Below, one piece after another: positions 1-64,000 of a DNA stretch of 64,000 nt. Below the pieces are notes generated by a model, which was not told the DNA's origin, searched no databases, and saw only the letters and a list, made by a program, of their open reading frames with translations. Source of the stretch: Selenomonadales bacterium (GTDB taxonomy: Bacteria; Bacillota; Negativicutes; Sporomusales; UBA7701); contig JARKNV010000047.1 in the NCBI GenBank assembly GCA_029976065.1, positions 142,573 to 206,572 on the forward strand. Direction: 5' to 3'. Position 1 is the stretch's first letter. Every line of letters begins with the position of its first letter. A program made the translations under genes and the position numbers.

Positions 1-976
1 CATGTGAGGCCTTGTTGGCGCCGTTGTAATCGGCCGCCAGGGCCGCCGCGCCGATCAGGACGTCGCCTACGCCGACCTTGCAGCCGCCGTAGCTCTGACG
101 GTGATAGCCGGCGAACCGCTCGACCAGTGCGCCGCTGAATTCGGTTTCGCCGCACAGGAAAACGTTTTCCCAGGGGATAAAAACGTTGTCGAAAACCATC
201 AGCGCTTCCTGGCCGCCGAACTGCTTGTTGCCGACATCGATGTCGCCGCCCTCCAGCTTGCGGGTATCGCAGGACTGGCGGCCGTAAATGTAGAATATCC
301 CGTCGGCGTCGGCCGGAGCGACGAAAGAAACCGCGTAGTCGGCATCCTCGGGGCCCAGGGCGATGGTAGGCATCACCAGGATCCAGTGGGAATTGACCGA
401 GCCGGTCTGGTGAGCCTTGGCGCCGCGGACAACGATGCCGTCCTGGCGTTTTTCGACGACCCGGACGAACAGGTCGGGGTCGGCCTGCTTGTTGGGCGGG
501 AGGCTGCGGTCGCCTTTGGGATCGGTCATGGCGCCGTCGACCGTCCAGTCCTCCTCTTGCATCCTCGTCAGAAACTTGACGAAGCGGTTGTGATAGTCGG
601 TACCGAGCTTTTTGTCCATTTCAAAGGTCACGCTGTCGACGGCGTTGATAGCGTCCATACCGACGCAGCGCTGGAAGCAGGCCGCCGTTTTCTGGCCGAG
701 GAGACGCTGCATTTTGACCTTCTTCACCAGGTCCTCGGTGCTCTGATGCAAATGACAGAAGCGGTTGATTTTCTTCCCCGTCAGGTGGGAAGTGGCGGTC
801 ATCAGGTCCTCGTACTGCGGATCAAGCGCCAGCTCATAAGTCATTTTGACCGAGTTCATCGACGGGCGGATGATGGGATGATCCACCGGGTTTTCCACCA
901 GCTCGCCCTGCAGATAGATTTTCAGTTTCAGCTTACGCAGGCTATCTTCATACTGTTTTCCCGTCATTAATGTCAT
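1..976 (-). CDS. abfD: 4-hydroxybutyryl-CoA dehydratase / vinylacetyl-CoA delta-isomerase (HpaB/AbfD family), 3' end off-window
   Basis: Minus-strand translation from ATG at 976 with upstream GGAGGGAAC RBS: MTLMTGKQYEDSLRKLKLKIYLQGELVENPVDHPIIRPSMNSVKMTYELALDPQYEDLMTA...RCVGMDAINAV...AMTDPKGDRSLPPNKQADPDLFVRVVEKRQDGIVVRGAKAHQTGSVNSH...ERFAGYHRQSYGGCKVGVGDVLIGAAALAADYNGANKASH, matching the AbfD family as recalled. The + strand ORF 101..970 is its antisense. Confidence 0.9.
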   Translation of the reverse strand, partial: MTLMTGKQYEDSLRKLKLKIYLQGELVENPVDHPIIRPSMNSVKMTYELALDPQYEDLMTATSHLTGKKINRFCHLHQSTEDLVKKVKMQRLLGQKTAACFQRCVGMDAINAVDSVTFEMDKKLGTDYHNRFVKFLTRMQEEDWTVDGAMTDPKGDRSLPPNKQADPDLFVRVVEKRQDGIVVRGAKAHQTGSVNSHWILVMPTIALGPEDADYAVSFVAPADADGIFYIYGRQSCDTRKLEGGDIDVGNKQFGGQEALMVFDNVFIPWENVFLCGETEFSGALVERFAGYHRQSYGGCKVGVGDVLIGAAALAADYNGANKASH

Positions 977-1084
977 TTCTGTTCCCTCCTAGTTTTCAAG
1001 CCGTGACGGCTTTGGGGAGTAGCCGGTCAGCTCCGCTAGCTTGCGGCTGGGCGGAGCTAACCGGACGTCCTCCCTTTGACTTGT

Positions 1085-1888
1085 TTACTCGTAATACCCG
1101 GGGGCAAGTTTCATTGTCTTGAAAAAGTCCATGTCATGCGAGAACATCACCTTGGCGTTGTACTTCTTCGCGTACCGGCGCACCTTTTCAACCGAATTGA
1201 AAAATTCCAGACTGTCGTAGACGATCCCGGAAACTTTGGCCGGCGGCCCATAGTTTTCCCTGGTGTAAAGGGCATCCTGCGGGAAGATGAGCGTCCCCTC
1301 CTTTTCCAGGTGAACGATAACTCCCAGAACCCCGGGGGTATGGCCAGGCAGGGTTATCACTTCAACACCGGGAACCAGTTCAAAATCCTCCTCGACCAGA
1401 TGATACTGCTTGACGGGGACTTCAAGGTCGGCCTTTACGTATGCGCCGTGGTTGGCCGGGTTGGGCGACAAATGCACGAGGGTTTGCCCGTATTCGAAAT
1501 CCTTGCGGTGCACATACACGTCGGCATGCTCGAACAGGTGCATGTGGCCGGCGTGATCAAGATGCAGATGGGACATTACCAACGTCTTGACGTCGGCGGG
1601 TTTCGTGCCGGTCAAGGCCAGCTGCTTGACAAAATCCTGGTTGTCGTTGCGATAGTACGGGAACACGCTTACCAGCCCCGCCGGCCAGTAGCCGTTCATC
1701 GCATCCGGGTGACAGCCGAGATCGTACAGGATCTTGCCGTCCGGATGGTCGATGAGCACCGCATAAACCGGGATTTTTATCCACTTATGCTGACATTCCT
1801 TTTGTTGAAGAGTGGCCAGGGTCGAATTGCCTACCATCCAGTTTGCGTCGCATTCCAGCCAGCCGTTGTCCAATACATATACCTTCAC
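1085..1888 (-). CDS. MBL-fold metallohydrolase, N-acyl-homoserine/gamma-lactone lactonase (AttM/AhlD-like) family
   Basis: HLHLDHAGH metal motif; GTG start at 1888 preceded by GGAGG; overall AHL-lactonase-like layout. Confidence 0.8.
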   Translation of the reverse strand: MKVYVLDNGWLECDANWMVGNSTLATLQQKECQHKWIKIPVYAVLIDHPDGKILYDLGCHPDAMNGYWPAGLVSVFPYYRNDNQDFVKQLALTGTKPADVKTLVMSHLHLDHAGHMHLFEHADVYVHRKDFEYGQTLVHLSPNPANHGAYVKADLEVPVKQYHLVEEDFELVPGVEVITLPGHTPGVLGVIVHLEKEGTLIFPQDALYTRENYGPPAKVSGIVYDSLEFFNSVEKVRRYAKKYNAKVMFSHDMDFFKTMKLAPGYYE

Positions 1889-2052
1889 ACTTATACCTCC
1901 TTTTATTTCGGATGCTTCCTTCCTCCCGCCGCCTGCCTGGCGGCCGTGAAGAAAGTAGCGGCCGGGCAAATCGGGCAACCCGAAATTGCCCGCGGCGCCC
2001 GCAGCGCCTGAAAATTCACCTCCCGGTCACGAAATATTACGAAACCTCAATA

Positions 2053-2071
2053 TTGCATATAACGTGCCAAA
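2053..2071 (-). promoter_or_regulatory. Candidate sigma-54 (-24/-12) promoter upstream of the MBL lactonase gene
   Basis: Minus strand reads TTTTGGCACGTTATATGCAAT (TGGCAC-N5-ATGCA). Confidence 0.6.
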
Positions 2072-2289
2072 ACGGAAACGCCGGGGCTCGTTCGCCCTTT
2101 CACCCTACCACCTATTTCCAGTTAGACGCAAAATTGCGATAGGCGGGCAATTCTCCGACGGCAATCGCTTGGCGGCAATACGCAGTCGCAAAAGCGCATC
2201 ACTCGCAGTTTTGCAACTACTGCTTTTGGACTCCTGCCGGCATGTCCCGCGGCCAGCGCCCGTCTTCAAGGCCGCCAGAGAAACTTGCG

Positions 2290-2766
2290 TCACGCTTTGA
2301 TGTTTTGAGTGTCCGCCTTTTTCACGATGCGTAACGCCGCCCACTCGGACAGGTAGCCGCAAACTGCCCCCAGTACCAGCGCGATTAAAACGGCCGGCAA
2401 GTTGAAGTTCGTCCCGAAGAATCCCGCGCACCCCAAAAACGCCCCGGGAATAAAGCCCAAACAGGGTATTTTCGCCTGCCAGCACATAAAGGCCGCGCCA
2501 ACCGCGACCGCCAGGCTGAATGCGGCTGTTTGCCCGATAGCGGGCGCAAGGAATGTCGCCCCCTGCAAAATGAGGAACCCCCATATTGCCCCGCTGACGT
2601 TCGCGCATAAAGCCATTTTCAGGCCCGGCAATTTTCCGCCGACGGCATAAAAACTGGCCCACGAAAGAAACGCCGCCCAAGTAACCATGCTCCCGGCAAG
2701 GCTCACGTACGTCCAGAGTCCGGCCAACAGCCCCACGGTTAGGCCCGCGGCGACAACAAAATCCAT
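2290..2766 (-). CDS. DUF1097 family membrane protein
   Basis: 158 aa, MDFVVAAGLTVGLLAGLWTYVSLAGSMVTWAAFLSWASFYAVGG..., multi-TM, DUF1097-like. Confidence 0.7.
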   Translation of the reverse strand: MDFVVAAGLTVGLLAGLWTYVSLAGSMVTWAAFLSWASFYAVGGKLPGLKMALCANVSGAIWGFLILQGATFLAPAIGQTAAFSLAVAVGAAFMCWQAKIPCLGFIPGAFLGCAGFFGTNFNLPAVLIALVLGAVCGYLSEWAALRIVKKADTQNIKA

Positions 2767-2830
2767 AATAATCCTCCCCTTCCCTCCATCTCTTCATATG
2801 CTGAACATAATATTGCCGGCGCCACTTTAC

Positions 2831-2850
2831 TTTGCACACAGCGTGCCAAA
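2831..2850 (-). promoter_or_regulatory. Candidate sigma-54 promoter upstream of the DUF1097 gene
   Basis: Minus strand reads TTTGGCACGCTGTGTGCAAA (TGGCAC-N5-GTGCA). Confidence 0.65.
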
Positions 2851-2854
2851 ACGT

Positions 2855-2880
2855 GAAAGCCTTGATTTCTCAAGGCTTTC
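2855..2880. promoter_or_regulatory. Inverted repeat upstream of the sigma-54 promoter (candidate activator site or hairpin)
   Basis: GAAAGCCTTG-ATTTCT-CAAGGCTTTC, perfect 10-bp arms. Confidence 0.5.
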
Positions 2881-2987
2881 AGCAAAGTAGGCTTATCGCA
2901 GTTTTGAGATATTATAATGACTAAATCACTGACAACCCCTCGGCAGCAAGGCAAAGTCGCAAAAACGTGACAGCGGCAGCTTTGCGA

Positions 2988-5087
2988 CTACCCGTTGCTC
3001 CCTTTCAGCAACCGATACTTGGCGGCTTTGCGAAAAACCGTCGCGCGGTCTACGCCGAGAATCTCCGCCACTTTGGGCCAGGACGGGTGCTCGCGGTACG
3101 CTTCGGCGAGCATGTAGGCCTCCGTCTGTTCCACAGCCGTTTTGAGCTTCGTGCCACTCTTGGGCAAAAAGGTCTTCCTGCCGATGTCTTCAGGCAGCAA
3201 CTCCAAGGTCAGTTCATCGTCGCTGGCCGTAACCATCATGCGCTCAAGCACGTTCTCCAATTCCCGGACGTTGCCCGGCCAGGAGTAATCGACCAGCCGC
3301 TGCACCACCTCCGGCGACAGCCGCTTGGAATACTTATACTGTTTGTTGATCCGGTCGATGAAATGCTTGATGAGCAGCGGCACCTCCTCCTTCCGCTCCC
3401 TGAGGGGCGGCAGATGGACCGGCACCACCATGAGCCGGTAATAAAGATCCTGGCGGAAATGGCCCGACTTGACCATCGCCGCCATATCCCGGTTGGTAGC
3501 GGCAATGATCCGCACCTTCACCTTGCGCGCCTCGGTCCCGCCGACCCTGATCACTTCCTTTTCCTGAATGGCCCTCAGCAGTTTGGGCTGCACCAGCAGC
3601 GGCATGTCGCCCACTTCGTCGAGGAACAGTGTCCCCTTGTTGGCCAGTTCAAACAAGCCGGGCTTGCCTTCCCTTCTGGCCCCCGAAAAAGCTCCCCCTT
3701 CATAACCGAACAGTTCGGATTCGAGCAACTGGTCGGGGATGGCGGCACAGTTGATTTTTATGAACGGGGCGGCAATGCCCTTGCCGTGCCGGTGAATGAA
3801 TTTCGCGATCACGTCTTTGCCTGTCCCCGACTCGCCGGTAATTAGCACGGTCGAGTCGACCTCGGCGATTTTCAGCGCCAGCTCGAAAGCGCGGGCCATC
3901 GGCGGGCTCCGGTACACGATCTCGTCGTCCTTGATATGCTGTGACCGCAGGTGCGACAGCTCGGTCTTGTACTTCAGGGTCTGCTCCTTCGTCCTGGCCA
4001 GTTGGTCCTGCAGATTGACCAGTTCGGTAACATCCCGCACGTTGGTCACCACCCGCGACAATTCGCCCCGCTCATTGAACACCGGATTGCCGGTGACCAG
4101 TATTCGCCGGTCCTTGTTCGCCAACTGGTTGATTGTTATGCTCTTCTTCTCCTTCATGACCAGCAGCGTTACCGATTGATCGAAATAGCCCTTATCGACA
4201 AGCTCCTGCATGTTCCGTCCCTTGACTTCGCTGAACTTGATGCCGGTAATCCGCTCGTAGGCCCTGTTGACCCGCAGGACGTTGCCCTGTCCGTCGGTGA
4301 TCCAGATGCCGTCATACGACGAATCGATGATCGCTTCCAGCTCCTTGATCAGGCTCTTGACATTGCTTAGCTCGTTGGACATCTTATCCACAATCGAAAT
4401 ATCCTGGAAGACCGATACGGCCCCCTTGAGCTGACCCTGCACGATGATCGGGGCGTAGTTGGCCATTAGGGCGATGCCGTTAATTTCAACCTTCCGCCCG
4501 ATCAGCGTCTTTTTCGTTTTGAGAATGGTCGGCATAACCGTGTTGGGAATGACTGCCGCCACGGGACGGCCGACCATCGCGGCCCGGCCAATGCCCAGCA
4601 GCTCCTCGCCGGCCTTATTGACCAGAATGATGATCCCGTTGTCGTCCACCGCCAGGATGCCGCTCTGGACGGAATTTATAACGGCGAAAAACCGTTGCTT
4701 GAATTCGGACAGGCTTTTCCGCAGACAAGCGAGCAGGCCGCCGGTTCCGATCACGCCGACGACCTCTCCGGAGCTGTCGACAACCACCGCCCTAGTGAGG
4801 CCGCGCGGCAGGGAATCGACGTCCGAATCCGCCGCGATGCAAGGGATCTGCTGGCTGATACGAAACTGAATATCTGCGTCGTCAACGGCGGCGCCGTTCC
4901 TGTCGCTGCAAAAAGTTGCCAGATCGACAGTGCCAATAAACCGCCGCTCGCTGTCGACGACCGGCACGAAGTCGATGCCCGCCGGCAAATCGGCCAAGGA
5001 AGGTAATTCAAATAATTCCGTCAGCAAAACAGGTGTAAATGAGCTCATGATATCAGCAGCCTTCATCACGCCACCACCAATCCTCAT
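2988..5087 (-). CDS. Sigma-54-dependent transcriptional activator (CBS + PAS + AAA+ + Fis HTH)
   Basis: GESGTGKDVIAKFIH Walker A, GAFSGA loop, LFLDEVGD Walker B, C-terminal VAEILGVDRATVFRKAAKYRL HTH. Confidence 0.92.
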   Translation of the reverse strand: MRIGGGVMKAADIMSSFTPVLLTELFELPSLADLPAGIDFVPVVDSERRFIGTVDLATFCSDRNGAAVDDADIQFRISQQIPCIAADSDVDSLPRGLTRAVVVDSSGEVVGVIGTGGLLACLRKSLSEFKQRFFAVINSVQSGILAVDDNGIIILVNKAGEELLGIGRAAMVGRPVAAVIPNTVMPTILKTKKTLIGRKVEINGIALMANYAPIIVQGQLKGAVSVFQDISIVDKMSNELSNVKSLIKELEAIIDSSYDGIWITDGQGNVLRVNRAYERITGIKFSEVKGRNMQELVDKGYFDQSVTLLVMKEKKSITINQLANKDRRILVTGNPVFNERGELSRVVTNVRDVTELVNLQDQLARTKEQTLKYKTELSHLRSQHIKDDEIVYRSPPMARAFELALKIAEVDSTVLITGESGTGKDVIAKFIHRHGKGIAAPFIKINCAAIPDQLLESELFGYEGGAFSGARREGKPGLFELANKGTLFLDEVGDMPLLVQPKLLRAIQEKEVIRVGGTEARKVKVRIIAATNRDMAAMVKSGHFRQDLYYRLMVVPVHLPPLRERKEEVPLLIKHFIDRINKQYKYSKRLSPEVVQRLVDYSWPGNVRELENVLERMMVTASDDELTLELLPEDIGRKTFLPKSGTKLKTAVEQTEAYMLAEAYREHPSWPKVAEILGVDRATVFRKAAKYRLLKGSNG

Positions 5088-5392
5088 GGCTTACTATACC
5101 TTCTTAATATGCATAATCTATGCCAAGCCATAGACCGAATTGCCCCCTGGCTGGTTTACTTCAATAAGCCCTTCAACTTTTCCTGGCGGCCGGCGCAAAT
5201 TTCATATTATTGGGAATCGTAATACTTAAATCCTATTTCATTATTGGTTGAGGCAGTCCCAAAACAAATGTTAAACCCCCATCCCATGGACCTTCGTCGC
5301 CAAGGGAAGGGGGTTTTCTCGGCAAATGGCATGCCTATTACCGGCCCGGGCTTACCGCTCCATGCCGGGTTTGGGTGGACGAGCCGTCAGCA

Positions 5393-5854
5393 TCAAAAGA
5401 ACATCCCTTTGGGCGTCGGCACCTGCAAGGCGACATCAAAAACGCCAAAAATCAGGAGAATGACCACGATAGCCAATATTACCGCGTTGAACGCCTTCTT
5501 CCGCAGAGGCATTTCCTTGGGGGGAAGAACAGCGGCCAATACCAACAGGTAAATACCTGTCGTAAAATAGTAGCCGATTTCCTCGACCACGGCTATATAA
5601 ATCAAACTGGTTACGACGATTGTCGCTACTCTTCCGGGGTTTCCTATCCGCACCTCCCCGCCGCTGCCGCCGCGTCCTTTCGCGATTACGGCCTGCCCCA
5701 GTATCACGACGGCAAACAAAGCGATCACGGCAACCAAAAGATAGGGGAATACATTCGACGGATAACTGAGCTTGTTTGTTTCTACCAGAAAAATACCGCA
5801 CACGATCAAGAGACTTGCGCTCAAAAACGCGTTAGCAGTTAGGGGTGCCAACAT
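5393..5854 (-). CDS. Tripartite tricarboxylate transporter, TctB family
   Basis: Small TM protein adjacent to and overlapping TctA. Confidence 0.75.
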   Translation of the reverse strand: MLAPLTANAFLSASLLIVCGIFLVETNKLSYPSNVFPYLLVAVIALFAVVILGQAVIAKGRGGSGGEVRIGNPGRVATIVVTSLIYIAVVEEIGYYFTTGIYLLVLAAVLPPKEMPLRKKAFNAVILAIVVILLIFGVFDVALQVPTPKGMFF

Positions 5855-7370
5855 TATCTCCCCCCGTCGTCCGACTTTTTACCTTGGCAATCAACAACGG
5901 CGAAAACGCCGACAGGATGCTGAGCAGAATAAGGACGATCGACAACGGGCTCAAAAAGAGGACCTGTACCACCGACCCCGTGGCTTTCGCCATCACCAGA
6001 GAAGTGGTGAGCGCATCCTCGGCGATCGGGCCGAGCACCAGCCCAAGCGAAATCGGCCCGGGGTCGATCCCCACCTTCGAGCACAAATAAGCCAGAATCC
6101 CGCATAACATCATCACCGTGACATCCAGAATGCTATTGCTCAAAGCATAGGAACCGATGCTCGACAGCGCCAGAACGATGGGCCCCACATAATAAGCCGG
6201 AACGCGGAGAATATTGGCGGCCAGCCGCAACATAAAGTAGCCGACCACGATCATGACGAAATTGACGACCAACAGCGATGTTATGAACGTGTAAGCGACC
6301 TCGCCGCTCTCGACCAGCAGCTTTGACCCCGGAATTATCCCGTGGGCCAGAAGCCCGCCCATAACAACCGCGGCCACGGGGCATCCCGGTATCCCCAGAC
6401 CCATCATCGGAATGAGCGAGCCGCCGATTACCGCGTTGTTAGCCGATTCCGAAGCGGCAACGCCCTCGATTGCCCCCTTCCCGTACTTATCCTGATCCTT
6501 ATCCCAGCGGCGGGCCTCGTTATAGGCGATTATCGAAGCTATCGGCCCGCCTGCGCCGGGAAGCATCCCGATGAACGTGCCGATAATCGACGAGCGGACC
6601 AAGATAGCGGCACATTTTGCCTTCAGGGCGGCCACCGTCTTCTTTATCAGGCCGGCCGTCTGCCTATACGACGCGATGAACCGCTCATTGGACTCCGTCA
6701 GGCTGAGAACCTGGGAAAAAGCGAAAAAACCGATCAGCGCGGGAACGAGCTGAACCCCCTGGACCAACGGCTGATAGCCGAAAGTGAAGCGCGGCACTCC
6801 CGCAGCCGGGTCGAGACCGATCGTGCCGATCAAAAGGCCGATCGCCCCGCCGGCCAAGCCCTTTATCACATTGCCGGACGACATGGCGCTTATCGTCGTA
6901 AGCCCGAAAATACACAGCCAGAAATACTCGGGTTTACCGAACTTCAGCGACACCTCGGCCAACGGCGCGAACAGCGTCAATAAAACGAGAACCCCTACAA
7001 CCCCGCCGATTGCCGAGCCGATCAGGCTTGTCAGCAGCGCTACGTCGGCCTCGCCCTTTCTCGTCATCGGATAACCGTCGAAAGTCGTCGCGATCGACGA
7101 CGGCGTCCCGGGAATATTGAGGAGGATCGCCGCATTCGACCCGCCGTAAACCGCCCCCGACCATATCGCTCCCAGCAGTACAAGCCCGGACGCCGGCTCC
7201 ATCACGAAAGTTATCGGCACCAGGAGGGCCACGGCCATTGTCGCGGTAATGCCCGGCAAAGCGCCGGCGATTATTCCGCCGGCCACGCCCGCCGCCATGA
7301 GCAACAAATGATACGGCGCCAGACAATTTGCAAACCCGGCGATTATGAGATCAACAACACTCGTTTCCAT
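5832..7370 (-). CDS. Tripartite tricarboxylate transporter permease, TctA family
   Basis: PGITATMAVALLVPITF, GAIWSGAVYGGSNAAILLNIPGTPSSIATTFDGYP motifs; 512 aa. Confidence 0.93.
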   Translation of the reverse strand: METSVVDLIIAGFANCLAPYHLLLMAAGVAGGIIAGALPGITATMAVALLVPITFVMEPASGLVLLGAIWSGAVYGGSNAAILLNIPGTPSSIATTFDGYPMTRKGEADVALLTSLIGSAIGGVVGVLVLLTLFAPLAEVSLKFGKPEYFWLCIFGLTTISAMSSGNVIKGLAGGAIGLLIGTIGLDPAAGVPRFTFGYQPLVQGVQLVPALIGFFAFSQVLSLTESNERFIASYRQTAGLIKKTVAALKAKCAAILVRSSIIGTFIGMLPGAGGPIASIIAYNEARRWDKDQDKYGKGAIEGVAASESANNAVIGGSLIPMMGLGIPGCPVAAVVMGGLLAHGIIPGSKLLVESGEVAYTFITSLLVVNFVMIVVGYFMLRLAANILRVPAYYVGPIVLALSSIGSYALSNSILDVTVMMLCGILAYLCSKVGIDPGPISLGLVLGPIAEDALTTSLVMAKATGSVVQVLFLSPLSIVLILLSILSAFSPLLIAKVKSRTTGGDNVGTPNC

Positions 7371-7438
7371 CCCTTCACCACCCTGCCAAGTGAGGCGATA
7401 GGGGCCGTCCCCTATCGCCCCTTCTCTTTCCGCTGCGC

Positions 7439-8428
7439 CTACTTCTTGTGATACTTATCCAGCAAAGCCTTTGCCTCTTTGTCGTAGTTGAGCAGATAAG
7501 CCTTCACATCCCCGCCGGCAAGCCAATCGGTGCTGAAGTTGGCCTTCTTCATATCTTCTTGGAAAGCGGGTTTGTCAAAAATATTCTTAAAGCCCTTCTC
7601 GAGCCTTTTTATCTGCTCCGGCGACACGCCCTTGGGCGCTACGAACAGCCGGCCGATGAAGCTCTGAATGTCATACCCCTTCTCTTTAAAAGTGGGCGTG
7701 TTGGGGAGGAACGGATGCTTTTCCTTATACGTTACGCCCAGAAGATTCAACTTTTCCTGCTCGGACTTGATGACGCCGATATTGGCGAACCCGGCGTTCA
7801 CGTGATTCCCGAGCAGCGACGCAAGAAGATCCGACCCGCCCTTGAGCGGGACGACGGTCACCTTGATGCCCGCTTTATCCATCAACATATACGCGGCGAT
7901 CTGTCCGTCGCCCATCGCCCCCGGAATGCCGACGGTCAGCTTGCCGGGGTTAGCCTTGGCGGCCGCGATGAACTTTTCAAGATCGGTATAGGGGCTGTTC
8001 TTCGGGGTGACAAAAACCTGCGGATCGCTTGCGGTCTGGCAGATATACTCGAAACTGTCGACCGTAAAAGCACCCGACCCGCTCAACGACTGGAGCACGA
8101 TTTGCGGCACATTCACCGTGCCGATCGTATAGCCGTCTTTCGGCGCCTTGGCCATCTCCGTCGTGCCGACCGCCCCGCCCGCGCCCGGCTTATAAACGAA
8201 AGTAAGGTTATTCCCGAACTCCTCCTTGACATACTTGTCAAGAATCCTCGCCACCAAATCGCTGCCTCCGCCCGGATCATACGGAACGATAATCGTGATT
8301 GCTTTGGCCGGATAATTCTCCGCTTTTCCCGCCTGCGGCTTTTGCGACTGGCCGCAACCCACCGCCAGCACAAGTAGCAATGCAACCGCCGCCAATAAGA
8401 TGACCCGCACGTTTCTAAAACCGAACAT
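7439..8428 (-). CDS. Tripartite tricarboxylate transporter substrate-binding protein (TctC/Bug family)
   Basis: Lipoprotein-like signal (LVLAVGCGQ), YPAKAITIIVPYDPGGGSDLVAR motif. Confidence 0.93.
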   Translation of the reverse strand: MFGFRNVRVILLAAVALLLVLAVGCGQSQKPQAGKAENYPAKAITIIVPYDPGGGSDLVARILDKYVKEEFGNNLTFVYKPGAGGAVGTTEMAKAPKDGYTIGTVNVPQIVLQSLSGSGAFTVDSFEYICQTASDPQVFVTPKNSPYTDLEKFIAAAKANPGKLTVGIPGAMGDGQIAAYMLMDKAGIKVTVVPLKGGSDLLASLLGNHVNAGFANIGVIKSEQEKLNLLGVTYKEKHPFLPNTPTFKEKGYDIQSFIGRLFVAPKGVSPEQIKRLEKGFKNIFDKPAFQEDMKKANFSTDWLAGGDVKAYLLNYDKEAKALLDKYHKK

Positions 8429-8526
8429 ACCGATTCCTCCTCGTTCTTATTTCCCGGCTCACCCGTGGAGTATCGACCTGCGGCGAAAACACGATTATTG
8501 CGTCGGTTGGGGAGCAGCCTTCCCTA

Positions 8527-9699
8527 TCAGGTACTCATGCCGATACGATGAATTGCGAACCCGGTATTGTGTTCGAGCAGCAGCTCCGACTTCGTCAGCT
8601 TCCCGGAAGCGGTCTCGATCACTTCCCGCAAAATCAGCCGCCCCGCCTCTTCAAGACCCAGGCGCCCTTCCAGAATATCGCTGAGATCCAGATCCAGAGT
8701 ATCCGCCATGAACCGGGCGGAAAACGGATTGCCGGTCACCTTGAGCGTCGGCATGATCGGATGGGAAATCGTATGCCCGCCGCCGGTGGAAAACACCAGC
8801 ACCTGGGCGCCGCCGGCCGCTATACCGGTGATCGACTCGGCCCCGTGCCCGGGAGTGGCCATAAGATAAACTCCGGGCGTTCCCGGCGGATTCTCCGCCC
8901 AATCGACGACTCCCTGAATCGTGGCGTTGCCACTCTTTTTGGCCGCGCCCAGCGACTTTTCCTCAATCGTGCTTAAGCCGCCGGCGATGTTATCGCCGGT
9001 CGGATTTGTCCCCCTGATATCCTCGCCGGTTTGCAGAATGCGTTGTTCAAAATCGCCGATCACCTTCCAGATCTTGCCGGCCACTTCCTTATTCACCGCT
9101 TTGGCCGCCAGCCACTCCTCGGCCCCCATGAGCTCCGTGAGCTCCGCCAGGATCGACCGTCCGCCTTGGGCCACGATCATATCCGAACAATGCCCCAAAG
9201 CAGGGTTGGAACTCAGTCCCGAAGTCGTATCTGATGTCCCGCAATTCAATCCGAACAGCAGTTTCGACAGCGGCACCTCTTCCCGCCGCCGCAACGAAAT
9301 CTTCCTGGCGATCGCCATCGCAATGCGGATCGCCGCATTCGTCGCCTCCAATGTCCCGCCGCAATTGCGAAGATTCACCATCTCGACCGGCTTGCCCGTC
9401 TTCGCCACCTCCGCGACGATCTCGTCCGCGGTGCACCCTTCCTCGCGGAAGTGGTCAAGAACCACGACCCCGCCGACATTGGGATTCTTCGCTGTGCCCA
9501 CCAGCGTCCTGAAAGTGAACCGTATATCCGACCTTGTTTGCGCTCTCCCCAGCGGGTGAATTATGGGAATTGCCCCGAATACCGACCTTGCCACCCTTTC
9601 TACGGCGCCGTTGGCATAAAGGGTACTGGAAAGAATCAAAAGATGGTTCCTTGCCCCGACACTTCCGTCCGGGTTCAAATAGCCCCAGAACTTATCCAC
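8527..9699 (-). CDS. UxaA family hydrolase, large (catalytic) part, altronate-dehydratase-like
   Basis: GYLNPDGSVGARNHLLIL, FGLNCGTSDTTSGLSSNPALG, TPGHGAESITGIAAGGAQVLVFSTGGG. Confidence 0.88.
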   Translation of the reverse strand: MDKFWGYLNPDGSVGARNHLLILSSTLYANGAVERVARSVFGAIPIIHPLGRAQTRSDIRFTFRTLVGTAKNPNVGGVVVLDHFREEGCTADEIVAEVAKTGKPVEMVNLRNCGGTLEATNAAIRIAMAIARKISLRRREEVPLSKLLFGLNCGTSDTTSGLSSNPALGHCSDMIVAQGGRSILAELTELMGAEEWLAAKAVNKEVAGKIWKVIGDFEQRILQTGEDIRGTNPTGDNIAGGLSTIEEKSLGAAKKSGNATIQGVVDWAENPPGTPGVYLMATPGHGAESITGIAAGGAQVLVFSTGGGHTISHPIMPTLKVTGNPFSARFMADTLDLDLSDILEGRLGLEEAGRLILREVIETASGKLTKSELLLEHNTGFAIHRIGMST

Positions 9700-9701
9700 G
9701 C

Positions 9702-10010
9702 CTATTGCCTCCCCTTCGCCAAATCGCCGCGGCCTCTCGTGCTTTCGATATTATGGACATGAACATGCTCGCCAGGCATAATATCTCTGGTCGCCAGACC
9801 GATAGCCAACCCGTACTTGAGCACCCGCTCGCCCTTCGCTATCGGCTTCACGGCAATCTTGTGACCGTAGGGCACCTTATCCTTAAGCTCAACAACGCTA
9901 GGCCGTCCACCGACCTCGCACTCGACTCTTGCTGCTTTTTCGAGGTCCGGTTGCAGAATAGTCCCCACGTTATCCTTGCTGTCAATAACGAAACATGCTT
10001 TGGTAGCCAT
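9702..10010 (-). CDS. UxaA family hydrolase, small SAF-domain part
   Basis: VPYGHKIAVKPIAKGERVLKYGLAIGLATRDIMPGEHVHVHNIES. Confidence 0.88.
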   Translation of the reverse strand: MATKACFVIDSKDNVGTILQPDLEKAARVECEVGGRPSVVELKDKVPYGHKIAVKPIAKGERVLKYGLAIGLATRDIMPGEHVHVHNIESTRGRGDLAKGRQ

Positions 10011-10044
10011 TTAGCCCCTTCCCTTCTCGGCAAAATGCCAACAA

Positions 10045-10701
10045 TTACAGCGACGTATTCCTCAACTGCTTTTCGACAATCCGCCAGGAATCCATGATAT
10101 GGTTCCTCATGGCCTGCTCGGCGACGTCCGGATCGCCGCTTTTGAGCGCCTCGATCAGCCTCGTATGTTTCGAAAAAGTATCCGTGATCGTATCGTGCAT
10201 CATCACCATCGACGCCAGCATTTTCAGCTGCATATTGAGATTCAGCCACAAATCCAGCAACCTTTTATGGTCCGCCTTGTCCATGATAAAACGGTGGATC
10301 GCCAGACTGCTTCTCACCGTAACCGTACCGTCGACCATCGGATCGATCCTGGCGATTTCCCAAAGGACCTTTTCCATATACTCAATATCACGAGGCGTAA
10401 ACTTTTCTACGGCGATGCGGGCGGCCAGGCCTTCGATAACGCTGCGGAGGGAATAAATCTCATAAATATCCTTGCGGGTAAGGGTGGTAACGGTCAAAGA
10501 TCCGTCCGCCCGTGTCAGGAACCCTTCTCCCTCCAGAATACCGATGGCCTCCCGGATAGGTCCCCTGCTGATTCCCATTTCGGCAGCCAGCTTGGCCTCC
10601 ACGATCTGTTCGCCCGCCTTCAATTCTCCGGCAATAATGCTTTTGCGGAGAGCGCTAACCACCTGGTCCTTTAAATTTATCGGCCGTGCCAATTTTTCCA
10701 T
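10045..10701 (-). CDS. GntR family transcriptional regulator (FCD/FadR-type)
   Basis: N-terminal wHTH (VVSALRKSIIAGELKAGEQIVEAKLAAEMGISRGPIREAIGILEGEGFL) plus FCD-type C-terminus. Confidence 0.92.
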   Translation of the reverse strand: MEKLARPINLKDQVVSALRKSIIAGELKAGEQIVEAKLAAEMGISRGPIREAIGILEGEGFLTRADGSLTVTTLTRKDIYEIYSLRSVIEGLAARIAVEKFTPRDIEYMEKVLWEIARIDPMVDGTVTVRSSLAIHRFIMDKADHKRLLDLWLNLNMQLKMLASMVMMHDTITDTFSKHTRLIEALKSGDPDVAEQAMRNHIMDSWRIVEKQLRNTSL

Positions 10702-10777
10702 GTTATCCCTCCATCATTATTAATTATAAATGAGTAACAACCAGTACGCCTAACCGCACATCTGACCGTCTGTTTGT

Positions 10778-10797
10778 GTTAACTGTCAACAGTTAAC
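10778..10797. promoter_or_regulatory. 20-bp perfect palindrome upstream of the GntR gene, candidate operator
   Basis: GTTAACTGTCAACAGTTAAC... arms GTTAACTG / CAGTTAAC with TTAA-type core; GT...AC ends typical of FCD GntR sites. Confidence 0.55.
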
Positions 10798-10884
10798 TAT
10801 ATATGCGCATTTCTTGACTTTTCGCAGTTTTTCGAATTTTTGTCATAAGCCTGCCGGTCCGACAGACTCCGATAACTCTCCCGT

Positions 10885-10958
10885 GAGCATAATATTGCTG
10901 CATATGAAGCCGCATATGAAAAGGAGCACAACCTTGCCGCATCGGCAATATTATGCTC
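10885..10958. repeat. Perfect 14-bp inverted repeat around a ~46-nt loop
   Basis: GAGCATAATATTGC (10885-10898) ... GCAATATTATGCTC (10945-10958). Confidence 0.7.
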
Positions 10959-11023
10959 CTAGCATGGATTTTCCGCTTTTCCCAATTTCGGCATGCCCTA
11001 CTGAAAAATGGCACTCTGCGGAA

Positions 11024-11575
11024 CTAGTTGGCTTTCTTGGCAACGGTGTAGATGTTGACCACCATCCAGCGGATAAATAGCGCCATGGCGATATAAATCG
11101 GGAACCCGTAATAGTACCGCCACTTCAGCAACTGATAGAAGTCGCCCCAGACCAGTATTGGCTCAAAAACGAAACAAAATATTGTTGCCATTACTATGGT
11201 TGCCAACGAAAAGCTTCTCCATGATCCGAAGTACTGGTAAACCAGCGAATAAATCATCGGCAGGGTGGCTAAGTCTATAGCCGTCAGCGGCGGAAATATC
11301 GGAAAAATATCTGTCGGATAATCCCACAAAGTCAGCTCTTCGCCGAATTCATCCAGTACCAGGGTTATTATCGTCGTAATTCCCATATATAAAACGATCT
11401 CGGGCAGCCGTTTTTTATCGGCCAGTTTCCACCAGATACAAATAGAAAAGGCAAACAAGCCTAACAAAAGCCACCACCGGAAATGAAACACGTCTTCTTG
11501 CAGCCATTCGTCGATCCGCATGTCGGTAAGCAACAGCTGGAGCTCCGCCGTTACCGCCGTCCCTGCACCAACCAA
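11024..11575 (-). CDS. CBO0543-like membrane protein (paralog 1)
   Basis: Multi-TM 183 aa, homologous by eye to the adjacent ORF (EEL.LWDYPxDIxPIFPxxTA, SLVYQ..., YYQLLKWxYYxxFPIYI). Confidence 0.6.
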   Translation of the reverse strand: MVGAGTAVTAELQLLLTDMRIDEWLQEDVFHFRWWLLLGLFAFSICIWWKLADKKRLPEIVLYMGITTIITLVLDEFGEELTLWDYPTDIFPIFPPLTAIDLATLPMIYSLVYQYFGSWRSFSLATIVMATIFCFVFEPILVWGDFYQLLKWRYYYGFPIYIAMALFIRWMVVNIYTVAKKAN

Positions 11576-11588
11576 TGTGCGTTCCTCC

Positions 11589-12161
11589 TTAGACGATACG
11601 TCGCTTATTTGCTTTTTCGGAAATAGCCAATATTTTAACCACCGCCCAGCGGATAATCAAGGCAACAACGATGTATATCGGGAAGTTACAATAATATTGC
11701 CATTTGAGCAACTGATAATAACCACCCAGAGCCATCGCCGGTTCGACGACAAAAGCTACCGCGGCGGCTCCCAGAACGATAAGCCGGGTGAAGCTTTTCC
11801 AGGTGGGGAAGTTCTGATAAACAAGCGAAAAAGCCAAAGGCGGAATCCATAAATTAAAAGCTGTTATAACCGGGAATATCGGCAATATATCAATGGGGTA
11901 ATCCCATAAGACAAGTTCCTCCCCGTACTCGTCCACGCCCATCATCACTATCGTCATTAACACGGCATACAAAACGACCTCCGGCAGCCGAGCTTTATCG
12001 AGTTGTCGCCACCAGACCCAGAAAACGAGGATGGTCAGCGCCAGCAGGAGCCACCATTTAATCTGAAACAAGTCATGCTGGAGCCATTCTTCAACATGAG
12101 CGGCAGTAAGCATTTTTTGAACTTCAACCCCCTGCGAAATGCCGGATACGGCCAGAAACAC
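11589..12161 (-). CDS. CBO0543-like membrane protein (paralog 2)
   Basis: Tandem paralog of 11024..11575. Confidence 0.6.
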   Translation of the reverse strand: MFLAVSGISQGVEVQKMLTAAHVEEWLQHDLFQIKWWLLLALTILVFWVWWRQLDKARLPEVVLYAVLMTIVMMGVDEYGEELVLWDYPIDILPIFPVITAFNLWIPPLAFSLVYQNFPTWKSFTRLIVLGAAAVAFVVEPAMALGGYYQLLKWQYYCNFPIYIVVALIIRWAVVKILAISEKANKRRIV

Positions 12162-12447
12162 GTCTCCGCCTCCTCCGTATATTATGGGTTTAACATCTTC
12201 CCAGCCTAAAATCTTCTGTAACTCGCAAAAATAGCCAATACAATATAGTTTGCGTTGCCGGTAAGGAAATATTCGACAAGAAGCTGACTCTCGTATCCCC
12301 CAGCTCCTGTCCGCTGGTCTTGCCGTCAGCTACCCCGGCAAATCAACACGGCGATCCTGGCACCGCCACATTGGCCATCACCCGGTCGTAATTCCGGCCT
12401 GCCGCCACCCGCCACCCCTTCCTGCCGCCTGGCGCTTGAATAAAAAG

Positions 12448-12491
12448 GAAAGAGCCGGGCGGCAAGGAATTACCTTGTGCCCGGCTCTTTT
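12448..12491. terminator. Rho-independent terminator downstream of rubrerythrin
   Basis: AAAGAGCCGGGC...GCCCGGCTCTTTT hairpin. Confidence 0.75.
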
Positions 12492-12508
12492 CTAGTGTTA
12501 TGGCTTTT

Positions 12509-13048
12509 TTAATAGTTGCTGATGGCTATTTCGAAGAATGCCTGGGGATGTCTGCAGGTAGGACATACCTGCGGTGCGGTTGCGCCTTCATGGCGATGCC
12601 CGCATACGCGGCATTGCCATGTGTGTTTGTTTTCCCGGGAAAAGACGGTCGCGGTTTCAACATCTTTAAGAAGAGCCTTATAACGTTCCTCATGTCTTTT
12701 TTCTATAGCACCTACCCGCCTAAACAACGCGGCGATTTCCGTAAAACCTTCCGCTTCTGCTGTTTCGGCAAACTCCTTATACATGCTTGTCCATTCTTCG
12801 TTTTCTCCCTCGGCGGCTTTCTTCAAATTGGTGGGGGTGTCGCCGATACCTTTTAGAAGGTTGAACCAAATTTTGGCGTGGGCGGCCTCGTTATCGGCCG
12901 TTTCCAAAAAAGTCGCGGCCATAGATTCATATCCTTCTTTCTTGGCGATGCCGGCAAAGTATGTATACTTATTTCTCGCCATAGATTCGCCGGCGAAAGC
13001 TGCCATCAGATTGGCCTCAGTCTTGGTTCCTTTAAAGTCTTCGTTCAT
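12509..13048 (-). CDS. Rubrerythrin
   Basis: [44 protein letters not shown]...; C-terminal rubredoxin-like [12 protein letters not shown]...[21 protein letters not shown]. Confidence 0.95.
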
Positions 13049-13184
13049 CTTGTTTCCTCCTGTTTTATGTAATATCAGGTATTTATTCAATAAATTGAAC
13101 CGCAAAACCTGCTGCCATTGGTAACCTCTAAAAAACTGATTTTTAGGTTTTGACAACCCCCTGCTGCTCTATCGCATCGAACAG

Positions 13185-14873
13185 CTAAACTCTGAATTTG
13201 CGGATGGCCTCGTTGAGTTCGGTTGCCATTTTCGCCAGCGCCTCCGCGCTGCCGGACACCTCGTTCATACTGGCATTTTGCTCTTCCGAGGCGGCTGCCA
13301 TCGTCTGAGAACTTGCGCCGGTCTGCTGGGCCACCGCGCTGATATTCTGCACATTCGATACGACCGACTGCATCCCTTTGGCCGTCTCCTCGACCGCCTT
13401 GGTAATCTGCTCCATGCCGTCCTGGACCTGGCCGAGCTTTTCCACGATATCGTTGAAGCCTTGCTCCGTATCCGCCGCCGCTGCCTTGCCGGCCTCGACC
13501 TCGACGTTGGCCTTGCCGACCACATTCACCGAGAATCCGATATCGGCGGTCATCTTGCGGATAATTTCGCCGATATGGCGGGTCGCCTCGGCGCTCTGCT
13601 CAGCCAGCTTGCGCACCTCTTCCGCCACCACTGCGAACCCTTTGCCCGCCTCACCGGCCCGGGCGGCCTCGATGGCGGCGTTGAGGGCCAGCAGGTTGGT
13701 TTGGCCGGCGATGCTGCTGATAACAGTAACAATTTCCTGGATTTCTGTCGACCCTTTCACCAGGGCGTTGGCCACCTCGGTGATGTCCTGCATCGATTTC
13801 TCGATCGTCTCGTTTTGGGCCACGACCCGTTTGATAAGTTGCATCCCCTGCCGCGCGTCCGACACCGCTTGTTGGGTGGTATGGTTGATAGTCGCCGCGC
13901 TGGCGTTCATTTCTTCAGCCCCGGCGGTTACTTCCTCGATGACCGCCGAGATTTCGGTGATATTGTTGGCGTTCTGGGACGCGCCGGCGGCAATTTCACC
14001 CGTCGTATTGGCAATGACCTCTGAAGTTCTGAGCTGTTCCTCGACCGTTGACGTCAGTTCTTCGCTCGATGCCGCCAACGTATCGGCGCTGCTTCTTACT
14101 TGGCCGACAATCTCCCGCAGGGACCTCTTCATTACCAGCACCGCCTCGGCGATATCGCCGATCTCGTCGTTGCGGGTCGCGTGAACATCCTTTCTCGTTA
14201 AGTCGAGCTCGCTTACTGCGATCACTTCGCTGCGAAGGACATTCATCCGTTTGGCGAGATTGCGACTGTACCAGACCAGCAGGGCGATTACCGCCATGAT
14301 GCCAACGCCGCTGGCCCCGACGACTATTTTCATCACCAGGCTTTCCTTGGCGTTCAGCTCATTGACCAGTTCTTGCATAGCCGCCTCCTGGGAGGCGAAA
14401 ACCGCTGCGAACTGCGTATTGATCAGTTCGGTTTTCTGGCGGGTCGTGGCCACGAAGGCATTCAGTCCCGGATCATTGGCCCTTTTCATGGCGATTATCC
14501 GCCTGATATCTTCGTTGTAGGCCGCCAGTGCCGCCGCCAGCTTCTCACCTTCCTGCCTGGTCTTTGCCGACGTTGACGCCGCGGTTACCTTTTTCGCCGT
14601 TTCCAGGCTGTGGTTCAGATCGTTGAGCGAGGCCTCGGCGTACCGTTCGTCGCCGTAGCCGAGAAATCCGCGGATTTCCGCAATTCCTTTTTGATAGTTT
14701 TCGCGCGACTCCTGGAAGGCCATTGTTCTCTGCACAGGGCCGGCCAGCATATTCTGATAAGCGTCGGCGGCAGCCTGGAACTGATAAATCGTCATGCCGA
14801 TCAGCGCGGCCAGAAACACGATGGTTATCCCGAAGATCGCACTTACCTGAGCTCCTATCGTCATACGTTTCAT
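13185..14873 (-). CDS. Methyl-accepting chemotaxis protein
   Basis: Two TM segments, HAMP, and signalling hairpin [43 protein letters not shown]. Confidence 0.97.
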
Positions 14874-14900
14874 TTTCTAATCTCCTCTCATTACGTTGTT

Positions 14901-15326
14901 TCAGCCCGCGAGGGCCGGCGTTGACAGCACCTGATCAATATCAAGCAGTATGATAATCCGGTTTTGGAATTTGTAAACCTCCCTGGGACCCTGGCGGCTG
15001 CCCTCGGTCTCCACGCTGGCGAAATTCTCCGGCACCGTCCGGATGACTTCCGTCACCGAATCTACTGTCAGCCCCACCTCTTTGTCCCTGGTTTCCACGA
15101 TGACAATCTGTTTTTTCGCTTGGTCGGTTGCCGGCAGGCCCATTTTAGCCATAAAATCGACCACCGGCACGATTTTCCCGCGAACATTGATGACGTCTTC
15201 GAAATAAGCTGGTGTCCCGGGCAGCCTTGTCACGGGAACATAATTGATAATCTCCCTAACCTTTTCGATCGTAACCGCATACTCTTCACGGCTGAGCCGG
15301 AAAGCCACCAGTTGTATGCTCCTCAT
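14901..15326 (-). CDS. cheW: Chemotaxis protein CheW
   Basis: YAVTIEKVREIINYVPVTRLPGTPAYFEDVINVRGKIVPVVDF. Confidence 0.94.
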   Translation of the reverse strand: MRSIQLVAFRLSREEYAVTIEKVREIINYVPVTRLPGTPAYFEDVINVRGKIVPVVDFMAKMGLPATDQAKKQIVIVETRDKEVGLTVDSVTEVIRTVPENFASVETEGSRQGPREVYKFQNRIIILLDIDQVLSTPALAG

Positions 15327-15724
15327 AATGTCTCCTTTCCGTTTTTCATGCTGTTGGACTGTGAAGGTTTTCTGCCCCGCCGGGTGCGGCGCAACCCCTC
15401 ATTCAGCAAACAATAGTCATTGATTAACCCTTCCAGCACTTTAAGCTTTTCGATATTACCCGGCGTAGATAACTCGGTCATATCAAGGGACGCCTCCACT
15501 TTTTCCCGCTCCCGCCTGACCGCGGCAAGCATTGTCGCCAGCGCCGCCCTTCTTGTCTCCAGGATCGCTATCAGGCTGGCGACCAGCAGTTCCAACCCGT
15601 CCATAAGCTCAGGTAGCTCCTCGCTGCGGAGGGCCTCCGGGCCGGAACTCTCTCTGATCTTTTCGCGAATCCGGACGATGTTGTCCATTTCCTGAGTGGA
15701 AAGGTTCTCGCGCTTCAACTTCAT
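15323..15724 (-). CDS. Hypothetical coiled-coil protein translationally coupled to cheW
   Basis: 133-aa ORF overlapping the cheW start; no domain recognised. Confidence 0.5.
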   Translation of the reverse strand: MKLKRENLSTQEMDNIVRIREKIRESSGPEALRSEELPELMDGLELLVASLIAILETRRAALATMLAAVRREREKVEASLDMTELSTPGNIEKLKVLEGLINDYCLLNEGLRRTRRGRKPSQSNSMKNGKETL

Positions 15725-15799
15725 CTATAGCACCGGCCTTACGAATTTTTTGCCTGCGCCGTGCGTGACAGACGGCCTTTCGCTATTCTCGCCTTGTTA

Positions 15800-16852
15800 T
15801 CACGCCATTGCTACGATGGCAACGCTTTTGTTTCCCTCCAGATCGATAAACTTGCCGTCCTGGGTGAAAACAATGGGATATGCAGCTAAATGACCGCCGT
15901 GGTAAACGACTTCGGCCTCTGCGCCATTGCTCAGTATCACCTTTTTGCCGATAAAATAATTTATTATATTGCGCAAGAACGTCATACAGATGACCGGGTC
16001 AAGCTTTCCGAAGGTTTCTTGCTTTATTTCTTCAATCACCGCAAAAGGAGTTTGCTTTTTGTGATAAATTCGGTCGGACGTCATGGCGTCATATATATCC
16101 GCAACGGCGATGATTCGTGCGAAAATATGGATTTGGTCTCCGCTTATCCCCAAAGGATAGCCTGTCCCGTCTATTTTTTCATGGTGCTGCAGTATACCGC
16201 ATAATATGCCTTTATTAATACTTGGTTCTCCTAGCAGCATTTTATGGCCCTCAATTGTATGGCCCTCCATTATCTTCATTTCCTCTTGCGTCAATTTGGC
16301 CGGTTTATTCAATATCTCAAGAGGTATCTGCGTTTTGCCGATATCGTGCAATAGGGCGGCTAAAATCAAGTCCCGCAACCTTTCTCCTGACAACCCGATC
16401 CATTTGCCCAATATACCGGAAATAATCGCGACATTGATGGAATGGCGGAAAGTGTAATCATCCTGCTTTCGTATCGTTTGCAAATAACCGAAGACTCCCG
16501 CCGCATCAATCATCAAATTAATTGAAGTGTCAACCAGTTCTTTCATCTGCATCAAAGGAACTTCCTTAAAATAGCGCATAGTAGAAAAACAATTCTCAAT
16601 TACTTGCAGCGTATCGTCATATACTGCATCAAAGGCATCAGCGGTTGCCGGAGCGGCAGGCGCTTCCTCGGAGTCGACGGTTCTTTCCACGATATTCACA
16701 AATTTAAGGTTCATAAGTTTGAGTTTTGCTATAAAGGTCTCTGTTAATACCGTGTCCTCAGCAAGAAGGACCTGACCGTTTTCCTTCAGTATCGGGGATG
16801 CCAATTTCATGCCGGGCTCAACATCCGCAAAAGGATATTTTTTCGTAACCAT
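15800..16852 (-). CDS. HD-GYP domain protein (putative c-di-GMP phosphodiesterase)
   Basis: HDIGKTQIP...HH..., LQHHEKIDGTGYPLGISGDQIHIFARIIAVADIYDAMTSDR. Confidence 0.93.
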   Translation of the reverse strand: MVTKKYPFADVEPGMKLASPILKENGQVLLAEDTVLTETFIAKLKLMNLKFVNIVERTVDSEEAPAAPATADAFDAVYDDTLQVIENCFSTMRYFKEVPLMQMKELVDTSINLMIDAAGVFGYLQTIRKQDDYTFRHSINVAIISGILGKWIGLSGERLRDLILAALLHDIGKTQIPLEILNKPAKLTQEEMKIMEGHTIEGHKMLLGEPSINKGILCGILQHHEKIDGTGYPLGISGDQIHIFARIIAVADIYDAMTSDRIYHKKQTPFAVIEEIKQETFGKLDPVICMTFLRNIINYFIGKKVILSNGAEAEVVYHGGHLAAYPIVFTQDGKFIDLEGNKSVAIVAMA

Positions 16853-16994
16853 AAATCTTCACCTCATCTGGTAGCAGGTGTGGTATTTAGAAAAGTTCTG
16901 CCAACGCGAACCGCCAATATCTGAAGGTTTAGCTCCAATATAATTATGCCATCCGTCGATTTAGCCAACAATCTCTCGGCGAGTGATACTTTAA

Positions 16995-17049
16995 AAAGAA
17001 ATATTCGCCGCCACTATCCTAGTGGGATAGTGGCGGCGAATATTTCTTT
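16995..17049. repeat. Perfect 25-bp-arm hairpin between divergent genes
   Basis: AAAGAAATATTCGCCGCCACTATCC-tagtg-GGATAGTGGCGGCGAATATTTCTTT. Confidence 0.85.
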
Positions 17050-17139
17050 AATAATAATGCAGGGAAAAGTAGTGCGAATCACGAAAAATACTCGACAGTT
17101 ATTGTTTTTTGTAACATCTGGGGATAGAGGAGTGGTATT

Positions 17140-17658
17140 GTGGGACGAAAATATGAGTTTAATTGGGGCTTATTGGGAGATATTGCCGAAGGCAGACCGA
17201 ACTTGGGACCCCTGGTTAGAACTGAAATTTACCGCCTGATGCAGTTTTGCTTTCGCGATGTTCTGGAGAATAATTACAATACCGAAACGGCGGATAAGCT
17301 GTTTTACGAGGCCGGGCTTTTGGCGGGAAAGCAATTTTATCAAAATGCCATAAAGGAAGCGGTGGACTTTAACGACTTCGTGCAAACGTTGCAGTCGGTT
17401 CTTGCCGATAAGGGTATTGGTATTTTACGCATAGAAACGGCGGACTACGAAAAAGGAAAATTTGTAATGAGTATATCAGAGGATTTGGATTGCTCCGGAT
17501 TACCAGAACTGGACTACGAGATATGCGTGTACGATGAAGGCTTTATTGCCGGCCTGTTAGAGAGCTTTACGGGGGAAAGATTTAATGTAAAGGAAGTAGA
17601 TTGTTGGTGTACCGGAGATCGTACTTGCCGGTTCGTTGCGGAAATATCCAGAGGATAA
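17140..17658 (+). CDS. V4R (4-vinyl reductase-like) domain protein
   Basis: C-terminal CVYDEGFIAGLLESFTGERFNVKEVDCWCTGDRTCRFVAE typical of V4R sensor domains. Confidence 0.75.
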   Translation: MGRKYEFNWGLLGDIAEGRPNLGPLVRTEIYRLMQFCFRDVLENNYNTETADKLFYEAGLLAGKQFYQNAIKEAVDFNDFVQTLQSVLADKGIGILRIETADYEKGKFVMSISEDLDCSGLPELDYEICVYDEGFIAGLLESFTGERFNVKEVDCWCTGDRTCRFVAEISRG

Positions 17659-17661
17659 ATC

Positions 17662-19290
17662 TTGCATTTAGAAAGGAATATTTGCTTGAAACCGGAATTA
17701 GAGAACGAAATTAATGAGGTAATACAGCAAATAAATCGTGTATTGCAAAGTAAGTCTCTGCCGGAAAAACTGGGCGAATATGCGGATAAATATCCTGAGC
17801 TTGCAAAATTAATGGAAAGGCTTCTGGCATTACGCGAATTCACCTTTGCGTTATCCGAAGGCGATTTATCCCAGGCGATGAATTTGCGGGGATATTGGCC
17901 TGGAGCATTAAAGGCTTTGCAATCCAATCTTCGCCACCTAACTTGGCAGACCAGTATGGTTGCCTCGGGCGATTATAGTCAACGCGTCGCTTTCATGGGG
18001 GATTTTTCAGACGCATTTAATACCATGATTATTCGCTTAAAGGATGCGACAGAAAATGAGCAAAGATATATAGCCGATCTTGAAAGGCATCAGATTGCCC
18101 TCAAAGAAAGCGAGCGCAAATACAGGCTTATCGCCGATAATGCCGACGACGTTATTTGGCTGTTGGACACTGAAATGATTATCCGCTATATCAGTCCTTC
18201 GATTGAAAAATTAATGGGATTTACCCCTGCGGAGGTTGAGGAAAAGCCAATAACCCAAGCGCCCTTGCCATTTTTGCAAGTCGTCTTTCAAAACTCTGCC
18301 ACTGAATTCCTGAAAATAGCAAAAGCCGGTAGCCCCGTTATTATTGAGTGCGAACAGCTTCGAAAAGATCGAAAAATGATCTGGCTGGAATCCTCGGTAA
18401 ATGTGGCCAGAAATAGTGACGGCGATATTATCGGCTTTACCGGTGTCACCCGAAATATAAGTGAACGGAAAAAAGCCGAAAATCTTTTACACCAAGCTTA
18501 CGAGCGAAGAAAAAAACGCGATTTTTTCAATCAACTTGTTGAAAAAAACGGTGGCAACGAATCCGAAATCCTCGATATGGGCTGGCGGGACAAGATATAT
18601 GTTCCCAAAGATTTTTCCCTCTTTTTTCTCTACATCGAAACCCTCGCTACGCTTCCAAGTGACCCAGACAACCTCTATCGCCGACAGCAGATTATCGATG
18701 CTTTAGTCGACCAGCTGAACCGGAAGGAAAGCACCAATGCCTGGGAAATGGCCAGGGGTGTCGGCATCATAAGCCCCGCCTCGCCTGGCGCTACCCGCAA
18801 GAAAAAGGAATTGGCCACAGCCGCGGATTACATTAAATATATTTCAACATATCTGCCAGATGTGGAAGTTTGTATTGGCATTGCAAATTATTCCGACGGA
18901 TGGGCAAACTTTGCCAATAGAGTAAAAAACGCGGAAGCATCAGCACGAATTGGCAGACGGGTTTGGCGGGCCCAAACAATATATCATTACGAAGATTGTG
19001 GAATTTACCAGGTTCTTGCCCCATTCTCGGCGTCAGATGAGGCTAATGCATATGTTGCGCAAATGATCGGTCCATTAATGGAATACCCTGATTTGCTTGA
19101 AACGCTGGAAAAACTATTATCAGGTCTGAGCTTTAAAGAAATCGGGGCGCAAATGTATCTACACCATAAAACCATCCAGCTTAGAAAGCAGCGAATTGAG
19201 CAGTTATTAAATGTTTCTCTCGATTCTCACGAAACAAGAATAACTTTATCAACCGCGCTTCAACTGATGAAAATAATAAATAGCAAATAG
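17662..19290 (+). CDS. PAS-domain transcriptional regulator with C-terminal HTH
   Basis: ESERKYRLIADNADDVIWLLDTEMIIRYISPSIEKLMGFTPAEVEEK PAS and C-terminal LSGLSFKEIGAQMYLHHKTIQLRKQRIEQLLNV HTH. Confidence 0.75.
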   Translation: MHLERNICLKPELENEINEVIQQINRVLQSKSLPEKLGEYADKYPELAKLMERLLALREFTFALSEGDLSQAMNLRGYWPGALKALQSNLRHLTWQTSMVASGDYSQRVAFMGDFSDAFNTMIIRLKDATENEQRYIADLERHQIALKESERKYRLIADNADDVIWLLDTEMIIRYISPSIEKLMGFTPAEVEEKPITQAPLPFLQVVFQNSATEFLKIAKAGSPVIIECEQLRKDRKMIWLESSVNVARNSDGDIIGFTGVTRNISERKKAENLLHQAYERRKKRDFFNQLVEKNGGNESEILDMGWRDKIYVPKDFSLFFLYIETLATLPSDPDNLYRRQQIIDALVDQLNRKESTNAWEMARGVGIISPASPGATRKKKELATAADYIKYISTYLPDVEVCIGIANYSDGWANFANRVKNAEASARIGRRVWRAQTIYHYEDCGIYQVLAPFSASDEANAYVAQMIGPLMEYPDLLETLEKLLSGLSFKEIGAQMYLHHKTIQLRKQRIEQLLNVSLDSHETRITLSTALQLMKIINSK

Positions 19291-19345
19291 TCTGCTTGAA
19301 ATCTTGGCAGGCGGCTCAACAATTACACTCCTTCTGTAAAAACTA

Positions 19346-19377
19346 AGAAGACCTGCCACAGACATGGCAGGTCTTCT
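19346..19377. terminator. Hairpin downstream of the PAS-HTH gene
   Basis: AGAAGACCTGCCacagacatGGCAGGTCTTCT then TTC. Confidence 0.7.
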
Positions 19378-19664
19378 TTCTATGCGCCCGTCGCTTTCCT
19401 ACCTTTTATCATCGGCCTGCACTATCTCGCTGGGATAGCGGCGGCCGTTATCTTTTACAATTTTTCCCTGGCCGAGGGCCATGCAGGCGGCCGGGAGAGC
19501 TTCTTTAAATTTTTTCCAGTCGGTCACAGCGGTTTTTCCGGATTTGCAGGTTGGAGGCGAGCCGCGGACCTGAGACTGTCTCAGATACAGTGTTTAAAGC
19601 TCAGTGGTTGTCGGTAGAACCGCCTCAAAATAAAACCACCAGTAGCTAGTGGTTTTCATTATTT

Positions 19665-20690
19665 TTATTGTGATGAGCCTTTACCGCTTGTCGCCAATTC
19701 CTTGCGATCAACGAACAGAGGCGGCTCCTCGGCCCAGCCCTTATTAATGAGCAGCCGTATGGCCTCCAATCCGAACTTCATAAGCTCTGCCGAAAGGCGT
19801 GCATAGTCGGCGATGATATCAGCTCGCAGACTGGCCCCCACGGCTGCGGCATAATAGCCTAAGCGCATATTATTTAAGGCACCGGCAAAGAAAAGCATCA
19901 ATTTATCGGAAAAAGGTGCGACGACAGAATTCAAGACATCGGACTCGACGCTCATGGGTCCGGGGATACCGCTCTCTTTAAGGTGGACGAGCATAACCTC
20001 GACGTGCTTGTTGAAGATTTCCGCCCTACGTTTGAACACATTTCGAACATCTACATCATGGGCGACCTGGCTAAAGCCGGTGATTAAAGCCTTTTCAAAG
20101 CCATTCGACTGGGCGTTCAGGAACAGATGGGTAATTTCCATGCAGTTTAAGACCCGTTGCTGCCCGAAAAAAGTTCCAAGATAATCAGTGTCTTTGATGA
20201 ATTCCGCATGGGAAGGCGCGGCGATATAGGGCGGGCGAACGTAAAAGCCTTTTGACAGCATCACCTGAGTCGCCTGCTCGTCCAGGTCGGCGCTTGTCTT
20301 TAAACACTGCAGGTAATGCTGGCGGACATCGGCGCGGGAGGAGAGAGACAGGGCAAGACCATAAGCAACCATGCCTGCTTTGGTCATATTTTTGATGAAG
20401 ATTAGATGGAAGGGATCGGAATAAAGTCGAGGCGCGCCCACGTTTACGTCCTTATCGGTAAAACCGAAGGGTACAGGGAAGCCTTCCTGAGAAAAAAGCG
20501 TTTCAATCTTCTGCACATGGGACTGAGAAAGCTGCAGGGCAGTCTGCAGAACCGGCTTAATCTGCGTATCCTCCGTTTTTGCTATGAAATATTTCATGAC
20601 GCAGATGGTCAGACTGTCCATCAAATACTGAATCCACAGAGTGCCAATCTCTGAGGAGGTAACGCGAATATTATGCGCGGTTGTTGTCAC
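19665..20690 (-). CDS. DUF3231 family protein (paralog 1)
   Basis: 341 aa; VTSSEIGTLWIQYLMDSL..., FTDKDVNVGAPRLYSDPFHL..., duplicated DUF3231-like halves. Confidence 0.8.
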   Translation of the reverse strand: MTTTAHNIRVTSSEIGTLWIQYLMDSLTICVMKYFIAKTEDTQIKPVLQTALQLSQSHVQKIETLFSQEGFPVPFGFTDKDVNVGAPRLYSDPFHLIFIKNMTKAGMVAYGLALSLSSRADVRQHYLQCLKTSADLDEQATQVMLSKGFYVRPPYIAAPSHAEFIKDTDYLGTFFGQQRVLNCMEITHLFLNAQSNGFEKALITGFSQVAHDVDVRNVFKRRAEIFNKHVEVMLVHLKESGIPGPMSVESDVLNSVVAPFSDKLMLFFAGALNNMRLGYYAAAVGASLRADIIADYARLSAELMKFGLEAIRLLINKGWAEEPPLFVDRKELATSGKGSSQ

Positions 20691-20728
20691 TGTTCTGACC
20701 TCCTTATGATATCGATGAAGGGTCTAGT

Positions 20729-21751
20729 CTAAAGCGATGATTTGCCGGAATAAGCCAGTTTTTTTCGATCAGGGGCCATAGGCGGCTGCTCGGCCCAACC
20801 TCGCTCAATCATTAGCGACATGGCCTGCCAGTTGAATTTCTCGATTTCCGCTGCGAGGCGCGTATAGTCAGCCATCAGGTCTGCCCGCAAACTAGCTCCC
20901 ACGGCTGCGGCGTAATAGCCTAGAGCCATATTCATCAGAGCTACAAGATGGTACAGCATGAGCTTATCCGAAAAAGGCGGTCTGGTCGAAACCGTGATAT
21001 CCGAATCCAGGCTCATGGGTCCGGGGACGCCGCTTTCTTTTAGGGTGGTATTGAAAATTTCGACGTGCTTATCTACTACCTCCGCTGCGCGTACAAATAA
21101 ATCCCGGAGAACTTCGTCGTGCGCAACCTGGGAAAAGCCGATAAATAAGGCTTTAGCGACGGCATTAGACTGGGTGTTGAGGAACAAGTGGGTGATTTCC
21201 ATGGAACTAAGCATTCGCTGCTGGCCGAAAAAGCTCCCCAGAAAGTCGGTGCTCTGCATATATTCTGCGTGACCACGGGGGGTGATATACGGGGGACGGA
21301 CCGCAAGACCTTTGGATTGCATCACTTTGGTCGCCTGCTCGTCCAGGTCACCGGCGTCTTTTAAGGCTTCCATAAATATAGCTCGCGTATCGGCCCGCGT
21401 CGCCAGCGATACGGACAGAGCGTGAGCTACCATATTGGTTTTGGCGAGGTTTCGAACGTAGTTCAGATGGAACGGATCGGAGAACAGGCGGGGCGTCTCC
21501 ATCACTACGTCCTTGTCGGTGAAACCGACGGGAATAGGATATTCTTCCTGCTGAAATAGCTTCGTTATGGTGTTCAGTTGCGAATTCACCATAGCCAAGG
21601 CGGAGCCAAGAACCGGTTTAATCTCGGTGTCCTTGGTCCTTGCCTGGAAGTATGACATGGTACATTTAGACAGACTTCCATTCATATAGTGTATCCAGAG
21701 GCTGCCGACTTCGGCGGACGTGAGACGGATATTGTGCGCGGCTGTATTCAT
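20729..21751 (-). CDS. DUF3231 family protein (paralog 2)
   Basis: Tandem paralog of 19665..20690. Confidence 0.8.
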   Translation of the reverse strand: MNTAAHNIRLTSAEVGSLWIHYMNGSLSKCTMSYFQARTKDTEIKPVLGSALAMVNSQLNTITKLFQQEEYPIPVGFTDKDVVMETPRLFSDPFHLNYVRNLAKTNMVAHALSVSLATRADTRAIFMEALKDAGDLDEQATKVMQSKGLAVRPPYITPRGHAEYMQSTDFLGSFFGQQRMLSSMEITHLFLNTQSNAVAKALFIGFSQVAHDEVLRDLFVRAAEVVDKHVEIFNTTLKESGVPGPMSLDSDITVSTRPPFSDKLMLYHLVALMNMALGYYAAAVGASLRADLMADYTRLAAEIEKFNWQAMSLMIERGWAEQPPMAPDRKKLAYSGKSSL

Positions 21752-21940
21752 GTAAGGACCTCCCTGTGAAAATTAGACAGTATTATTCTAAACAGAATAA
21801 GAGTATATATTCGGAGCAGCGCAGCTCGGGAACAAGCCACGCAACCAGCGCGCATATTAAACCCGTGAAGATATCTTTGACTTCGAGTGTCTCGGTAATT
21901 TGCGGTGCTCTCCGCATAGCGAGACGCGATAAAAAAATAT

Positions 21941-22008
21941 GGATATTATTCCCTTATCACGGAATAATATCCAATGATGGTATACTGAATCCCATCGTGA
22001 AGTATACC
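21941..22008. repeat. Two consecutive perfect inverted repeats in an intergenic region
   Basis: GGATATTATTCC-cttatcac-GGAATAATATCC (21941-21972) and GGTATACT...AGTATACC (about 21978-22008). Confidence 0.75.
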
Positions 22009-22159
22009 TTAGAACACTATATCGATCTTATCTCGCTATGCATGGGTAAACCCATTTATACAAAAACGTATACACTTCCGCGGACCTGGCCAATTCACCT
22101 GTTATTTTGCTTATATCATAGCTCATTTATAAAACAATAGAACTGTCCCCTGTCTTGTT

Positions 22160-22332
22160 TTAAAACCCCTCCCATTTTCTATCCTCGTCATCTTGGAAAT
22201 CGTCCACATAACATACACTGGTGCTACCGCATTTAGGACAACATTCCAAATATCCGCCATCGCCTATCGGTTTCAGTATTGCTCCCTCTGTATTAAAAAC
22301 CTTCCGCATTTGGTGCATTTTACTACCGCCAT
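22160..22332 (-). pseudogene. Small zinc-ribbon protein gene with an apparent frameshift
   Basis: Frame 1 ATG GCG GTA GTA AAA TGC ACC AAA TGC GG. gives MAVVKCTKCG then hits a stop; shifting one base gives KVFNTEGAILKPIGDGGYLECCPKCGSTSVCYVDDFQDDEDRKWEGF*, completing a second CxxC. Confidence 0.5.
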
Positions 22333-22388
22333 TTCTCTCTCCCTCACTCGCTATGTAAATTGAGTGTCTCTGCGCAGGCTTGTCGCAA

Positions 22389-23513
22389 CTAAAAATCGAT
22401 AATTTCCGGTTTATAAGCGTCAGGCAGTTCTTCTTCATGTAAAAATTTGAAATTATCATCATTCAGGATTGGTATAAATATTTCGTAGGGAATCATAGAA
22501 AACTCGCAGGCATAATTGCTTGCACCGAACAGCATACCCGCTTTACTGCCCAAATTTAAACCTCTTGCAAACTTTGTGTAGTTCGAGCAATCATGAACCG
22601 CTAAATCCCAGTTTTCTTCATCAGCTATTTTCATGAATTTCAAAGTCAACTCCCTGCTCCAGATCGGAGATATGTAGCCATGCCGGGAAATATAAATATT
22701 TTCTCCGGAATAATTGGCTATGTTATTCTCATTTAAATGCAACTCCGCACAATTGATAAAATCGAGTTTTGTTTCGAAAATTGCTTGCTTTTTCGCAAAA
22801 AATGCTTCAAAAAACTCCGGAGTCATCGGAGTTTCAATGCCTACACTTTTAATATATTTTTTCGCCAAGCCAATATTTTCAATTACTTTGTCGGAACACC
22901 CGGAGGCACCCAGGTTGAAACGGATCTCGTCAAGACCGGCTTCACCTAATGCTTTTAATTTCTCTTCCGTGGCTAAAATGCCATTTGTGTATAGATGTTG
23001 ATGAATTTGAGCATCACTAAACTTCTTTATAACCGGATAATATTCTTCAATTTCCATGAAAGGCTCCAAATAAACATAGGAAATGCCGGTGGGTTTTTGG
23101 TAAATGGATAGAAGCAAATCGATATCTTTCCCGTAAAATTTCGTGCCGCCGATTTCCCACATGCCTTCGCCCACCGGATGGATATCCCCTAGTTCGCCAT
23201 AATTATAACAGAACTTACACTCCAAATTGCATCTGTTCGTTTTCCTGATCGCGCTTAACCCGGTACCCAACAGACAGGAACGACAGCCTTGGGGGAATTT
23301 GCTTTCATTGCCCACAAAAAAAGTTCTATTTCCCAATGTTTTCAGGTTTCTGATTTCCGCCATCAGCGCATCATTTCTATAATCAATTGCTGCCTCAATC
23401 TGCGCAAAAGTTGAGTAAATGATTTCTTCATGTTTTACATTGACTTCCTCTTCTTCTGGCAATTGCGCAAAAAAATCAAACCAGATCAACGCATCGTTTT
23501 TGGAAATTTTCAT
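22389..23513 (-). CDS. Radical SAM protein
   Basis: GCRSCLLGTGLSAIRKTNRCNLECKFCYNYGELGD (CxxxCxxC cluster motif). Confidence 0.88.
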   Translation of the reverse strand: MKISKNDALIWFDFFAQLPEEEEVNVKHEEIIYSTFAQIEAAIDYRNDALMAEIRNLKTLGNRTFFVGNESKFPQGCRSCLLGTGLSAIRKTNRCNLECKFCYNYGELGDIHPVGEGMWEIGGTKFYGKDIDLLLSIYQKPTGISYVYLEPFMEIEEYYPVIKKFSDAQIHQHLYTNGILATEEKLKALGEAGLDEIRFNLGASGCSDKVIENIGLAKKYIKSVGIETPMTPEFFEAFFAKKQAIFETKLDFINCAELHLNENNIANYSGENIYISRHGYISPIWSRELTLKFMKIADEENWDLAVHDCSNYTKFARGLNLGSKAGMLFGASNYACEFSMIPYEIFIPILNDDNFKFLHEEELPDAYKPEIIDF

Positions 23514-23959
23514 AACATATCCGCCTATCTACTTAATCTATACTTCGCGAGCCCGAGAGCTCAAAACATCTCTGGCAACGAAACAGGTTACCTGTCCCTT
23601 CATTTTACACCGGAGGAATCCTTTCAAGCAATGGGGACGGTTCTTTTGTAACATTTACCTTTCCCATGTCCTATCCGGTGGAAGTACCTGAACCCTATCC
23701 AAAACACTAACAACCAAAAACCCGCGTAGTACGCGGGTTTTCAGCATTTTCCGGATTTACATGGTGGAGAATCCCATGAAATATGGGGTTCTTTTCTTGC
23801 ATCTGTCGCCGCACCTCCTCTCAGGAATCATTATCAAATGTAACCATTGCAACTTTCCGATATGTACACTTTACGTGAATTTCTGAAGGAACGTTCTGGT
23901 TTTTACATGTAACTTAATATAAAAGGGGGGTCCGAAATAATCTTTTTGGTACTGAACCT

Positions 23960-24844
23960 TTACTCTTCTGTAAGCTTAAAATAATTCTGTGCTATTCCTG
24001 CTAGCTGTGTTGCCATTTCCGCAAGATTCTGGCTGGCTGTCGCAAGCTCGCGAACCGAGTTCGATTGCTGCGTAACGTTATTATCGGCATCTACAAGCCG
24101 GCTGCTGAATGCGTTTGCGACCTGGCGAATTTGTTCGAGGCTTTCGTTTATGCTTACCACTGACTTGGATGTAGCATCGGCGAGTTTCCGGACTTCTTCA
24201 GCCACCACGCCAAATCCCCTGCCCATTTCACCAACGCGGGCAGCTTCTATCGTTGCGTTAAGGCCCAATAGGTTTGTCTGACTGGCCGTACTTTTGATGA
24301 TAGAGATAATGTCGTTGCTCCGCCTTGATACATCCTCCAGCTCCTTCCCGTAAACGCCAAGCTCCTTGCTGATCGACGCAAGTTCTTGGGCGTGCGCGGA
24401 TACCTCCTCCAGTCCCGCCGACATTTCTTCGGAAGCAGCCGCGAGGTTTTCGGCCGTAACGGACAGTCGCTCGTGAGTTGTCGCCGTCTGGGTGGTTGTT
24501 ATACAGCCGACGACACGGTCCCCGTCTTTGATCGGATAGGCACAGGCCACATAAGGTATACCGTAGGCTGACTGTTCTTTCCCGATCAGGCGAAAAATCT
24601 TTCTTCCGGTCGCCAAACAGTCCAAAGCGACCTTCCCTTTAATAGGTTCACCGATTTTACTGTTAAAATTCAGACTCTCGGCTGCTTGGTAGGCGATGTA
24701 CACTCCGTCCTTAATTACGGTAATTCCCATATCTTCCGTTGTTACCTCGTTAAAGTAGGGTGCCACTATTGCAAAAGCTTCGATAATTTCATCCGCACTG
24801 TGAGCCATAAAACAACACCTCATTTCACAATTATTCGCTAGCAA
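23960..24844 (-). CDS. Soluble methyl-accepting-chemotaxis-type signalling protein
   Basis: [45 protein letters not shown]; no TM seen. Confidence 0.85.
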
Positions 24845-24876
24845 GACTCTCGTCCGTCAATATCTCTTTTACACTG

Positions 24877-25170
24877 TTACCGCGTACATCTTGTCAACAA
24901 AAAAACACGAAAGCTCCAATCCCGCCAAAATATTGCTGCATAGCCGACGCTGCTGACAAGTAGCCCTACCGCCCCGCTTCGTTCCGCGTCGACCCGCCCG
25001 GCGACGATGCCTGCAAAGGTTGGAAAACCCAACCCAAAACCCATGCCCAGAAGCAACCCGGCCAGAAATAAGGATAGCGGATGCAGGAAGACGCCGAGCA
25101 ACACCCATCGAAAACTTGCCGCCCCGGCAGCGAACGACCCGATAGCAAAGCCAATCTCCCGGTCATTCAT
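24877..25170 (-). pseudogene. MFS transporter remnant
   Basis: 97-aa fragment IGFAIGSFAAGAASFRWVLLGVFLHPLSLFLAGLLLGMGFGLGFPTFAGIVAGRVDAERSGAVGLLVSSVGYAAIF resembles an internal/C-terminal MFS segment without the rest. Confidence 0.5.
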
Positions 25171-25260
25171 CCCAATTTAATGATAATAATACAGCGGCAA
25201 CACCGGCAAAAAAATATTGCAACAGATCCGAAAAGACATTGCACCATATAGTTCACCTTA

Positions 25261-26673
25261 TCACCACAAGCCTAGCAGCGCCCAATAAGGCAAAGCGACA
25301 AGCAGCAATACACAACCACCCACCAATACTTTCGGCAACAATAGCCGGAGCAGATATTGCCGGGTAACGTAACCCGTTTTGAACACAAGCAAAAGCAAAG
25401 CGTACTGGTAAGGAAAAACAGCCTGATCCATGCCGTAAATGAAACTATACACCGTGAGCCGCGGGTCAAGGCCGACATTCATCGCCAAGGTGCTCAACGG
25501 CCCAGCGAAAGTGGAAAGACCGGTCATGGGTGTAACAAAGAATAGCAAAAGCCAGCCGAACATATAAGCAGCCACCAAGGTATACTTTACTGTGGAGCCG
25601 TTTATAAGCGGCATCAGCTGATCAGCCAACATTTGGGCGGCTCCGATGTCAGCTGCCACCGCTCCTATAGACATCGCGCCGGAGACAAAAAAAACAATTA
25701 AAAAATCAATCTTACGCAAATCATCCTGTTGAAGCAGATTAATCCCCGGAACAAACAACGCCGCCGCCGCAAGCAGCATAATCCAGCTAGGCGAAAGGTG
25801 ATGCAACGTATCGGTTGCCAACAAGCCAAGAATAATAACCAGTAAAATCGAAGCGCATTGTTCCTTGCGCGTCATCGGCCCCAGAGCTTGATAACATCTG
25901 CCGATAATCTCCCGATGGTCCCCGTGGCCTGTTTTGAACAGCGCGCCGACAAGAATTAACGTCGCTAAAGCATAAACGATGCCGACGGGAACATTGTGCA
26001 TCGCATATTGCGACCAGGTAACCTCTATCCCCGATGTCTGCTGCATGATATAGACAGCCGGCGGTATATGGCCGCTTCCGGTTAAAAAACACATCGCCGG
26101 AATAGAAACACTAAAAAAAGCAGTTAACATTATCGCGGCAGCTTCCGGCGTTCCAGGCCGAAAATTGAGCCCCTGGCAAATGCCTATGGCAAATACGCAG
26201 AAGATTGACATCTTGCTTATCGTAGACGGAACAAGCGGGGCAAGAATAAAGCCGGCCACCATAAGGCCTGCCATAATTTGTCGAAAGGACCCGCCGATCA
26301 TATAAATCGTTGAATATGCGATACGGTTGGCAAGCCCCGTTTCAAGCAACATATGCCCAACAATCAGGCCGCCGGTTGTCAACCAGGGCACGGTTCCGTA
26401 CCATGGGCTGAAGGCTACGGCTGGTGAAGAAACACCAAATATAACATAAAGGGCGGGTAACGAGATCCCAATCATTGTCCCGGGAATGATTTCGGTTATC
26501 CACGCCAGCACCGCCCAGACAGTGAGCGAAATAAAGCGGCGCAGTGGCATACCCAGTTCTGAATCGGCAAGTGAAATATAAACCAGAATAGGTATACCCG
26601 CTACGATTGCCAATTTTAAAACCGTCGTCCATAGCGTATACTTACTTTCGGATTTGGTGCCGATCTGCGACAT
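25261..26673 (-). CDS. SLC13/DASS family anion symporter
   Basis: 470 aa, multi-TM; TEIIPGTMIGISLPALY, LVPSTISKMSIFCVFAIGICQGL, VFPYQYALLLLVFKTGYVT. Confidence 0.8.
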   Translation of the reverse strand: MSQIGTKSESKYTLWTTVLKLAIVAGIPILVYISLADSELGMPLRRFISLTVWAVLAWITEIIPGTMIGISLPALYVIFGVSSPAVAFSPWYGTVPWLTTGGLIVGHMLLETGLANRIAYSTIYMIGGSFRQIMAGLMVAGFILAPLVPSTISKMSIFCVFAIGICQGLNFRPGTPEAAAIMLTAFFSVSIPAMCFLTGSGHIPPAVYIMQQTSGIEVTWSQYAMHNVPVGIVYALATLILVGALFKTGHGDHREIIGRCYQALGPMTRKEQCASILLVIILGLLATDTLHHLSPSWIMLLAAAALFVPGINLLQQDDLRKIDFLIVFFVSGAMSIGAVAADIGAAQMLADQLMPLINGSTVKYTLVAAYMFGWLLLFFVTPMTGLSTFAGPLSTLAMNVGLDPRLTVYSFIYGMDQAVFPYQYALLLLVFKTGYVTRQYLLRLLLPKVLVGGCVLLLVALPYWALLGLW

Positions 26674-26729
26674 AGCATGGTATCTCCGATTGCATTCAGG
26701 CCGAATTTAGTCCTTAATTCACAGAGCTG

Positions 26730-27812
26730 TTACTCCGGCGCCGCAAACTCGCGGGCAGTTTCTTCGCTCCGCAAAACACGGAGCGTTCCTAAGGCCAATG
26801 CCTCGAGCTCGTTTTCCCCGGGGACGACTTCCACAGGAGCGATAAACTTCACCCTATCGATGACCCAGTCGGTCATCATGCGGGAGTAAGCTATCGCGCC
26901 GGTGATGATAATGACGTCGACCTTGCCGTTCACGACGGTGGCCAGTTCGCCGACGCCCTTGGCCACCTGGTAGGCCATGGCCTCGTACACCTGCCGCGCG
27001 TAAGCGTCGCCGTTCTTAATCTTTTCTTCCACCTCGAGGGCTTTATTAGTGCCCAGGTAAGCGACCAGCCCGCCATTGCCGCGCATCCTTTTAATGGCTG
27101 AAGCGCAGTCGTGCTTGCCGGAGAAGCAAAGGTTGACCAGTTGCCGGCAGGGGACGCGGCCGGCCCGTTCCGGCGAGAAGGGACCCTCCTCGTCGGTGAG
27201 AACGTCGATCATCCGCCCGCCGCTGATCACCGTCGCGGTTATACCGCCACCCATATGGGTGACGACAATGTTCATATCTTCGATGGACCTGCCCAGCTTT
27301 TGGGCGGTTTTCAGCGCCACCGCGCGCATGTTAAGCACATGGCAGGAGGCCTTGCGCGTCATTTCGGGAACGCCGGCAAACCGGGCGATCTCCTCGAGCT
27401 CGTCGACAACAACCGCGTCGTAGATGTAAGCCGGGATGCCGAGTGGGGCAGCGATGTCGTAAGCGATCATGGCTCCCAGATTCGAGGCGTGGTCGTCGAT
27501 GGGGCGGTAACGCAGGAAATCCGTCATCTCCTTGTTCACCAGATAAGCTCCGCGCTTGAGGGGCGGAAGCTTGCCGCCGCGGCCGGCCACCGCCGCGAAC
27601 TCGTTCACGCGGATGCCGGCTTCCTGCAGGCAGGCCAGGATGGCTGTCTTCCTCATGGGGAACTGGTCGGCCATCGTCCTGAACGCAGCGATTTCGGCAG
27701 CGGAATGCTCGACCGTTTTCCGGAAAATCTCCTGCTCGTTGTCATATACGGCAATTTTCGTCGACGTAGACCCCGGATTTATCGAAAGAATCTTATATAC
27801 CTTATCCGCCAT
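26730..27812 (-). CDS. buk: Butyrate kinase
   Basis: ILSINPGSTSTKIAVYDNE; AAVAGRGG; VVTHMGGGITATVISGGRMIDV; IIITGAIAYSRMMTDWV. Confidence 0.95.
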   Translation of the reverse strand: MADKVYKILSINPGSTSTKIAVYDNEQEIFRKTVEHSAAEIAAFRTMADQFPMRKTAILACLQEAGIRVNEFAAVAGRGGKLPPLKRGAYLVNKEMTDFLRYRPIDDHASNLGAMIAYDIAAPLGIPAYIYDAVVVDELEEIARFAGVPEMTRKASCHVLNMRAVALKTAQKLGRSIEDMNIVVTHMGGGITATVISGGRMIDVLTDEEGPFSPERAGRVPCRQLVNLCFSGKHDCASAIKRMRGNGGLVAYLGTNKALEVEEKIKNGDAYARQVYEAMAYQVAKGVGELATVVNGKVDVIIITGAIAYSRMMTDWVIDRVKFIAPVEVVPGENELEALALGTLRVLRSEETAREFAAPE

Positions 27813-27840
27813 GTGGCTCGCCCCCAGTGCTTGTCATTAC

Positions 27841-28749
27841 TTACAAGGTAGCCGAAGCCGCCAGCAGCAGCGGCAGAAACTTGGCTTCCACCTCCGCAGC
27901 CCGCGAAGTCAACACAACCGGCACCCTCCCGCCGACGACGATCCCGGCGCTGCTTGCTCCCGCCGCATATCTTAGGGCCTTTATCAGGATATTGCCGGCT
28001 ATGATGTTGGGAACCACCATTAAATCAACATCGCCGCAGACCGGACTCTTAAACCCTTTGATCTCCGCCGCTTCTTTGCTAAAGGCCAAATCATACGAAA
28101 CCGGGCCCTCGATTATGCACCCAGGTAAAGCGCCGGTTTCGTTTAACCTTTTCAGCTCTGCGGCATCACCGGTATCCGGCATTTTGGGGGTTACTTCCTC
28201 GGTCGCCGCCAAGATTGCCACCTTCGGGGCGTCAAACCCCATCTTGGTCAGGGCCGTTACGGCGTTCTGAACGATCGCCTGCTTTTGTCCGAAGTCGGGA
28301 CTGACGTTGAGCGCCGAATCAGTTAGCCCTATCAGTTTATGATAATTGGGGATTTGAATAATGCTTAAATGCGATAGCAGGCTTCCCGTACGGAACTGTT
28401 TATCGCTCAACAATATCCGCATAAGTCTGGCGGTAGGTATCAAGCCTTTCATAAGGAAATCCGCCTGACCCTTGTTTACCATCTCCAAGGCACTGACAGC
28501 CGCCTCTTCGGCAGACGCCGCATGCACAATCGTATAATCAGCAGGCTGTGCTCCCAAAGCTAACAAGAACGCCTTGATCTTATCTTTTTCACCGAACAGC
28601 ACCGGAACGATTATTCCGTCTTTGCCCGCCGCTTGCACAACCGCCTCCAGCGTATGGGCGTCATTGGCGGCGACAACCGCCACCGTTCTTTTTGTCCTGC
28701 ATTTTGACCGTACTGTGTTTGTTAACTCATCAAAGTTTCGGTATATCAT
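27841..28749 (-). CDS. ptb: Phosphate butyryltransferase / phosphate acyltransferase
   Basis: GLIPTARLMRILLSDKQFRTGSLLSHLSIIQIPNYHKLIGLTDSALNVSPD; adjacent to buk. Confidence 0.92.
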   Translation of the reverse strand: MIYRNFDELTNTVRSKCRTKRTVAVVAANDAHTLEAVVQAAGKDGIIVPVLFGEKDKIKAFLLALGAQPADYTIVHAASAEEAAVSALEMVNKGQADFLMKGLIPTARLMRILLSDKQFRTGSLLSHLSIIQIPNYHKLIGLTDSALNVSPDFGQKQAIVQNAVTALTKMGFDAPKVAILAATEEVTPKMPDTGDAAELKRLNETGALPGCIIEGPVSYDLAFSKEAAEIKGFKSPVCGDVDLMVVPNIIAGNILIKALRYAAGASSAGIVVGGRVPVVLTSRAAEVEAKFLPLLLAASATL

Positions 28750-28790
28750 ATAATCTAATCCCTTCTTTGAACATACTGTTTCCCTTTTCC

Positions 28791-29135
28791 CTAACCGCTT
28801 TGAGCTTGTCTCTCCTTCCAGAAAAAATAAAGCGACGGCAAGGCGGTGATTATCCCATCCAGACTGCTGACATAATCGTTTATGCCGTAGAAAAAGGCGC
28901 CAATATCCACAACAAGAAAAGCAATATTGTTGATGATCGCCATTACCTCAAACATATAGAGATTTCCATTAATTATCTTGGCAAGCAAAACGCCAACATT
29001 TACGAACACAAACGCAGCAATCAGGCGGAGATACATGATTGCTAAATCCCCATAATCGCCTGTCAGCCCATCAAACGCTAATACTACCTGTACTGCCAAA
29101 GACACGTTAAACCCCAGAACCAAATATTTCAGCAT
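28791..29135 (-). CDS. Hypothetical membrane protein
   Basis: 114-aa multi-TM ORF in minus-strand run. Confidence 0.5.
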   Translation of the reverse strand: MLKYLVLGFNVSLAVQVVLAFDGLTGDYGDLAIMYLRLIAAFVFVNVGVLLAKIINGNLYMFEVMAIINNIAFLVVDIGAFFYGINDYVSSLDGIITALPSLYFFWKERQAQSG

Positions 29136-29266
29136 TTCGGCCCTAAACTTTTTCCCGTTAATCTTTTATCACCCCCCTAATTCCAAAAGATGAGAAATCT
29201 GATTATATTACTCCACAACCATTATTGAAAGATATCTATTTTGGAGTATAATAATATTGAAATCAT

Positions 29267-30082
29267 GTGCACAATGTGGAAAAGGAGTCAAGCGAAATGA
29301 GAAACAGTGAAGATGCGTCTGACCGTAAGAATATCCAATCTGTTGAAAGAGCCTTAAATATAGTGAAGTTTATCGGTCAAACGAATAATAGCGCAGGCCT
29401 TACTACTATCAGCGAAGGCTTGGGCCTAAGCCATAGCACAACACACAATCTGCTGAGAACGCTCAAAAAGAGTGGCTTTATCATGCAATACGAGCCGACG
29501 GGAAAATACTCCCTGGGGCTCATACTTTTAGAGCTGGCAAAGGTCATCCAAGACAATCTCGACCTTCGGCCTTTCGCCAAAGTCGCTTTGCACGAGTTAA
29601 CGGAAAAGTACGATGAGACGACGCATCTGGCCGTCCTCTCCGACGGCGAAGTAGTTTATGTTGAAAAAGTCGAAAGCAGTAAATCCATCAGGCTAATGTC
29701 CTACGTCGGCAAACGGAATCCGGCTTACTGCACCGGAGTGGGGAAAGCTTTGCTCTCCGGCTTGAACGAAGAAAAACTCGATAAAGTAATGCGGGGCAAA
29801 AAGCTCGAACCGCGTACTACAAAAACCATTACCGACCTGAAAAAGCTCAAAAAGGAATTGCGGCAAGTCGCTATTAGCGGTTATGCCATTGATCAGGGCG
29901 AATTCGAAGACGGAATGTACTGTGTCGCCGCACCTGTCAAAAATCATCTTGGACAAGTTGTAGCAGCCATCAGCATTTCATTTCCGGCCAATCGGATCGA
30001 CCGTGTCGACAAGGACGAAATCATCAAAGACGTGATGGACAAAGCCTTGTCGTTGTCAATCCAGCTGGGCTTCAAACCTTAA
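29267..30082 (+). CDS. IclR family transcriptional regulator
   Basis: SVERALNIVKFIGQTNNSAGLTTISEGLGLSHSTTHNLLRTLKKSGFI; C-terminal IclR effector domain. Confidence 0.95.
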   Translation: MHNVEKESSEMRNSEDASDRKNIQSVERALNIVKFIGQTNNSAGLTTISEGLGLSHSTTHNLLRTLKKSGFIMQYEPTGKYSLGLILLELAKVIQDNLDLRPFAKVALHELTEKYDETTHLAVLSDGEVVYVEKVESSKSIRLMSYVGKRNPAYCTGVGKALLSGLNEEKLDKVMRGKKLEPRTTKTITDLKKLKKELRQVAISGYAIDQGEFEDGMYCVAAPVKNHLGQVVAAISISFPANRIDRVDKDEIIKDVMDKALSLSIQLGFKP

Positions 30083-30102
30083 GGAACCGCTATAGCAATC
30101 CT

Positions 30103-30133
30103 CCCTGGATAAAGAGTTATCCAGGGCTTTTTT
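30103..30133 (+). terminator. Terminator of the iclR-like gene
   Basis: CCCTGGATAAagagTTATCCAGGG followed by CTTTTTTT. Confidence 0.85.
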
Positions 30134-30231
30134 TGGCGCCGCGGAAATAAAAGAAAGGCGATAGGCACAACAAGAATGTCTTGGTCTTATCGCCAGTCTT
30201 TTATTTCCTCAGGCGACTATACCCAATTACC

Positions 30232-31026
30232 CTATTCCTGCGGCTTCTCAAATGCGACCGCTACATCGCCCAATCCGCTGAACCTGGCCCTAAGAAAGTC
30301 TCCGGGTTGAACATACGCAGCCGCGATAAACGAGCCGGAAAGAATGAGTTCCCCGCCCTTCAGCGGCGTACCCAACTCCGTCATTCTGTTCGCCAGCCAA
30401 GCGACTCCCTCCGCGGGATGACCCATCACAGCCGCCCCAACTCCCGTTGCAACCTGGCGACCATTCTGCTCAAGCACCAAGCCTATTAGGCTAAGATCCA
30501 TCTTCGTAGGCGACATTATTTGATCCCCTAGCAGATACCCTCCGAAAAAGGCGTTGTCGGATACGTTGTCACAGATATGTCCGTAGAATCCGTGATACCG
30601 CTTGTCAACGATCTCCAGCGACGCGATGACATATTCCGTTGCGGCCAGTACGTCTTTCCCCGTCACTCCGGGGCCCTCGAGATCCTTGTTGAGGACAAAC
30701 GCCAGCTCCGCCTCAACTTTTGGCTGAATCAGGACTCCCGCCGGAATTGCGTCCCCATTGGTAAAATAGCGGTTGTCGATCAAAAACCCGTAATCAGGCG
30801 AGAAAACATTGGCCTGCAACTGCATGGCCTTGCTGGTCAGGCCGATTTTCCGCCCGCTTATCCGTCTGCCGGCTGCAAGGTGGCACTTCAGCAGTTCCTG
30901 CTGAATATTATAAGCGTCTTCTACCGTAACTTCCGGATGCGTCTTCGTGATCGGCAGAATAGTGACCCCTGTCTCGTTTGCTTCAAACAACTGTCGGCCA
31001 AGGTCCGCTATCACAGCCTTATCCAC
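30232..31026 (-). CDS. 2-keto-4-pentenoate hydratase (MhpD/DmpE family)
   Basis: [27 protein letters not shown]..., [14 protein letters not shown]. Confidence 0.9.
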
Positions 31027-31087
31027 CAGTAATCACCTCCTGTTGCAACTTATTAACGTCCGACAGGTTCCCCGAGTGCATACGGCC

Positions 31088-32116
31088 TCACTTCGCCGCC
31101 TGCCGTGCCAGCTTTTTGGCTTCGGCCAACTGCACACCCACTTCCAGGATCATATCGTCCTGGCCGCCGACCGCGCCGCGCCGTCCCAGTTCCAGCAGGA
31201 TTTCCCGCGGATCGACATCGTATTTCTCCCCGACCTCCTTGGCATGGAAGTAGAATGCGCCGTAGGTACCGGCGTAACCGATCATCAGGGCGGCATTGTC
31301 GATGAACTGCGGGTGAGTCATTATCGGTCGTAAAACATTGTCCGCGAGATCCATCACTTTAAACAGCTCAACCCCGGTCTCATGGCCTGCTTTTTTCAGC
31401 ACCGCGGCAAGCACTTCGAGCTGCGTGTTTCCGGAAGCCGCCCCCATGCCGCATAGCGCAGCGTCGATACAAGTAGCCCCCGCTTCAATCGCGGCCAACG
31501 AATTGCCGACCGCCAACCCCATGTTGTTATGTCCATGGAAGCCGATAGGCAGTGAGATCGCTTCTCTCATTGCCGAAATCTTTTTCTTGACTTCCTCCGG
31601 CAGCATAGCGCCGGCCGAATCCGTTACATATACAGCGTCCACGCCGTAGCTTTCGAGGCGTTTCGACTGCAGAACGATGTTGTCGATATCGGACATATGC
31701 GACATCATCATGAACCCCATGACTTCCAGTCCGGGCTTCTTTCTGCAATAGCGGATATACTGCTCGGTGCAATCCATTTCCGAGACATGCCCGGCAACGC
31801 GAATCGTTTTCACTCCGCAGTCAATTGCCGCGTCAACTTCATCGAGAATGCAGATACCCGGAATAACCAGCGCGTCAGTCTTGGCCCTTTTTAGCGCCTT
31901 GGCTACAGCCGAATAATAATCCGTGTCCGGAGACGTCAGCATCCCGTAATTAATACTGGAGCCACCGATACCTACTCCATGGCCGACCTCGATTGTATCG
32001 ATGCCGGCATCTTCGAGCCCGGCCGCGATTGCCGCCATTTTCTGCGGTGAAATATCATAACCCATAGAATGGGTTCCGTCCCGCATGGTAACATCGATTA
32101 AACGAATCTTCCCCAT
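31088..32116 (-). CDS. mhpE: 4-hydroxy-2-oxovalerate aldolase
   Basis: RLIDVTMRDGTHSMGYDISPQKMAAIAAGLEDAGIDTIEVGHGVGIGGSSINYG. Confidence 0.95.
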   Translation of the reverse strand: MGKIRLIDVTMRDGTHSMGYDISPQKMAAIAAGLEDAGIDTIEVGHGVGIGGSSINYGMLTSPDTDYYSAVAKALKRAKTDALVIPGICILDEVDAAIDCGVKTIRVAGHVSEMDCTEQYIRYCRKKPGLEVMGFMMMSHMSDIDNIVLQSKRLESYGVDAVYVTDSAGAMLPEEVKKKISAMREAISLPIGFHGHNNMGLAVGNSLAAIEAGATCIDAALCGMGAASGNTQLEVLAAVLKKAGHETGVELFKVMDLADNVLRPIMTHPQFIDNAALMIGYAGTYGAFYFHAKEVGEKYDVDPREILLELGRRGAVGGQDDMILEVGVQLAEAKKLARQAAK

Positions 32117-32121
32117 AATTA

Positions 32122-33000
32122 CTATTTTCCTCCCAATCTTTTTTCGGCGTATACTTCCGCAACTCTTACTGCTGCCGCTGTTATAATATCGAGGTTACCT
32201 GCATATTTCGGGAAATAGTCGCCCGCGCTTTCGACCTCATTGATTATCACGATATGATCGCCTACAACCTGCGGCCGAATCTTCAGTCTGTATCCGGGAA
32301 CATATTGCTGAACGGTCTTAACCATGTCGTCGACCGAATCGCAAATCTCCGCAAACTTGCCGAGGTCGCAGACGGCGTAAACCGTATTGCGCATTATTGC
32401 CGGCGGCTTGGCAGGATTGATAATATTAATTACTTTGGCAGTCTTCACGCCCGCTACTTCCAACAAAGCCCGTTTCGATGTCTTCTTGAATTCGTTAGTG
32501 TTTGACCGGCCAGCCGGCCCGACGGCGGAAGCGCTTGCCCCGGTTACCATCTCGGCATAATCGACCGGTGTAACCCTTTGGACGGCATAGGCCAGAGGGA
32601 CACACGCCTGTGCGCCGCAGGTTATCATATTTACATTGTTTGCCTCGCTCAAGGCCTTATCGAGGTTAATACTCGGCACAACAACAGGCCCCACGCCGGC
32701 AGGGGTAAGGTCAACGGCGAAAATCCCCGCCTCCTTCAGCAATGGCGCATGTTTGAGATGCGCATAGGCCGAAGTGCAGTCGAAAACAAGGTCAATATCG
32801 CCCTTCCGTTCCAAAATGCCGTCAATCCCCAAATAAGTGTCGTCGATGCCTCTTTCCTTTGCCATCTTGAGGCCCAGTGACTCTTTTTCGATCCCCGACA
32901 CCAGCACCAATTCGAGGTTTTTGCTTCTCAGCACCTTCATCATCAAGTCAATCCCGATATTGCCGGGACCAAGGATAGCTGCCCGAATTTTCCGATTCAT
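32122..33000 (-). CDS. mhpF: Acetaldehyde dehydrogenase (acetylating)
   Basis: RAAILGPGNIGIDLMMKVLRS...; TCGAQACVPLAYAVQRVTPVDYAEMVTGASASAVGPAGRSNTNEFKKTS. Confidence 0.95.
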   Translation of the reverse strand: MNRKIRAAILGPGNIGIDLMMKVLRSKNLELVLVSGIEKESLGLKMAKERGIDDTYLGIDGILERKGDIDLVFDCTSAYAHLKHAPLLKEAGIFAVDLTPAGVGPVVVPSINLDKALSEANNVNMITCGAQACVPLAYAVQRVTPVDYAEMVTGASASAVGPAGRSNTNEFKKTSKRALLEVAGVKTAKVINIINPAKPPAIMRNTVYAVCDLGKFAEICDSVDDMVKTVQQYVPGYRLKIRPQVVGDHIVIINEVESAGDYFPKYAGNLDIITAAAVRVAEVYAEKRLGGK

Positions 33001-33104
33001 AATACTCCTCCTGCATTTAATAGACTGCTGCAACTGGATACTGTCTTCCCTGTCCCCTGCCTCTCCGTCGGTCACAGGTTTTTTTCTTGTCGCGACTTCG
33101 GCCG

Positions 33105-34382
33105 CTATTTAAGTTCCGCGCCCTTGAGAGGAGGCATGAAGAACAGGAAGACCAAGCTAATCGCATAGAATGCCGCTGCAATATACAACGAGGCTCCTAA
33201 TCCCATCTTTGCGGCCATACCGCCGATGGCAACCGGCGCCAGACCGCTGATAGCCCTCGCGATATTATAGAGCGCTCCAGACGCCGTAGCGCGGATTTCC
33301 GTCGGGAAAAGCTCCGCCATCATCGGGCCGAAGCCGGCGTAAACGGCAACAAAGTAACCTGTGCCCAAAGTCGCGATTGTCAGCATCGTTGTATCGGTCG
33401 CCGTAAGAAATAACGGAATGCTTAATGCATTGCCGAGTATAAAGATCGTTTTCGCCGGTTTTAGGCCGACCTTATCGGCGATAATCCCGAACGACGCGTA
33501 TCCCAAAACTGACGCCATCTTCATCAATATGACCACACTGCCGGACTGGACCAGGCTGAGTCCGCGCCCACCCTTCTCAACCGGCATCGCCAGATAGGCC
33601 GGCGCCCAGGTTGTCAGACCCCAGTATCCCAGCATGATGAAGGTGATATATAGCAGGGAAACGAGCGTGTTTCTGGTCTGCCCGATGAACAGCAGCCGAA
33701 AGATTGCCGCCGCGGAATACTTCTTGTTCTCCGCTTTCATTTTCTCTTGATTCTTTTCCCACAACTCGGATTCGGGGGTATGACGGCGGATCCAGAAGAC
33801 CATGACCGCCGGCAGAGCGCCTACAAAAAACACGGCCCGCCATCCCCAGATGGGGATGATCGTCATGGAAATGACCGCAGCCATCCACACACCGATGGTG
33901 AATCCGCACTGCACGAATGCCATGGCTCTCGCCCGGTATTTAGCCGGCCAAGTTTCCGTCACCAGCGAAGCGCCGCTGGCGTACTCGCCGCCCATGCCAA
34001 GCCCTACCAAGACACGGAAAATAAATAACTGTACCGCTGTTTGCGAAAAACCGCACAGGGCCGTAGCGATGGAATACATAATAATACTCCAGGTCATGGA
34101 CCTGATGCGGCCGAACTTGTCGGCAAGAATCCCGAAAACGATGCCGCCGAAAGCCGACGCCACCAAAGCGCCGGAGGCCAAAACGCCTGCATAGGTCGTA
34201 TTGATATGCAGATCCTTCATTACATATACGATAACGAACGAGTACAGCATCAGGTCCATGATATCGAGAGCCCAGCCGAGGAATGCGGCGATAAGCGTTT
34301 TCCAGTGCTTTGCGGTCAGTTCCTTGCGCCATCCTCCGCCTCCCGAAGGGGAGATAGCATTGGCAGTATTAGTTTCATTCAT
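33105..34382 (-). CDS. MFS transporter (aromatic acid/sugar-type)
   Basis: GWALDIMDLMLYSFVI, GGIVFGILADKFGRIRSMTWSI, GLGMGGEYASGASLVTETWPAKYR. Confidence 0.92.
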   Translation of the reverse strand: MNETNTANAISPSGGGGWRKELTAKHWKTLIAAFLGWALDIMDLMLYSFVIVYVMKDLHINTTYAGVLASGALVASAFGGIVFGILADKFGRIRSMTWSIIMYSIATALCGFSQTAVQLFIFRVLVGLGMGGEYASGASLVTETWPAKYRARAMAFVQCGFTIGVWMAAVISMTIIPIWGWRAVFFVGALPAVMVFWIRRHTPESELWEKNQEKMKAENKKYSAAAIFRLLFIGQTRNTLVSLLYITFIMLGYWGLTTWAPAYLAMPVEKGGRGLSLVQSGSVVILMKMASVLGYASFGIIADKVGLKPAKTIFILGNALSIPLFLTATDTTMLTIATLGTGYFVAVYAGFGPMMAELFPTEIRATASGALYNIARAISGLAPVAIGGMAAKMGLGASLYIAAAFYAISLVFLFFMPPLKGAELK

Positions 34383-34423
34383 AACAAACACCATCCTTGC
34401 CTTTTTTCGGAAGTAGATATTGC

Positions 34424-35218
34424 TCAGTCGACAACATTAAGCGTAACCGGGCCCAGGGAAGCGAACTCCGCCACTACCTTGTCGCCTGCCTTGAGCGGCT
34501 GCGAGGCGGTAATCGCCCCCGTCATGACTAGCTGACCGGCCCTCAGCTTCTCGCCGGTCATGTGGAGCATATTCACAAGCGCGGCCACCGCCCTGGCAGG
34601 ATGCCCCAATACGGCCGCCCCTGTCCCGAACGCGACGTCTTCGCCGTTAATGCTCATCCTGACCCCTAAAAGCTCGAGATCCAAATCCAGCGGGGAAATC
34701 TTCACGCTTCCGAGCTTGAACCGCGCCCCCGATATATTGTCGGCAACCGCATCCGGTCCCGTGAACTTGAATCCGTGATAGCGGCTGTCGATGATCTCCA
34801 GGGAAGCTATTACATAATCCGTGGCGTGCATAACTTTAGCGCTGTTCATATTGGGACCGGACAAGTCTTCCTTCAAAACGAACGTTATCTCCGGCTCGAC
34901 CTTGGGGTGGATGAGTTCCCGCATGCTCAGCGGCTTGTTCCCCTCCAGCATCATATATTCGAACAGTCGGCCGAAACTCGGCATGGTCGAGCCCATTTGG
35001 CGCCGTTTCTCCATGCTTGTGGCGCCCATCTTATACCCGATAACTTTGTGCCCTTCGGCAACAACCATTTTCTCGCGTATCCCCTGGATAACGTACCCCT
35101 CTTCCCTGGTCAGTTCCGGATACTTCTCCACAAGCTGCGGCATAGATTTAACCGCTCGCTCGGCTGCGACCGAAAGGCGGGCGCATTCCGCAAGTTGCTC
35201 TTCAGTCAGTTTGGACAT
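34424..35218 (-). CDS. 2-keto-4-pentenoate hydratase / 2-oxo-3-hexenedioate decarboxylase family (DmpH-like)
   Basis: GYKMGATSMEKRRQMGSTMPSFGRLFEYMML, HPKVEPEITFVLKEDL. Confidence 0.88.
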   Translation of the reverse strand: MSKLTEEQLAECARLSVAAERAVKSMPQLVEKYPELTREEGYVIQGIREKMVVAEGHKVIGYKMGATSMEKRRQMGSTMPSFGRLFEYMMLEGNKPLSMRELIHPKVEPEITFVLKEDLSGPNMNSAKVMHATDYVIASLEIIDSRYHGFKFTGPDAVADNISGARFKLGSVKISPLDLDLELLGVRMSINGEDVAFGTGAAVLGHPARAVAALVNMLHMTGEKLRAGQLVMTGAITASQPLKAGDKVVAEFASLGPVTLNVVD

Positions 35219-35322
35219 CGTCTCTCTCCTTTCCGCACGAATTATGCCGATACAATCGCTGGAGCCAAAATCCCGCGACACCACCCCCTGCTCCGGTGCA
35301 AATCAACCCCGTCATTTGCACA

Positions 35323-35338
35323 TTGTAAACATGCTGTC
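35323..35338. promoter_or_regulatory. Candidate regulator site (TTGTAAACATGCTGTC)
   Basis: Resembles the duplicated GTAAACATCGTTT motif at 40.3 kb. Confidence 0.35.
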
Positions 35339-35373
35339 ATACATTGCGGCAATAAAAAAGGTGCGTCAACTAC

Positions 35374-36774
35374 TTAATTCACATCTCCCAACTCCGCTCG
35401 TTTGGCAGTAAACCAGCTGACGGCAAGCAGCGCAACCATGCTGGCCAATAGTCCGGGGAAAAGCGGGTCGATTCCTTTGGGAAAGACTATCTTCCAGAAA
35501 AAATCAACCGTTGGCCCAAGTAACGCTGCTGCCACGCCGCCTTTCGGCGTAACAAAACGCGGCAACAACATTGCTCCCAGCAGCGGAAAAAGCACGGTGC
35601 ACCCGCGAAGGCCCATGGACATGAAACTCCAACCCAGAATAAGGCTGCCGGCATTACCATTTACGAACAAGATTGCCACCAGACAGACAACGACAATAAG
35701 AGAGCGTTGGACCGTCAGGACATATCCGGTGTCGTCTTTCCGGCAGAAAAACCGTTGATAAATATCCTTAGTGACCATCGTCGAAATTCCCAGCGTCAAT
35801 CCGGCCCAGGTACCCACCACCGAGATGAGGAGAGTTGCCAGGATAACCCCGGCCAGCACCGGTGGCAAAAATGTCAGGATAAAAACCGGCAGAACCTCGC
35901 TGGAAGCCGTGCCAGGGAAATTCGCCCGCATGAACAACCCGACCAGGATGCCGCCAATTCCGATCGGAGGTATCAGCAAGGCGGAAATGCACGCGCTTTT
36001 GCGGGCTTCCCTCACGCTTCTCGCCGAAGCCAGCGCCTGAAAATAAGTCTGTGTAGACAGGACTCCTACTATGAGGGAAAACCCTGCGGCCAAGTCTTTG
36101 TCAATACCCCGTCCGAATAAGGAAAACCACGGATATGGAGGGAATTTGGCCATTAGCCCGGCCACGCCGCCGACTAACGCAAACGCCGCGGCGCCACAGG
36201 CCAGCATGGCGACATACAGCAGAACCAGCTTAACTACGCCGGTCAATCCGGTTCCCCAAACACCGCCGAACAAGACATAGGCAAGTACCAGGAACAGCCC
36301 GATCAGCGCCGCGAAAATTGGCTCCATAGGATAAATTGAGGTAACCAACGCACAGAAGGACAAGACCTGGGCGATCAGATTGAAGAAAATGCCGATTGAC
36401 GTAAATACGCTGGCGATCGGACCGATGTCCGGCCCGTAGGTTTGGGCCAGATACTGCGGCAGGGTTTCCGTCGCGCTTTCCCACAGCGGCTTCACCATGC
36501 CGATTCCCAGGATGGCGCAGGCAATCCCGGCGCCAAGCGTGAACCACCATGCCGAAAAGCCGAACTGAAAGGCCAACTGTGCCGTACCGATCGTCGAAGC
36601 TCCCCCTACCAGCGTCCCCATTACCGAGCCAGCGACAATCGGGGCGCCGACACTACGACCGCCTGATGAAAAATCGGCTGCCGATTTAACCCTGCGCCCG
36701 GCGTAAAGCCCCACCGCCGTCATCAGCAGTAAAGTTGCCACTATCCCGATAATGTGTTCGACAGTCAATGTCAT
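35374..36774 (-). CDS. Sodium:solute symporter (SSS) family protein
   Basis: 466 aa; RRVKSAADFSSGGRSVGAPIVAGSVMGTLVGGASTIGTAQLAFQFGFSAWWFTLGAGI. Confidence 0.88.
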   Translation of the reverse strand: MTLTVEHIIGIVATLLLMTAVGLYAGRRVKSAADFSSGGRSVGAPIVAGSVMGTLVGGASTIGTAQLAFQFGFSAWWFTLGAGIACAILGIGMVKPLWESATETLPQYLAQTYGPDIGPIASVFTSIGIFFNLIAQVLSFCALVTSIYPMEPIFAALIGLFLVLAYVLFGGVWGTGLTGVVKLVLLYVAMLACGAAAFALVGGVAGLMAKFPPYPWFSLFGRGIDKDLAAGFSLIVGVLSTQTYFQALASARSVREARKSACISALLIPPIGIGGILVGLFMRANFPGTASSEVLPVFILTFLPPVLAGVILATLLISVVGTWAGLTLGISTMVTKDIYQRFFCRKDDTGYVLTVQRSLIVVVCLVAILFVNGNAGSLILGWSFMSMGLRGCTVLFPLLGAMLLPRFVTPKGGVAAALLGPTVDFFWKIVFPKGIDPLFPGLLASMVALLAVSWFTAKRAELGDVN

Positions 36775-36836
36775 CTGGCTTATACTCCTAATAAAACCGA
36801 ATAAGTGAACGGAACCTTAGCAACCGGTGAGTCGAG

Positions 36837-38831
36837 CTATATGTTTCTTGCCACTTCGTACGCATCCCAGATCGCATACATGATGTTGGCGACTTTGCGT
36901 GCATCTCCCAAAAGATACAGCTCTTCGACGTCGTTTTTTATTTCGTCGTAAAGTCCACGGTTGGCATCATAGCCGACCGATACGATGATCGAGTCCGCCT
37001 TTATTTCTTCCTCAACGCCGTCCTTGGAAACAATGAGCCCCGTGGCGGTAGCTCTGACCGCCCTGGTCGAAGTCCGGACATCCACCAGGTGGAAGCGCAG
37101 CAGATCGACAAGCATCTGCCGGTTGGCGTAGCAAAGCGGCGCGCCCGTACCCAGGATGTCTGCCATAAACTCCACCACGGTAACCTGTTTCCCCTGCCTG
37201 GCAAGCATTAGCGCCGTTTCGCACCCGACCAGCCCGCCGCCGACGATTACCGCGTTCATCCCGGAATCCTTCTTGCCGATCAGCACCTCCGCCGCGGGAT
37301 ATACCTTGCTGTTATCGCCAAGACTGAACATTTTCGGCGTTGAACCTGTCGCGATGATCACCGCATCGGCGCAACCAATGCGTATCATCTCAGCGGTAAC
37401 TTCTGTAGAATAATGAATATCAACGCCGAGGCTTTCCAGTTCCTGCTTATACCAGGCCACGAGCGCCCGGTCGTCTTCCTTGAAATCAGGCGCGCCGCCT
37501 GGGATCAGGTTACCTCCCAACTGGCCGCTCTTTTCGAAAAGCTCCACCTGATGACCGCGTTCCGCAAGGACACGGGCGGCCTCACAGCCTGCCACCCCGC
37601 CGCCCACGACCACCACTTTCTTTTTCCTGAAGGCGGGAGTCAGCGAGTATTCCTTTTCCCGCCCGGCCGCGGGGTTGACAGCACAAGACAATGCCATGAT
37701 ATCCTTCAGCCGCCCCATGCAGGCTTCCTGACAGGACAGGCACGGACGCACTTTTTCGTGCCTCCCGGTCCGAATCTTATTGACGATTTTCGGATCAGCC
37801 AACAGCGGCCGGCCCAGGCCGACCATATCCGTCTTTTGCTCCGCCACGGCGGCACTGGCGAACGCGGGGTCATCCATCCGGCCGGCGGTGATAACCGGAA
37901 TCTTCACGACTTTTTTGAGTTCCGCGTTGTAGGGAAGCGGCAGGCCCTTCTCCTGATACATCGGCGGATGGCTCCAGTACCACGAATCATAGCTGCCGAC
38001 ATCGGAGTCAAGGGCATCGTAGCCAGCGGCCTCCAACAGTTTGGCAACCTCCAGCCCCTCCGCCAAGTCGCGACCCTTTTCCGCAAACGCTTCACCGGGA
38101 ACCGCCCCCTGCCCCAGTTCCTTGATGAAGCTCTTGGGGCTGTAGCGCATAACAACCGGGTAATTATTCCCGCAGGCCTTTTTGATCCCCTGGACGATCT
38201 CCACCGCGAACCTGATCCGGTTTTCCAGGCTGCCGCCATATTCGTCAGTACGGTTATTGAAATACGCGATGGCAAACTGGTCAATCAGATATCCCTCATG
38301 CATGGCGTGGATTTCTACGCCGTCAAAGCCGGCCTTCTTGGCGATAACCGCGGAATCCACCAGCTTGCCGATAATCGCCTTTACCTCGGCTGTCGTCAAC
38401 GCCCGGCACATCAGACCATCGACCCACCTATGCGGAATCGCCGAAGGGCCTATCGGGGCTACACCCGGAAAAACACGACTAGCCACCCGGCCAAAGCCGG
38501 CCGAAAGTTGCAGAAAAATCTTGGCGTCGTACGCATGCACCCGTTCCGTCAAAGTCCGCGCCATCCGTGTAAAAATCATCGGATTCTTGGTCGGGCAGGC
38601 CATCGACGCCACCGAGTGCTTTTCGATCTCATTCTCCACGAAACTCATTCCGGTGACGATCAGCCCGACGCCGCCTTGGGCGCGTTCGACGTAATAGTTG
38701 ATTGCCCGTTCGGTAAACGCGCCGTCGCTGTCGACCAAACCGGCCGGTCCCATGGGTGCCATTGCGTACCTGTTTTTTATTTCACAACAGCCAATTTTGA
38801 TAGGTGTAAACAAATTATCGTACGGTGTCAT
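36837..38831 (-). CDS. OYE-type NADH:flavin oxidoreductase/2,4-dienoyl-CoA reductase-like protein with C-terminal FAD/NAD(P) domain
   Basis: LFTPIKIGCCEIKNRYAMAPMG...; CLSCQEACMGRLKDIMALSCAVNPAAGRE Fe-S motif; VVVVGGGVAGCEAARVLAERGHQVELFEK. Confidence 0.92.
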   Translation of the reverse strand: MTPYDNLFTPIKIGCCEIKNRYAMAPMGPAGLVDSDGAFTERAINYYVERAQGGVGLIVTGMSFVENEIEKHSVASMACPTKNPMIFTRMARTLTERVHAYDAKIFLQLSAGFGRVASRVFPGVAPIGPSAIPHRWVDGLMCRALTTAEVKAIIGKLVDSAVIAKKAGFDGVEIHAMHEGYLIDQFAIAYFNNRTDEYGGSLENRIRFAVEIVQGIKKACGNNYPVVMRYSPKSFIKELGQGAVPGEAFAEKGRDLAEGLEVAKLLEAAGYDALDSDVGSYDSWYWSHPPMYQEKGLPLPYNAELKKVVKIPVITAGRMDDPAFASAAVAEQKTDMVGLGRPLLADPKIVNKIRTGRHEKVRPCLSCQEACMGRLKDIMALSCAVNPAAGREKEYSLTPAFRKKKVVVVGGGVAGCEAARVLAERGHQVELFEKSGQLGGNLIPGGAPDFKEDDRALVAWYKQELESLGVDIHYSTEVTAEMIRIGCADAVIIATGSTPKMFSLGDNSKVYPAAEVLIGKKDSGMNAVIVGGGLVGCETALMLARQGKQVTVVEFMADILGTGAPLCYANRQMLVDLLRFHLVDVRTSTRAVRATATGLIVSKDGVEEEIKADSIIVSVGYDANRGLYDEIKNDVEELYLLGDARKVANIMYAIWDAYEVARNI

Positions 38832-38941
38832 TGAGCAGACGCCTCGTCTTTCCGCAAAACTCTTTGAATCCGATGTCTGCGGTTGGGAAAGCACCATCCT
38901 GGTGCCTTCCCAACCGCAACCCCATCCGGAATCGGCCTATA

Positions 38942-40126
38942 TCACACGTCAATGCCGTAGGTGGGCGGCATACGGGTTCCTTTGTCCACAACCACCATCC
39001 CGGCCGATACCACCGTGCGAATTTTCAGGCCGTCCCGTTCCATCACAACAAGGTCCGCATCCTTGCCAGCCTCGATACGTCCCTTACTGGCAAGACCGTA
39101 GGCGTCGGCGACATTGCTGGTAACGTAGGAAACGGCCTCGCCCAGCTCCATTCCCCGCTCATACATGATCTTCACATCATTATAAAGGATGTTCAGCGGG
39201 AAACGGTGGATATAATCCTTGCCGAACAGCGTGCTAACGCCGTTTCCGTCCGAGCTGACGGTCAGCAGCTTCCGGTCGACGCCTTGACTCTTGAGAAGTT
39301 CGATGGAATCCGGGACAGATTTCCCGAGCTTATAGGCCGGCGGGTAAAGAGGTACCGTTAGGTCGATATAGCCGCCATTTTTTGCCCATTCCGGCGCTTC
39401 CGACAGCACCTGAGGATTGCGGTTGAAATGAAGAGGAACGATATGCTTGATAAGTACATCGGGAAGAATATCGAGAAGGGGCTTGATTCCGCTCGGGGAA
39501 TCGCCCAAATGGAACTGCACGAAGCCCATTTTCCCCGCCAGCCGCCCAGCCACATGGACGTCCGCGACAAGCTTCCGCAGATCGTCGAGCGACGGCTGAG
39601 TTGACCGCTTGTCGGAAATCGCCGGCTCCCCGACGCCGATTATTTCCGGAATAAGATACATATCCTCTCTTAGGCTGCCGGTCAATGTATGTATCGGCAA
39701 ATCGAGGCCGCCGTCCACGCAGTATACATTCAGATACCGCTCGCGCAAACTCCGGGCCTTGGCTACCAATGCCATTACATTACGAGTTACAGTATCAACA
39801 CCGAGGCACCCGATAACAGTCGTCGTCCCGGCCATAAACGCCTCGGTCGCGGTCAGTTCAGGAGCACGGCTGCCATACCCGGCGCCGCCGCCGCCGCCCA
39901 GCATATGGACATGCGCGTCGATGAAACCCGGTGTGAGTAATGCGCCGTCGCAGTCAATCACCTGCATCTTTTCTTCGTCAACAGGCAGACCGGACAGCTC
40001 TTTACCGATGCAGATAATCTTTCCCGCCGCAACCAGCACGTCCTGAACCCCCAGAGACTCAGGAGCGTAAACTTGCGCATTTTTCAACAACAAACTCGAA
40101 ACCGACGATCCAACTTTTCTTGCCAT
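38942..40126 (-). CDS. iadA: Isoaspartyl dipeptidase (beta-aspartyl-peptidase, IadA-like)
   Basis: GALLTPGFIDAHVHMLGGGGGAGYGSRAPELTATEAFMAGTTTVIGCLGVDTVTR. Confidence 0.88.
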   Translation of the reverse strand: MARKVGSSVSSLLLKNAQVYAPESLGVQDVLVAAGKIICIGKELSGLPVDEEKMQVIDCDGALLTPGFIDAHVHMLGGGGGAGYGSRAPELTATEAFMAGTTTVIGCLGVDTVTRNVMALVAKARSLRERYLNVYCVDGGLDLPIHTLTGSLREDMYLIPEIIGVGEPAISDKRSTQPSLDDLRKLVADVHVAGRLAGKMGFVQFHLGDSPSGIKPLLDILPDVLIKHIVPLHFNRNPQVLSEAPEWAKNGGYIDLTVPLYPPAYKLGKSVPDSIELLKSQGVDRKLLTVSSDGNGVSTLFGKDYIHRFPLNILYNDVKIMYERGMELGEAVSYVTSNVADAYGLASKGRIEAGKDADLVVMERDGLKIRTVVSAGMVVVDKGTRMPPTYGIDV

Positions 40127-40306
40127 TTGACACACCCTTTCTTTTTATTCATCGGCCGCCACGGATGAGGCATCGATCATCTTTTCTTCCATGTCCCCAG
40201 GTTCCCTAGTTCGCCTCCTTAATTATTTGCGCCGATCCCTGCCTCACCATGCCGTCCAACGGTCCTTCCTTAAAAAATACCGGCTGTTCTAACATCATTT
40301 CCACAT

Positions 40307-40374
40307 GGTAAACATCGTTTCATATATATTGTTAAAACAAAAGGAGATTTATTTCATCATCGTAAACATCGTTT
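40307..40374. promoter_or_regulatory. Two direct copies of GTAAACATCGTTT upstream of iadA
   Basis: GGTAAACATCGTTT 40307-40320 and CGTAAACATCGTTT 40361-40374, 54 bp apart. Confidence 0.55.
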
Positions 40375-40516
40375 CTCCTTTTTTATAGATTCTACATATT
40401 AGTGCAGATTCCTTCCTGATTTTCAAATAATTTATCATTGCCGATATACCTCATGCTCTAAACAAGGCTGCTAGAAACATCGAACCTCGATAAAGCTTTG
40501 GGGTAAAACGTTTACA

Positions 40517-40552
40517 CACAAAACCACCGTCGCTACGACGGTGGTTTTTGTG
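40517..40552. terminator. Strong hairpin/terminator
   Basis: CACAAAACCACCGTCGctaCGACGGTGGTTTTTGTG. Confidence 0.8.
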
Positions 40553-40710
40553 ACCCTATTATTGTCCGGAGCCCAATGACCCTATTATTGTCAAAAGGGA
40601 CACTTATCGTGTCCCCAATCACAGTAATCCACATCTTCTTTACTGCTGACAAAGCCCCACCTCTTATCCGTACATTTTGCCGCCCGGGCTGCAGACAAGC
40701 CGATCATGAC

Positions 40711-43700
40711 CTAATACTTCCACCGGCAGCCGGCGTTGATGCCCCAGTCCTTGCTCACCGTCGCCCCCCACGACTTCTCCGCGTCGATATATACCTGGCT
40801 CCTGCCGCTGTCGTACACGAACCCGAACCCGGCCACCCACTGGTGGCCCTCCACGCTCGTCTCGAACGTCGCCCCGTCCACCCGCGTCGTGGAGTCGCCC
40901 TTGTACTCGTTCACCCACGCCACCTTGCCGTACAGTTGCCGACCCGCCCCGTCGGCCCCCTGCCACTTGCGGCCGCCCGTCAGCCCCAGGCGGAGCTGCA
41001 GCGACGTCGCCGCCGGCGCCTCCACCTTCAGCCCGTTCGCCGTCGTGTACGCCGCCCGGCTCGCCCACAGCGCTGCAAGCTCGGCCGCCGGCTCGATAAA
41101 GAAGCCGTCGCCCCGCTCGAACCGTTTGCCGCTCTCCGCCGACAGGCCAAAGCCGCTGCTGTTATAGGAGCCGCTGTCGCTCGCCGTCGAGAAGCGCGGA
41201 CTGAACCGGTTGTACTTGCCGATCACGTCGAAATACGCCCCGTTCTCCCGCACCCAGCTCGCGTACGCCCCCAGGTAGCCGCTCTCCGTCGTCCCGCCGC
41301 TGCCGTTGTCGAAGGTGTTGTCCGCCTTGCCGTAGCCGAGGAGGAACCCCGTGTACTTCTTGCCCCCCGCGAAGCTCTGCGGGTTGTCCTTGCCGATCTC
41401 CAGGCCGTTCATCCGCTGGCGGTAGCCGCCCGCCCCCGCCGGCCGCACCGTGAAGCGGCTGGCGTAGGCCCGCGCCCACAGATCGTCCGCCGACTGGCCG
41501 CCCATCCTCAGCTCGCCCATCCGTTTCCGTATCTCGTTCATCTCGCTGTACCAAAGGGTCGTGAAGGAGGTAGTGGTGCCTATGACCGTCTTGGCGAGGG
41601 CGGACGGCTCGCCGGTCGTATAAAAGTAGTAGTCTTCGCCGCTGAGCGATGTGGAGATATCGGCCCCCCTGGCCAGGGAGAAGCGATAGGCGCCGAAATC
41701 GCCGCTGCCGCTGAAGGTGGCGTCGCTGCCGCCCGGCAGGTCGACGACCTTGACCGACTGGGCGCCGCCGGCCACCCCGCCGGAATTGGCGATCAGCAGC
41801 GTGTGGCTGCCCGTCGCCGAACCGGTGACGGTGATGAGGTCGCTGGTACCGGCGGCCAGGTTGGTGTTGACGCGGAAGGCGGCGCTGCCGCTGAGGTTGG
41901 TGATGGTGAGGCTGGAGCCGGCGTTGACGAAGCTGCCGCCGCTGACGTTGAAGGTGCCGTTGTTGACGATCGCCCCGTAAACCAGGCCGCCGGTGACCGT
42001 CAGCAGGCCGTTGTTCGTCAGCGTGCCGTTGTTATACAGCGCACCGCCGCTGGTCAGCGCGCTGTTATTGATCAGGGCGCTATTATTCGTCAACACGCCG
42101 CTGTTGGTCAGCGTGCCGTTATTGGTCAGCGTGCCGTCGTTGGTCAGGTTGCCGCCGCTACCGTTGGCCAGCGTCGCGCCGCTGGCGTTAATCAGGCTGC
42201 CGCTGCTCGTCAGCGCTGCGCCGTTGTTGTTGATAATTGCGCCGTCGTTCGTCAGCGTGCCGCCGGCGGCGTTGGCCAGGCTGCCGCTGTTGGTCAGCGT
42301 GCCGCTGTTGATGAAATTGAGGCTGACGTTGGTCAGCGTAGCACCGCTCTTATTCTCCAGGCTGCCGCTGTTGGTCAGCGTGCCGCCGCTGGCGTTAATT
42401 AGGCTGCCGCTGTTAGTCAGCGTGCCGCCGCTGGCGTTGACCAGGGTGTTGTTGTTAATCAGGCTGCCGCTGCTCGTCAGCGCTGCGCCGTTGTTGTTGA
42501 TAATTGCGCCGTCGTTCGTCAGCGTGCCGCCGGCGGCGTTGACCAGGCTGCCGCTGTTGGTCAGCGCTGCGCCGTTGCTGTTGGTAATTGCGCCGCTGTT
42601 GGTCAGCGTACCGCCGCCGTCGTTGGTCAGGCTGCCGCTGTTGGCCAGCGTACCGCCGCTGGTATTTTCCAGGGCGCCGTCATTATTCAGGTAGCTGCTA
42701 TTGGTCAGGCTGCCGCTGTTGGTCAGGCCGCCGCTGTTGGTCAGCGTGCCGCCGCCGGCGTTTGTCAGCGTGCCGCCGCTGTTATTGTTCAGAGTGCCGC
42801 TATTGCCCAATGTGCTGTTGTTGGTCAGGCTGCCGCTGTTGGTCAGAGCCCCGCTGCTCGTCAGCGTGCCGCTGTTGGTCAGCGTCCCGCCGCTGGCATT
42901 AGTCAGGGTGGCGCCGCTGGCGGTGGTCAGCATGCTGTTGTTTGTCAGCGTTCCGCCGCTCCTGTTTTCCAGGGTGCCGTCATTGTCCAGCGTGCCATTG
43001 TTAATTAGGCTGCCGCTGTTGGCCAACAGGCCGCTGCTCGTCAGCGAAGCGCCGCTGGCATTTGTCAGCGTGGCACCGCTGGCATTGACTATGGTGGCGC
43101 TGTTAATCAGCGTGGCGCCGCTGGCGTTGGTCAGCGTGCTGTTGTTTGTCAGTCTGCCGCTGGCGACGGTCAGCGTGCCGCTATTGGTAAAGGTGCCGGC
43201 GTTGGTCAGCGTGTCGTTATTAATAAAGGTGCCGGCGTTGGTCAGCGTAGCGCCGCTTTCGTTGCTCAGGGTGCCGTCGTTGGTCAGCATCCCGTTGTTG
43301 GTCAAGGTGCCGCCCGTGTAGTTCCACAGCCTGCCGCCGATGCTGAACGAACCGTTATTGGTCACGGCGCCGCCGTAATTGTAAAATCTGTAACCGCTGG
43401 TCACGGTGCCGGCGTTGGTTATGCCGCCGCGATTCTCCGTGTAATATAAACTCAAAGTACCGCTGCCCTTATTGGCCAGCGTGCCGTCGTTGGTCAGCAT
43501 GTATTCATTGGTCATAGTGCCGTAATTATTCAGCGTGCCGCCGCTGGCGTTGGTCATCTTGTAAACAGTGGTCATAGTGCCGTAATTGTTCAGCGTGCCG
43601 CCGCCGGCGTTGGTCAGCGTTCCGTTGCCGATGTTGGCGATGGTGCCGTAGTTGTTCAGCGTGCCGTTGTTGGTCATGGTAACGTCGAAGCCGTCAACCG

Positions 43701-44877
43701 GCCTGGCGTTGTTGGTGATGGTGCCGTTATTTGTCAGCGTGCCGTTATTCGTCAGAGTGACGTCGCTGCGGGCTTCGTAGCTGGAGTTGGTGATGGTGCC
43801 GTTGTTGGTGAAATTGAGGCTGTTGTTGGTCACCGAGCTGTAGTTGGTCAGCGTGGCCGCGGCAGCGTTGGTCAGCGTGCCGCCGCTGGCGTTAATCAGG
43901 CTGCCGTAGTTTTCCAGCGTGCCGGTGTTGGTCAGTGTGCCGGCGGCGGCGTTGGTCAGCGTGGCGCCGACGCCGTTAGTCACCGTGCCGCCGCTGGCGT
44001 TGGTCACCGTGCCGTTGTTGATTAGGCTGCCGCCGTTAGTCAGCGCGGCACCGCTGTTATTCACCAGAATGTTGTTGTTGGTCAGCGTGGCGAGGCTGTG
44101 ACTGCTCAGCGTGCCGTAATTGTCCACCCTGCCGTTGTTGGTGAAGGCACCGTAATTGTACAACGTGCCGTTGTTGGTCAGCGTGGCCCCGCTGGCGTTG
44201 GTCAGGTCGTAACATTGCAGGCTGCCGCTGTTGGTCAGCGTAGCCCCGCTGGCGTTGGTCAGCATGCTGCCGCTGTAGCTGGTCAGGCTGCCGCTGTTGG
44301 TCAGCGTGTTGTTATTGGTCAGCGCGCCTCTGTTGACCAACTCGCCGCCGCTCTTATTCTCCAGGCTGCCGCTGTTGGTCAGCGTGCCCCTGTTCTCTAG
44401 CGTGCCGCTGTTGTCGAGCGTGCCGCTGTTGGTCAGCGTGCCGTTATTGAGGTTGGTAAACGTGGCTCCGAAGTCGTTGGCGAAGGTGCCGCTATTGATT
44501 AAACTGCTGGTGTTGTCGTTCGTCCAGGTCGCACCGTAGGTATTTTCCATTAGGCCGTAATTGGTTATGGTATAGCCGTAATTGCTATATATGGTGCCGA
44601 TATTGTATAGCGTGCCGCTGCTGGTCAAGTTGCCGCGAATGTACAATCTGCCGCCGCTGTTGTACACGGTGGCGGTGCTGTTGATCGCCAGCGAGGGAGT
44701 TAGGTTGTTGTCGCCCGTATAGTATTGCGTTTCATGATCACCCACCGTGCCGCCGACATCCGCGGCGTGAGCCGTGGGCGCCGGGGCCCCGTCGAACCAC
44801 AAAACCGCGCCAAAGAGCACCATCCAACAGCACAGCATTCTCGCCATACACATCATGTATTTCTTCAAACCATTCAC
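40711..44877 (-). CDS. Autotransporter (type V secretion) with long TNxG-repeat passenger and C-terminal beta-barrel
   Basis: Signal-like N-terminus (MARMLCCWMVLFGAVLWFDGAPAPTAHAA), long run of LTNSGSLTNNGTLxNASGGT repeats, C-terminal autotransporter barrel ending ...KDWGINAGCRWKY (terminal aromatic). Confidence 0.9.
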   Translation of the reverse strand: MNGLKKYMMCMARMLCCWMVLFGAVLWFDGAPAPTAHAADVGGTVGDHETQYYTGDNNLTPSLAINSTATVYNSGGRLYIRGNLTSSGTLYNIGTIYSNYGYTITNYGLMENTYGATWTNDNTSSLINSGTFANDFGATFTNLNNGTLTNSGTLDNSGTLENRGTLTNSGSLENKSGGELVNRGALTNNNTLTNSGSLTSYSGSMLTNASGATLTNSGSLQCYDLTNASGATLTNNGTLYNYGAFTNNGRVDNYGTLSSHSLATLTNNNILVNNSGAALTNGGSLINNGTVTNASGGTVTNGVGATLTNAAAGTLTNTGTLENYGSLINASGGTLTNAAAATLTNYSSVTNNSLNFTNNGTITNSSYEARSDVTLTNNGTLTNNGTITNNARPVDGFDVTMTNNGTLNNYGTIANIGNGTLTNAGGGTLNNYGTMTTVYKMTNASGGTLNNYGTMTNEYMLTNDGTLANKGSGTLSLYYTENRGGITNAGTVTSGYRFYNYGGAVTNNGSFSIGGRLWNYTGGTLTNNGMLTNDGTLSNESGATLTNAGTFINNDTLTNAGTFTNSGTLTVASGRLTNNSTLTNASGATLINSATIVNASGATLTNASGASLTSSGLLANSGSLINNGTLDNDGTLENRSGGTLTNNSMLTTASGATLTNASGGTLTNSGTLTSSGALTNSGSLTNNSTLGNSGTLNNNSGGTLTNAGGGTLTNSGGLTNSGSLTNSSYLNNDGALENTSGGTLANSGSLTNDGGGTLTNSGAITNSNGAALTNSGSLVNAAGGTLTNDGAIINNNGAALTSSGSLINNNTLVNASGGTLTNSGSLINASGGTLTNSGSLENKSGATLTNVSLNFINSGTLTNSGSLANAAGGTLTNDGAIINNNGAALTSSGSLINASGATLANGSGGNLTNDGTLTNNGTLTNSGVLTNNSALINNSALTSGGALYNNGTLTNNGLLTVTGGLVYGAIVNNGTFNVSGGSFVNAGSSLTITNLSGSAAFRVNTNLAAGTSDLITVTGSATGSHTLLIANSGGVAGGAQSVKVVDLPGGSDATFSGSGDFGAYRFSLARGADISTSLSGEDYYFYTTGEPSALAKTVIGTTTSFTTLWYSEMNEIRKRMGELRMGGQSADDLWARAYASRFTVRPAGAGGYRQRMNGLEIGKDNPQSFAGGKKYTGFLLGYGKADNTFDNGSGGTTESGYLGAYASWVRENGAYFDVIGKYNRFSPRFSTASDSGSYNSSGFGLSAESGKRFERGDGFFIEPAAELAALWASRAAYTTANGLKVEAPAATSLQLRLGLTGGRKWQGADGAGRQLYGKVAWVNEYKGDSTTRVDGATFETSVEGHQWVAGFGFVYDSGRSQVYIDAEKSWGATVSKDWGINAGCRWKY

Positions 44878-44926
44878 CCTCTTATTCTGGTTTCCGTACA
44901 GGACTGACCGCGCTACGCGGTAAGGA

Positions 44927-45304
44927 TCACGCCGTTCCCTGTCTTTCGTCCGTCCCCGCTGCGGCACCGCCGTTGGCCGGCACGCCCGTTATAATCAGCC
45001 GCGCCAGTTCGCTTACCGGCGCCCGCTCCGTCGTTCGGCCGGTGAAAATGACCATACTGTCGGTCGCCGCCTCCACGGCGATAACCGAGAGCCCGGGATA
45101 CTCCCGGCACAGCGCCTCTACAGCCCCGTGGCCGACGATTTCTGCGACGACCACCTCCGGGCGCAGCATTTTGAGTTCATTGGTCGCCTCCTTAAGGCAG
45201 GCATCGATTTCCACTATCCTCAGCCGGCTGTCTTGACGAAGACTGGCCGCCAACCCGGAAAAGTACACCGAATTTCCACAGAATACGACTTCTATCTGCT
45301 TCAA
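44927..45304 (-). CDS. Hypothetical receiver-like protein
   Basis: 125 aa; QIEVVFCGNSVYFSGLAASLRQDSRLRIVEIDACLKEATNELKMLRPEVVVAEIVG has a degenerate REC-like layout. Confidence 0.45.
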   Translation of the reverse strand: MKQIEVVFCGNSVYFSGLAASLRQDSRLRIVEIDACLKEATNELKMLRPEVVVAEIVGHGAVEALCREYPGLSVIAVEAATDSMVIFTGRTTERAPVSELARLIITGVPANGGAAAGTDERQGTA

Positions 45305-45458
45305 TTCTCGCCACCGACTTTCGCTTTATCGCTACTTTGTACATCCACTTTTGCCGAGATATCAATTATCAAGATAAATATTAGCAAAAGATGGCAGTAA
45401 AGCCACTAGCGGAAAGTATAGTGGCAAATAAAAAAAAGTATAGTTTTCACTATACTTT

Positions 45459-45560
45459 TATTAGCTTTCGCTTCATTCTTTTTCCGGCGCAGCCACCAAT
45501 CCCAGCCCGGCGGCGAAGGCGACCGCCTGGGACTTGTTCTTGAGCCGGAGACCAGAAAGT
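45459..45560 (-). pseudogene. C-terminal LuxR/NarL-type HTH remnant
   Basis: Minus frame reads LRLKNKSQAVAFAAGLGLVAAPEKE*, a typical end of a LuxR-type HTH, with nothing upstream in frame. Confidence 0.5.
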
Positions 45561-45663
45561 ACCGGAGCCAAATACCAGGGGACGGTTTTTTATACTAATC
45601 CATTTCTTCATTTCCGGTTTTAGTTGGTGTACCCACCCTCCACCAACCGCCCCACAAACAACA

Positions 45664-45690
45664 AAAAACCCGCGCACTACGCAGGTTTTC
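45664..45690 (-). terminator. Terminator downstream of tmRNA
   Basis: AAAACCCGCGcactaCGCAGGTTTT (imperfect). Confidence 0.6.
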
Positions 45691-45708
45691 AGCTTTTCCG
45701 GATTTACA

Positions 45709-46056
45709 TGGTGGAGGCGAGGGGAGTCGAACCCCTGTCCAAAGGCATCGCTGCACAGGTTTCTCCGAGCGCAGTCTATGGTTTAGCTTTCGCCCCGTCA
45801 CCGCCCACAGACAGGCTGCTTCGGCGCTATCTCGATAAAAATTCCCAGTCGGCCCTCCGAGAATTGGGCTTCAGGTATCCCGTTAAGTGACGCCCTGTCC
45901 TAGGCCACGGGACGAGCGTAGGCAGGACGTTAGCATTAAGCTGCTAAAGCGTATTCTTCGTTGGCAGTTAACTTTGACCCACCGTCTTGACGGGCAGATG
46001 GAACCCCGGCTCGCTACCTGTACCACAACTACCCCTGTCGAAACCAGTACGCCCCC
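45709..46056 (-). ncRNA. ssrA: tmRNA (SsrA), tag peptide (A)ANEEYALAA
   Basis: Minus strand 5' GGGGGCGTACTGGTTTCGACAGGGG ... GCCAACGAAGAATACGCTTTAGCAGCTTAA (ANEEYALAA*) ... GGACAGGGGTTCGACTCCCCTCGCCTCCACCA 3'; GGGGGCG pairs with CGCCTCC; next to smpB. Confidence 0.97.
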
Positions 46057-46146
46057 GAATTATCTCCGGGCGCCAGGTGTTGCGCCATCCAACGAAGTAT
46101 ATGCTTCTGTCCAATTATTATAACATAAAAATGACTTTCCGTCCAA

Positions 46147-46590
46147 TCACATCTTCTGCCGGTCGCGGAATTCCCGGTCCATCTCCCGCTTCGCATCCCG
46201 CTCCGCGATATCCTGGCGCTTATCGTACGTATGCTTGCCGGTCGCCAGCCCCAGCTCCAGCTTCGCCTTCCCGCGGCTGAAATACAGCTTCAGCGGCACC
46301 AGCGTATACCCCTTTTCCTTCGTCTTGCCGATCAGCTTATTGATCTCGTAGCGGTGCATCAGCAGCTTGCGCGTCCTCAGCGGCTCATGGTTGAAGCGGT
46401 TGCCCTGGTCGTACGGGCTGATATGCATATTGTGCAGCATCAGCTCCCCGTCGTCCACCCGCGCGTAGCTATCCTTCAAATTCGCCTTGCCCGCCCGCAG
46501 GGACTTCACCTCCGTCCCCGTCAGCACCAGCCCGGCCTCGTATGTCTCGTGAATATGATAATCGTGCCGCGCCTTGCGGTTCTCCGACAC
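46147..46590 (-). CDS. smpB: SsrA-binding protein SmpB
   Basis: [60 protein letters not shown]. Confidence 0.97.
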
Positions 46591-46777
46591 GACCTTGACG
46601 CCCTCGGCCACCGGCCTCACCCCGCTTTCCCGTGCACGATATATTATAACAATTCGCCGTCCCAAACACAACCGTCGCCGCCCGTCCCGCCAAGCCCCTC
46701 CCGGCACGGCCGCTCCACCGCCCGTGCCTCCGCCAGCCCCGCCGGCATGTTCCCCGGCTTCTCCCGGCGGACCGGCG

Positions 46778-48847
46778 TTATTCCGGCCTCGCCCCGCACA
46801 GTTCCAGATAACGCCGGCCGGCGGCGGCGATAGTCGTACCCTTCCCGGTAACCGACTCGACGAGCTGTTGCTCCTTCAACGCAGCCAGCCGCGTCTTCAC
46901 CTGCTGCTCGGTAAGCTCGACGCCGCGTTCCAGCAGCCTGCGCCGGATGGCCGCCCTCCCCAGCCGTTCATCGCTCCGTTTCGCCGCCAAAACCTCCAGA
47001 ATCGCCCGGATCTGGGCCCGCCGCTCCGGCGTTTGCTCCTCGGGCGATGGCGCGCCCTTCTCGCGCGGTGCGCCTAGCGACAGCAACTGCAGGATATCGG
47101 TAAACAAATCGGACGACAACGGGCTGACGGTAACGATATACTCGGCGATATTCTCCAACTGGCGGACATTGCCCGGCCAGCCGTAATTGTCGAGCAGCTC
47201 CTTGATAGGAGCGTCTAGGCGGGGCACGCCGCGCCTGTGCAGCTTGGCGTACTTATGCAGGAAAAAATCCAGCAGCGCGCCGATATCCTCCTTGCGCTCG
47301 CGCAAGCTCGGTATCGGCAAAGGAAAAACATTCAGGCGGTAAAAAAGATCCTCCCGGAACTGCCGCGCGGCCACCAGCTCCGCCAAATTCCTGTTGGTCG
47401 CCGCGATCACCCGGACATCGATCGGGATCACCTTATCGCCGGCCACGCGCATAATCTCCTTCTCCTGCAGCACCCTCAGCAACTTCTTCTGAATCGACAG
47501 CGGCGCGTCCCCCACCTCGTCGAGAAAAACCGTCCCCGTATGCGCCATCTCCAGCAAACCGCGTTTCCCGCCCTTGCGCGCGCCGGTGAAAGCCCCCTCC
47601 TCATAGCCGAACAGCTCGCTCTCCAGCAGCGTCTCCGACAGCGCGGCGCAGTTCAGCGCCACAAACGGCCTTCCCTTGCGGGCCGAAGCATTGTGGATGG
47701 ACTGGGCGAACAGCTCCTTGCCCGTACCGCTCTCGCCCACCATCAGCACCGTCGAATCGGTCTCGGCCAGCGCCTTCGCCCTCTTGATCAGCGCCTGGAC
47801 GACCCCCCCGCTCCCGTGCATGATATCGGCGAAGGTATACCTGGCGGTATAACCGGAATACTTTTTCTGCTTGCGGAACTGCTCGTCGATATCGCGAATA
47901 TTCGTCAAATCCTTGATTATCAGCATCACCGTCTTCTTATCGGTAGGCAGATCGACGCTCTTGCGGGTCACGTGCAACGAACGGCTGTCGACGGACACAA
48001 AAGCGTTCTCCTCGTTCCCGTCCTCCCCATCGAACGCGATCACCTGCTCCAGCGGCTTGCCGAACAACTTATCCTTGCCGAGCAGCTCCGACGCCTTCAA
48101 ATTGTGGTAAGTGATAACATTATTCTTATCGGTAAGCAGCACGCCGTCCTCGAAATTCGTTATCACCATCTCCATCTGGCGGTGGAGCATCTCATTGTAG
48201 CGGGACTGCTCCGCCAGGCTCATCGACAGCTTGACGTAATTCTGGATATAGCGCGAATTTATCAGGTCGTCGTCCACCCATTCCCCGGTAAGATGGTAAA
48301 GCACCTGCGAAATCGTCGCAATACTGATCAGCCGGTCGCCGATATCGATAACCTGCTCGATCCCTTCCGGCACAAGGTGCGGCTCTCCCGGCGTCACCGC
48401 GATGGCATACCGGCCCGTCAGCGGCCGCTGCGGGTCATAAGGATGAAAATTGGCATGGGTAATGCCGATCGTACTCAGCTCCTGCACCACATCCACGGCG
48501 CTTTCGTACAGCACATTCACCACCAGCACATCGGCGCCGGCCGGAATATCGAACAGCGCCCTCATCCGCTGCGGATTGATCGTGCGCTTGGCAATCACAT
48601 ATTTGCAGCCGTCCTGGATAAACGGGACCACCAGGTGCTTGATCACCGGCGTGGTAATCAGCACCAGATCATCGGCCACCTTCTCGTCGGGAGTCAGGTC
48701 GCTGTAGTCCACGCTCCTGATCTTCACCTTGTCGGCAATAATCGCCGACAGCTGCAGGTACACATCCCGGCACGCCTTGGCATTGTAGGAAACGGTCGTC
48801 AGTCCCACACCCCGGCCCCCTCTGCCCAACTGATAATAATAAAACAT
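46778..48847 (-). CDS. Sigma-54-dependent activator with PrpR-type N-terminal sensor
   Basis: [18 protein letters not shown], canonical [16 protein letters not shown]. Confidence 0.93.
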
Positions 48848-48879
48848 TCGCCCCCGCCGGGAATTTCCCTGCCAAAATA

Positions 48880-48910
48880 AACCTGGTTTTAACCAACACC
48901 CAACCAGGTT
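48880..48910. promoter_or_regulatory. Candidate enhancer (UAS) inverted repeat
   Basis: AACCTGGTT (48880-48888) ... AACCAGGTT (48902-48910), perfect 9-bp arms between the activator and its divergent target. Confidence 0.6.
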
Positions 48911-48978
48911 ATACCCAACTCCTCGGGCGGCAGCCCGGCCCGCGGCGGTTGCTGCGCCCCCGGCGCCCTCCCCAGAAG

Positions 48979-48995
48979 TTGGCACGGCACTTGCA
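48979..48995 (+). promoter_or_regulatory. Sigma-54 promoter
   Basis: TTGGCACGGCACTTGCA, full match to TGGCAC-N5-TTGCA. Confidence 0.9.
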
Positions 48996-49053
48996 CATAA
49001 TATCCGTCGTACTATAAAACCCAGCCTGAACGGCTTCGTTCTCGGAGGTAAAA

Positions 49054-49953
49054 ATGACCAAAATCCCCCTGGCAATCGTCGGCTTCGGCAACCTCGGCCG
49101 CTATGCCCTGGAAGCCGCCCAAGCCGAGCCCGACCTCGCCGTAAGCGGCGTCATCGACCCCGCCCAGGCAGGCCGCCGCTACGACGACACCGGCGCACGC
49201 ATCGTCGCGCGCATCGACGACCTCGCGCCTTTCGCCGTCGCCCTCCTCTGCGTCCCGACGCTACAAGTCCCGGAAATCGCCCCCCGCTACCTCGCGCGAG
49301 GCATCGCCACCGTCGACGCCTTCGACCTCCACGGCGCAGCCATCGCCGACCTGCAGCAAAACCTGGACCGACACGCCAAAACCGGCGGGTGCGCCGCCAT
49401 CTCGGCCGCCGGCTGGGACCCCGGCATCGACTCGCTGCTGCGGGCCGTGTTAAAAATCGTCATCCCCCGGGGCAACACCTTCACAAACTACGGCCCGGGC
49501 ATGAGCCTCGGCCACAGCGTCGCCGCCAGAACCATCCCCGGCGTCAAAGACGCCGTCGCCCTCACCTACCCCCTCGGCTACGGCAAACACCGCCGCCAGG
49601 TATACATAACTCCCGAACCGGGAGCCGACGTCCATCAACTCGAACAAGAGATACACTCCCACCGCTACTTCGCCGGCGACGAAACCACCGTCACCATCGC
49701 GGAAAACCTGGCGATGTTCCGAGACCACGGCCACGGCGCCCACATCGAAAGGAAGGGTCTCTCGGGCCGCACCCACAACCAGCGCGTGGCCTGCGACATC
49801 GTCGTCAACAACCCGGCCGCCACCAGCCAGGTAATGGTCTGCGCCGCCCGGGCGGCCCGGCGCTGCCAGCCCGGAGCCTACACCATGCTCGACCTCCCGC
49901 TCAACTACTTCCTCGCCGAAAGCGCCCGCGAAGCGGCCCGCGAACTGGCATAA
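49054..49953 (+). CDS. Diaminopimelate dehydrogenase-like protein
   Basis: IPLAIVGFGNLGRYALEAAQAEPDLAVSGVIDP; SAAGWDPGIDSLLRAVLKIVIPRGNTFTNYGPGMSLGHSVAART. Confidence 0.88.
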   Translation: MTKIPLAIVGFGNLGRYALEAAQAEPDLAVSGVIDPAQAGRRYDDTGARIVARIDDLAPFAVALLCVPTLQVPEIAPRYLARGIATVDAFDLHGAAIADLQQNLDRHAKTGGCAAISAAGWDPGIDSLLRAVLKIVIPRGNTFTNYGPGMSLGHSVAARTIPGVKDAVALTYPLGYGKHRRQVYITPEPGADVHQLEQEIHSHRYFAGDETTVTIAENLAMFRDHGHGAHIERKGLSGRTHNQRVACDIVVNNPAATSQVMVCAARAARRCQPGAYTMLDLPLNYFLAESAREAARELA

Positions 49954-49959
49954 ACCTTT

Positions 49960-51336
49960 TTGCCCACCAAAGGAGGGTTCATCATGTTCGATACCGTGAT
50001 AAACAACGGCCTGGTCATCGACCCCGCCAACCGCATCCAGTCGCAGCTTCACCTCGGCATCAGCCGCGGCGCGGTCGCCTGCCTGTCCGCCGCGCCCCTC
50101 AGCGGCGCCCGGGTCATCGACGCCGCCGGCCTGGCGGTAGCCCCCGGGTTCGTCGACCTGCACATCCACGAAGACGCCCTCGACGAAACCACCGGCAAAT
50201 TCGACGTAAAAATCTTCGACTGCATGCTGCGCATGGGCGTCACCACGGCCATCGGCGGCAACTGCGGCATCGGCCCCCGAGACTCGGCCGCCTACCTGGC
50301 GGCCGCCGACCGCAACGGGCTCCCGGTCAACATCGGCCTCTTCGCCGCCCACAGCGAAATCCGCACACCCTACGCCGCCGACAACTACGGTCCAGCCCCC
50401 GACGACGCCGTCGGCAAAATGGCCGCCGACCTTGACGCCCAGCTGGCCGCCGGCTGCGTCGGCGTATCCTTCGGCCTGCGCTACGTGCCGGGCACGACCG
50501 CAAAAGAACTGCACGCCCTCGCCGCCGTGGCCGCCGGGCATAAAAAAATCGTCGCCGCCCACGCCCGCGACGACGCCGGCTACGTCGTGGAAGCAGTCAA
50601 AGAACTCCTCGCCCTGGCCGCGGACCACAAGGCCAAAGTGCAAATATCGCACATCGGCAGCATGGCCGCCTTCGGCCAAATGGAAGAAGTCCTCGCCCTC
50701 GTCGACGCCGCCTGCGCGGCCGGCCTCGACATAGGCCTGGACTGCTACCCCTACAACGCCTTCTGCACCAGCATCGGCTCGGCGACCTACGACCCCGGCT
50801 TCCTCGAACGCTACGGCATCGGTTACGACGCCATCGAAATCACCGGCGGGAAATACCGCGGCCAACGCTGCACCCAAGCCATCTTCGACGAAGTCCGCGC
50901 CGCCAGTCCCGAAACGCTCGCGGTCGCCCACGTCATGCGCGACCGCGAAGTCGATATTGCCCTCGCCCATCCCCGCGCAGCCATGGCCAGCGACGGCATC
51001 CTCGTGGACGGCTACGGCCACCCCCGCGCCGCGGGAAGCTTCCCGCGCCTCATCAACCAATACGTCAAAACGAAAAAACTCCTCACCCTCCACGAAGCCA
51101 TCGCCAAAACCACCGTCCTGCCGGCGGAAACAATCGGCATAAATAAAGGCAGCCTCGCCGTCGGCAGCGACGCCGACATCGTCATCTTCGACTACGACCG
51201 CATCAGCGACAACGCCGACTTCGCCCGGCCGCTCACACCGCCCGCCGGCATCGAATGGGTCCTGCTGCGGGGCGAAATCGCCGTCCAAAAAGGCGAAATC
51301 GTCAACAACCATCTCGGCAAAGCCGTCAGAATATAA
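49960..51336 (+). CDS. Amidohydrolase, N-acyl-D-amino-acid deacylase-like
   Basis: AAGLAVAPGFVDLHIHEDALDET; GVTTAIGGNCGIGPRDSAAYL; VAHVMRDREVDIALAHPRAAMASDGILVDGYGHPRAAGSFPR. Confidence 0.85.
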   Translation: MPTKGGFIMFDTVINNGLVIDPANRIQSQLHLGISRGAVACLSAAPLSGARVIDAAGLAVAPGFVDLHIHEDALDETTGKFDVKIFDCMLRMGVTTAIGGNCGIGPRDSAAYLAAADRNGLPVNIGLFAAHSEIRTPYAADNYGPAPDDAVGKMAADLDAQLAAGCVGVSFGLRYVPGTTAKELHALAAVAAGHKKIVAAHARDDAGYVVEAVKELLALAADHKAKVQISHIGSMAAFGQMEEVLALVDAACAAGLDIGLDCYPYNAFCTSIGSATYDPGFLERYGIGYDAIEITGGKYRGQRCTQAIFDEVRAASPETLAVAHVMRDREVDIALAHPRAAMASDGILVDGYGHPRAAGSFPRLINQYVKTKKLLTLHEAIAKTTVLPAETIGINKGSLAVGSDADIVIFDYDRISDNADFARPLTPPAGIEWVLLRGEIAVQKGEIVNNHLGKAVRI

Positions 51337-51438
51337 ATAAAACACTCGGGGGCGCAACCGCCCCGAAAAGAGGTGGCGACGAAAAATAAGGAAAATCCGC
51401 TTCCTACCGGGAACATATCAAAACAAGGGGGATGAACA

Positions 51439-52860
51439 ATGCAAAGCCTCGGTTTCATATCGGTACTGCCGCCGCTCATAGCCATCCTGCTCGCCCTGCT
51501 GACGCGCAACGTCTATATCGCCCTCTTCATCGGCTGCTACTCGGCCTTCACCATCCTGGCCGGCAACCCGCTCACAGGCATCATCGACACCCTGAACTCC
51601 TTCGTAAAAGTATTCGCCAGCAGCGGCAACACCATCGTAATCCTCTCCATCCTCATGATCGGCGGGATAATCCAGCTCATCAACAAATCCGGAGGCATAC
51701 AAGGCTTCGTCAAATACGCCATCCACAAAAAAGCCATCATCAAAGACCGCAAAGCCGCCCAGCTCTTCTCCTGGATAATCGGCGTCCTCATCTTCACCTC
51801 CGGCACCCTCCACTGCCTCATCGCCGGCACCATCGCCCGGCCCCTGTCCGACGCCTTCAAAGTATCCCACGAAAAACTCACCTACATCATCCGCACCACC
51901 TCCACCCCGGTCTGCGTCCTCCTGCCGCTCAGCGGCTGGGGCGCCTTCATGATCGGCCTGCTCCAGGCGCAGGGCGTCCAGGACGCCACCACCGTCCTCG
52001 CCCAAAGCATACCCTTCAACTTCTACTGCCTCATCGCCGTCCTCTCCGTGCCGCTCGTCATCCTCTCCGGCAAAGATATCGGCCAGATGAAAGCCGCCGA
52101 AGAGCGCGCCATAACCACCGGCCTGCTCGACCGGCCGAAAGACGGCCCCGACGGCCAGGCGGCCGAAACCCAGAGCGCGGCCGCCTACGAAGGACAAAAG
52201 GAAAGCAGCATGCTCAACATGGTCGCGCCGCTCGTCGCCCTGCTCGCCATGATCCTCGTCGCCCTGTACGTAACCGGCAAAGGCAGCCTCCTCAAAGGCT
52301 CGGGCATGCAAGCCCTGCTGTGGGGCTGTACCTTCGCCGTCTTCGTCGCCGGGCTCATGTACGTGCCCAAACGGATCATGACCTTCGACAAATTCCTGGG
52401 CAACTTCTTCACCGGCGCCGGCGGAATGCTCTCCGTCGCCGCCATCCTCATGCTCGCCTTCTCCCTCGGCGACGTCGTCAAACAACTCGGCACCGGCGGC
52501 TACCTCGCCTCCATCTTCAAAGAAGCCTTGACCCCGGCGCTGCTGCCGCTGCTCATCTTCGCCATCAGCTGCGTCATCTCGTTCGCCACCGGCACCTCCA
52601 TGGGCACGATGGCCGTCATGTCGCCCATCGCCATCCCGCTCGCCATGGCCGTCAGCGGCAATCTCCCCCTCACCTTCGCCGCCCTCGTCGGCGGCAGCAT
52701 CTTCGGCGACCACAGCTCCCCCATCTCCGACACCGCCATCCTCTCCTGCTCCACCTCCGGCTGCGACCTCATGGACCACGTCACCTCCCAGCTTCCCTAC
52801 GCCCTCCTCAGCGCCGCCCTCTCCGTAGTCCTCTACCTCGTCGCCGGCTTCATGTTCTAA
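51439..52860 (+). CDS. Na+/H+ antiporter NhaC family protein
   Basis: 473 aa; LPPLIAILLALLTRNVYIALFIG, FATGTSMGTMAVMSPIAIPLAMAV, GGSIFGDHSSPISDTAILSCSTSGCDLMDHV. Confidence 0.88.
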   Translation: MQSLGFISVLPPLIAILLALLTRNVYIALFIGCYSAFTILAGNPLTGIIDTLNSFVKVFASSGNTIVILSILMIGGIIQLINKSGGIQGFVKYAIHKKAIIKDRKAAQLFSWIIGVLIFTSGTLHCLIAGTIARPLSDAFKVSHEKLTYIIRTTSTPVCVLLPLSGWGAFMIGLLQAQGVQDATTVLAQSIPFNFYCLIAVLSVPLVILSGKDIGQMKAAEERAITTGLLDRPKDGPDGQAAETQSAAAYEGQKESSMLNMVAPLVALLAMILVALYVTGKGSLLKGSGMQALLWGCTFAVFVAGLMYVPKRIMTFDKFLGNFFTGAGGMLSVAAILMLAFSLGDVVKQLGTGGYLASIFKEALTPALLPLLIFAISCVISFATGTSMGTMAVMSPIAIPLAMAVSGNLPLTFAALVGGSIFGDHSSPISDTAILSCSTSGCDLMDHVTSQLPYALLSAALSVVLYLVAGFMF

Positions 52861-52878
52861 TCGTACCGTAGCGGTAAA

Positions 52879-52911
52879 AAGCCCTAAAGCCATTAAAGCT
52901 TTAGGGCTTTT
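52879..52911 (+). terminator. Terminator of the DAPDH-deacylase-NhaC operon
   Basis: AAGCCCTAAAGCcattaaAGCTTTAGGGCTTTT. Confidence 0.85.
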
Positions 52912-52978
52912 GCATTTCTCATGCTGAGCGGCGCGGCTGCTCCCCGGCATCGGGGCACCCTCGCGCCGCGGCGACGGT

Positions 52979-53197
52979 CTAGGGGCGCCGCGCTACAGGC
53001 GCCCTGTTCGCCCCCGCCTGCTCGGCGAATCCGGCCGCCATCCCCCGCGCCAACTCGGCGTTGCCGCCGTCCGTCCGGGCGAGGGCGGCCGCCAAATCCA
53101 GCAGCACCGCCCGCCCAAAGCAGGCCGCCAGCTCCCCGTACCGCCGCCGCGCATACTCGTAACCCCGCGCAAAATCGTTAGGATAATTCCTCGCCAT
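52979..53197 (-). CDS. Small conserved protein of unknown function, family copy 1
   Basis: MARNYPNDFARGYEYARRRYGELAACFGRAVLLDLAAALARTDGGNAELARGMAAGFAEQ..., same family as 54002..54208 and 61537..61743; divergent C-terminus. Confidence 0.7.
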   Translation of the reverse strand: MARNYPNDFARGYEYARRRYGELAACFGRAVLLDLAAALARTDGGNAELARGMAAGFAEQAGANRAPVARRP

Positions 53198-53269
53198 CCG
53201 TCACCCTCGCATCCAGCGCCTTTTTCTATCCATATCATACCATTAATTGCAAAACAAATGAATTTTTAT

Positions 53270-53284
53270 TGCATTTTAAATGCA
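53270..53284. promoter_or_regulatory. Palindrome between small ORF and XRE copy 1 (candidate operator)
   Basis: TGCATTT-T-AAATGCA, with additional nearby TTGCA elements. Confidence 0.5.
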
Positions 53285-53334
53285 GTGTAATTGCACTTCC
53301 CCACCCATATAATATACGCAGGGGGTGGACAGAT

Positions 53335-53616
53335 TTGCGCAGACCCAAGAAATTCACGCAACAATATCGGGAAATCGGCCAAAAGATTGCTTTTTACCGC
53401 AACCTTCGCGGCCTGACCCAAGAAGAACTCGCCGAAAAAATCGAAGTCAGCGTAAGTCATATCAGTAAAATAGAAGCTCCCCAGGCGAACACCTCCCTTT
53501 CCCTCGATATGTTGTACCTCATTGCCGAAGGTCTGAACATCGACATTGCCGCCTTTTTTAATCCGATTGAAATAAGCGGCCCCTACCTAAAAAAAGCAGG
53601 GCACCCGCGAGCCTAA
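53335..53616 (+). CDS. XRE family HTH regulator, copy 1
   Basis: YREIGQKIAFYRNLRGLTQEELAEKIEVSVSHISKIEAPQANTSLSLDMLYLIAEGLNIDIAAFF; TTG start. Confidence 0.88.
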   Translation: MRRPKKFTQQYREIGQKIAFYRNLRGLTQEELAEKIEVSVSHISKIEAPQANTSLSLDMLYLIAEGLNIDIAAFFNPIEISGPYLKKAGHPRA

Positions 53617-53666
53617 CTCTCACTAACGCAAGAGACCGATTCCCTGTACAGGGAGCCGGTCCTTAT

Positions 53667-53760
53667 TCTTGTTTTAGCGTGGCGCCCTTAGCTGTTCCGC
53701 CCCTTGCGGCCGCAACCGCGGGGCCGCCAAACCCCGGCTCCGGCGCTCCGGCCGGACGCG
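53667..53760. repeat. GC-rich repeat module, copy A
   Basis: GTGGCGCCCTTAGCTGTTCCGCCCCTTGCGGCCGCAACCGCGGGGCCGCCAAACCCCGGCTCCGGCGCTCCGGCCG; near-identical to 62324-62402. Confidence 0.8.
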
Positions 53761-53910
53761 CTCTATCAGATGCGCCCGCCGCTTCCGCCTATCCCGGCTC
53801 GTCTCGCGGAACGCCCGGCAAAAATTCGCCAACGCCACCCACATTCTCGTCGGCGATACCTCTGCGCCGTCCCCCTGCTTCAACTGCCGCTCTATTTTAT
53901 CTGCTTTGCT
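53760..53910 (-). pseudogene. Serine recombinase C-terminal relic A
   Basis: IERQLKQGDGAEVSPTRMWVALANFCRAFRETSRDRRKRRAHLIERV resembles the C-terminal end of large serine recombinases; runs straight into the GC-rich module. Confidence 0.6.
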
Positions 53911-53920
53911 TTATCCCCCC

Positions 53921-54180
53921 GTCGCTCAGCTCATCATCACTTCCTGCCACATCAGAAAGCCCAAAGAAACCGGCGTCGCCAAACCGGCGCGAGCCGCACG
54001 CTCAGCCCTCGTTCTTCTTCGCCTGCGCCAGCTCGGCCAGGCCGGCCGCCATCCCCCGCGCCAGTTCGGCATTGTCGCCGTCCGTCCGGGCGAGGGCGGC
54101 CGCCAAATCCAGCAGCATCGCCCGGTCGAAACCGGCCGCCAGCTCCCCGTACCGCCACCGCACGTAATCGTAACCCCGCG
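53921..54180. repeat. Long direct repeat, copy A
   Basis: Gapless, nearly identical alignment to 61456-61715 (constant offset 7,535 bp at both ends). Confidence 0.9.
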
Positions 54181-54208
54181 CGAAATCGTTAGGATAATTC
54201 GTCGCCAT
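54002..54208 (-). CDS. Small conserved protein of unknown function, family copy 2
   Basis: MATNYPNDFARGYDYVRWRYGELAAGFDRAMLLDLAAALARTDGDNAELARGMAAGLAELAQAKKNEG. Confidence 0.75.
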   Translation of the reverse strand: MATNYPNDFARGYDYVRWRYGELAAGFDRAMLLDLAAALARTDGDNAELARGMAAGLAELAQAKKNEG

Positions 54209-54242
54209 CCGTCACCCTCGATGCGAAAATCCCCGGAATTGA

Positions 54243-54282
54243 GTAATAACTTAATTGCTCATACTAATTATACGGTTATTAC
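54243..54282. promoter_or_regulatory. Inverted repeat between small ORF and XRE copy 2 (candidate operator)
   Basis: GTAATAAC (54243-54250) ... GTTATTAC (54275-54282). Confidence 0.5.
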
Positions 54283-54374
54283 CGAAATAAATCAAGGCAT
54301 TATCATGCTATAGCCTGATAAATTGTCCTTTTGCAGCGTATGACGCAGGGTATAATTTAGTTATAGGTTAACGC

Positions 54375-54698
54375 TTGGAGTTGATTACCCTGTTCGATGT
54401 CGGCGGTCGGATTCGCAAACTGCGTAAGGAACGCGGCATAAGCGCCAAGGAAGTGGCTATTTCCCTGGGAGTATCGGCCAGCTTCATTTCCGGAATCGAG
54501 AATAATACCGATAAATGCTCACTGGAAAACCTGGAGCGCATTTGTCGGGTCCTGGGCGTCACCCTTGCCGGGTTCTTCGCCGAACCCTCCGAGGACCTTG
54601 CCCCCGAACTCATGCGCTTGCTGGAAACCGCGAAAAAACTGTCCCCCGAGCAACGGGAGGCGGTTCGCAAAATGCTGGAAACCATGAATAAAGACTGA
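54375..54698 (+). CDS. XRE family HTH regulator, copy 2
   Basis: VGGRIRKLRKERGISAKEVAISLGVSASFISGIENNTDKCSLENLERICRVLGVTLAGFF...PELMRLLETAKKLSPEQREAVRKMLETMNKD. Confidence 0.92.
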   Translation: MELITLFDVGGRIRKLRKERGISAKEVAISLGVSASFISGIENNTDKCSLENLERICRVLGVTLAGFFAEPSEDLAPELMRLLETAKKLSPEQREAVRKMLETMNKD

Positions 54699-54702
54699 CG
54701 CA

Positions 54703-54736
54703 AAGGCCCGCCACCAGGCGGGCCTTGGTTTTTGTT
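54703..54736 (+). terminator. Terminator of XRE copy 2
   Basis: AAGGCCCGCCaccaGGCGGGCCTTGGTTTTTG. Confidence 0.85.
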
Positions 54737-55060
54737 TTATAGCGCGGCGTCCTTGACTGTGCCGCCCCGTGCGAGCGCACCGTCAGACCGGAGCGAAGTG
54801 GAGGAGTCCGCAGGACTTGCGCCGCAGGGCATAATCCGTCATTGGTGCCACGCTGTTACGTGGCCCTTGCGGGGCCCTTACCACCTCTAATTGCAATAGT
54901 TTTAATTAATCATCCCGGAGCCGTTGATTCAGGAACTAGCACGCCCTTATTAATGTTTGTATTTTAGAACATGAATTCTAATTTTCGAACACTCAGTACT
55001 AAAACATCAGTATTTTTGTGCTATACTTATAATAAAATTCAATCATCGGCCTGTTGAATA

Positions 55061-57001
55061 GTGATTGGAGAGTGGGATTGCATGAAAATTGCGGTGGGTG
55101 GTTCAGAATTCTTCCAACGCTATATTCGAGAAATTAGAGAAACACGGCTTTTTGAGTCCGTAGAAATTATCGGATTATTTATTGACTATAATAACATCGA
55201 TTGCCCCAAGGTAGCAAAGCATTTGGAAAAGGTTAATGCCCAGGTTGTGGTCCTAGGGCCTACACATTATCAACAATTAAAGCCATACCTAAATATCCCC
55301 TGCTATGTCATACGGCCTAGTATTGTTGATTTTCTGTCGCTCAATAAGCAAATCAAAAACCATACAAAAACCTGTACTGTCTTACCATATCCAGATGATA
55401 TTGACTTTAGCGCATTGGAAAGCGGTCTCAATATTAAAGTCAATAAAGCCTGGTATCACGATGTTAACGACATCGAAAACACTGTTAAATTACTTAAAGA
55501 GCGCGGTTTTTATACGGTTATCGGCAATAACAGGGTATGTTCCGTGGCGCATAATTATGGCATGCAAAGCCTCTACTATTACAGAAGGGATGGTATGATT
55601 GAAGCAATAAGAAATGCCATCCAGATGGCTGAAAACAGTCAGCGCGAAGAGCAATATATCAACGAAGTCAAGTCCATTTTATCCGGTACTATAAATGGTA
55701 TTATATCTACCTCTTATGATGGGACGATCAGCTATGCCAATAAGTCAGCTTTGAGCATACTGAAGACGGTGCAAGATAAACTATACGGCCGCAGTATCAA
55801 CGATCTGCTTCCCCGCGATATTGTCGACAGAGTACTCACAGATGGACGGCAAGAAAACAATATTGCTCTATGGTTTAACAACGTAAACATTATGGGGAAC
55901 TTAATTCCGCTTAAAATCGGCGATGTCATTCGAGGCGTCTGTCTGAACTTTGAGAACACCTCAAAGATTTTAGAGTTCGAAGCCATAATTCGGCAAGAAA
56001 TCAAGCGTAAAAGCTTTGCTACTCGATACTCCTTTGAAGATATTATTGGCACAAGCGGCGCAATCAGAGAAACCGTGGACCGTGCGAAACGATTTGCTCA
56101 AACTGATTCGACCATTCTGATTACTGCCGAAACCGGCACGGGAAAGGAAGTCTTTGCGCAAAGTATCCATAACTTAAGCCGACGCAGACAATATCCGTTT
56201 GTCGCAATAAACTGCAGCTCTATTCCGGATACATTAATTGAAAGTGAGTTATTTGGATACGAAACTGGCTCATTTACTGGCGCGATCAGTAAAGGTAAAC
56301 AGGGCCTTATCGAGCTTGCGCACCGTGGCACAATATTTTTGGATGATATCGATTCGATTTCACCTAATTTTCAGTCGAAAATCCTGAGAGTGATTCAGGA
56401 GCGGGAGATTATTAAGATCGGCGGGGACAAAACCATTCCGATTGACATCCGCTTTATCGTCGCTACCAATCGCAACTTGAAAGCGATGGTTGAGGCGGGT
56501 TTGTTCCGCAATGATTTGTATTATCGTCTAAATGTTCTCCGATTATCGATTCCACCATTAAAACAAAGGCAGGAAGATCTTCCGGAGCTTTATAAATTCT
56601 ACTTGAGTCAATTTGACCAAACGCTTTATATGGATATCGAAAAATCCTTTCACGACATCTTTAAACCGGCGTTTGAATATCATTATCCAGGGAACATCAG
56701 AGAACTCATAAGCATTACCGAGCGTTTTGTAACGTTGGCGGATCGGTCGCGGCTTGGCGATTTTCCTTATCTGCAGCAACTGCTGATTGAGTGTCTTGAT
56801 AATCCGAAAAGTACTGCTGGGTGCGAGCAAATAGGCGTAATTGTTGGTGATGATTATGGCAAAGACATTAAAACTGCTGAAAGGGAAGTCCTGCGGTACT
56901 ATTTGTCCAAACATGGCGGGAACATGGTCGAGTTGGCAAAGTCACTGGGAATCGGCCGCACCACCTTGTACAGCAAGCTCAAAGACCTTTCTCTGAAATG
57001 A
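55061..57001 (+). CDS. Sigma-54-dependent activator with PrpR-like N-terminal domain, PAS and AAA+
   Basis: [54 protein letters not shown]...IFLDDIDSI...; C-terminal LAKSLGIGRTTLYSKLKDLSLK. Confidence 0.93.
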   Translation: MIGEWDCMKIAVGGSEFFQRYIREIRETRLFESVEIIGLFIDYNNIDCPKVAKHLEKVNAQVVVLGPTHYQQLKPYLNIPCYVIRPSIVDFLSLNKQIKNHTKTCTVLPYPDDIDFSALESGLNIKVNKAWYHDVNDIENTVKLLKERGFYTVIGNNRVCSVAHNYGMQSLYYYRRDGMIEAIRNAIQMAENSQREEQYINEVKSILSGTINGIISTSYDGTISYANKSALSILKTVQDKLYGRSINDLLPRDIVDRVLTDGRQENNIALWFNNVNIMGNLIPLKIGDVIRGVCLNFENTSKILEFEAIIRQEIKRKSFATRYSFEDIIGTSGAIRETVDRAKRFAQTDSTILITAETGTGKEVFAQSIHNLSRRRQYPFVAINCSSIPDTLIESELFGYETGSFTGAISKGKQGLIELAHRGTIFLDDIDSISPNFQSKILRVIQEREIIKIGGDKTIPIDIRFIVATNRNLKAMVEAGLFRNDLYYRLNVLRLSIPPLKQRQEDLPELYKFYLSQFDQTLYMDIEKSFHDIFKPAFEYHYPGNIRELISITERFVTLADRSRLGDFPYLQQLLIECLDNPKSTAGCEQIGVIVGDDYGKDIKTAEREVLRYYLSKHGGNMVELAKSLGIGRTTLYSKLKDLSLK

Positions 57002-57039
57002 CAGAAAACCGTCGACTCTCGTCGGCGGTTTTCTGTTTT
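57001..57039 (+). terminator. Terminator of the sigma-54 activator gene
   Basis: ACAGAAAACCGTCGACtctcGTCGGCGGTTTTCTGTTTT. Confidence 0.8.
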
Positions 57040-57151
57040 ATTGCCATTTACACGATTAAGCATACGTTCGTATTTTCGAACAAATTCCTATATCTCGAAC
57101 AAAACCAATGGGCGACCAAAGACTCAGCCGCGAGAATCGGGGCTTTTTTCA

Positions 57152-57169
57152 TTGGCACAAGTTTTGCTA
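57152..57169 (+). promoter_or_regulatory. Sigma-54 promoter upstream of opine dehydrogenase
   Basis: TTGGCACAAGTTTTGCTA (TGGCAC-N5-TTGCT). Confidence 0.85.
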
Positions 57170-57216
57170 CATCCAAGGCTAACTGCTGCAATTGCAGAAA
57201 TAAAGGGGGCCTTGTT

Positions 57217-58335
57217 ATGAAAACACGGAAGATTACAATTATCGGAGGGGGTAACGGCGGTTTTGCGGCGGCATCCGATCTAACCATCCGCGGGCATGAA
57301 ATTACTTTGTACGAACTCCCGGATTTCCGAAACGGACTGGCTGGAGTCATTGAAAAAGGGGGTATAGAGCTAGAGGCTTTCCCCAGCAACGGCCTTAAGG
57401 GTGGATTTGCTAAGATTCACAGAATCACCTTTGACATTGAAGAGGCGCTGAAAGCATCTGATATCGTTTTTGTAATCGTTCCTTCCAATGCCCTTGAGAC
57501 GATCGCCAAACTCTGCGCACCGCATATCCGCGAAAATCAGATAATCACGCTTTGCCCGGCTAACTTCGGGGGAAGCATAATGTTCAGAAAAGTACTTAAG
57601 CAGAATGGCTGTGCTAAGCATGTATGGATCGCTGAGGCTAGCTGTATGATGTATGCATGCCGCAAAAAAGATGCCTCGTCCGTTTGGGTTAGAGGTTATA
57701 AGCACAATCTCGGCGTTGCCTTCTTTCCTAGCGAAAACAGCGATGAAGCCTTTAGTCAATTACAGGAAATATATCCTATATTCACAAAATATGATAACAT
57801 TCTCACTACCGGCCTCTCCAACCCTAATACCCTGATGCATACGACTCTGATGATGGCTAATCTCAGCAATATTGATAACCAGGAGGATCGGTTATTTTAC
57901 CGTGAATGCTTTACACCGGCCGTCCAGAGTATTCAAGATGCATTGGAAGCTGAACGGATACAATTTAACCGTATCCCGGGATTCAAGCTGACAACATTAT
58001 GGGAAATGGTTGCAAAGTGGTATGGCTACCAGGGGGCCAAGGGCTCATCGTTACGAGATTTGAATACAAGCGCGCCTATCTTCGCCTACAGTAAGATGCC
58101 TACGTCACTGAACCATCGCTATCTCACCGAGGACGTTCCCTACGGGCTAATTCCTATCGAAGAGCTTATGGAACAGTTTGCATTGCCACACAAGATTACC
58201 TCTGCGCTTATCCACATATGTTGCGCAATGTGCGGAACCGATTTTTACAAAGAAGCACGAAGATTGGATGACTTAGGTCTTAAAGGATTGAATGCCAAGC
58301 AGATGATGAGCTACGTTGCTTGCGGCAGTTATTAA
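57217..58335 (+). CDS. NAD/NADP octopine/nopaline (opine) dehydrogenase family protein
   Basis: ITIIGGGNGGFAAASDLTIRGHEITLYELPDF; SNPNTLMHTTLMMANLSNI; RIPGFKLTTLWEMVAKWYGYQGAKG; RYLTEDVPYGLIPIEELMEQF. Confidence 0.9.
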   Translation: MKTRKITIIGGGNGGFAAASDLTIRGHEITLYELPDFRNGLAGVIEKGGIELEAFPSNGLKGGFAKIHRITFDIEEALKASDIVFVIVPSNALETIAKLCAPHIRENQIITLCPANFGGSIMFRKVLKQNGCAKHVWIAEASCMMYACRKKDASSVWVRGYKHNLGVAFFPSENSDEAFSQLQEIYPIFTKYDNILTTGLSNPNTLMHTTLMMANLSNIDNQEDRLFYRECFTPAVQSIQDALEAERIQFNRIPGFKLTTLWEMVAKWYGYQGAKGSSLRDLNTSAPIFAYSKMPTSLNHRYLTEDVPYGLIPIEELMEQFALPHKITSALIHICCAMCGTDFYKEARRLDDLGLKGLNAKQMMSYVACGSY

Positions 58336-58481
58336 GCGAATTTTATAGCGCAAGCGAGGTCGTGAGCGGCAGCTTTGACAGTTTAATTCTTCCAGGAACG
58401 TTAGTCCAGAAAGACTTAAAGCGCTGCTTCTGCTGGCTACGGTAGCATAATAATCAGAAAAAGGAAGGGCTGGTTGACCGA

Positions 58482-59795
58482 ATGGAAGTATGGCCGAATT
58501 TTAATATATGGTGGGGCCTCCTGGGATTGCTGCCATTCATAGCGTATATAGTCATCATGTATCGGGGTATGGATATGGTTCCTGGTACCCTTATATGTGT
58601 AATATTGGGGGGCCTTATAACTCACCAAGGTTTGAATGGGATTGGCACGGAGATAGTGAAAACTCTTGGGTCGCCACTTGCGGTCGTCGGCCTAATCATC
58701 ATGATAGGAAGAGGACTTGGTCAGGTGCTGACGGAAACCAAAGTGGCGCACACTATCGTACATGGGATCATGTATTCTGTCGGAGTTAATACAAAGAAGA
58801 GAGCCATGCTTGGTATTATGGTGGCCACAATGTTTATAACCGCGCTGTTGGGAACAATGGCAGGCGGCGTAGCAATTATCGCGCCGATTGTAGTTCCCAT
58901 AGCAGCTGCAGTAGGTCTGACGCCTGCCGTAGTGGGTGTTCTTTTCCAAGGGGTCGGTGAAGAGGCTTTGACACTGGGACCATTTACCCCCCCGGTCGTG
59001 ATGCTCATGACGCTTACTGGACTTGCCTATGGCACAATGGTTCTATACGCTGCCATTCCTATCGCACTGGTTACCGCAGTAGTGACATGGTTTATGGCAC
59101 AAAAGATCCAGCGTCAGACGGAAGGAATTATTAAATACTCGGAAGAGAGCATACAGGCTGCTACATATACCCCTAACGATACTCAACGACGTACGACGGC
59201 CATCTTCCTCGTAACTTTCTTTATCCTTGTCACCTACGGGATATATATCAAAGCGGGAACTTCTTTCATAATAGCAGTTATGATCCTCCTTGCCATGCTA
59301 GTCGGCCTGCTCAGTAGACTATCAATTGATCAGACCTTCAGGTTCTTTATAAAAGGGATGGAAGGAAATCTTTGGATGTTCGTAGGGATTCTTTTGTTAG
59401 GCCCGCTGATTAATTTTGTTGAAAAGGCCGGCGGATTTTACGCTATAACCAGCCTAATGCAACCTTACTTATTGCTTGGCGGTAAGGTAGTAACCATTAT
59501 CTTCGGGGGCTTATTCGGCGCTTTTGGCATATCAGGATCGGTAGTAGCCGAACTAATGACACTACACATGTTATTCAAAGACATATTGGCGCAACAAGGG
59601 GTATCGATGGTAGTTTGGGCCGTTGCCCTCATTATAGCTACCAGGGTGACCAATTTTATCTACCCCGGAGGTAACATGTTCGCTATGATGGGCTTTGCGG
59701 AGCTAAAAGAGATTAAATGGATGCTGAAAAACGGTGCGATGGTTGCAATGGCTCAAGTGGTTTTACTTATTACCTACGCTGTTCTGTTTGCGTAA
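58482..59795 (+). CDS. Na+/H+ antiporter / ion-transporter-superfamily membrane protein
   Basis: 437 aa multi-TM; GTMAGGVAIIAPIVVPIAAAVGLTPAVVGVLFQGVGEEALTLGPFTPPVVMLMTLTG. Confidence 0.75.
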   Translation: MEVWPNFNIWWGLLGLLPFIAYIVIMYRGMDMVPGTLICVILGGLITHQGLNGIGTEIVKTLGSPLAVVGLIIMIGRGLGQVLTETKVAHTIVHGIMYSVGVNTKKRAMLGIMVATMFITALLGTMAGGVAIIAPIVVPIAAAVGLTPAVVGVLFQGVGEEALTLGPFTPPVVMLMTLTGLAYGTMVLYAAIPIALVTAVVTWFMAQKIQRQTEGIIKYSEESIQAATYTPNDTQRRTTAIFLVTFFILVTYGIYIKAGTSFIIAVMILLAMLVGLLSRLSIDQTFRFFIKGMEGNLWMFVGILLLGPLINFVEKAGGFYAITSLMQPYLLLGGKVVTIIFGGLFGAFGISGSVVAELMTLHMLFKDILAQQGVSMVVWAVALIIATRVTNFIYPGGNMFAMMGFAELKEIKWMLKNGAMVAMAQVVLLITYAVLFA

Positions 59796-59903
59796 GTAGC
59801 AAATCAATTATTTATTCTTCAACGCATCAGGAGACGCTCTCGCCTGTGGGGTCAATTAAAGAAAACACATCGAGTCGGGGGTAATCTGGAGATAAAATAC
59901 AGT

Positions 59904-59933
59904 CAATGAAGCCTTGCAGTCAAGGCTTCATTG
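59904..59933 (+). terminator. Hairpin downstream of the antiporter gene
   Basis: CAATGAAGCCTTG-cagt-CAAGGCTTCATTG. Confidence 0.7.
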
Positions 59934-60061
59934 CGTTTGTAAGGAATTGTATATGTTCTTGCAAACGTAGGGAGAAAACAGTCAAAGCGGTCTTAAAGTA
60001 CTGAATTTATTCTGGAATGAGTTTGTGTTTCTTTCGAAATAAAACTGTTACCGTCGCGGCG

Positions 60062-60106
60062 ACTTCAACACAAGAGAGGCGGTAACCGCCTCTCTTGTGT
60101 TGAAGT
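60062..60106. repeat. 45-bp perfect palindrome with essentially no loop
   Basis: ACTTCAACACAAGAGAGGCGGT-a-ACCGCCTCTCTTGTGTTGAAGT. Confidence 0.9.
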
Positions 60107-60119
60107 TGGATTGCATTTA

Positions 60120-60310
60120 GGATACTATTCCACCTATTTTATCTATCTTCCTATCCTGCGTTACCGTTCACCAGCCGCTTCCGCCCATCCCGGCTCGCCT
60201 CGCGGAACACCCGGCAGAAATCCGCCATTGCTTGCCTGATTCTTTCCAGCGATACTTCGGGGTCGGTACCTTGTTGTACTTGATGCTCTATTTCCTGGTG
60301 CCGCCTGGCC
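60120..60310 (-). pseudogene. Serine recombinase C-terminal relic B
   Basis: ARRHQEIEHQVQQGTDPEVSLERIRQAMADFCRVFREASRDGRKRLV, then a deletion relative to relic C, with TVTQDRKIDKI in another frame. Confidence 0.6.
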
Positions 60311-60453
60311 ACGGTACCCCCCAACCCCCAATAAAAAAGCCACCGGCCGGATCGGCGTGGCGGCTGTAGACTTGCATTAGAATTCAACCAACTTACTAAA
60401 CACTACGCTATTTATAGCATCGGGTAGCAAAACTATCGCTTCCCGCTAGTAAC

Positions 60454-60937
60454 CTAATCGCTGGAAAGTCCTATCAGGCTGGCCTTCCCAATTGTTTTCC
60501 CCGAGGCGTCCTTGGCTTCAATAACGAAATGGTATTTATGCACCCCATTCGGTGGATAGGGTCCTTCCCACGGAGTGGCTTGAATAATACCGTCTTGCCA
60601 TTTTTGTTTCGGGGGTATTCCCTCGGGTAATTCGCTATAGGACGCGGGAATATTGCGAATATCCCAATGAACATAGCCGTTGGCCGGAGGATCGTAATCT
60701 TTACAGGTAATCGCGAATTTTACGGTCCCTGGCGGAGGATTTAGCCATTGAAGCGCAGGTGACTTGTTTTCCTGTTTTGCTTTATATCTAGCCGGCATAG
60801 ATTGACCATCTTTAAATGTCGGGCTTAGCAATGTAAACTTTTCTTGGTTTTTATCCGGGCCTTCTTCGGCGGCCCCGCCAATACCCGGAACTAATACGAC
60901 CATAAGCAGAACCACCAGCGACAAAATCTTACGCATT
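60454..60937 (-). CDS. PEBP / YbhB-YbcL family (Raf kinase inhibitor-like) exported protein
   Basis: Signal peptide MRKILSLVVLLMVVLVPGIGGA; PTFKDGQSMPARYKAKQENKSPALQWLNPPPGTVKFAITCKDYD..., YVHWDIRNIP. Confidence 0.85.
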
Positions 60938-61244
60938 TTAATCCTCCCCATATGAATTACTTCTGTATTCTTGTTTTTTCCTATGCTTTCCTGCCTTATG
61001 TCCATTAAAAATTACCCATGGGGAAAATGTGCTGTCATTGCTGGCGATAAAATCGGCCACTGAATAAACTCCGCTTTTAGATATGTTATATTGCCATTCC
61101 TAACAAGCTAAACCGGAATTAGCGGCGATATTGAGAAGCGTGGGCGCTATCTTGTAGGTTTGGCATAGACTATAAAGCATACACTATAAATTATTCAGGG
61201 TACCTTTCTGCTTGAGGTTCCCTGAATAAACCTAGCGGTTCGCT

Positions 61245-61420
61245 ATACTCCACTCAATCTTATCGATCTTCCTATCCTCCGTTACCGTTATCCGCTTTAT
61301 CAGCGCATGCACCAACCTTTTCCACTCTTGTCCCGGCCCGACTCGCGAAACGCCCGGCAAAATCCGCCAACGCCACCCAGATTCCCGCCGGCGATACCCC
61401 TGCACGCCCCCCCTGCTCCA
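61245..61420 (-). pseudogene. Serine recombinase C-terminal relic C (frameshifted)
   Basis: Across frames: MEQLEQGGRAGVSPAGIWVALADF / CRAFRESGRDKSGK / RLVHALIKRITVTEDRKIDKIEWSIANR*. Confidence 0.65.
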
Positions 61421-61455
61421 ACTGCTCCATTTTCTGCGCTTTGCTTTATTCCCCC

Positions 61456-61715
61456 GTCGCTCAGCTCATCATCACTTCCTGCCACATCAGAAAGCCCAAA
61501 GAAACCGGCGTCGCCAAAGCGGTGCGAGCCGCACGCTCAGCCCTCGTTCTTCTTCGCCTGCGCCAGCTCGGCCAGGCCGGCCGCCATCCCCCGCGCCAGT
61601 TCGGCATTGTCGCCGTCCGTCCGGGCGAGGGCAGCCGCCAAATCCAGCAGCATCGCCCGGTCGAAACCGGCCATCAGCTCCCCGTACCGCCGCCGCGCGT
61701 AATCGTAACCCCGCG
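61456..61715. repeat. Long direct repeat, copy B
   Basis: Gapless, nearly identical to 53921-54180. Confidence 0.9.
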
Positions 61716-61743
61716 CGTAATCGGACAAATATCGCTCCGCCAT
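61537..61743 (-). CDS. Small conserved protein of unknown function, family copy 3
   Basis: MAERYLSDYARGYDYARRRYGELMAGFDRAMLLDLAAALARTDGDNAELARGMAAGLAELAQAKKNEG. Confidence 0.75.
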   Translation of the reverse strand: MAERYLSDYARGYDYARRRYGELMAGFDRAMLLDLAAALARTDGDNAELARGMAAGLAELAQAKKNEG

Positions 61744-61833
61744 CCGCTCCTATCTCCTCCGCTGTTCCCGTGCCGCCCCGTTCCAAACGCCGGCGGCTTC
61801 CTTTTGGTTCAATTCTCCGGTCGCCTCAACTTG

Positions 61834-61964
61834 ATTCTATTATAGAATAAATACCTCCCGCCATCAAGCTGTTTGATTCTTATTAAGCATCAACGTCATA
61901 CTATATATTGGTTTACCCCATCGCACCCTGTACTATAGAGGTAGCAAATATTCTGTTTTGGAAT
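61834..61964. promoter_or_regulatory. Two related palindromes between small ORF and XRE copy 3 (candidate operators)
   Basis: ATTCTAT-T-ATAGAAT (61834-61848) and ATTCTGTTTTGGAAT (61950-61964). Confidence 0.55.
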
Positions 61965-61966
61965 AG

Positions 61967-62281
61967 GTGATTGTATTGGACGTGGGCGCCCGCATCCGGG
62001 AATTGCGCAAAGCCAGAGGGCTGACTACCCGCCAATTGGCGGAAATGACGAATATATCCCAACCTGTCATCAGCAGGCTGGAAACCAACACGAGATCGGC
62101 CGACGTTTCGTATATAGAAATTATCTGCAACGCGCTGGATATTTCCCTTGCCGACTTCTTTGCCGCCGATCGGTCGGACATGAACCCCGAACTTCAACAA
62201 CTGCTGGAAACCGCGAAAAAATTGACCCCCGAGCAACGGGAGGCAGTTCGCAAAATGCTGGAAACCATGAATAACGGCTGA
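61967..62281 (+). CDS. XRE family HTH regulator, copy 3
   Basis: VGARIRELRKARGLTTRQLAEMTNISQPVISRLETNTRSADVSYIEIICNALDISLADFF...PELQQLLETAKKLTPEQREAVRKMLETMNNG. Confidence 0.92.
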   Translation: MIVLDVGARIRELRKARGLTTRQLAEMTNISQPVISRLETNTRSADVSYIEIICNALDISLADFFAADRSDMNPELQQLLETAKKLTPEQREAVRKMLETMNNG

Positions 62282-62284
62282 CAC

Positions 62285-62316
62285 CAAGGCCCGCCTAATG
62301 GCGGGCCTTAGTTTTT
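62285..62316 (+). terminator. Terminator of XRE copy 3
   Basis: CAAGGCCCGCCtaatGGCGGGCCTTAGTTTTTG. Confidence 0.85.
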
Positions 62317-62323
62317 GTTCCGT

Positions 62324-62402
62324 CGTGGCGCCCTTGGCTGTTCCGCCCCTTGCGTCGCAACCGCGGGGCCGTCAAACTCCGGCTCCGGTGCTCCGGGCGA
62401 AC
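62324..62402. repeat. GC-rich repeat module, copy B
   Basis: GTGGCGCCCTTGGCTGTTCCGCCCCTTGCGTCGCAACCGCGGGGCCGTCAAACTCCGGCTCCGGTGCTCCGGGCG. Confidence 0.8.
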
Positions 62403-62908
62403 GTGCCGATAAGGCTCGCTGTTTCGCCCCGCGGGCACCGGAGCCAACTGTCGTCCGTGACAGGTGGCTCCTCTCGCGGCCGTCCATGGCCGCTCGCACC
62501 CGCAAGGGGTAGGCCGCAGTTCTAGGCGCTGAAGCGCTAAGAACTTGCGCACTGCGGCGTACTCACCGCTTCACCGACGGCGCGTAACGCCCTCCGCAAA
62601 GTCGCCGTCCGTTTGCGTCCCGCAAATGGTGCCAAAGCCTTGCGTAAGTTCGATGGGCCTCGCCTCCACCATGCCAATCCCACTTGAAATGATCACAAAG
62701 ACATGGCAAGCCTCATCCGCCGGGAAGAAAACTGGTGAACGGGGCTTGTTTTTTATCGTATTTTAAAAGTGACCGTCAGAAATATACAAAGCATCTACCA
62801 AGAGTAAAGTATTTTTTATCAAATTTAAAGTGGCAAGGATAAAACTATGTTTGCAGAGTATTATCTAAATAAATCCATGATCGTTAATTAGTCTCAAGTT
62901 ATGGGGGT

Positions 62909-63973
62909 ATGTATATGCCGTTACTAGAAACTTTCATCGGAGCAGTCGCAAAGGCAACATATGACCTAGGGAAATACATAGTTACTAATATATTTAAAGA
63001 AGAAAATGAAGAACTTGTTAATATGGTTAACAAGGCTATTGATGGAGCCATAACAAAGTTTTTTGAGAAATATGGTAATCAATTTGGAGAGCCTTCGAGT
63101 TGCTTTCTCGAACGGCGAGATAATTGGGACATTATAGTTAGTGCGTGCTTTTATAGTCAAAAGTGTTTAACATGGAAGGATATTGATTCAAGAGGATTTG
63201 ATGATGCTCCTAGTGCTACCCAAGAAGCGATAGAGTTTTTTATTACGTCTTTAAAGAAAGAAATGTCAAAATCTTGGGAGTTAGATAAAATTCTTAGTGA
63301 AAAAAATTCCTACGAAAAAACGGAAGAAAAGCTAGGCACAATCTCGACAAAGCAAATAGAGTTAAAAGATGCACTGAGTAATTTCGCAGCCGAAATAACT
63401 AACTCAATAAATGACACCTCAGTTCCATTAGTAGAATTAGCAAGAGGAGGAGTAGCAGAGATATCTCAGAGTATTTCATCTAGCATTGATATATCTACAA
63501 ATTTAATTACTACGGAATATCAAGCTGAACTAAAATACGTCGAGGACTTAATTGACAATAAAAAGCCTTCAGAAGCTCTTTTGTTTTTAAGTCCACTTAA
63601 AGAACGAATATGGAATCAAGCCCAACCAATAGTAAGATTTAAGTTGTTGACGAACATGGCAGCAGCTCACTTAGCTTTGGCTAAATATGAATTGGCTGGC
63701 CCATTATTAGTTGCGGCATTACAATATCAGCCAACCGAGGAGAAAGTTATTCGTAATGCAGGATACGGATATCTTATAATGAATATGCCCGAACAGGCCA
63801 TTCAAAAAGCAAAAGAAGTATTGATTCTTAACCCAGTTAACTGTAGCGCTTATTCAATAATAGTACAAGCTACATCAATAAGGGCTGATTTAAGTACCTT
63901 GCTATCGACTATCCCTGAAGCACTTCGAAATTTGTCAGCGCCGACGATAAAATGTAGGAAAGTGGCGATATAA
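62909..63973 (+). CDS. Hypothetical protein with TPR-like C-terminal part
   Basis: 354 aa, AT-rich; LLTNMAAAHLALAKYELAGPLLVAALQYQPTEEKVIRNAGYGYLIMNMPEQAIQKAKEVLILNPVNCSAY resembles TPR helices. Confidence 0.55.
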   Translation: MYMPLLETFIGAVAKATYDLGKYIVTNIFKEENEELVNMVNKAIDGAITKFFEKYGNQFGEPSSCFLERRDNWDIIVSACFYSQKCLTWKDIDSRGFDDAPSATQEAIEFFITSLKKEMSKSWELDKILSEKNSYEKTEEKLGTISTKQIELKDALSNFAAEITNSINDTSVPLVELARGGVAEISQSISSSIDISTNLITTEYQAELKYVEDLIDNKKPSEALLFLSPLKERIWNQAQPIVRFKLLTNMAAAHLALAKYELAGPLLVAALQYQPTEEKVIRNAGYGYLIMNMPEQAIQKAKEVLILNPVNCSAYSIIVQATSIRADLSTLLSTIPEALRNLSAPTIKCRKVAI

Positions 63974-64000
63974 AATTGCATATTTGCGGCGGTCGAAGAT

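Follow-up and report, generated by a model that had tools for sequence, protein, structure and literature searches.

A small-protein family opposite divergent XRE repressors in a Negativicutes genome: candidate reduced forms of a CI/Cro-like switch

Here we report a previously undescribed family of small proteins, with a confident predicted fold and a strict residue signature, encoded three times in a 64,000-nt stretch of a Selenomonadales bacterium genome (GCA_029976065.1, contig JARKNV010000047.1; the window), each time opposite an XRE repressor gene. The family is real and conserved. We think the small protein is best explained as the output that a repressor switch controls, and not as an obligate antirepressor, an antitoxin partner or a recombination directionality factor; that the pairs in the window are reduced CI/Cro-like cassettes whose small protein acts on a host target is a proposal to which we give about an even chance. 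The reading draws on gene order, conservation, matched helix-turn-helix (HTH) types, operator-like sets in relatives, purifying selection and the independence of the small gene in one family of genomes (f3).

Three small genes and their repressors in the window

The three minus-strand small ORFs and three divergent XRE genes described in an earlier sequence-only reading were all recovered, with the following features:

52979..53197, minus strand: small-protein gene copy A, 72 aa; orthologue/paralogue in the congeneric genome G024
53198..53334, no strand: divergent control region A; palindromes TGCATTTTAAATGCA at 53270-53284 and AGTGTAATTGCACT at 53284-53297
53335..53616, plus strand: XRE gene of copy A, divergent, with HTH_3 and without the conserved XRE1 tail
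53775..53897, minus strand: degenerate repeat downstream of copy B; more copies at 60171-60293 and 61313-61435
53872..54171, minus strand: block of 300 nt, 93% identical to 61407-61706; 3' part of the small gene plus downstream DNA
54002..54208, minus strand: small-protein gene copy B, 68 aa
54209..54374, no strand: divergent control region B; blocks conserved with G024, shuffle p 0.42
54375..54698, plus strand: XRE1-type repressor gene of copy B; conserved tail LLETAKKLSPEQREAVRKMLETM
54703..54726, plus strand: intrinsic-terminator-like hairpin after the XRE gene of copy B; same element at 62283-62309
61537..61743, minus strand: small-protein gene copy C, 68 aa; C-terminal two-thirds of the protein the same as in copy B
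61744..61966, no strand: divergent control region C; palindromes ATTCTATTATAGAAT at 61834-61848 and ATATTCTGTTTTGGAATAG at 61948-61966, shuffle p 0.04
61967..62281, plus strand: XRE1-type repressor gene of copy C; conserved tail

A whole-genome search returned exactly three copies, A, B and C, as the full set, and the pattern therefore exceeds chance. Copies B and C are 72-76% identical to copy A in protein sequence, with 47 columns invariant across the copies. Pfam places HTH_3 in all three XRE proteins (E 1e-13 to 1e-14). The XRE gene at 53335 is 93% identical to its G024 orthologue (dN/dS 0.06), whose start its TTG start matches, and the gene at 54375 is 86% identical to its own (dN/dS 0.19). 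A sigma-70-like promoter for the copy B small gene lies at 54295-54267 (minus strand), inside control region B. The palindromes of control regions A (shuffle p 0.08) and C, those of A being mostly kept in G024, may act as operators, although across the three control regions of the window the shuffle tests (p 0.04-0.42) do no more than hint at such sites.

The copies have been partly homogenised: the block shared by the genes at 54002 and 61537 is 93% identical, yet identity between the XRE partners of these genes falls to 52%. The 300-nt block points to a recent duplication or to gene conversion. On reading, the degenerate repeat resembles the C-terminal end of a serine recombinase; Pfam gives only DUF4368 (E 0.16), and phages, plasmids and Pfam do not confirm that identity.

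A conserved protein with a confident fold

The small protein was said to have no known domain, and Pfam indeed finds none in copies A-C; it falls outside the families of Pfam, NCBIfam and PHROG. AlphaFold2 predicts a confident three-helix fold, which has no match at E≤0.001 in the PDB or among viral models, and the best hit of a PDB profile search (E 0.87) is not meaningful. Residues D8, G12, Y13, Y15, L35, E48 and G52 are kept in homologues at 30-50% identity, giving a strict signature, DFxxGYxY...ELxxGM.

The sequence-only reading depended on purifying selection acting on the small ORFs, and in another class of the phylum this is what we found, with a dN/dS of 0.22 over 115 gene pairs and dN below dS in every one. 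Closer to home the ratio is less telling: among the small genes of the window and its genus it is 0.3-0.9, too noisy to be informative, and between the genes at 54002 and 61537 it is 1.8 with a dS of just 0.05. This apparent lack of constraint between window copies, the 300-nt block common at 93% and the degenerate repeats around the copies would all fit local tandem copies that gene conversion keeps similar and that no longer serve a function here. However, all copies keep their reading frames and invariant residues, the gene is under purifying selection in relatives and the XRE partners are under strong constraint, and we consider such a non-functional duplication very unlikely.

Distribution and gene neighbourhood

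The congeneric genome G024 also carries three copies of the small gene with an XRE gene opposite each, and two of the three share both their order and their XRE orthologues with the window. In an empty-site comparison, the neighbour of the G024 tandem turned out to be one more paralogue. Overall the XRE neighbour is a regular but not universal feature, since a divergent XRE gene stands at 28/28 readable loci outside family f3, whereas none of the 10 f3 copies with readable upstream DNA has one beside it. Of the two observations named in advance as refuting the sequence-only reading, homologues lacking an XRE neighbour are thus half borne out, in f3, while a lack of purifying selection is not; as the f3 copies show, the small protein can stand apart from XRE genes. 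The proposed conserved two-gene module survives as a functional, conserved pairing of regulator and small protein, but not as to its size: the unit is ancestrally one of three genes, XRE1, XRE2 and the small gene. This three-gene unit occurs in 18 of 83 genomes of another class and in two relatives from the window's own order; in the wider phylum, the small gene was found in 2 of 398 other genomes sampled, one of them marginal.

There is no intact prophage around the modules. No small-protein homologue turned up in 50,697 phage records or IMG/VR scans, or more broadly in phage, plasmid and viral-contig collections. A phage or plasmid origin was considered and set aside, the sole viral match being an HTH relative at 32%.

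The small protein had also been suggested to be a recombination directionality factor, and it might be this or another part of a mobile element carrying the pairs. The degenerate downstream repeats resemble a recombinase end, PDDEXK_2 transposase tails lie near copies in G003, and G025 has a weak homologue in the early regions of two prophage-like stretches that carry tyrosine integrases. In contrast, no recombinase stands beside the modules in G024, G014, G009 or G735, so that in these relatives such a factor would have none to serve, and the window holds only remnants whose recombinase identity is unconfirmed. We regard this explanation as highly improbable.

A probable three-gene switch in relatives

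In G014, G009, and G735 and its class (17 modules with XRE2 intact), two divergent HTH repressors surround one control region, in the order XRE1, divergent promoter with operator-like sites, XRE2, small gene. XRE1 is a SinR-sized protein consisting of an HTH and a predicted helical-hairpin tail, and XRE2 is a short Cro-like HTH protein. Of 17 modules measured, 16 have an overlap of 8-23 nt between XRE2 and the small gene. At the G014 locus insertion sequences lie nearby and there is no integrase. The 83 genomes link the XRE1 tail with the small gene: 17 have both, 1 the small gene only, 5 the tail only and 60 neither (p=2e-12). XRE2 is absent from the window and from its genus, so the two-repressor layout is lacking there.

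The repressors come in two types. Wherever XRE1 and XRE2 are both intact, in 18 modules, their types match (9 of type a and 9 of type b), and two further type-a modules have a decaying XRE2. Between types, HTH identity falls to 33% for XRE1 and 29% for XRE2, whereas the small protein is 83% identical both within and between types, the XRE2 tail is 82% identical, and types a and b intermingle in the small-protein tree. Type-a modules mostly have three TGAATNNNATTCA sites between the repressor genes and type-b modules mostly three CGCTAAAGCNNTT sites; the 64 kb of flanking DNA contains only 5 type-a sites. These sequence patterns suggest that matched XRE1 and XRE2 DNA-binding types are swapped together with the triple operator belonging to each type, without change in the small protein, and from the 18/18 match in type we infer that XRE1 and XRE2 act in opposite directions through shared operators.

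In the full cassette, then, XRE1 and XRE2 would be transcribed divergently and read the same three operators between them, with XRE1 repressing the small gene. Loss of XRE1 activity would allow XRE2 and the small protein to be made, and XRE2 would in turn repress XRE1, giving bistability. In the genus of the window XRE2 would have been lost, so that only a simple repressor faces the gene it controls. The three-helix small protein would act on a host target, and so on the cell rather than on the XRE protein, much as DicB does under DicA/DicC.

What the small protein may do

XRE proteins often serve as antitoxins, and a toxin-antitoxin-like pair, with a toxic small protein and XRE or XRE2 as antitoxin, was among the earlier suggestions. 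The multi-copy, patchy distribution and the overlap of XRE2 with the small gene would also suit it. However, searches of Pfam, NCBIfam and PADLOC place the small protein in none of their toxin families, the suggestion has no positive support, and the genes in the window are divergent rather than co-transcribed. The small gene stays intact beside a decayed XRE2; because it persists there, and without any neighbouring XRE gene in f3, a toxin is unlikely, and we judge the pair as a whole unlikely to be of this kind.

A more serious contender is a repressor/antirepressor switch in which the small protein would be dedicated to binding XRE1, as antirepressor or co-regulator, in the way SinI binds SinR. 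The small gene is closely linked to, and co-occurs with, an XRE1 of particular tail; the tail and the small protein both stay constant as the HTH changes; and the AlphaFold2 model of the copy C XRE1 has as its best PDB match the SinR of the SinR/SinI complex (1b0n_A; 102 columns, TM 0.57, E 2e-4), a likeness of predicted fold that by sequence extends over the HTH only. SinI homology of the small protein was rejected (hhalign against the XRE1 tail, probability 0.2; no Pfam SinI match). Unlike SinI and SinR, the small protein and the XRE1 tail are not homologous; moreover, the small gene also pairs with tail-less XREs (53335 and two in G024), stands without an XRE in f3, and is replaced elsewhere by a second, unrelated small protein in the same slot of the same XRE1 scaffold. 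Since the XRE1 tail is also conserved, some protein-protein role between XRE1 and the small protein is possible, but that the latter is a dedicated antirepressor seems to us doubtful, if still worth serious attention.

We favour the small protein as switch output. DicB blocks certain phages, and a bolder, quite speculative extension would be a portable phage-derived switch scaffold, spread over two classes of one phylum, whose interchangeable small effectors, from two or more unrelated families, work in a comparable way on the host or in mobile-element conflict, while exchange of repressor specificity would let several copies share one chromosome without cross-talk. Finding two unrelated proteins in one slot lays this cargo idea open to direct test. 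The cassettes would represent a CI/Cro-like switch that stands by itself in the chromosome in several copies, with specificity block and cargo evolving separately, and if the small proteins are effectors, they offer a simple route to what cryptic switches do for their hosts.

Comparison with known systems

XRE1 resembles the repressors of SinR/SinI in Bacillus and SinR/SinR' in C. difficile (PMC5864091) in its size, its HTH with a predicted C-terminal helical hairpin and its adjoining small partner gene. It differs in that the SinI antirepressor is homologous to the repressor tail, and the cassette here has a divergent three-gene order rather than that of the sin operon. With lambda CI/Cro, a switch of a widespread two-repressor kind, the cassettes share a divergent repressor pair, three operators and a matched specificity swapped as a block between similar cassettes, although XRE1 is too short to hold a cleavable protease domain and the cassette, with its single small gene, stands alone in the chromosome. 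In Caulobacter, XRE repressors likewise control a small protein, HfiA, an inhibitor of one host enzyme, but without adjacent divergent modules (PMC10688885). A close layout is that of DicA/DicC-DicB(F) in the Qin cryptic prophage of E. coli, with divergent CI-like and Cro-like HTH repressors, three operators between them and a small helper protein of ~62 aa controlled outside a working prophage (PMC10448788). There dicB lies beyond the far side of dicA, under a promoter and operators of its own (PMC10448788), whereas the modules here are multi-copy and in no identifiable prophage, and the likeness we claim is one of layout; DicA/DicC/DicB nevertheless illustrates that such a layout can control a small effector (PMC10448788).

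Small-protein genes in the window

The three minus-strand small ORFs and their divergent XRE genes lie where the sequence-only reading had placed them:

52979-53197, minus strand, small-protein gene, copy A; XRE gene at 53335, plus strand
54002-54208, minus strand, small-protein gene, copy B; XRE gene at 54375, plus strand
61537-61743, minus strand, small-protein gene, copy C; XRE gene at 61967, plus strand

Proteins B and C each match the first copy at 72-76% identity along their length (47 invariant columns in an alignment of the three), and a whole-genome search found exactly these three gene copies, all in the window. As that reading had stated, no known domain is recognised in the small protein: Pfam was empty for all three, and NCBIfam, PHROGs and PADLOC searched with the family gave no meaningful match. 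Each window XRE carries HTH_3 (Pfam). A 300-nt block, 93% identical between copies B and C, takes in the last two thirds of the gene (3′ side) and runs on into the DNA past its end; identity between the neighbouring XREs is 52%. Sequence comparison thus indicates that the window copies are partly homogenised, with duplication or gene conversion accounting for the likeness of the small genes, in contrast to the deeply divergent XREs. All three XRE genes are followed by a GC-rich repeat (GCTGTTCCGCCCCTTGCG with its flanks; 53691-53708, 54756-54773 and 62337-62354) that occurs nowhere else in the window; separately, an array scan located a stretch (42276-44386) in which a 24-mer is repeated five times, spaced 55-85 nt.

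The tandem order of pairs 54375/54002 and 53335/52979 is preserved in the congeneric genome G024, where the XRE orthologues are 86% (54375; dN/dS 0.19) and 93% (53335; dN/dS 0.06) identical. Identity in G024 is 97% between small copies 1 and 2 and 35% between their XREs; small-gene dN/dS inside the genus is too noisy for use.

Gene order in relatives

Of 28 genomes in the window's order, 7 have the small gene. In G014 and G009, both of this order, it lies behind a short XRE gene, XRE2 (76-77 aa), the pair being divergent from a longer one, XRE1; G735, from another class, has the identical three-gene set in identical order. In that class, 18 of 83 genomes searched contain the small gene, and all 20 loci that were read, among them the one in G735, have XRE1 divergent. 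Of these, 17 have an intact XRE2 and two a decaying one; in L116, also among the 20, both genes are truncated. Among 17 modules measured, 16 have the XRE2 stop overlapping the small-gene start by 8-23 nt. Only 2 of 398 other genomes in a phylum-wide sample match the small gene, one marginally. Several of the genomes compared are metagenome assemblies, and taxonomic statements here apply at the levels of order and class inside one phylum. Three loci (L162, L173 and L176, in G018, G012 and G014) encode more distant XRE1-like proteins with a divergent XRE2 followed by a large protein, which reads like a methyl-accepting chemotaxis receptor, and no small protein.

Matched XRE types and operator-like sites

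XRE1 and XRE2 each fall into two types, a and b, which agree in 18/18 modules with both genes intact. HTH identity is 94-95% (XRE1) and 84-92% (XRE2) inside types, and 33% and 29% across them. The tails are 66% (XRE1) and 82% (XRE2) identical; the small protein is 83% identical, equally inside and across types, and a and b modules are interleaved in its tree. Most type-a modules contain three operator-like sites, TGAATNNNATTCA, with spacing conserved from G014 to the class of G735, and only five such sites lie beyond control regions in 64 kb; every type-b module examined contains three of CGCTAAAGCNNTT. Both HTHs and their operators are exchanged here as one block, as in phage immunity regions, and we infer that XRE1 and XRE2 would both bind these sites.

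Predicted structures

AlphaFold2 (20 homologues) models the small protein as three helices (8-21, 29-40 and 47-65; mean pLDDT 86, pTM 0.74), and a fold search with this model gave no significant match to PDB or viral models. XRE1 (61967) is modelled as an HTH with a C-terminal helical hairpin (pLDDT 81, pTM 0.58). Its top PDB match is SinR (E 2e-4, 102 columns), although sequence similarity with SinR is confined to the HTH. Comparison of the small protein with the XRE1 tail revealed no relationship.

Association of the small protein with XRE genes

The proposed conserved pairing stands at 28/28 readable loci outside family f3 (three each in G000 and G024, single loci in G014 and G009, and 20 in the class of G735) but fails in f3 (G003, G004 and G005), where an XRE is absent beside all 10 copies that have roughly 0.5 kb or more of DNA to read upstream; another five copies are cut by contig ends. 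In three f3 genomes the small gene precedes an HD-domain gene and a transporter, in constant order (functions by reading), and in the tree the f3 copies are sister to those of the window's genus (support 0.99). In the class of G735 the XRE1 tail and small gene co-occur strongly (17 genomes with both, 1 small gene only, 5 tail only, 60 neither; p=2e-12), in keeping with a linked cassette. The tail is found in 19/28 genomes of the window's order, and in eight (G009, G014, G024, G012, G013, G026, G001 and G003) pairs with a second, unrelated small protein (FWYVCDGEVEEYSGQEVNW..., alignment A4); the window's small protein also stands opposite XREs that lack the tail (53335 and two in G024). Together with the f3 copies, these arrangements speak for an output protein rather than a dedicated antirepressor, despite the strong co-occurrence in the class of G735.

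G003 (L014-L033) has about 13 copies of the small gene, many of them almost identical. They lie at contig ends and close to what is left of PDDEXK_2 (PF12784) transposase tails, as though a small repeated element carried them. The sole connection to phage that was found is a weak homologue in G025 (DFDSGYEYAR...; L048 1453-1707 and L053 1417-1629), located in the early part of two prophage-like regions that have tyrosine integrases.

Modules with the second small protein directly adjoin CRISPR-Cas loci in two genomes (cas assignments by reading only):

G009, L079 2369-3253 with L192 7828-14102: module between type III (Cmr-like) genes and the array (L079 3750-4511)
G026, L149/L193: module beside type I-C genes and an array

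These modules may have an anti-CRISPR or CRISPR-control role.

A proposed CI/Cro-like switch

The best-supported reading is a CI/Cro-like switch whose output would be the small protein: XRE1 would keep XRE2 and the small gene repressed, and XRE2 would in turn repress XRE1. XRE2 is absent from the window, where each XRE lies directly opposite its small gene across 137-223 bp; palindromes in these control regions are suggestive only as candidate operators. The closest working precedent is a cryptic prophage system in which DicA and DicC control DicB, a protein of 62 aa with two effects, inhibition of cell division and protection from some phages (PMC10448788); the likeness is one of layout and logic, and no shared ancestry of the small proteins is claimed.
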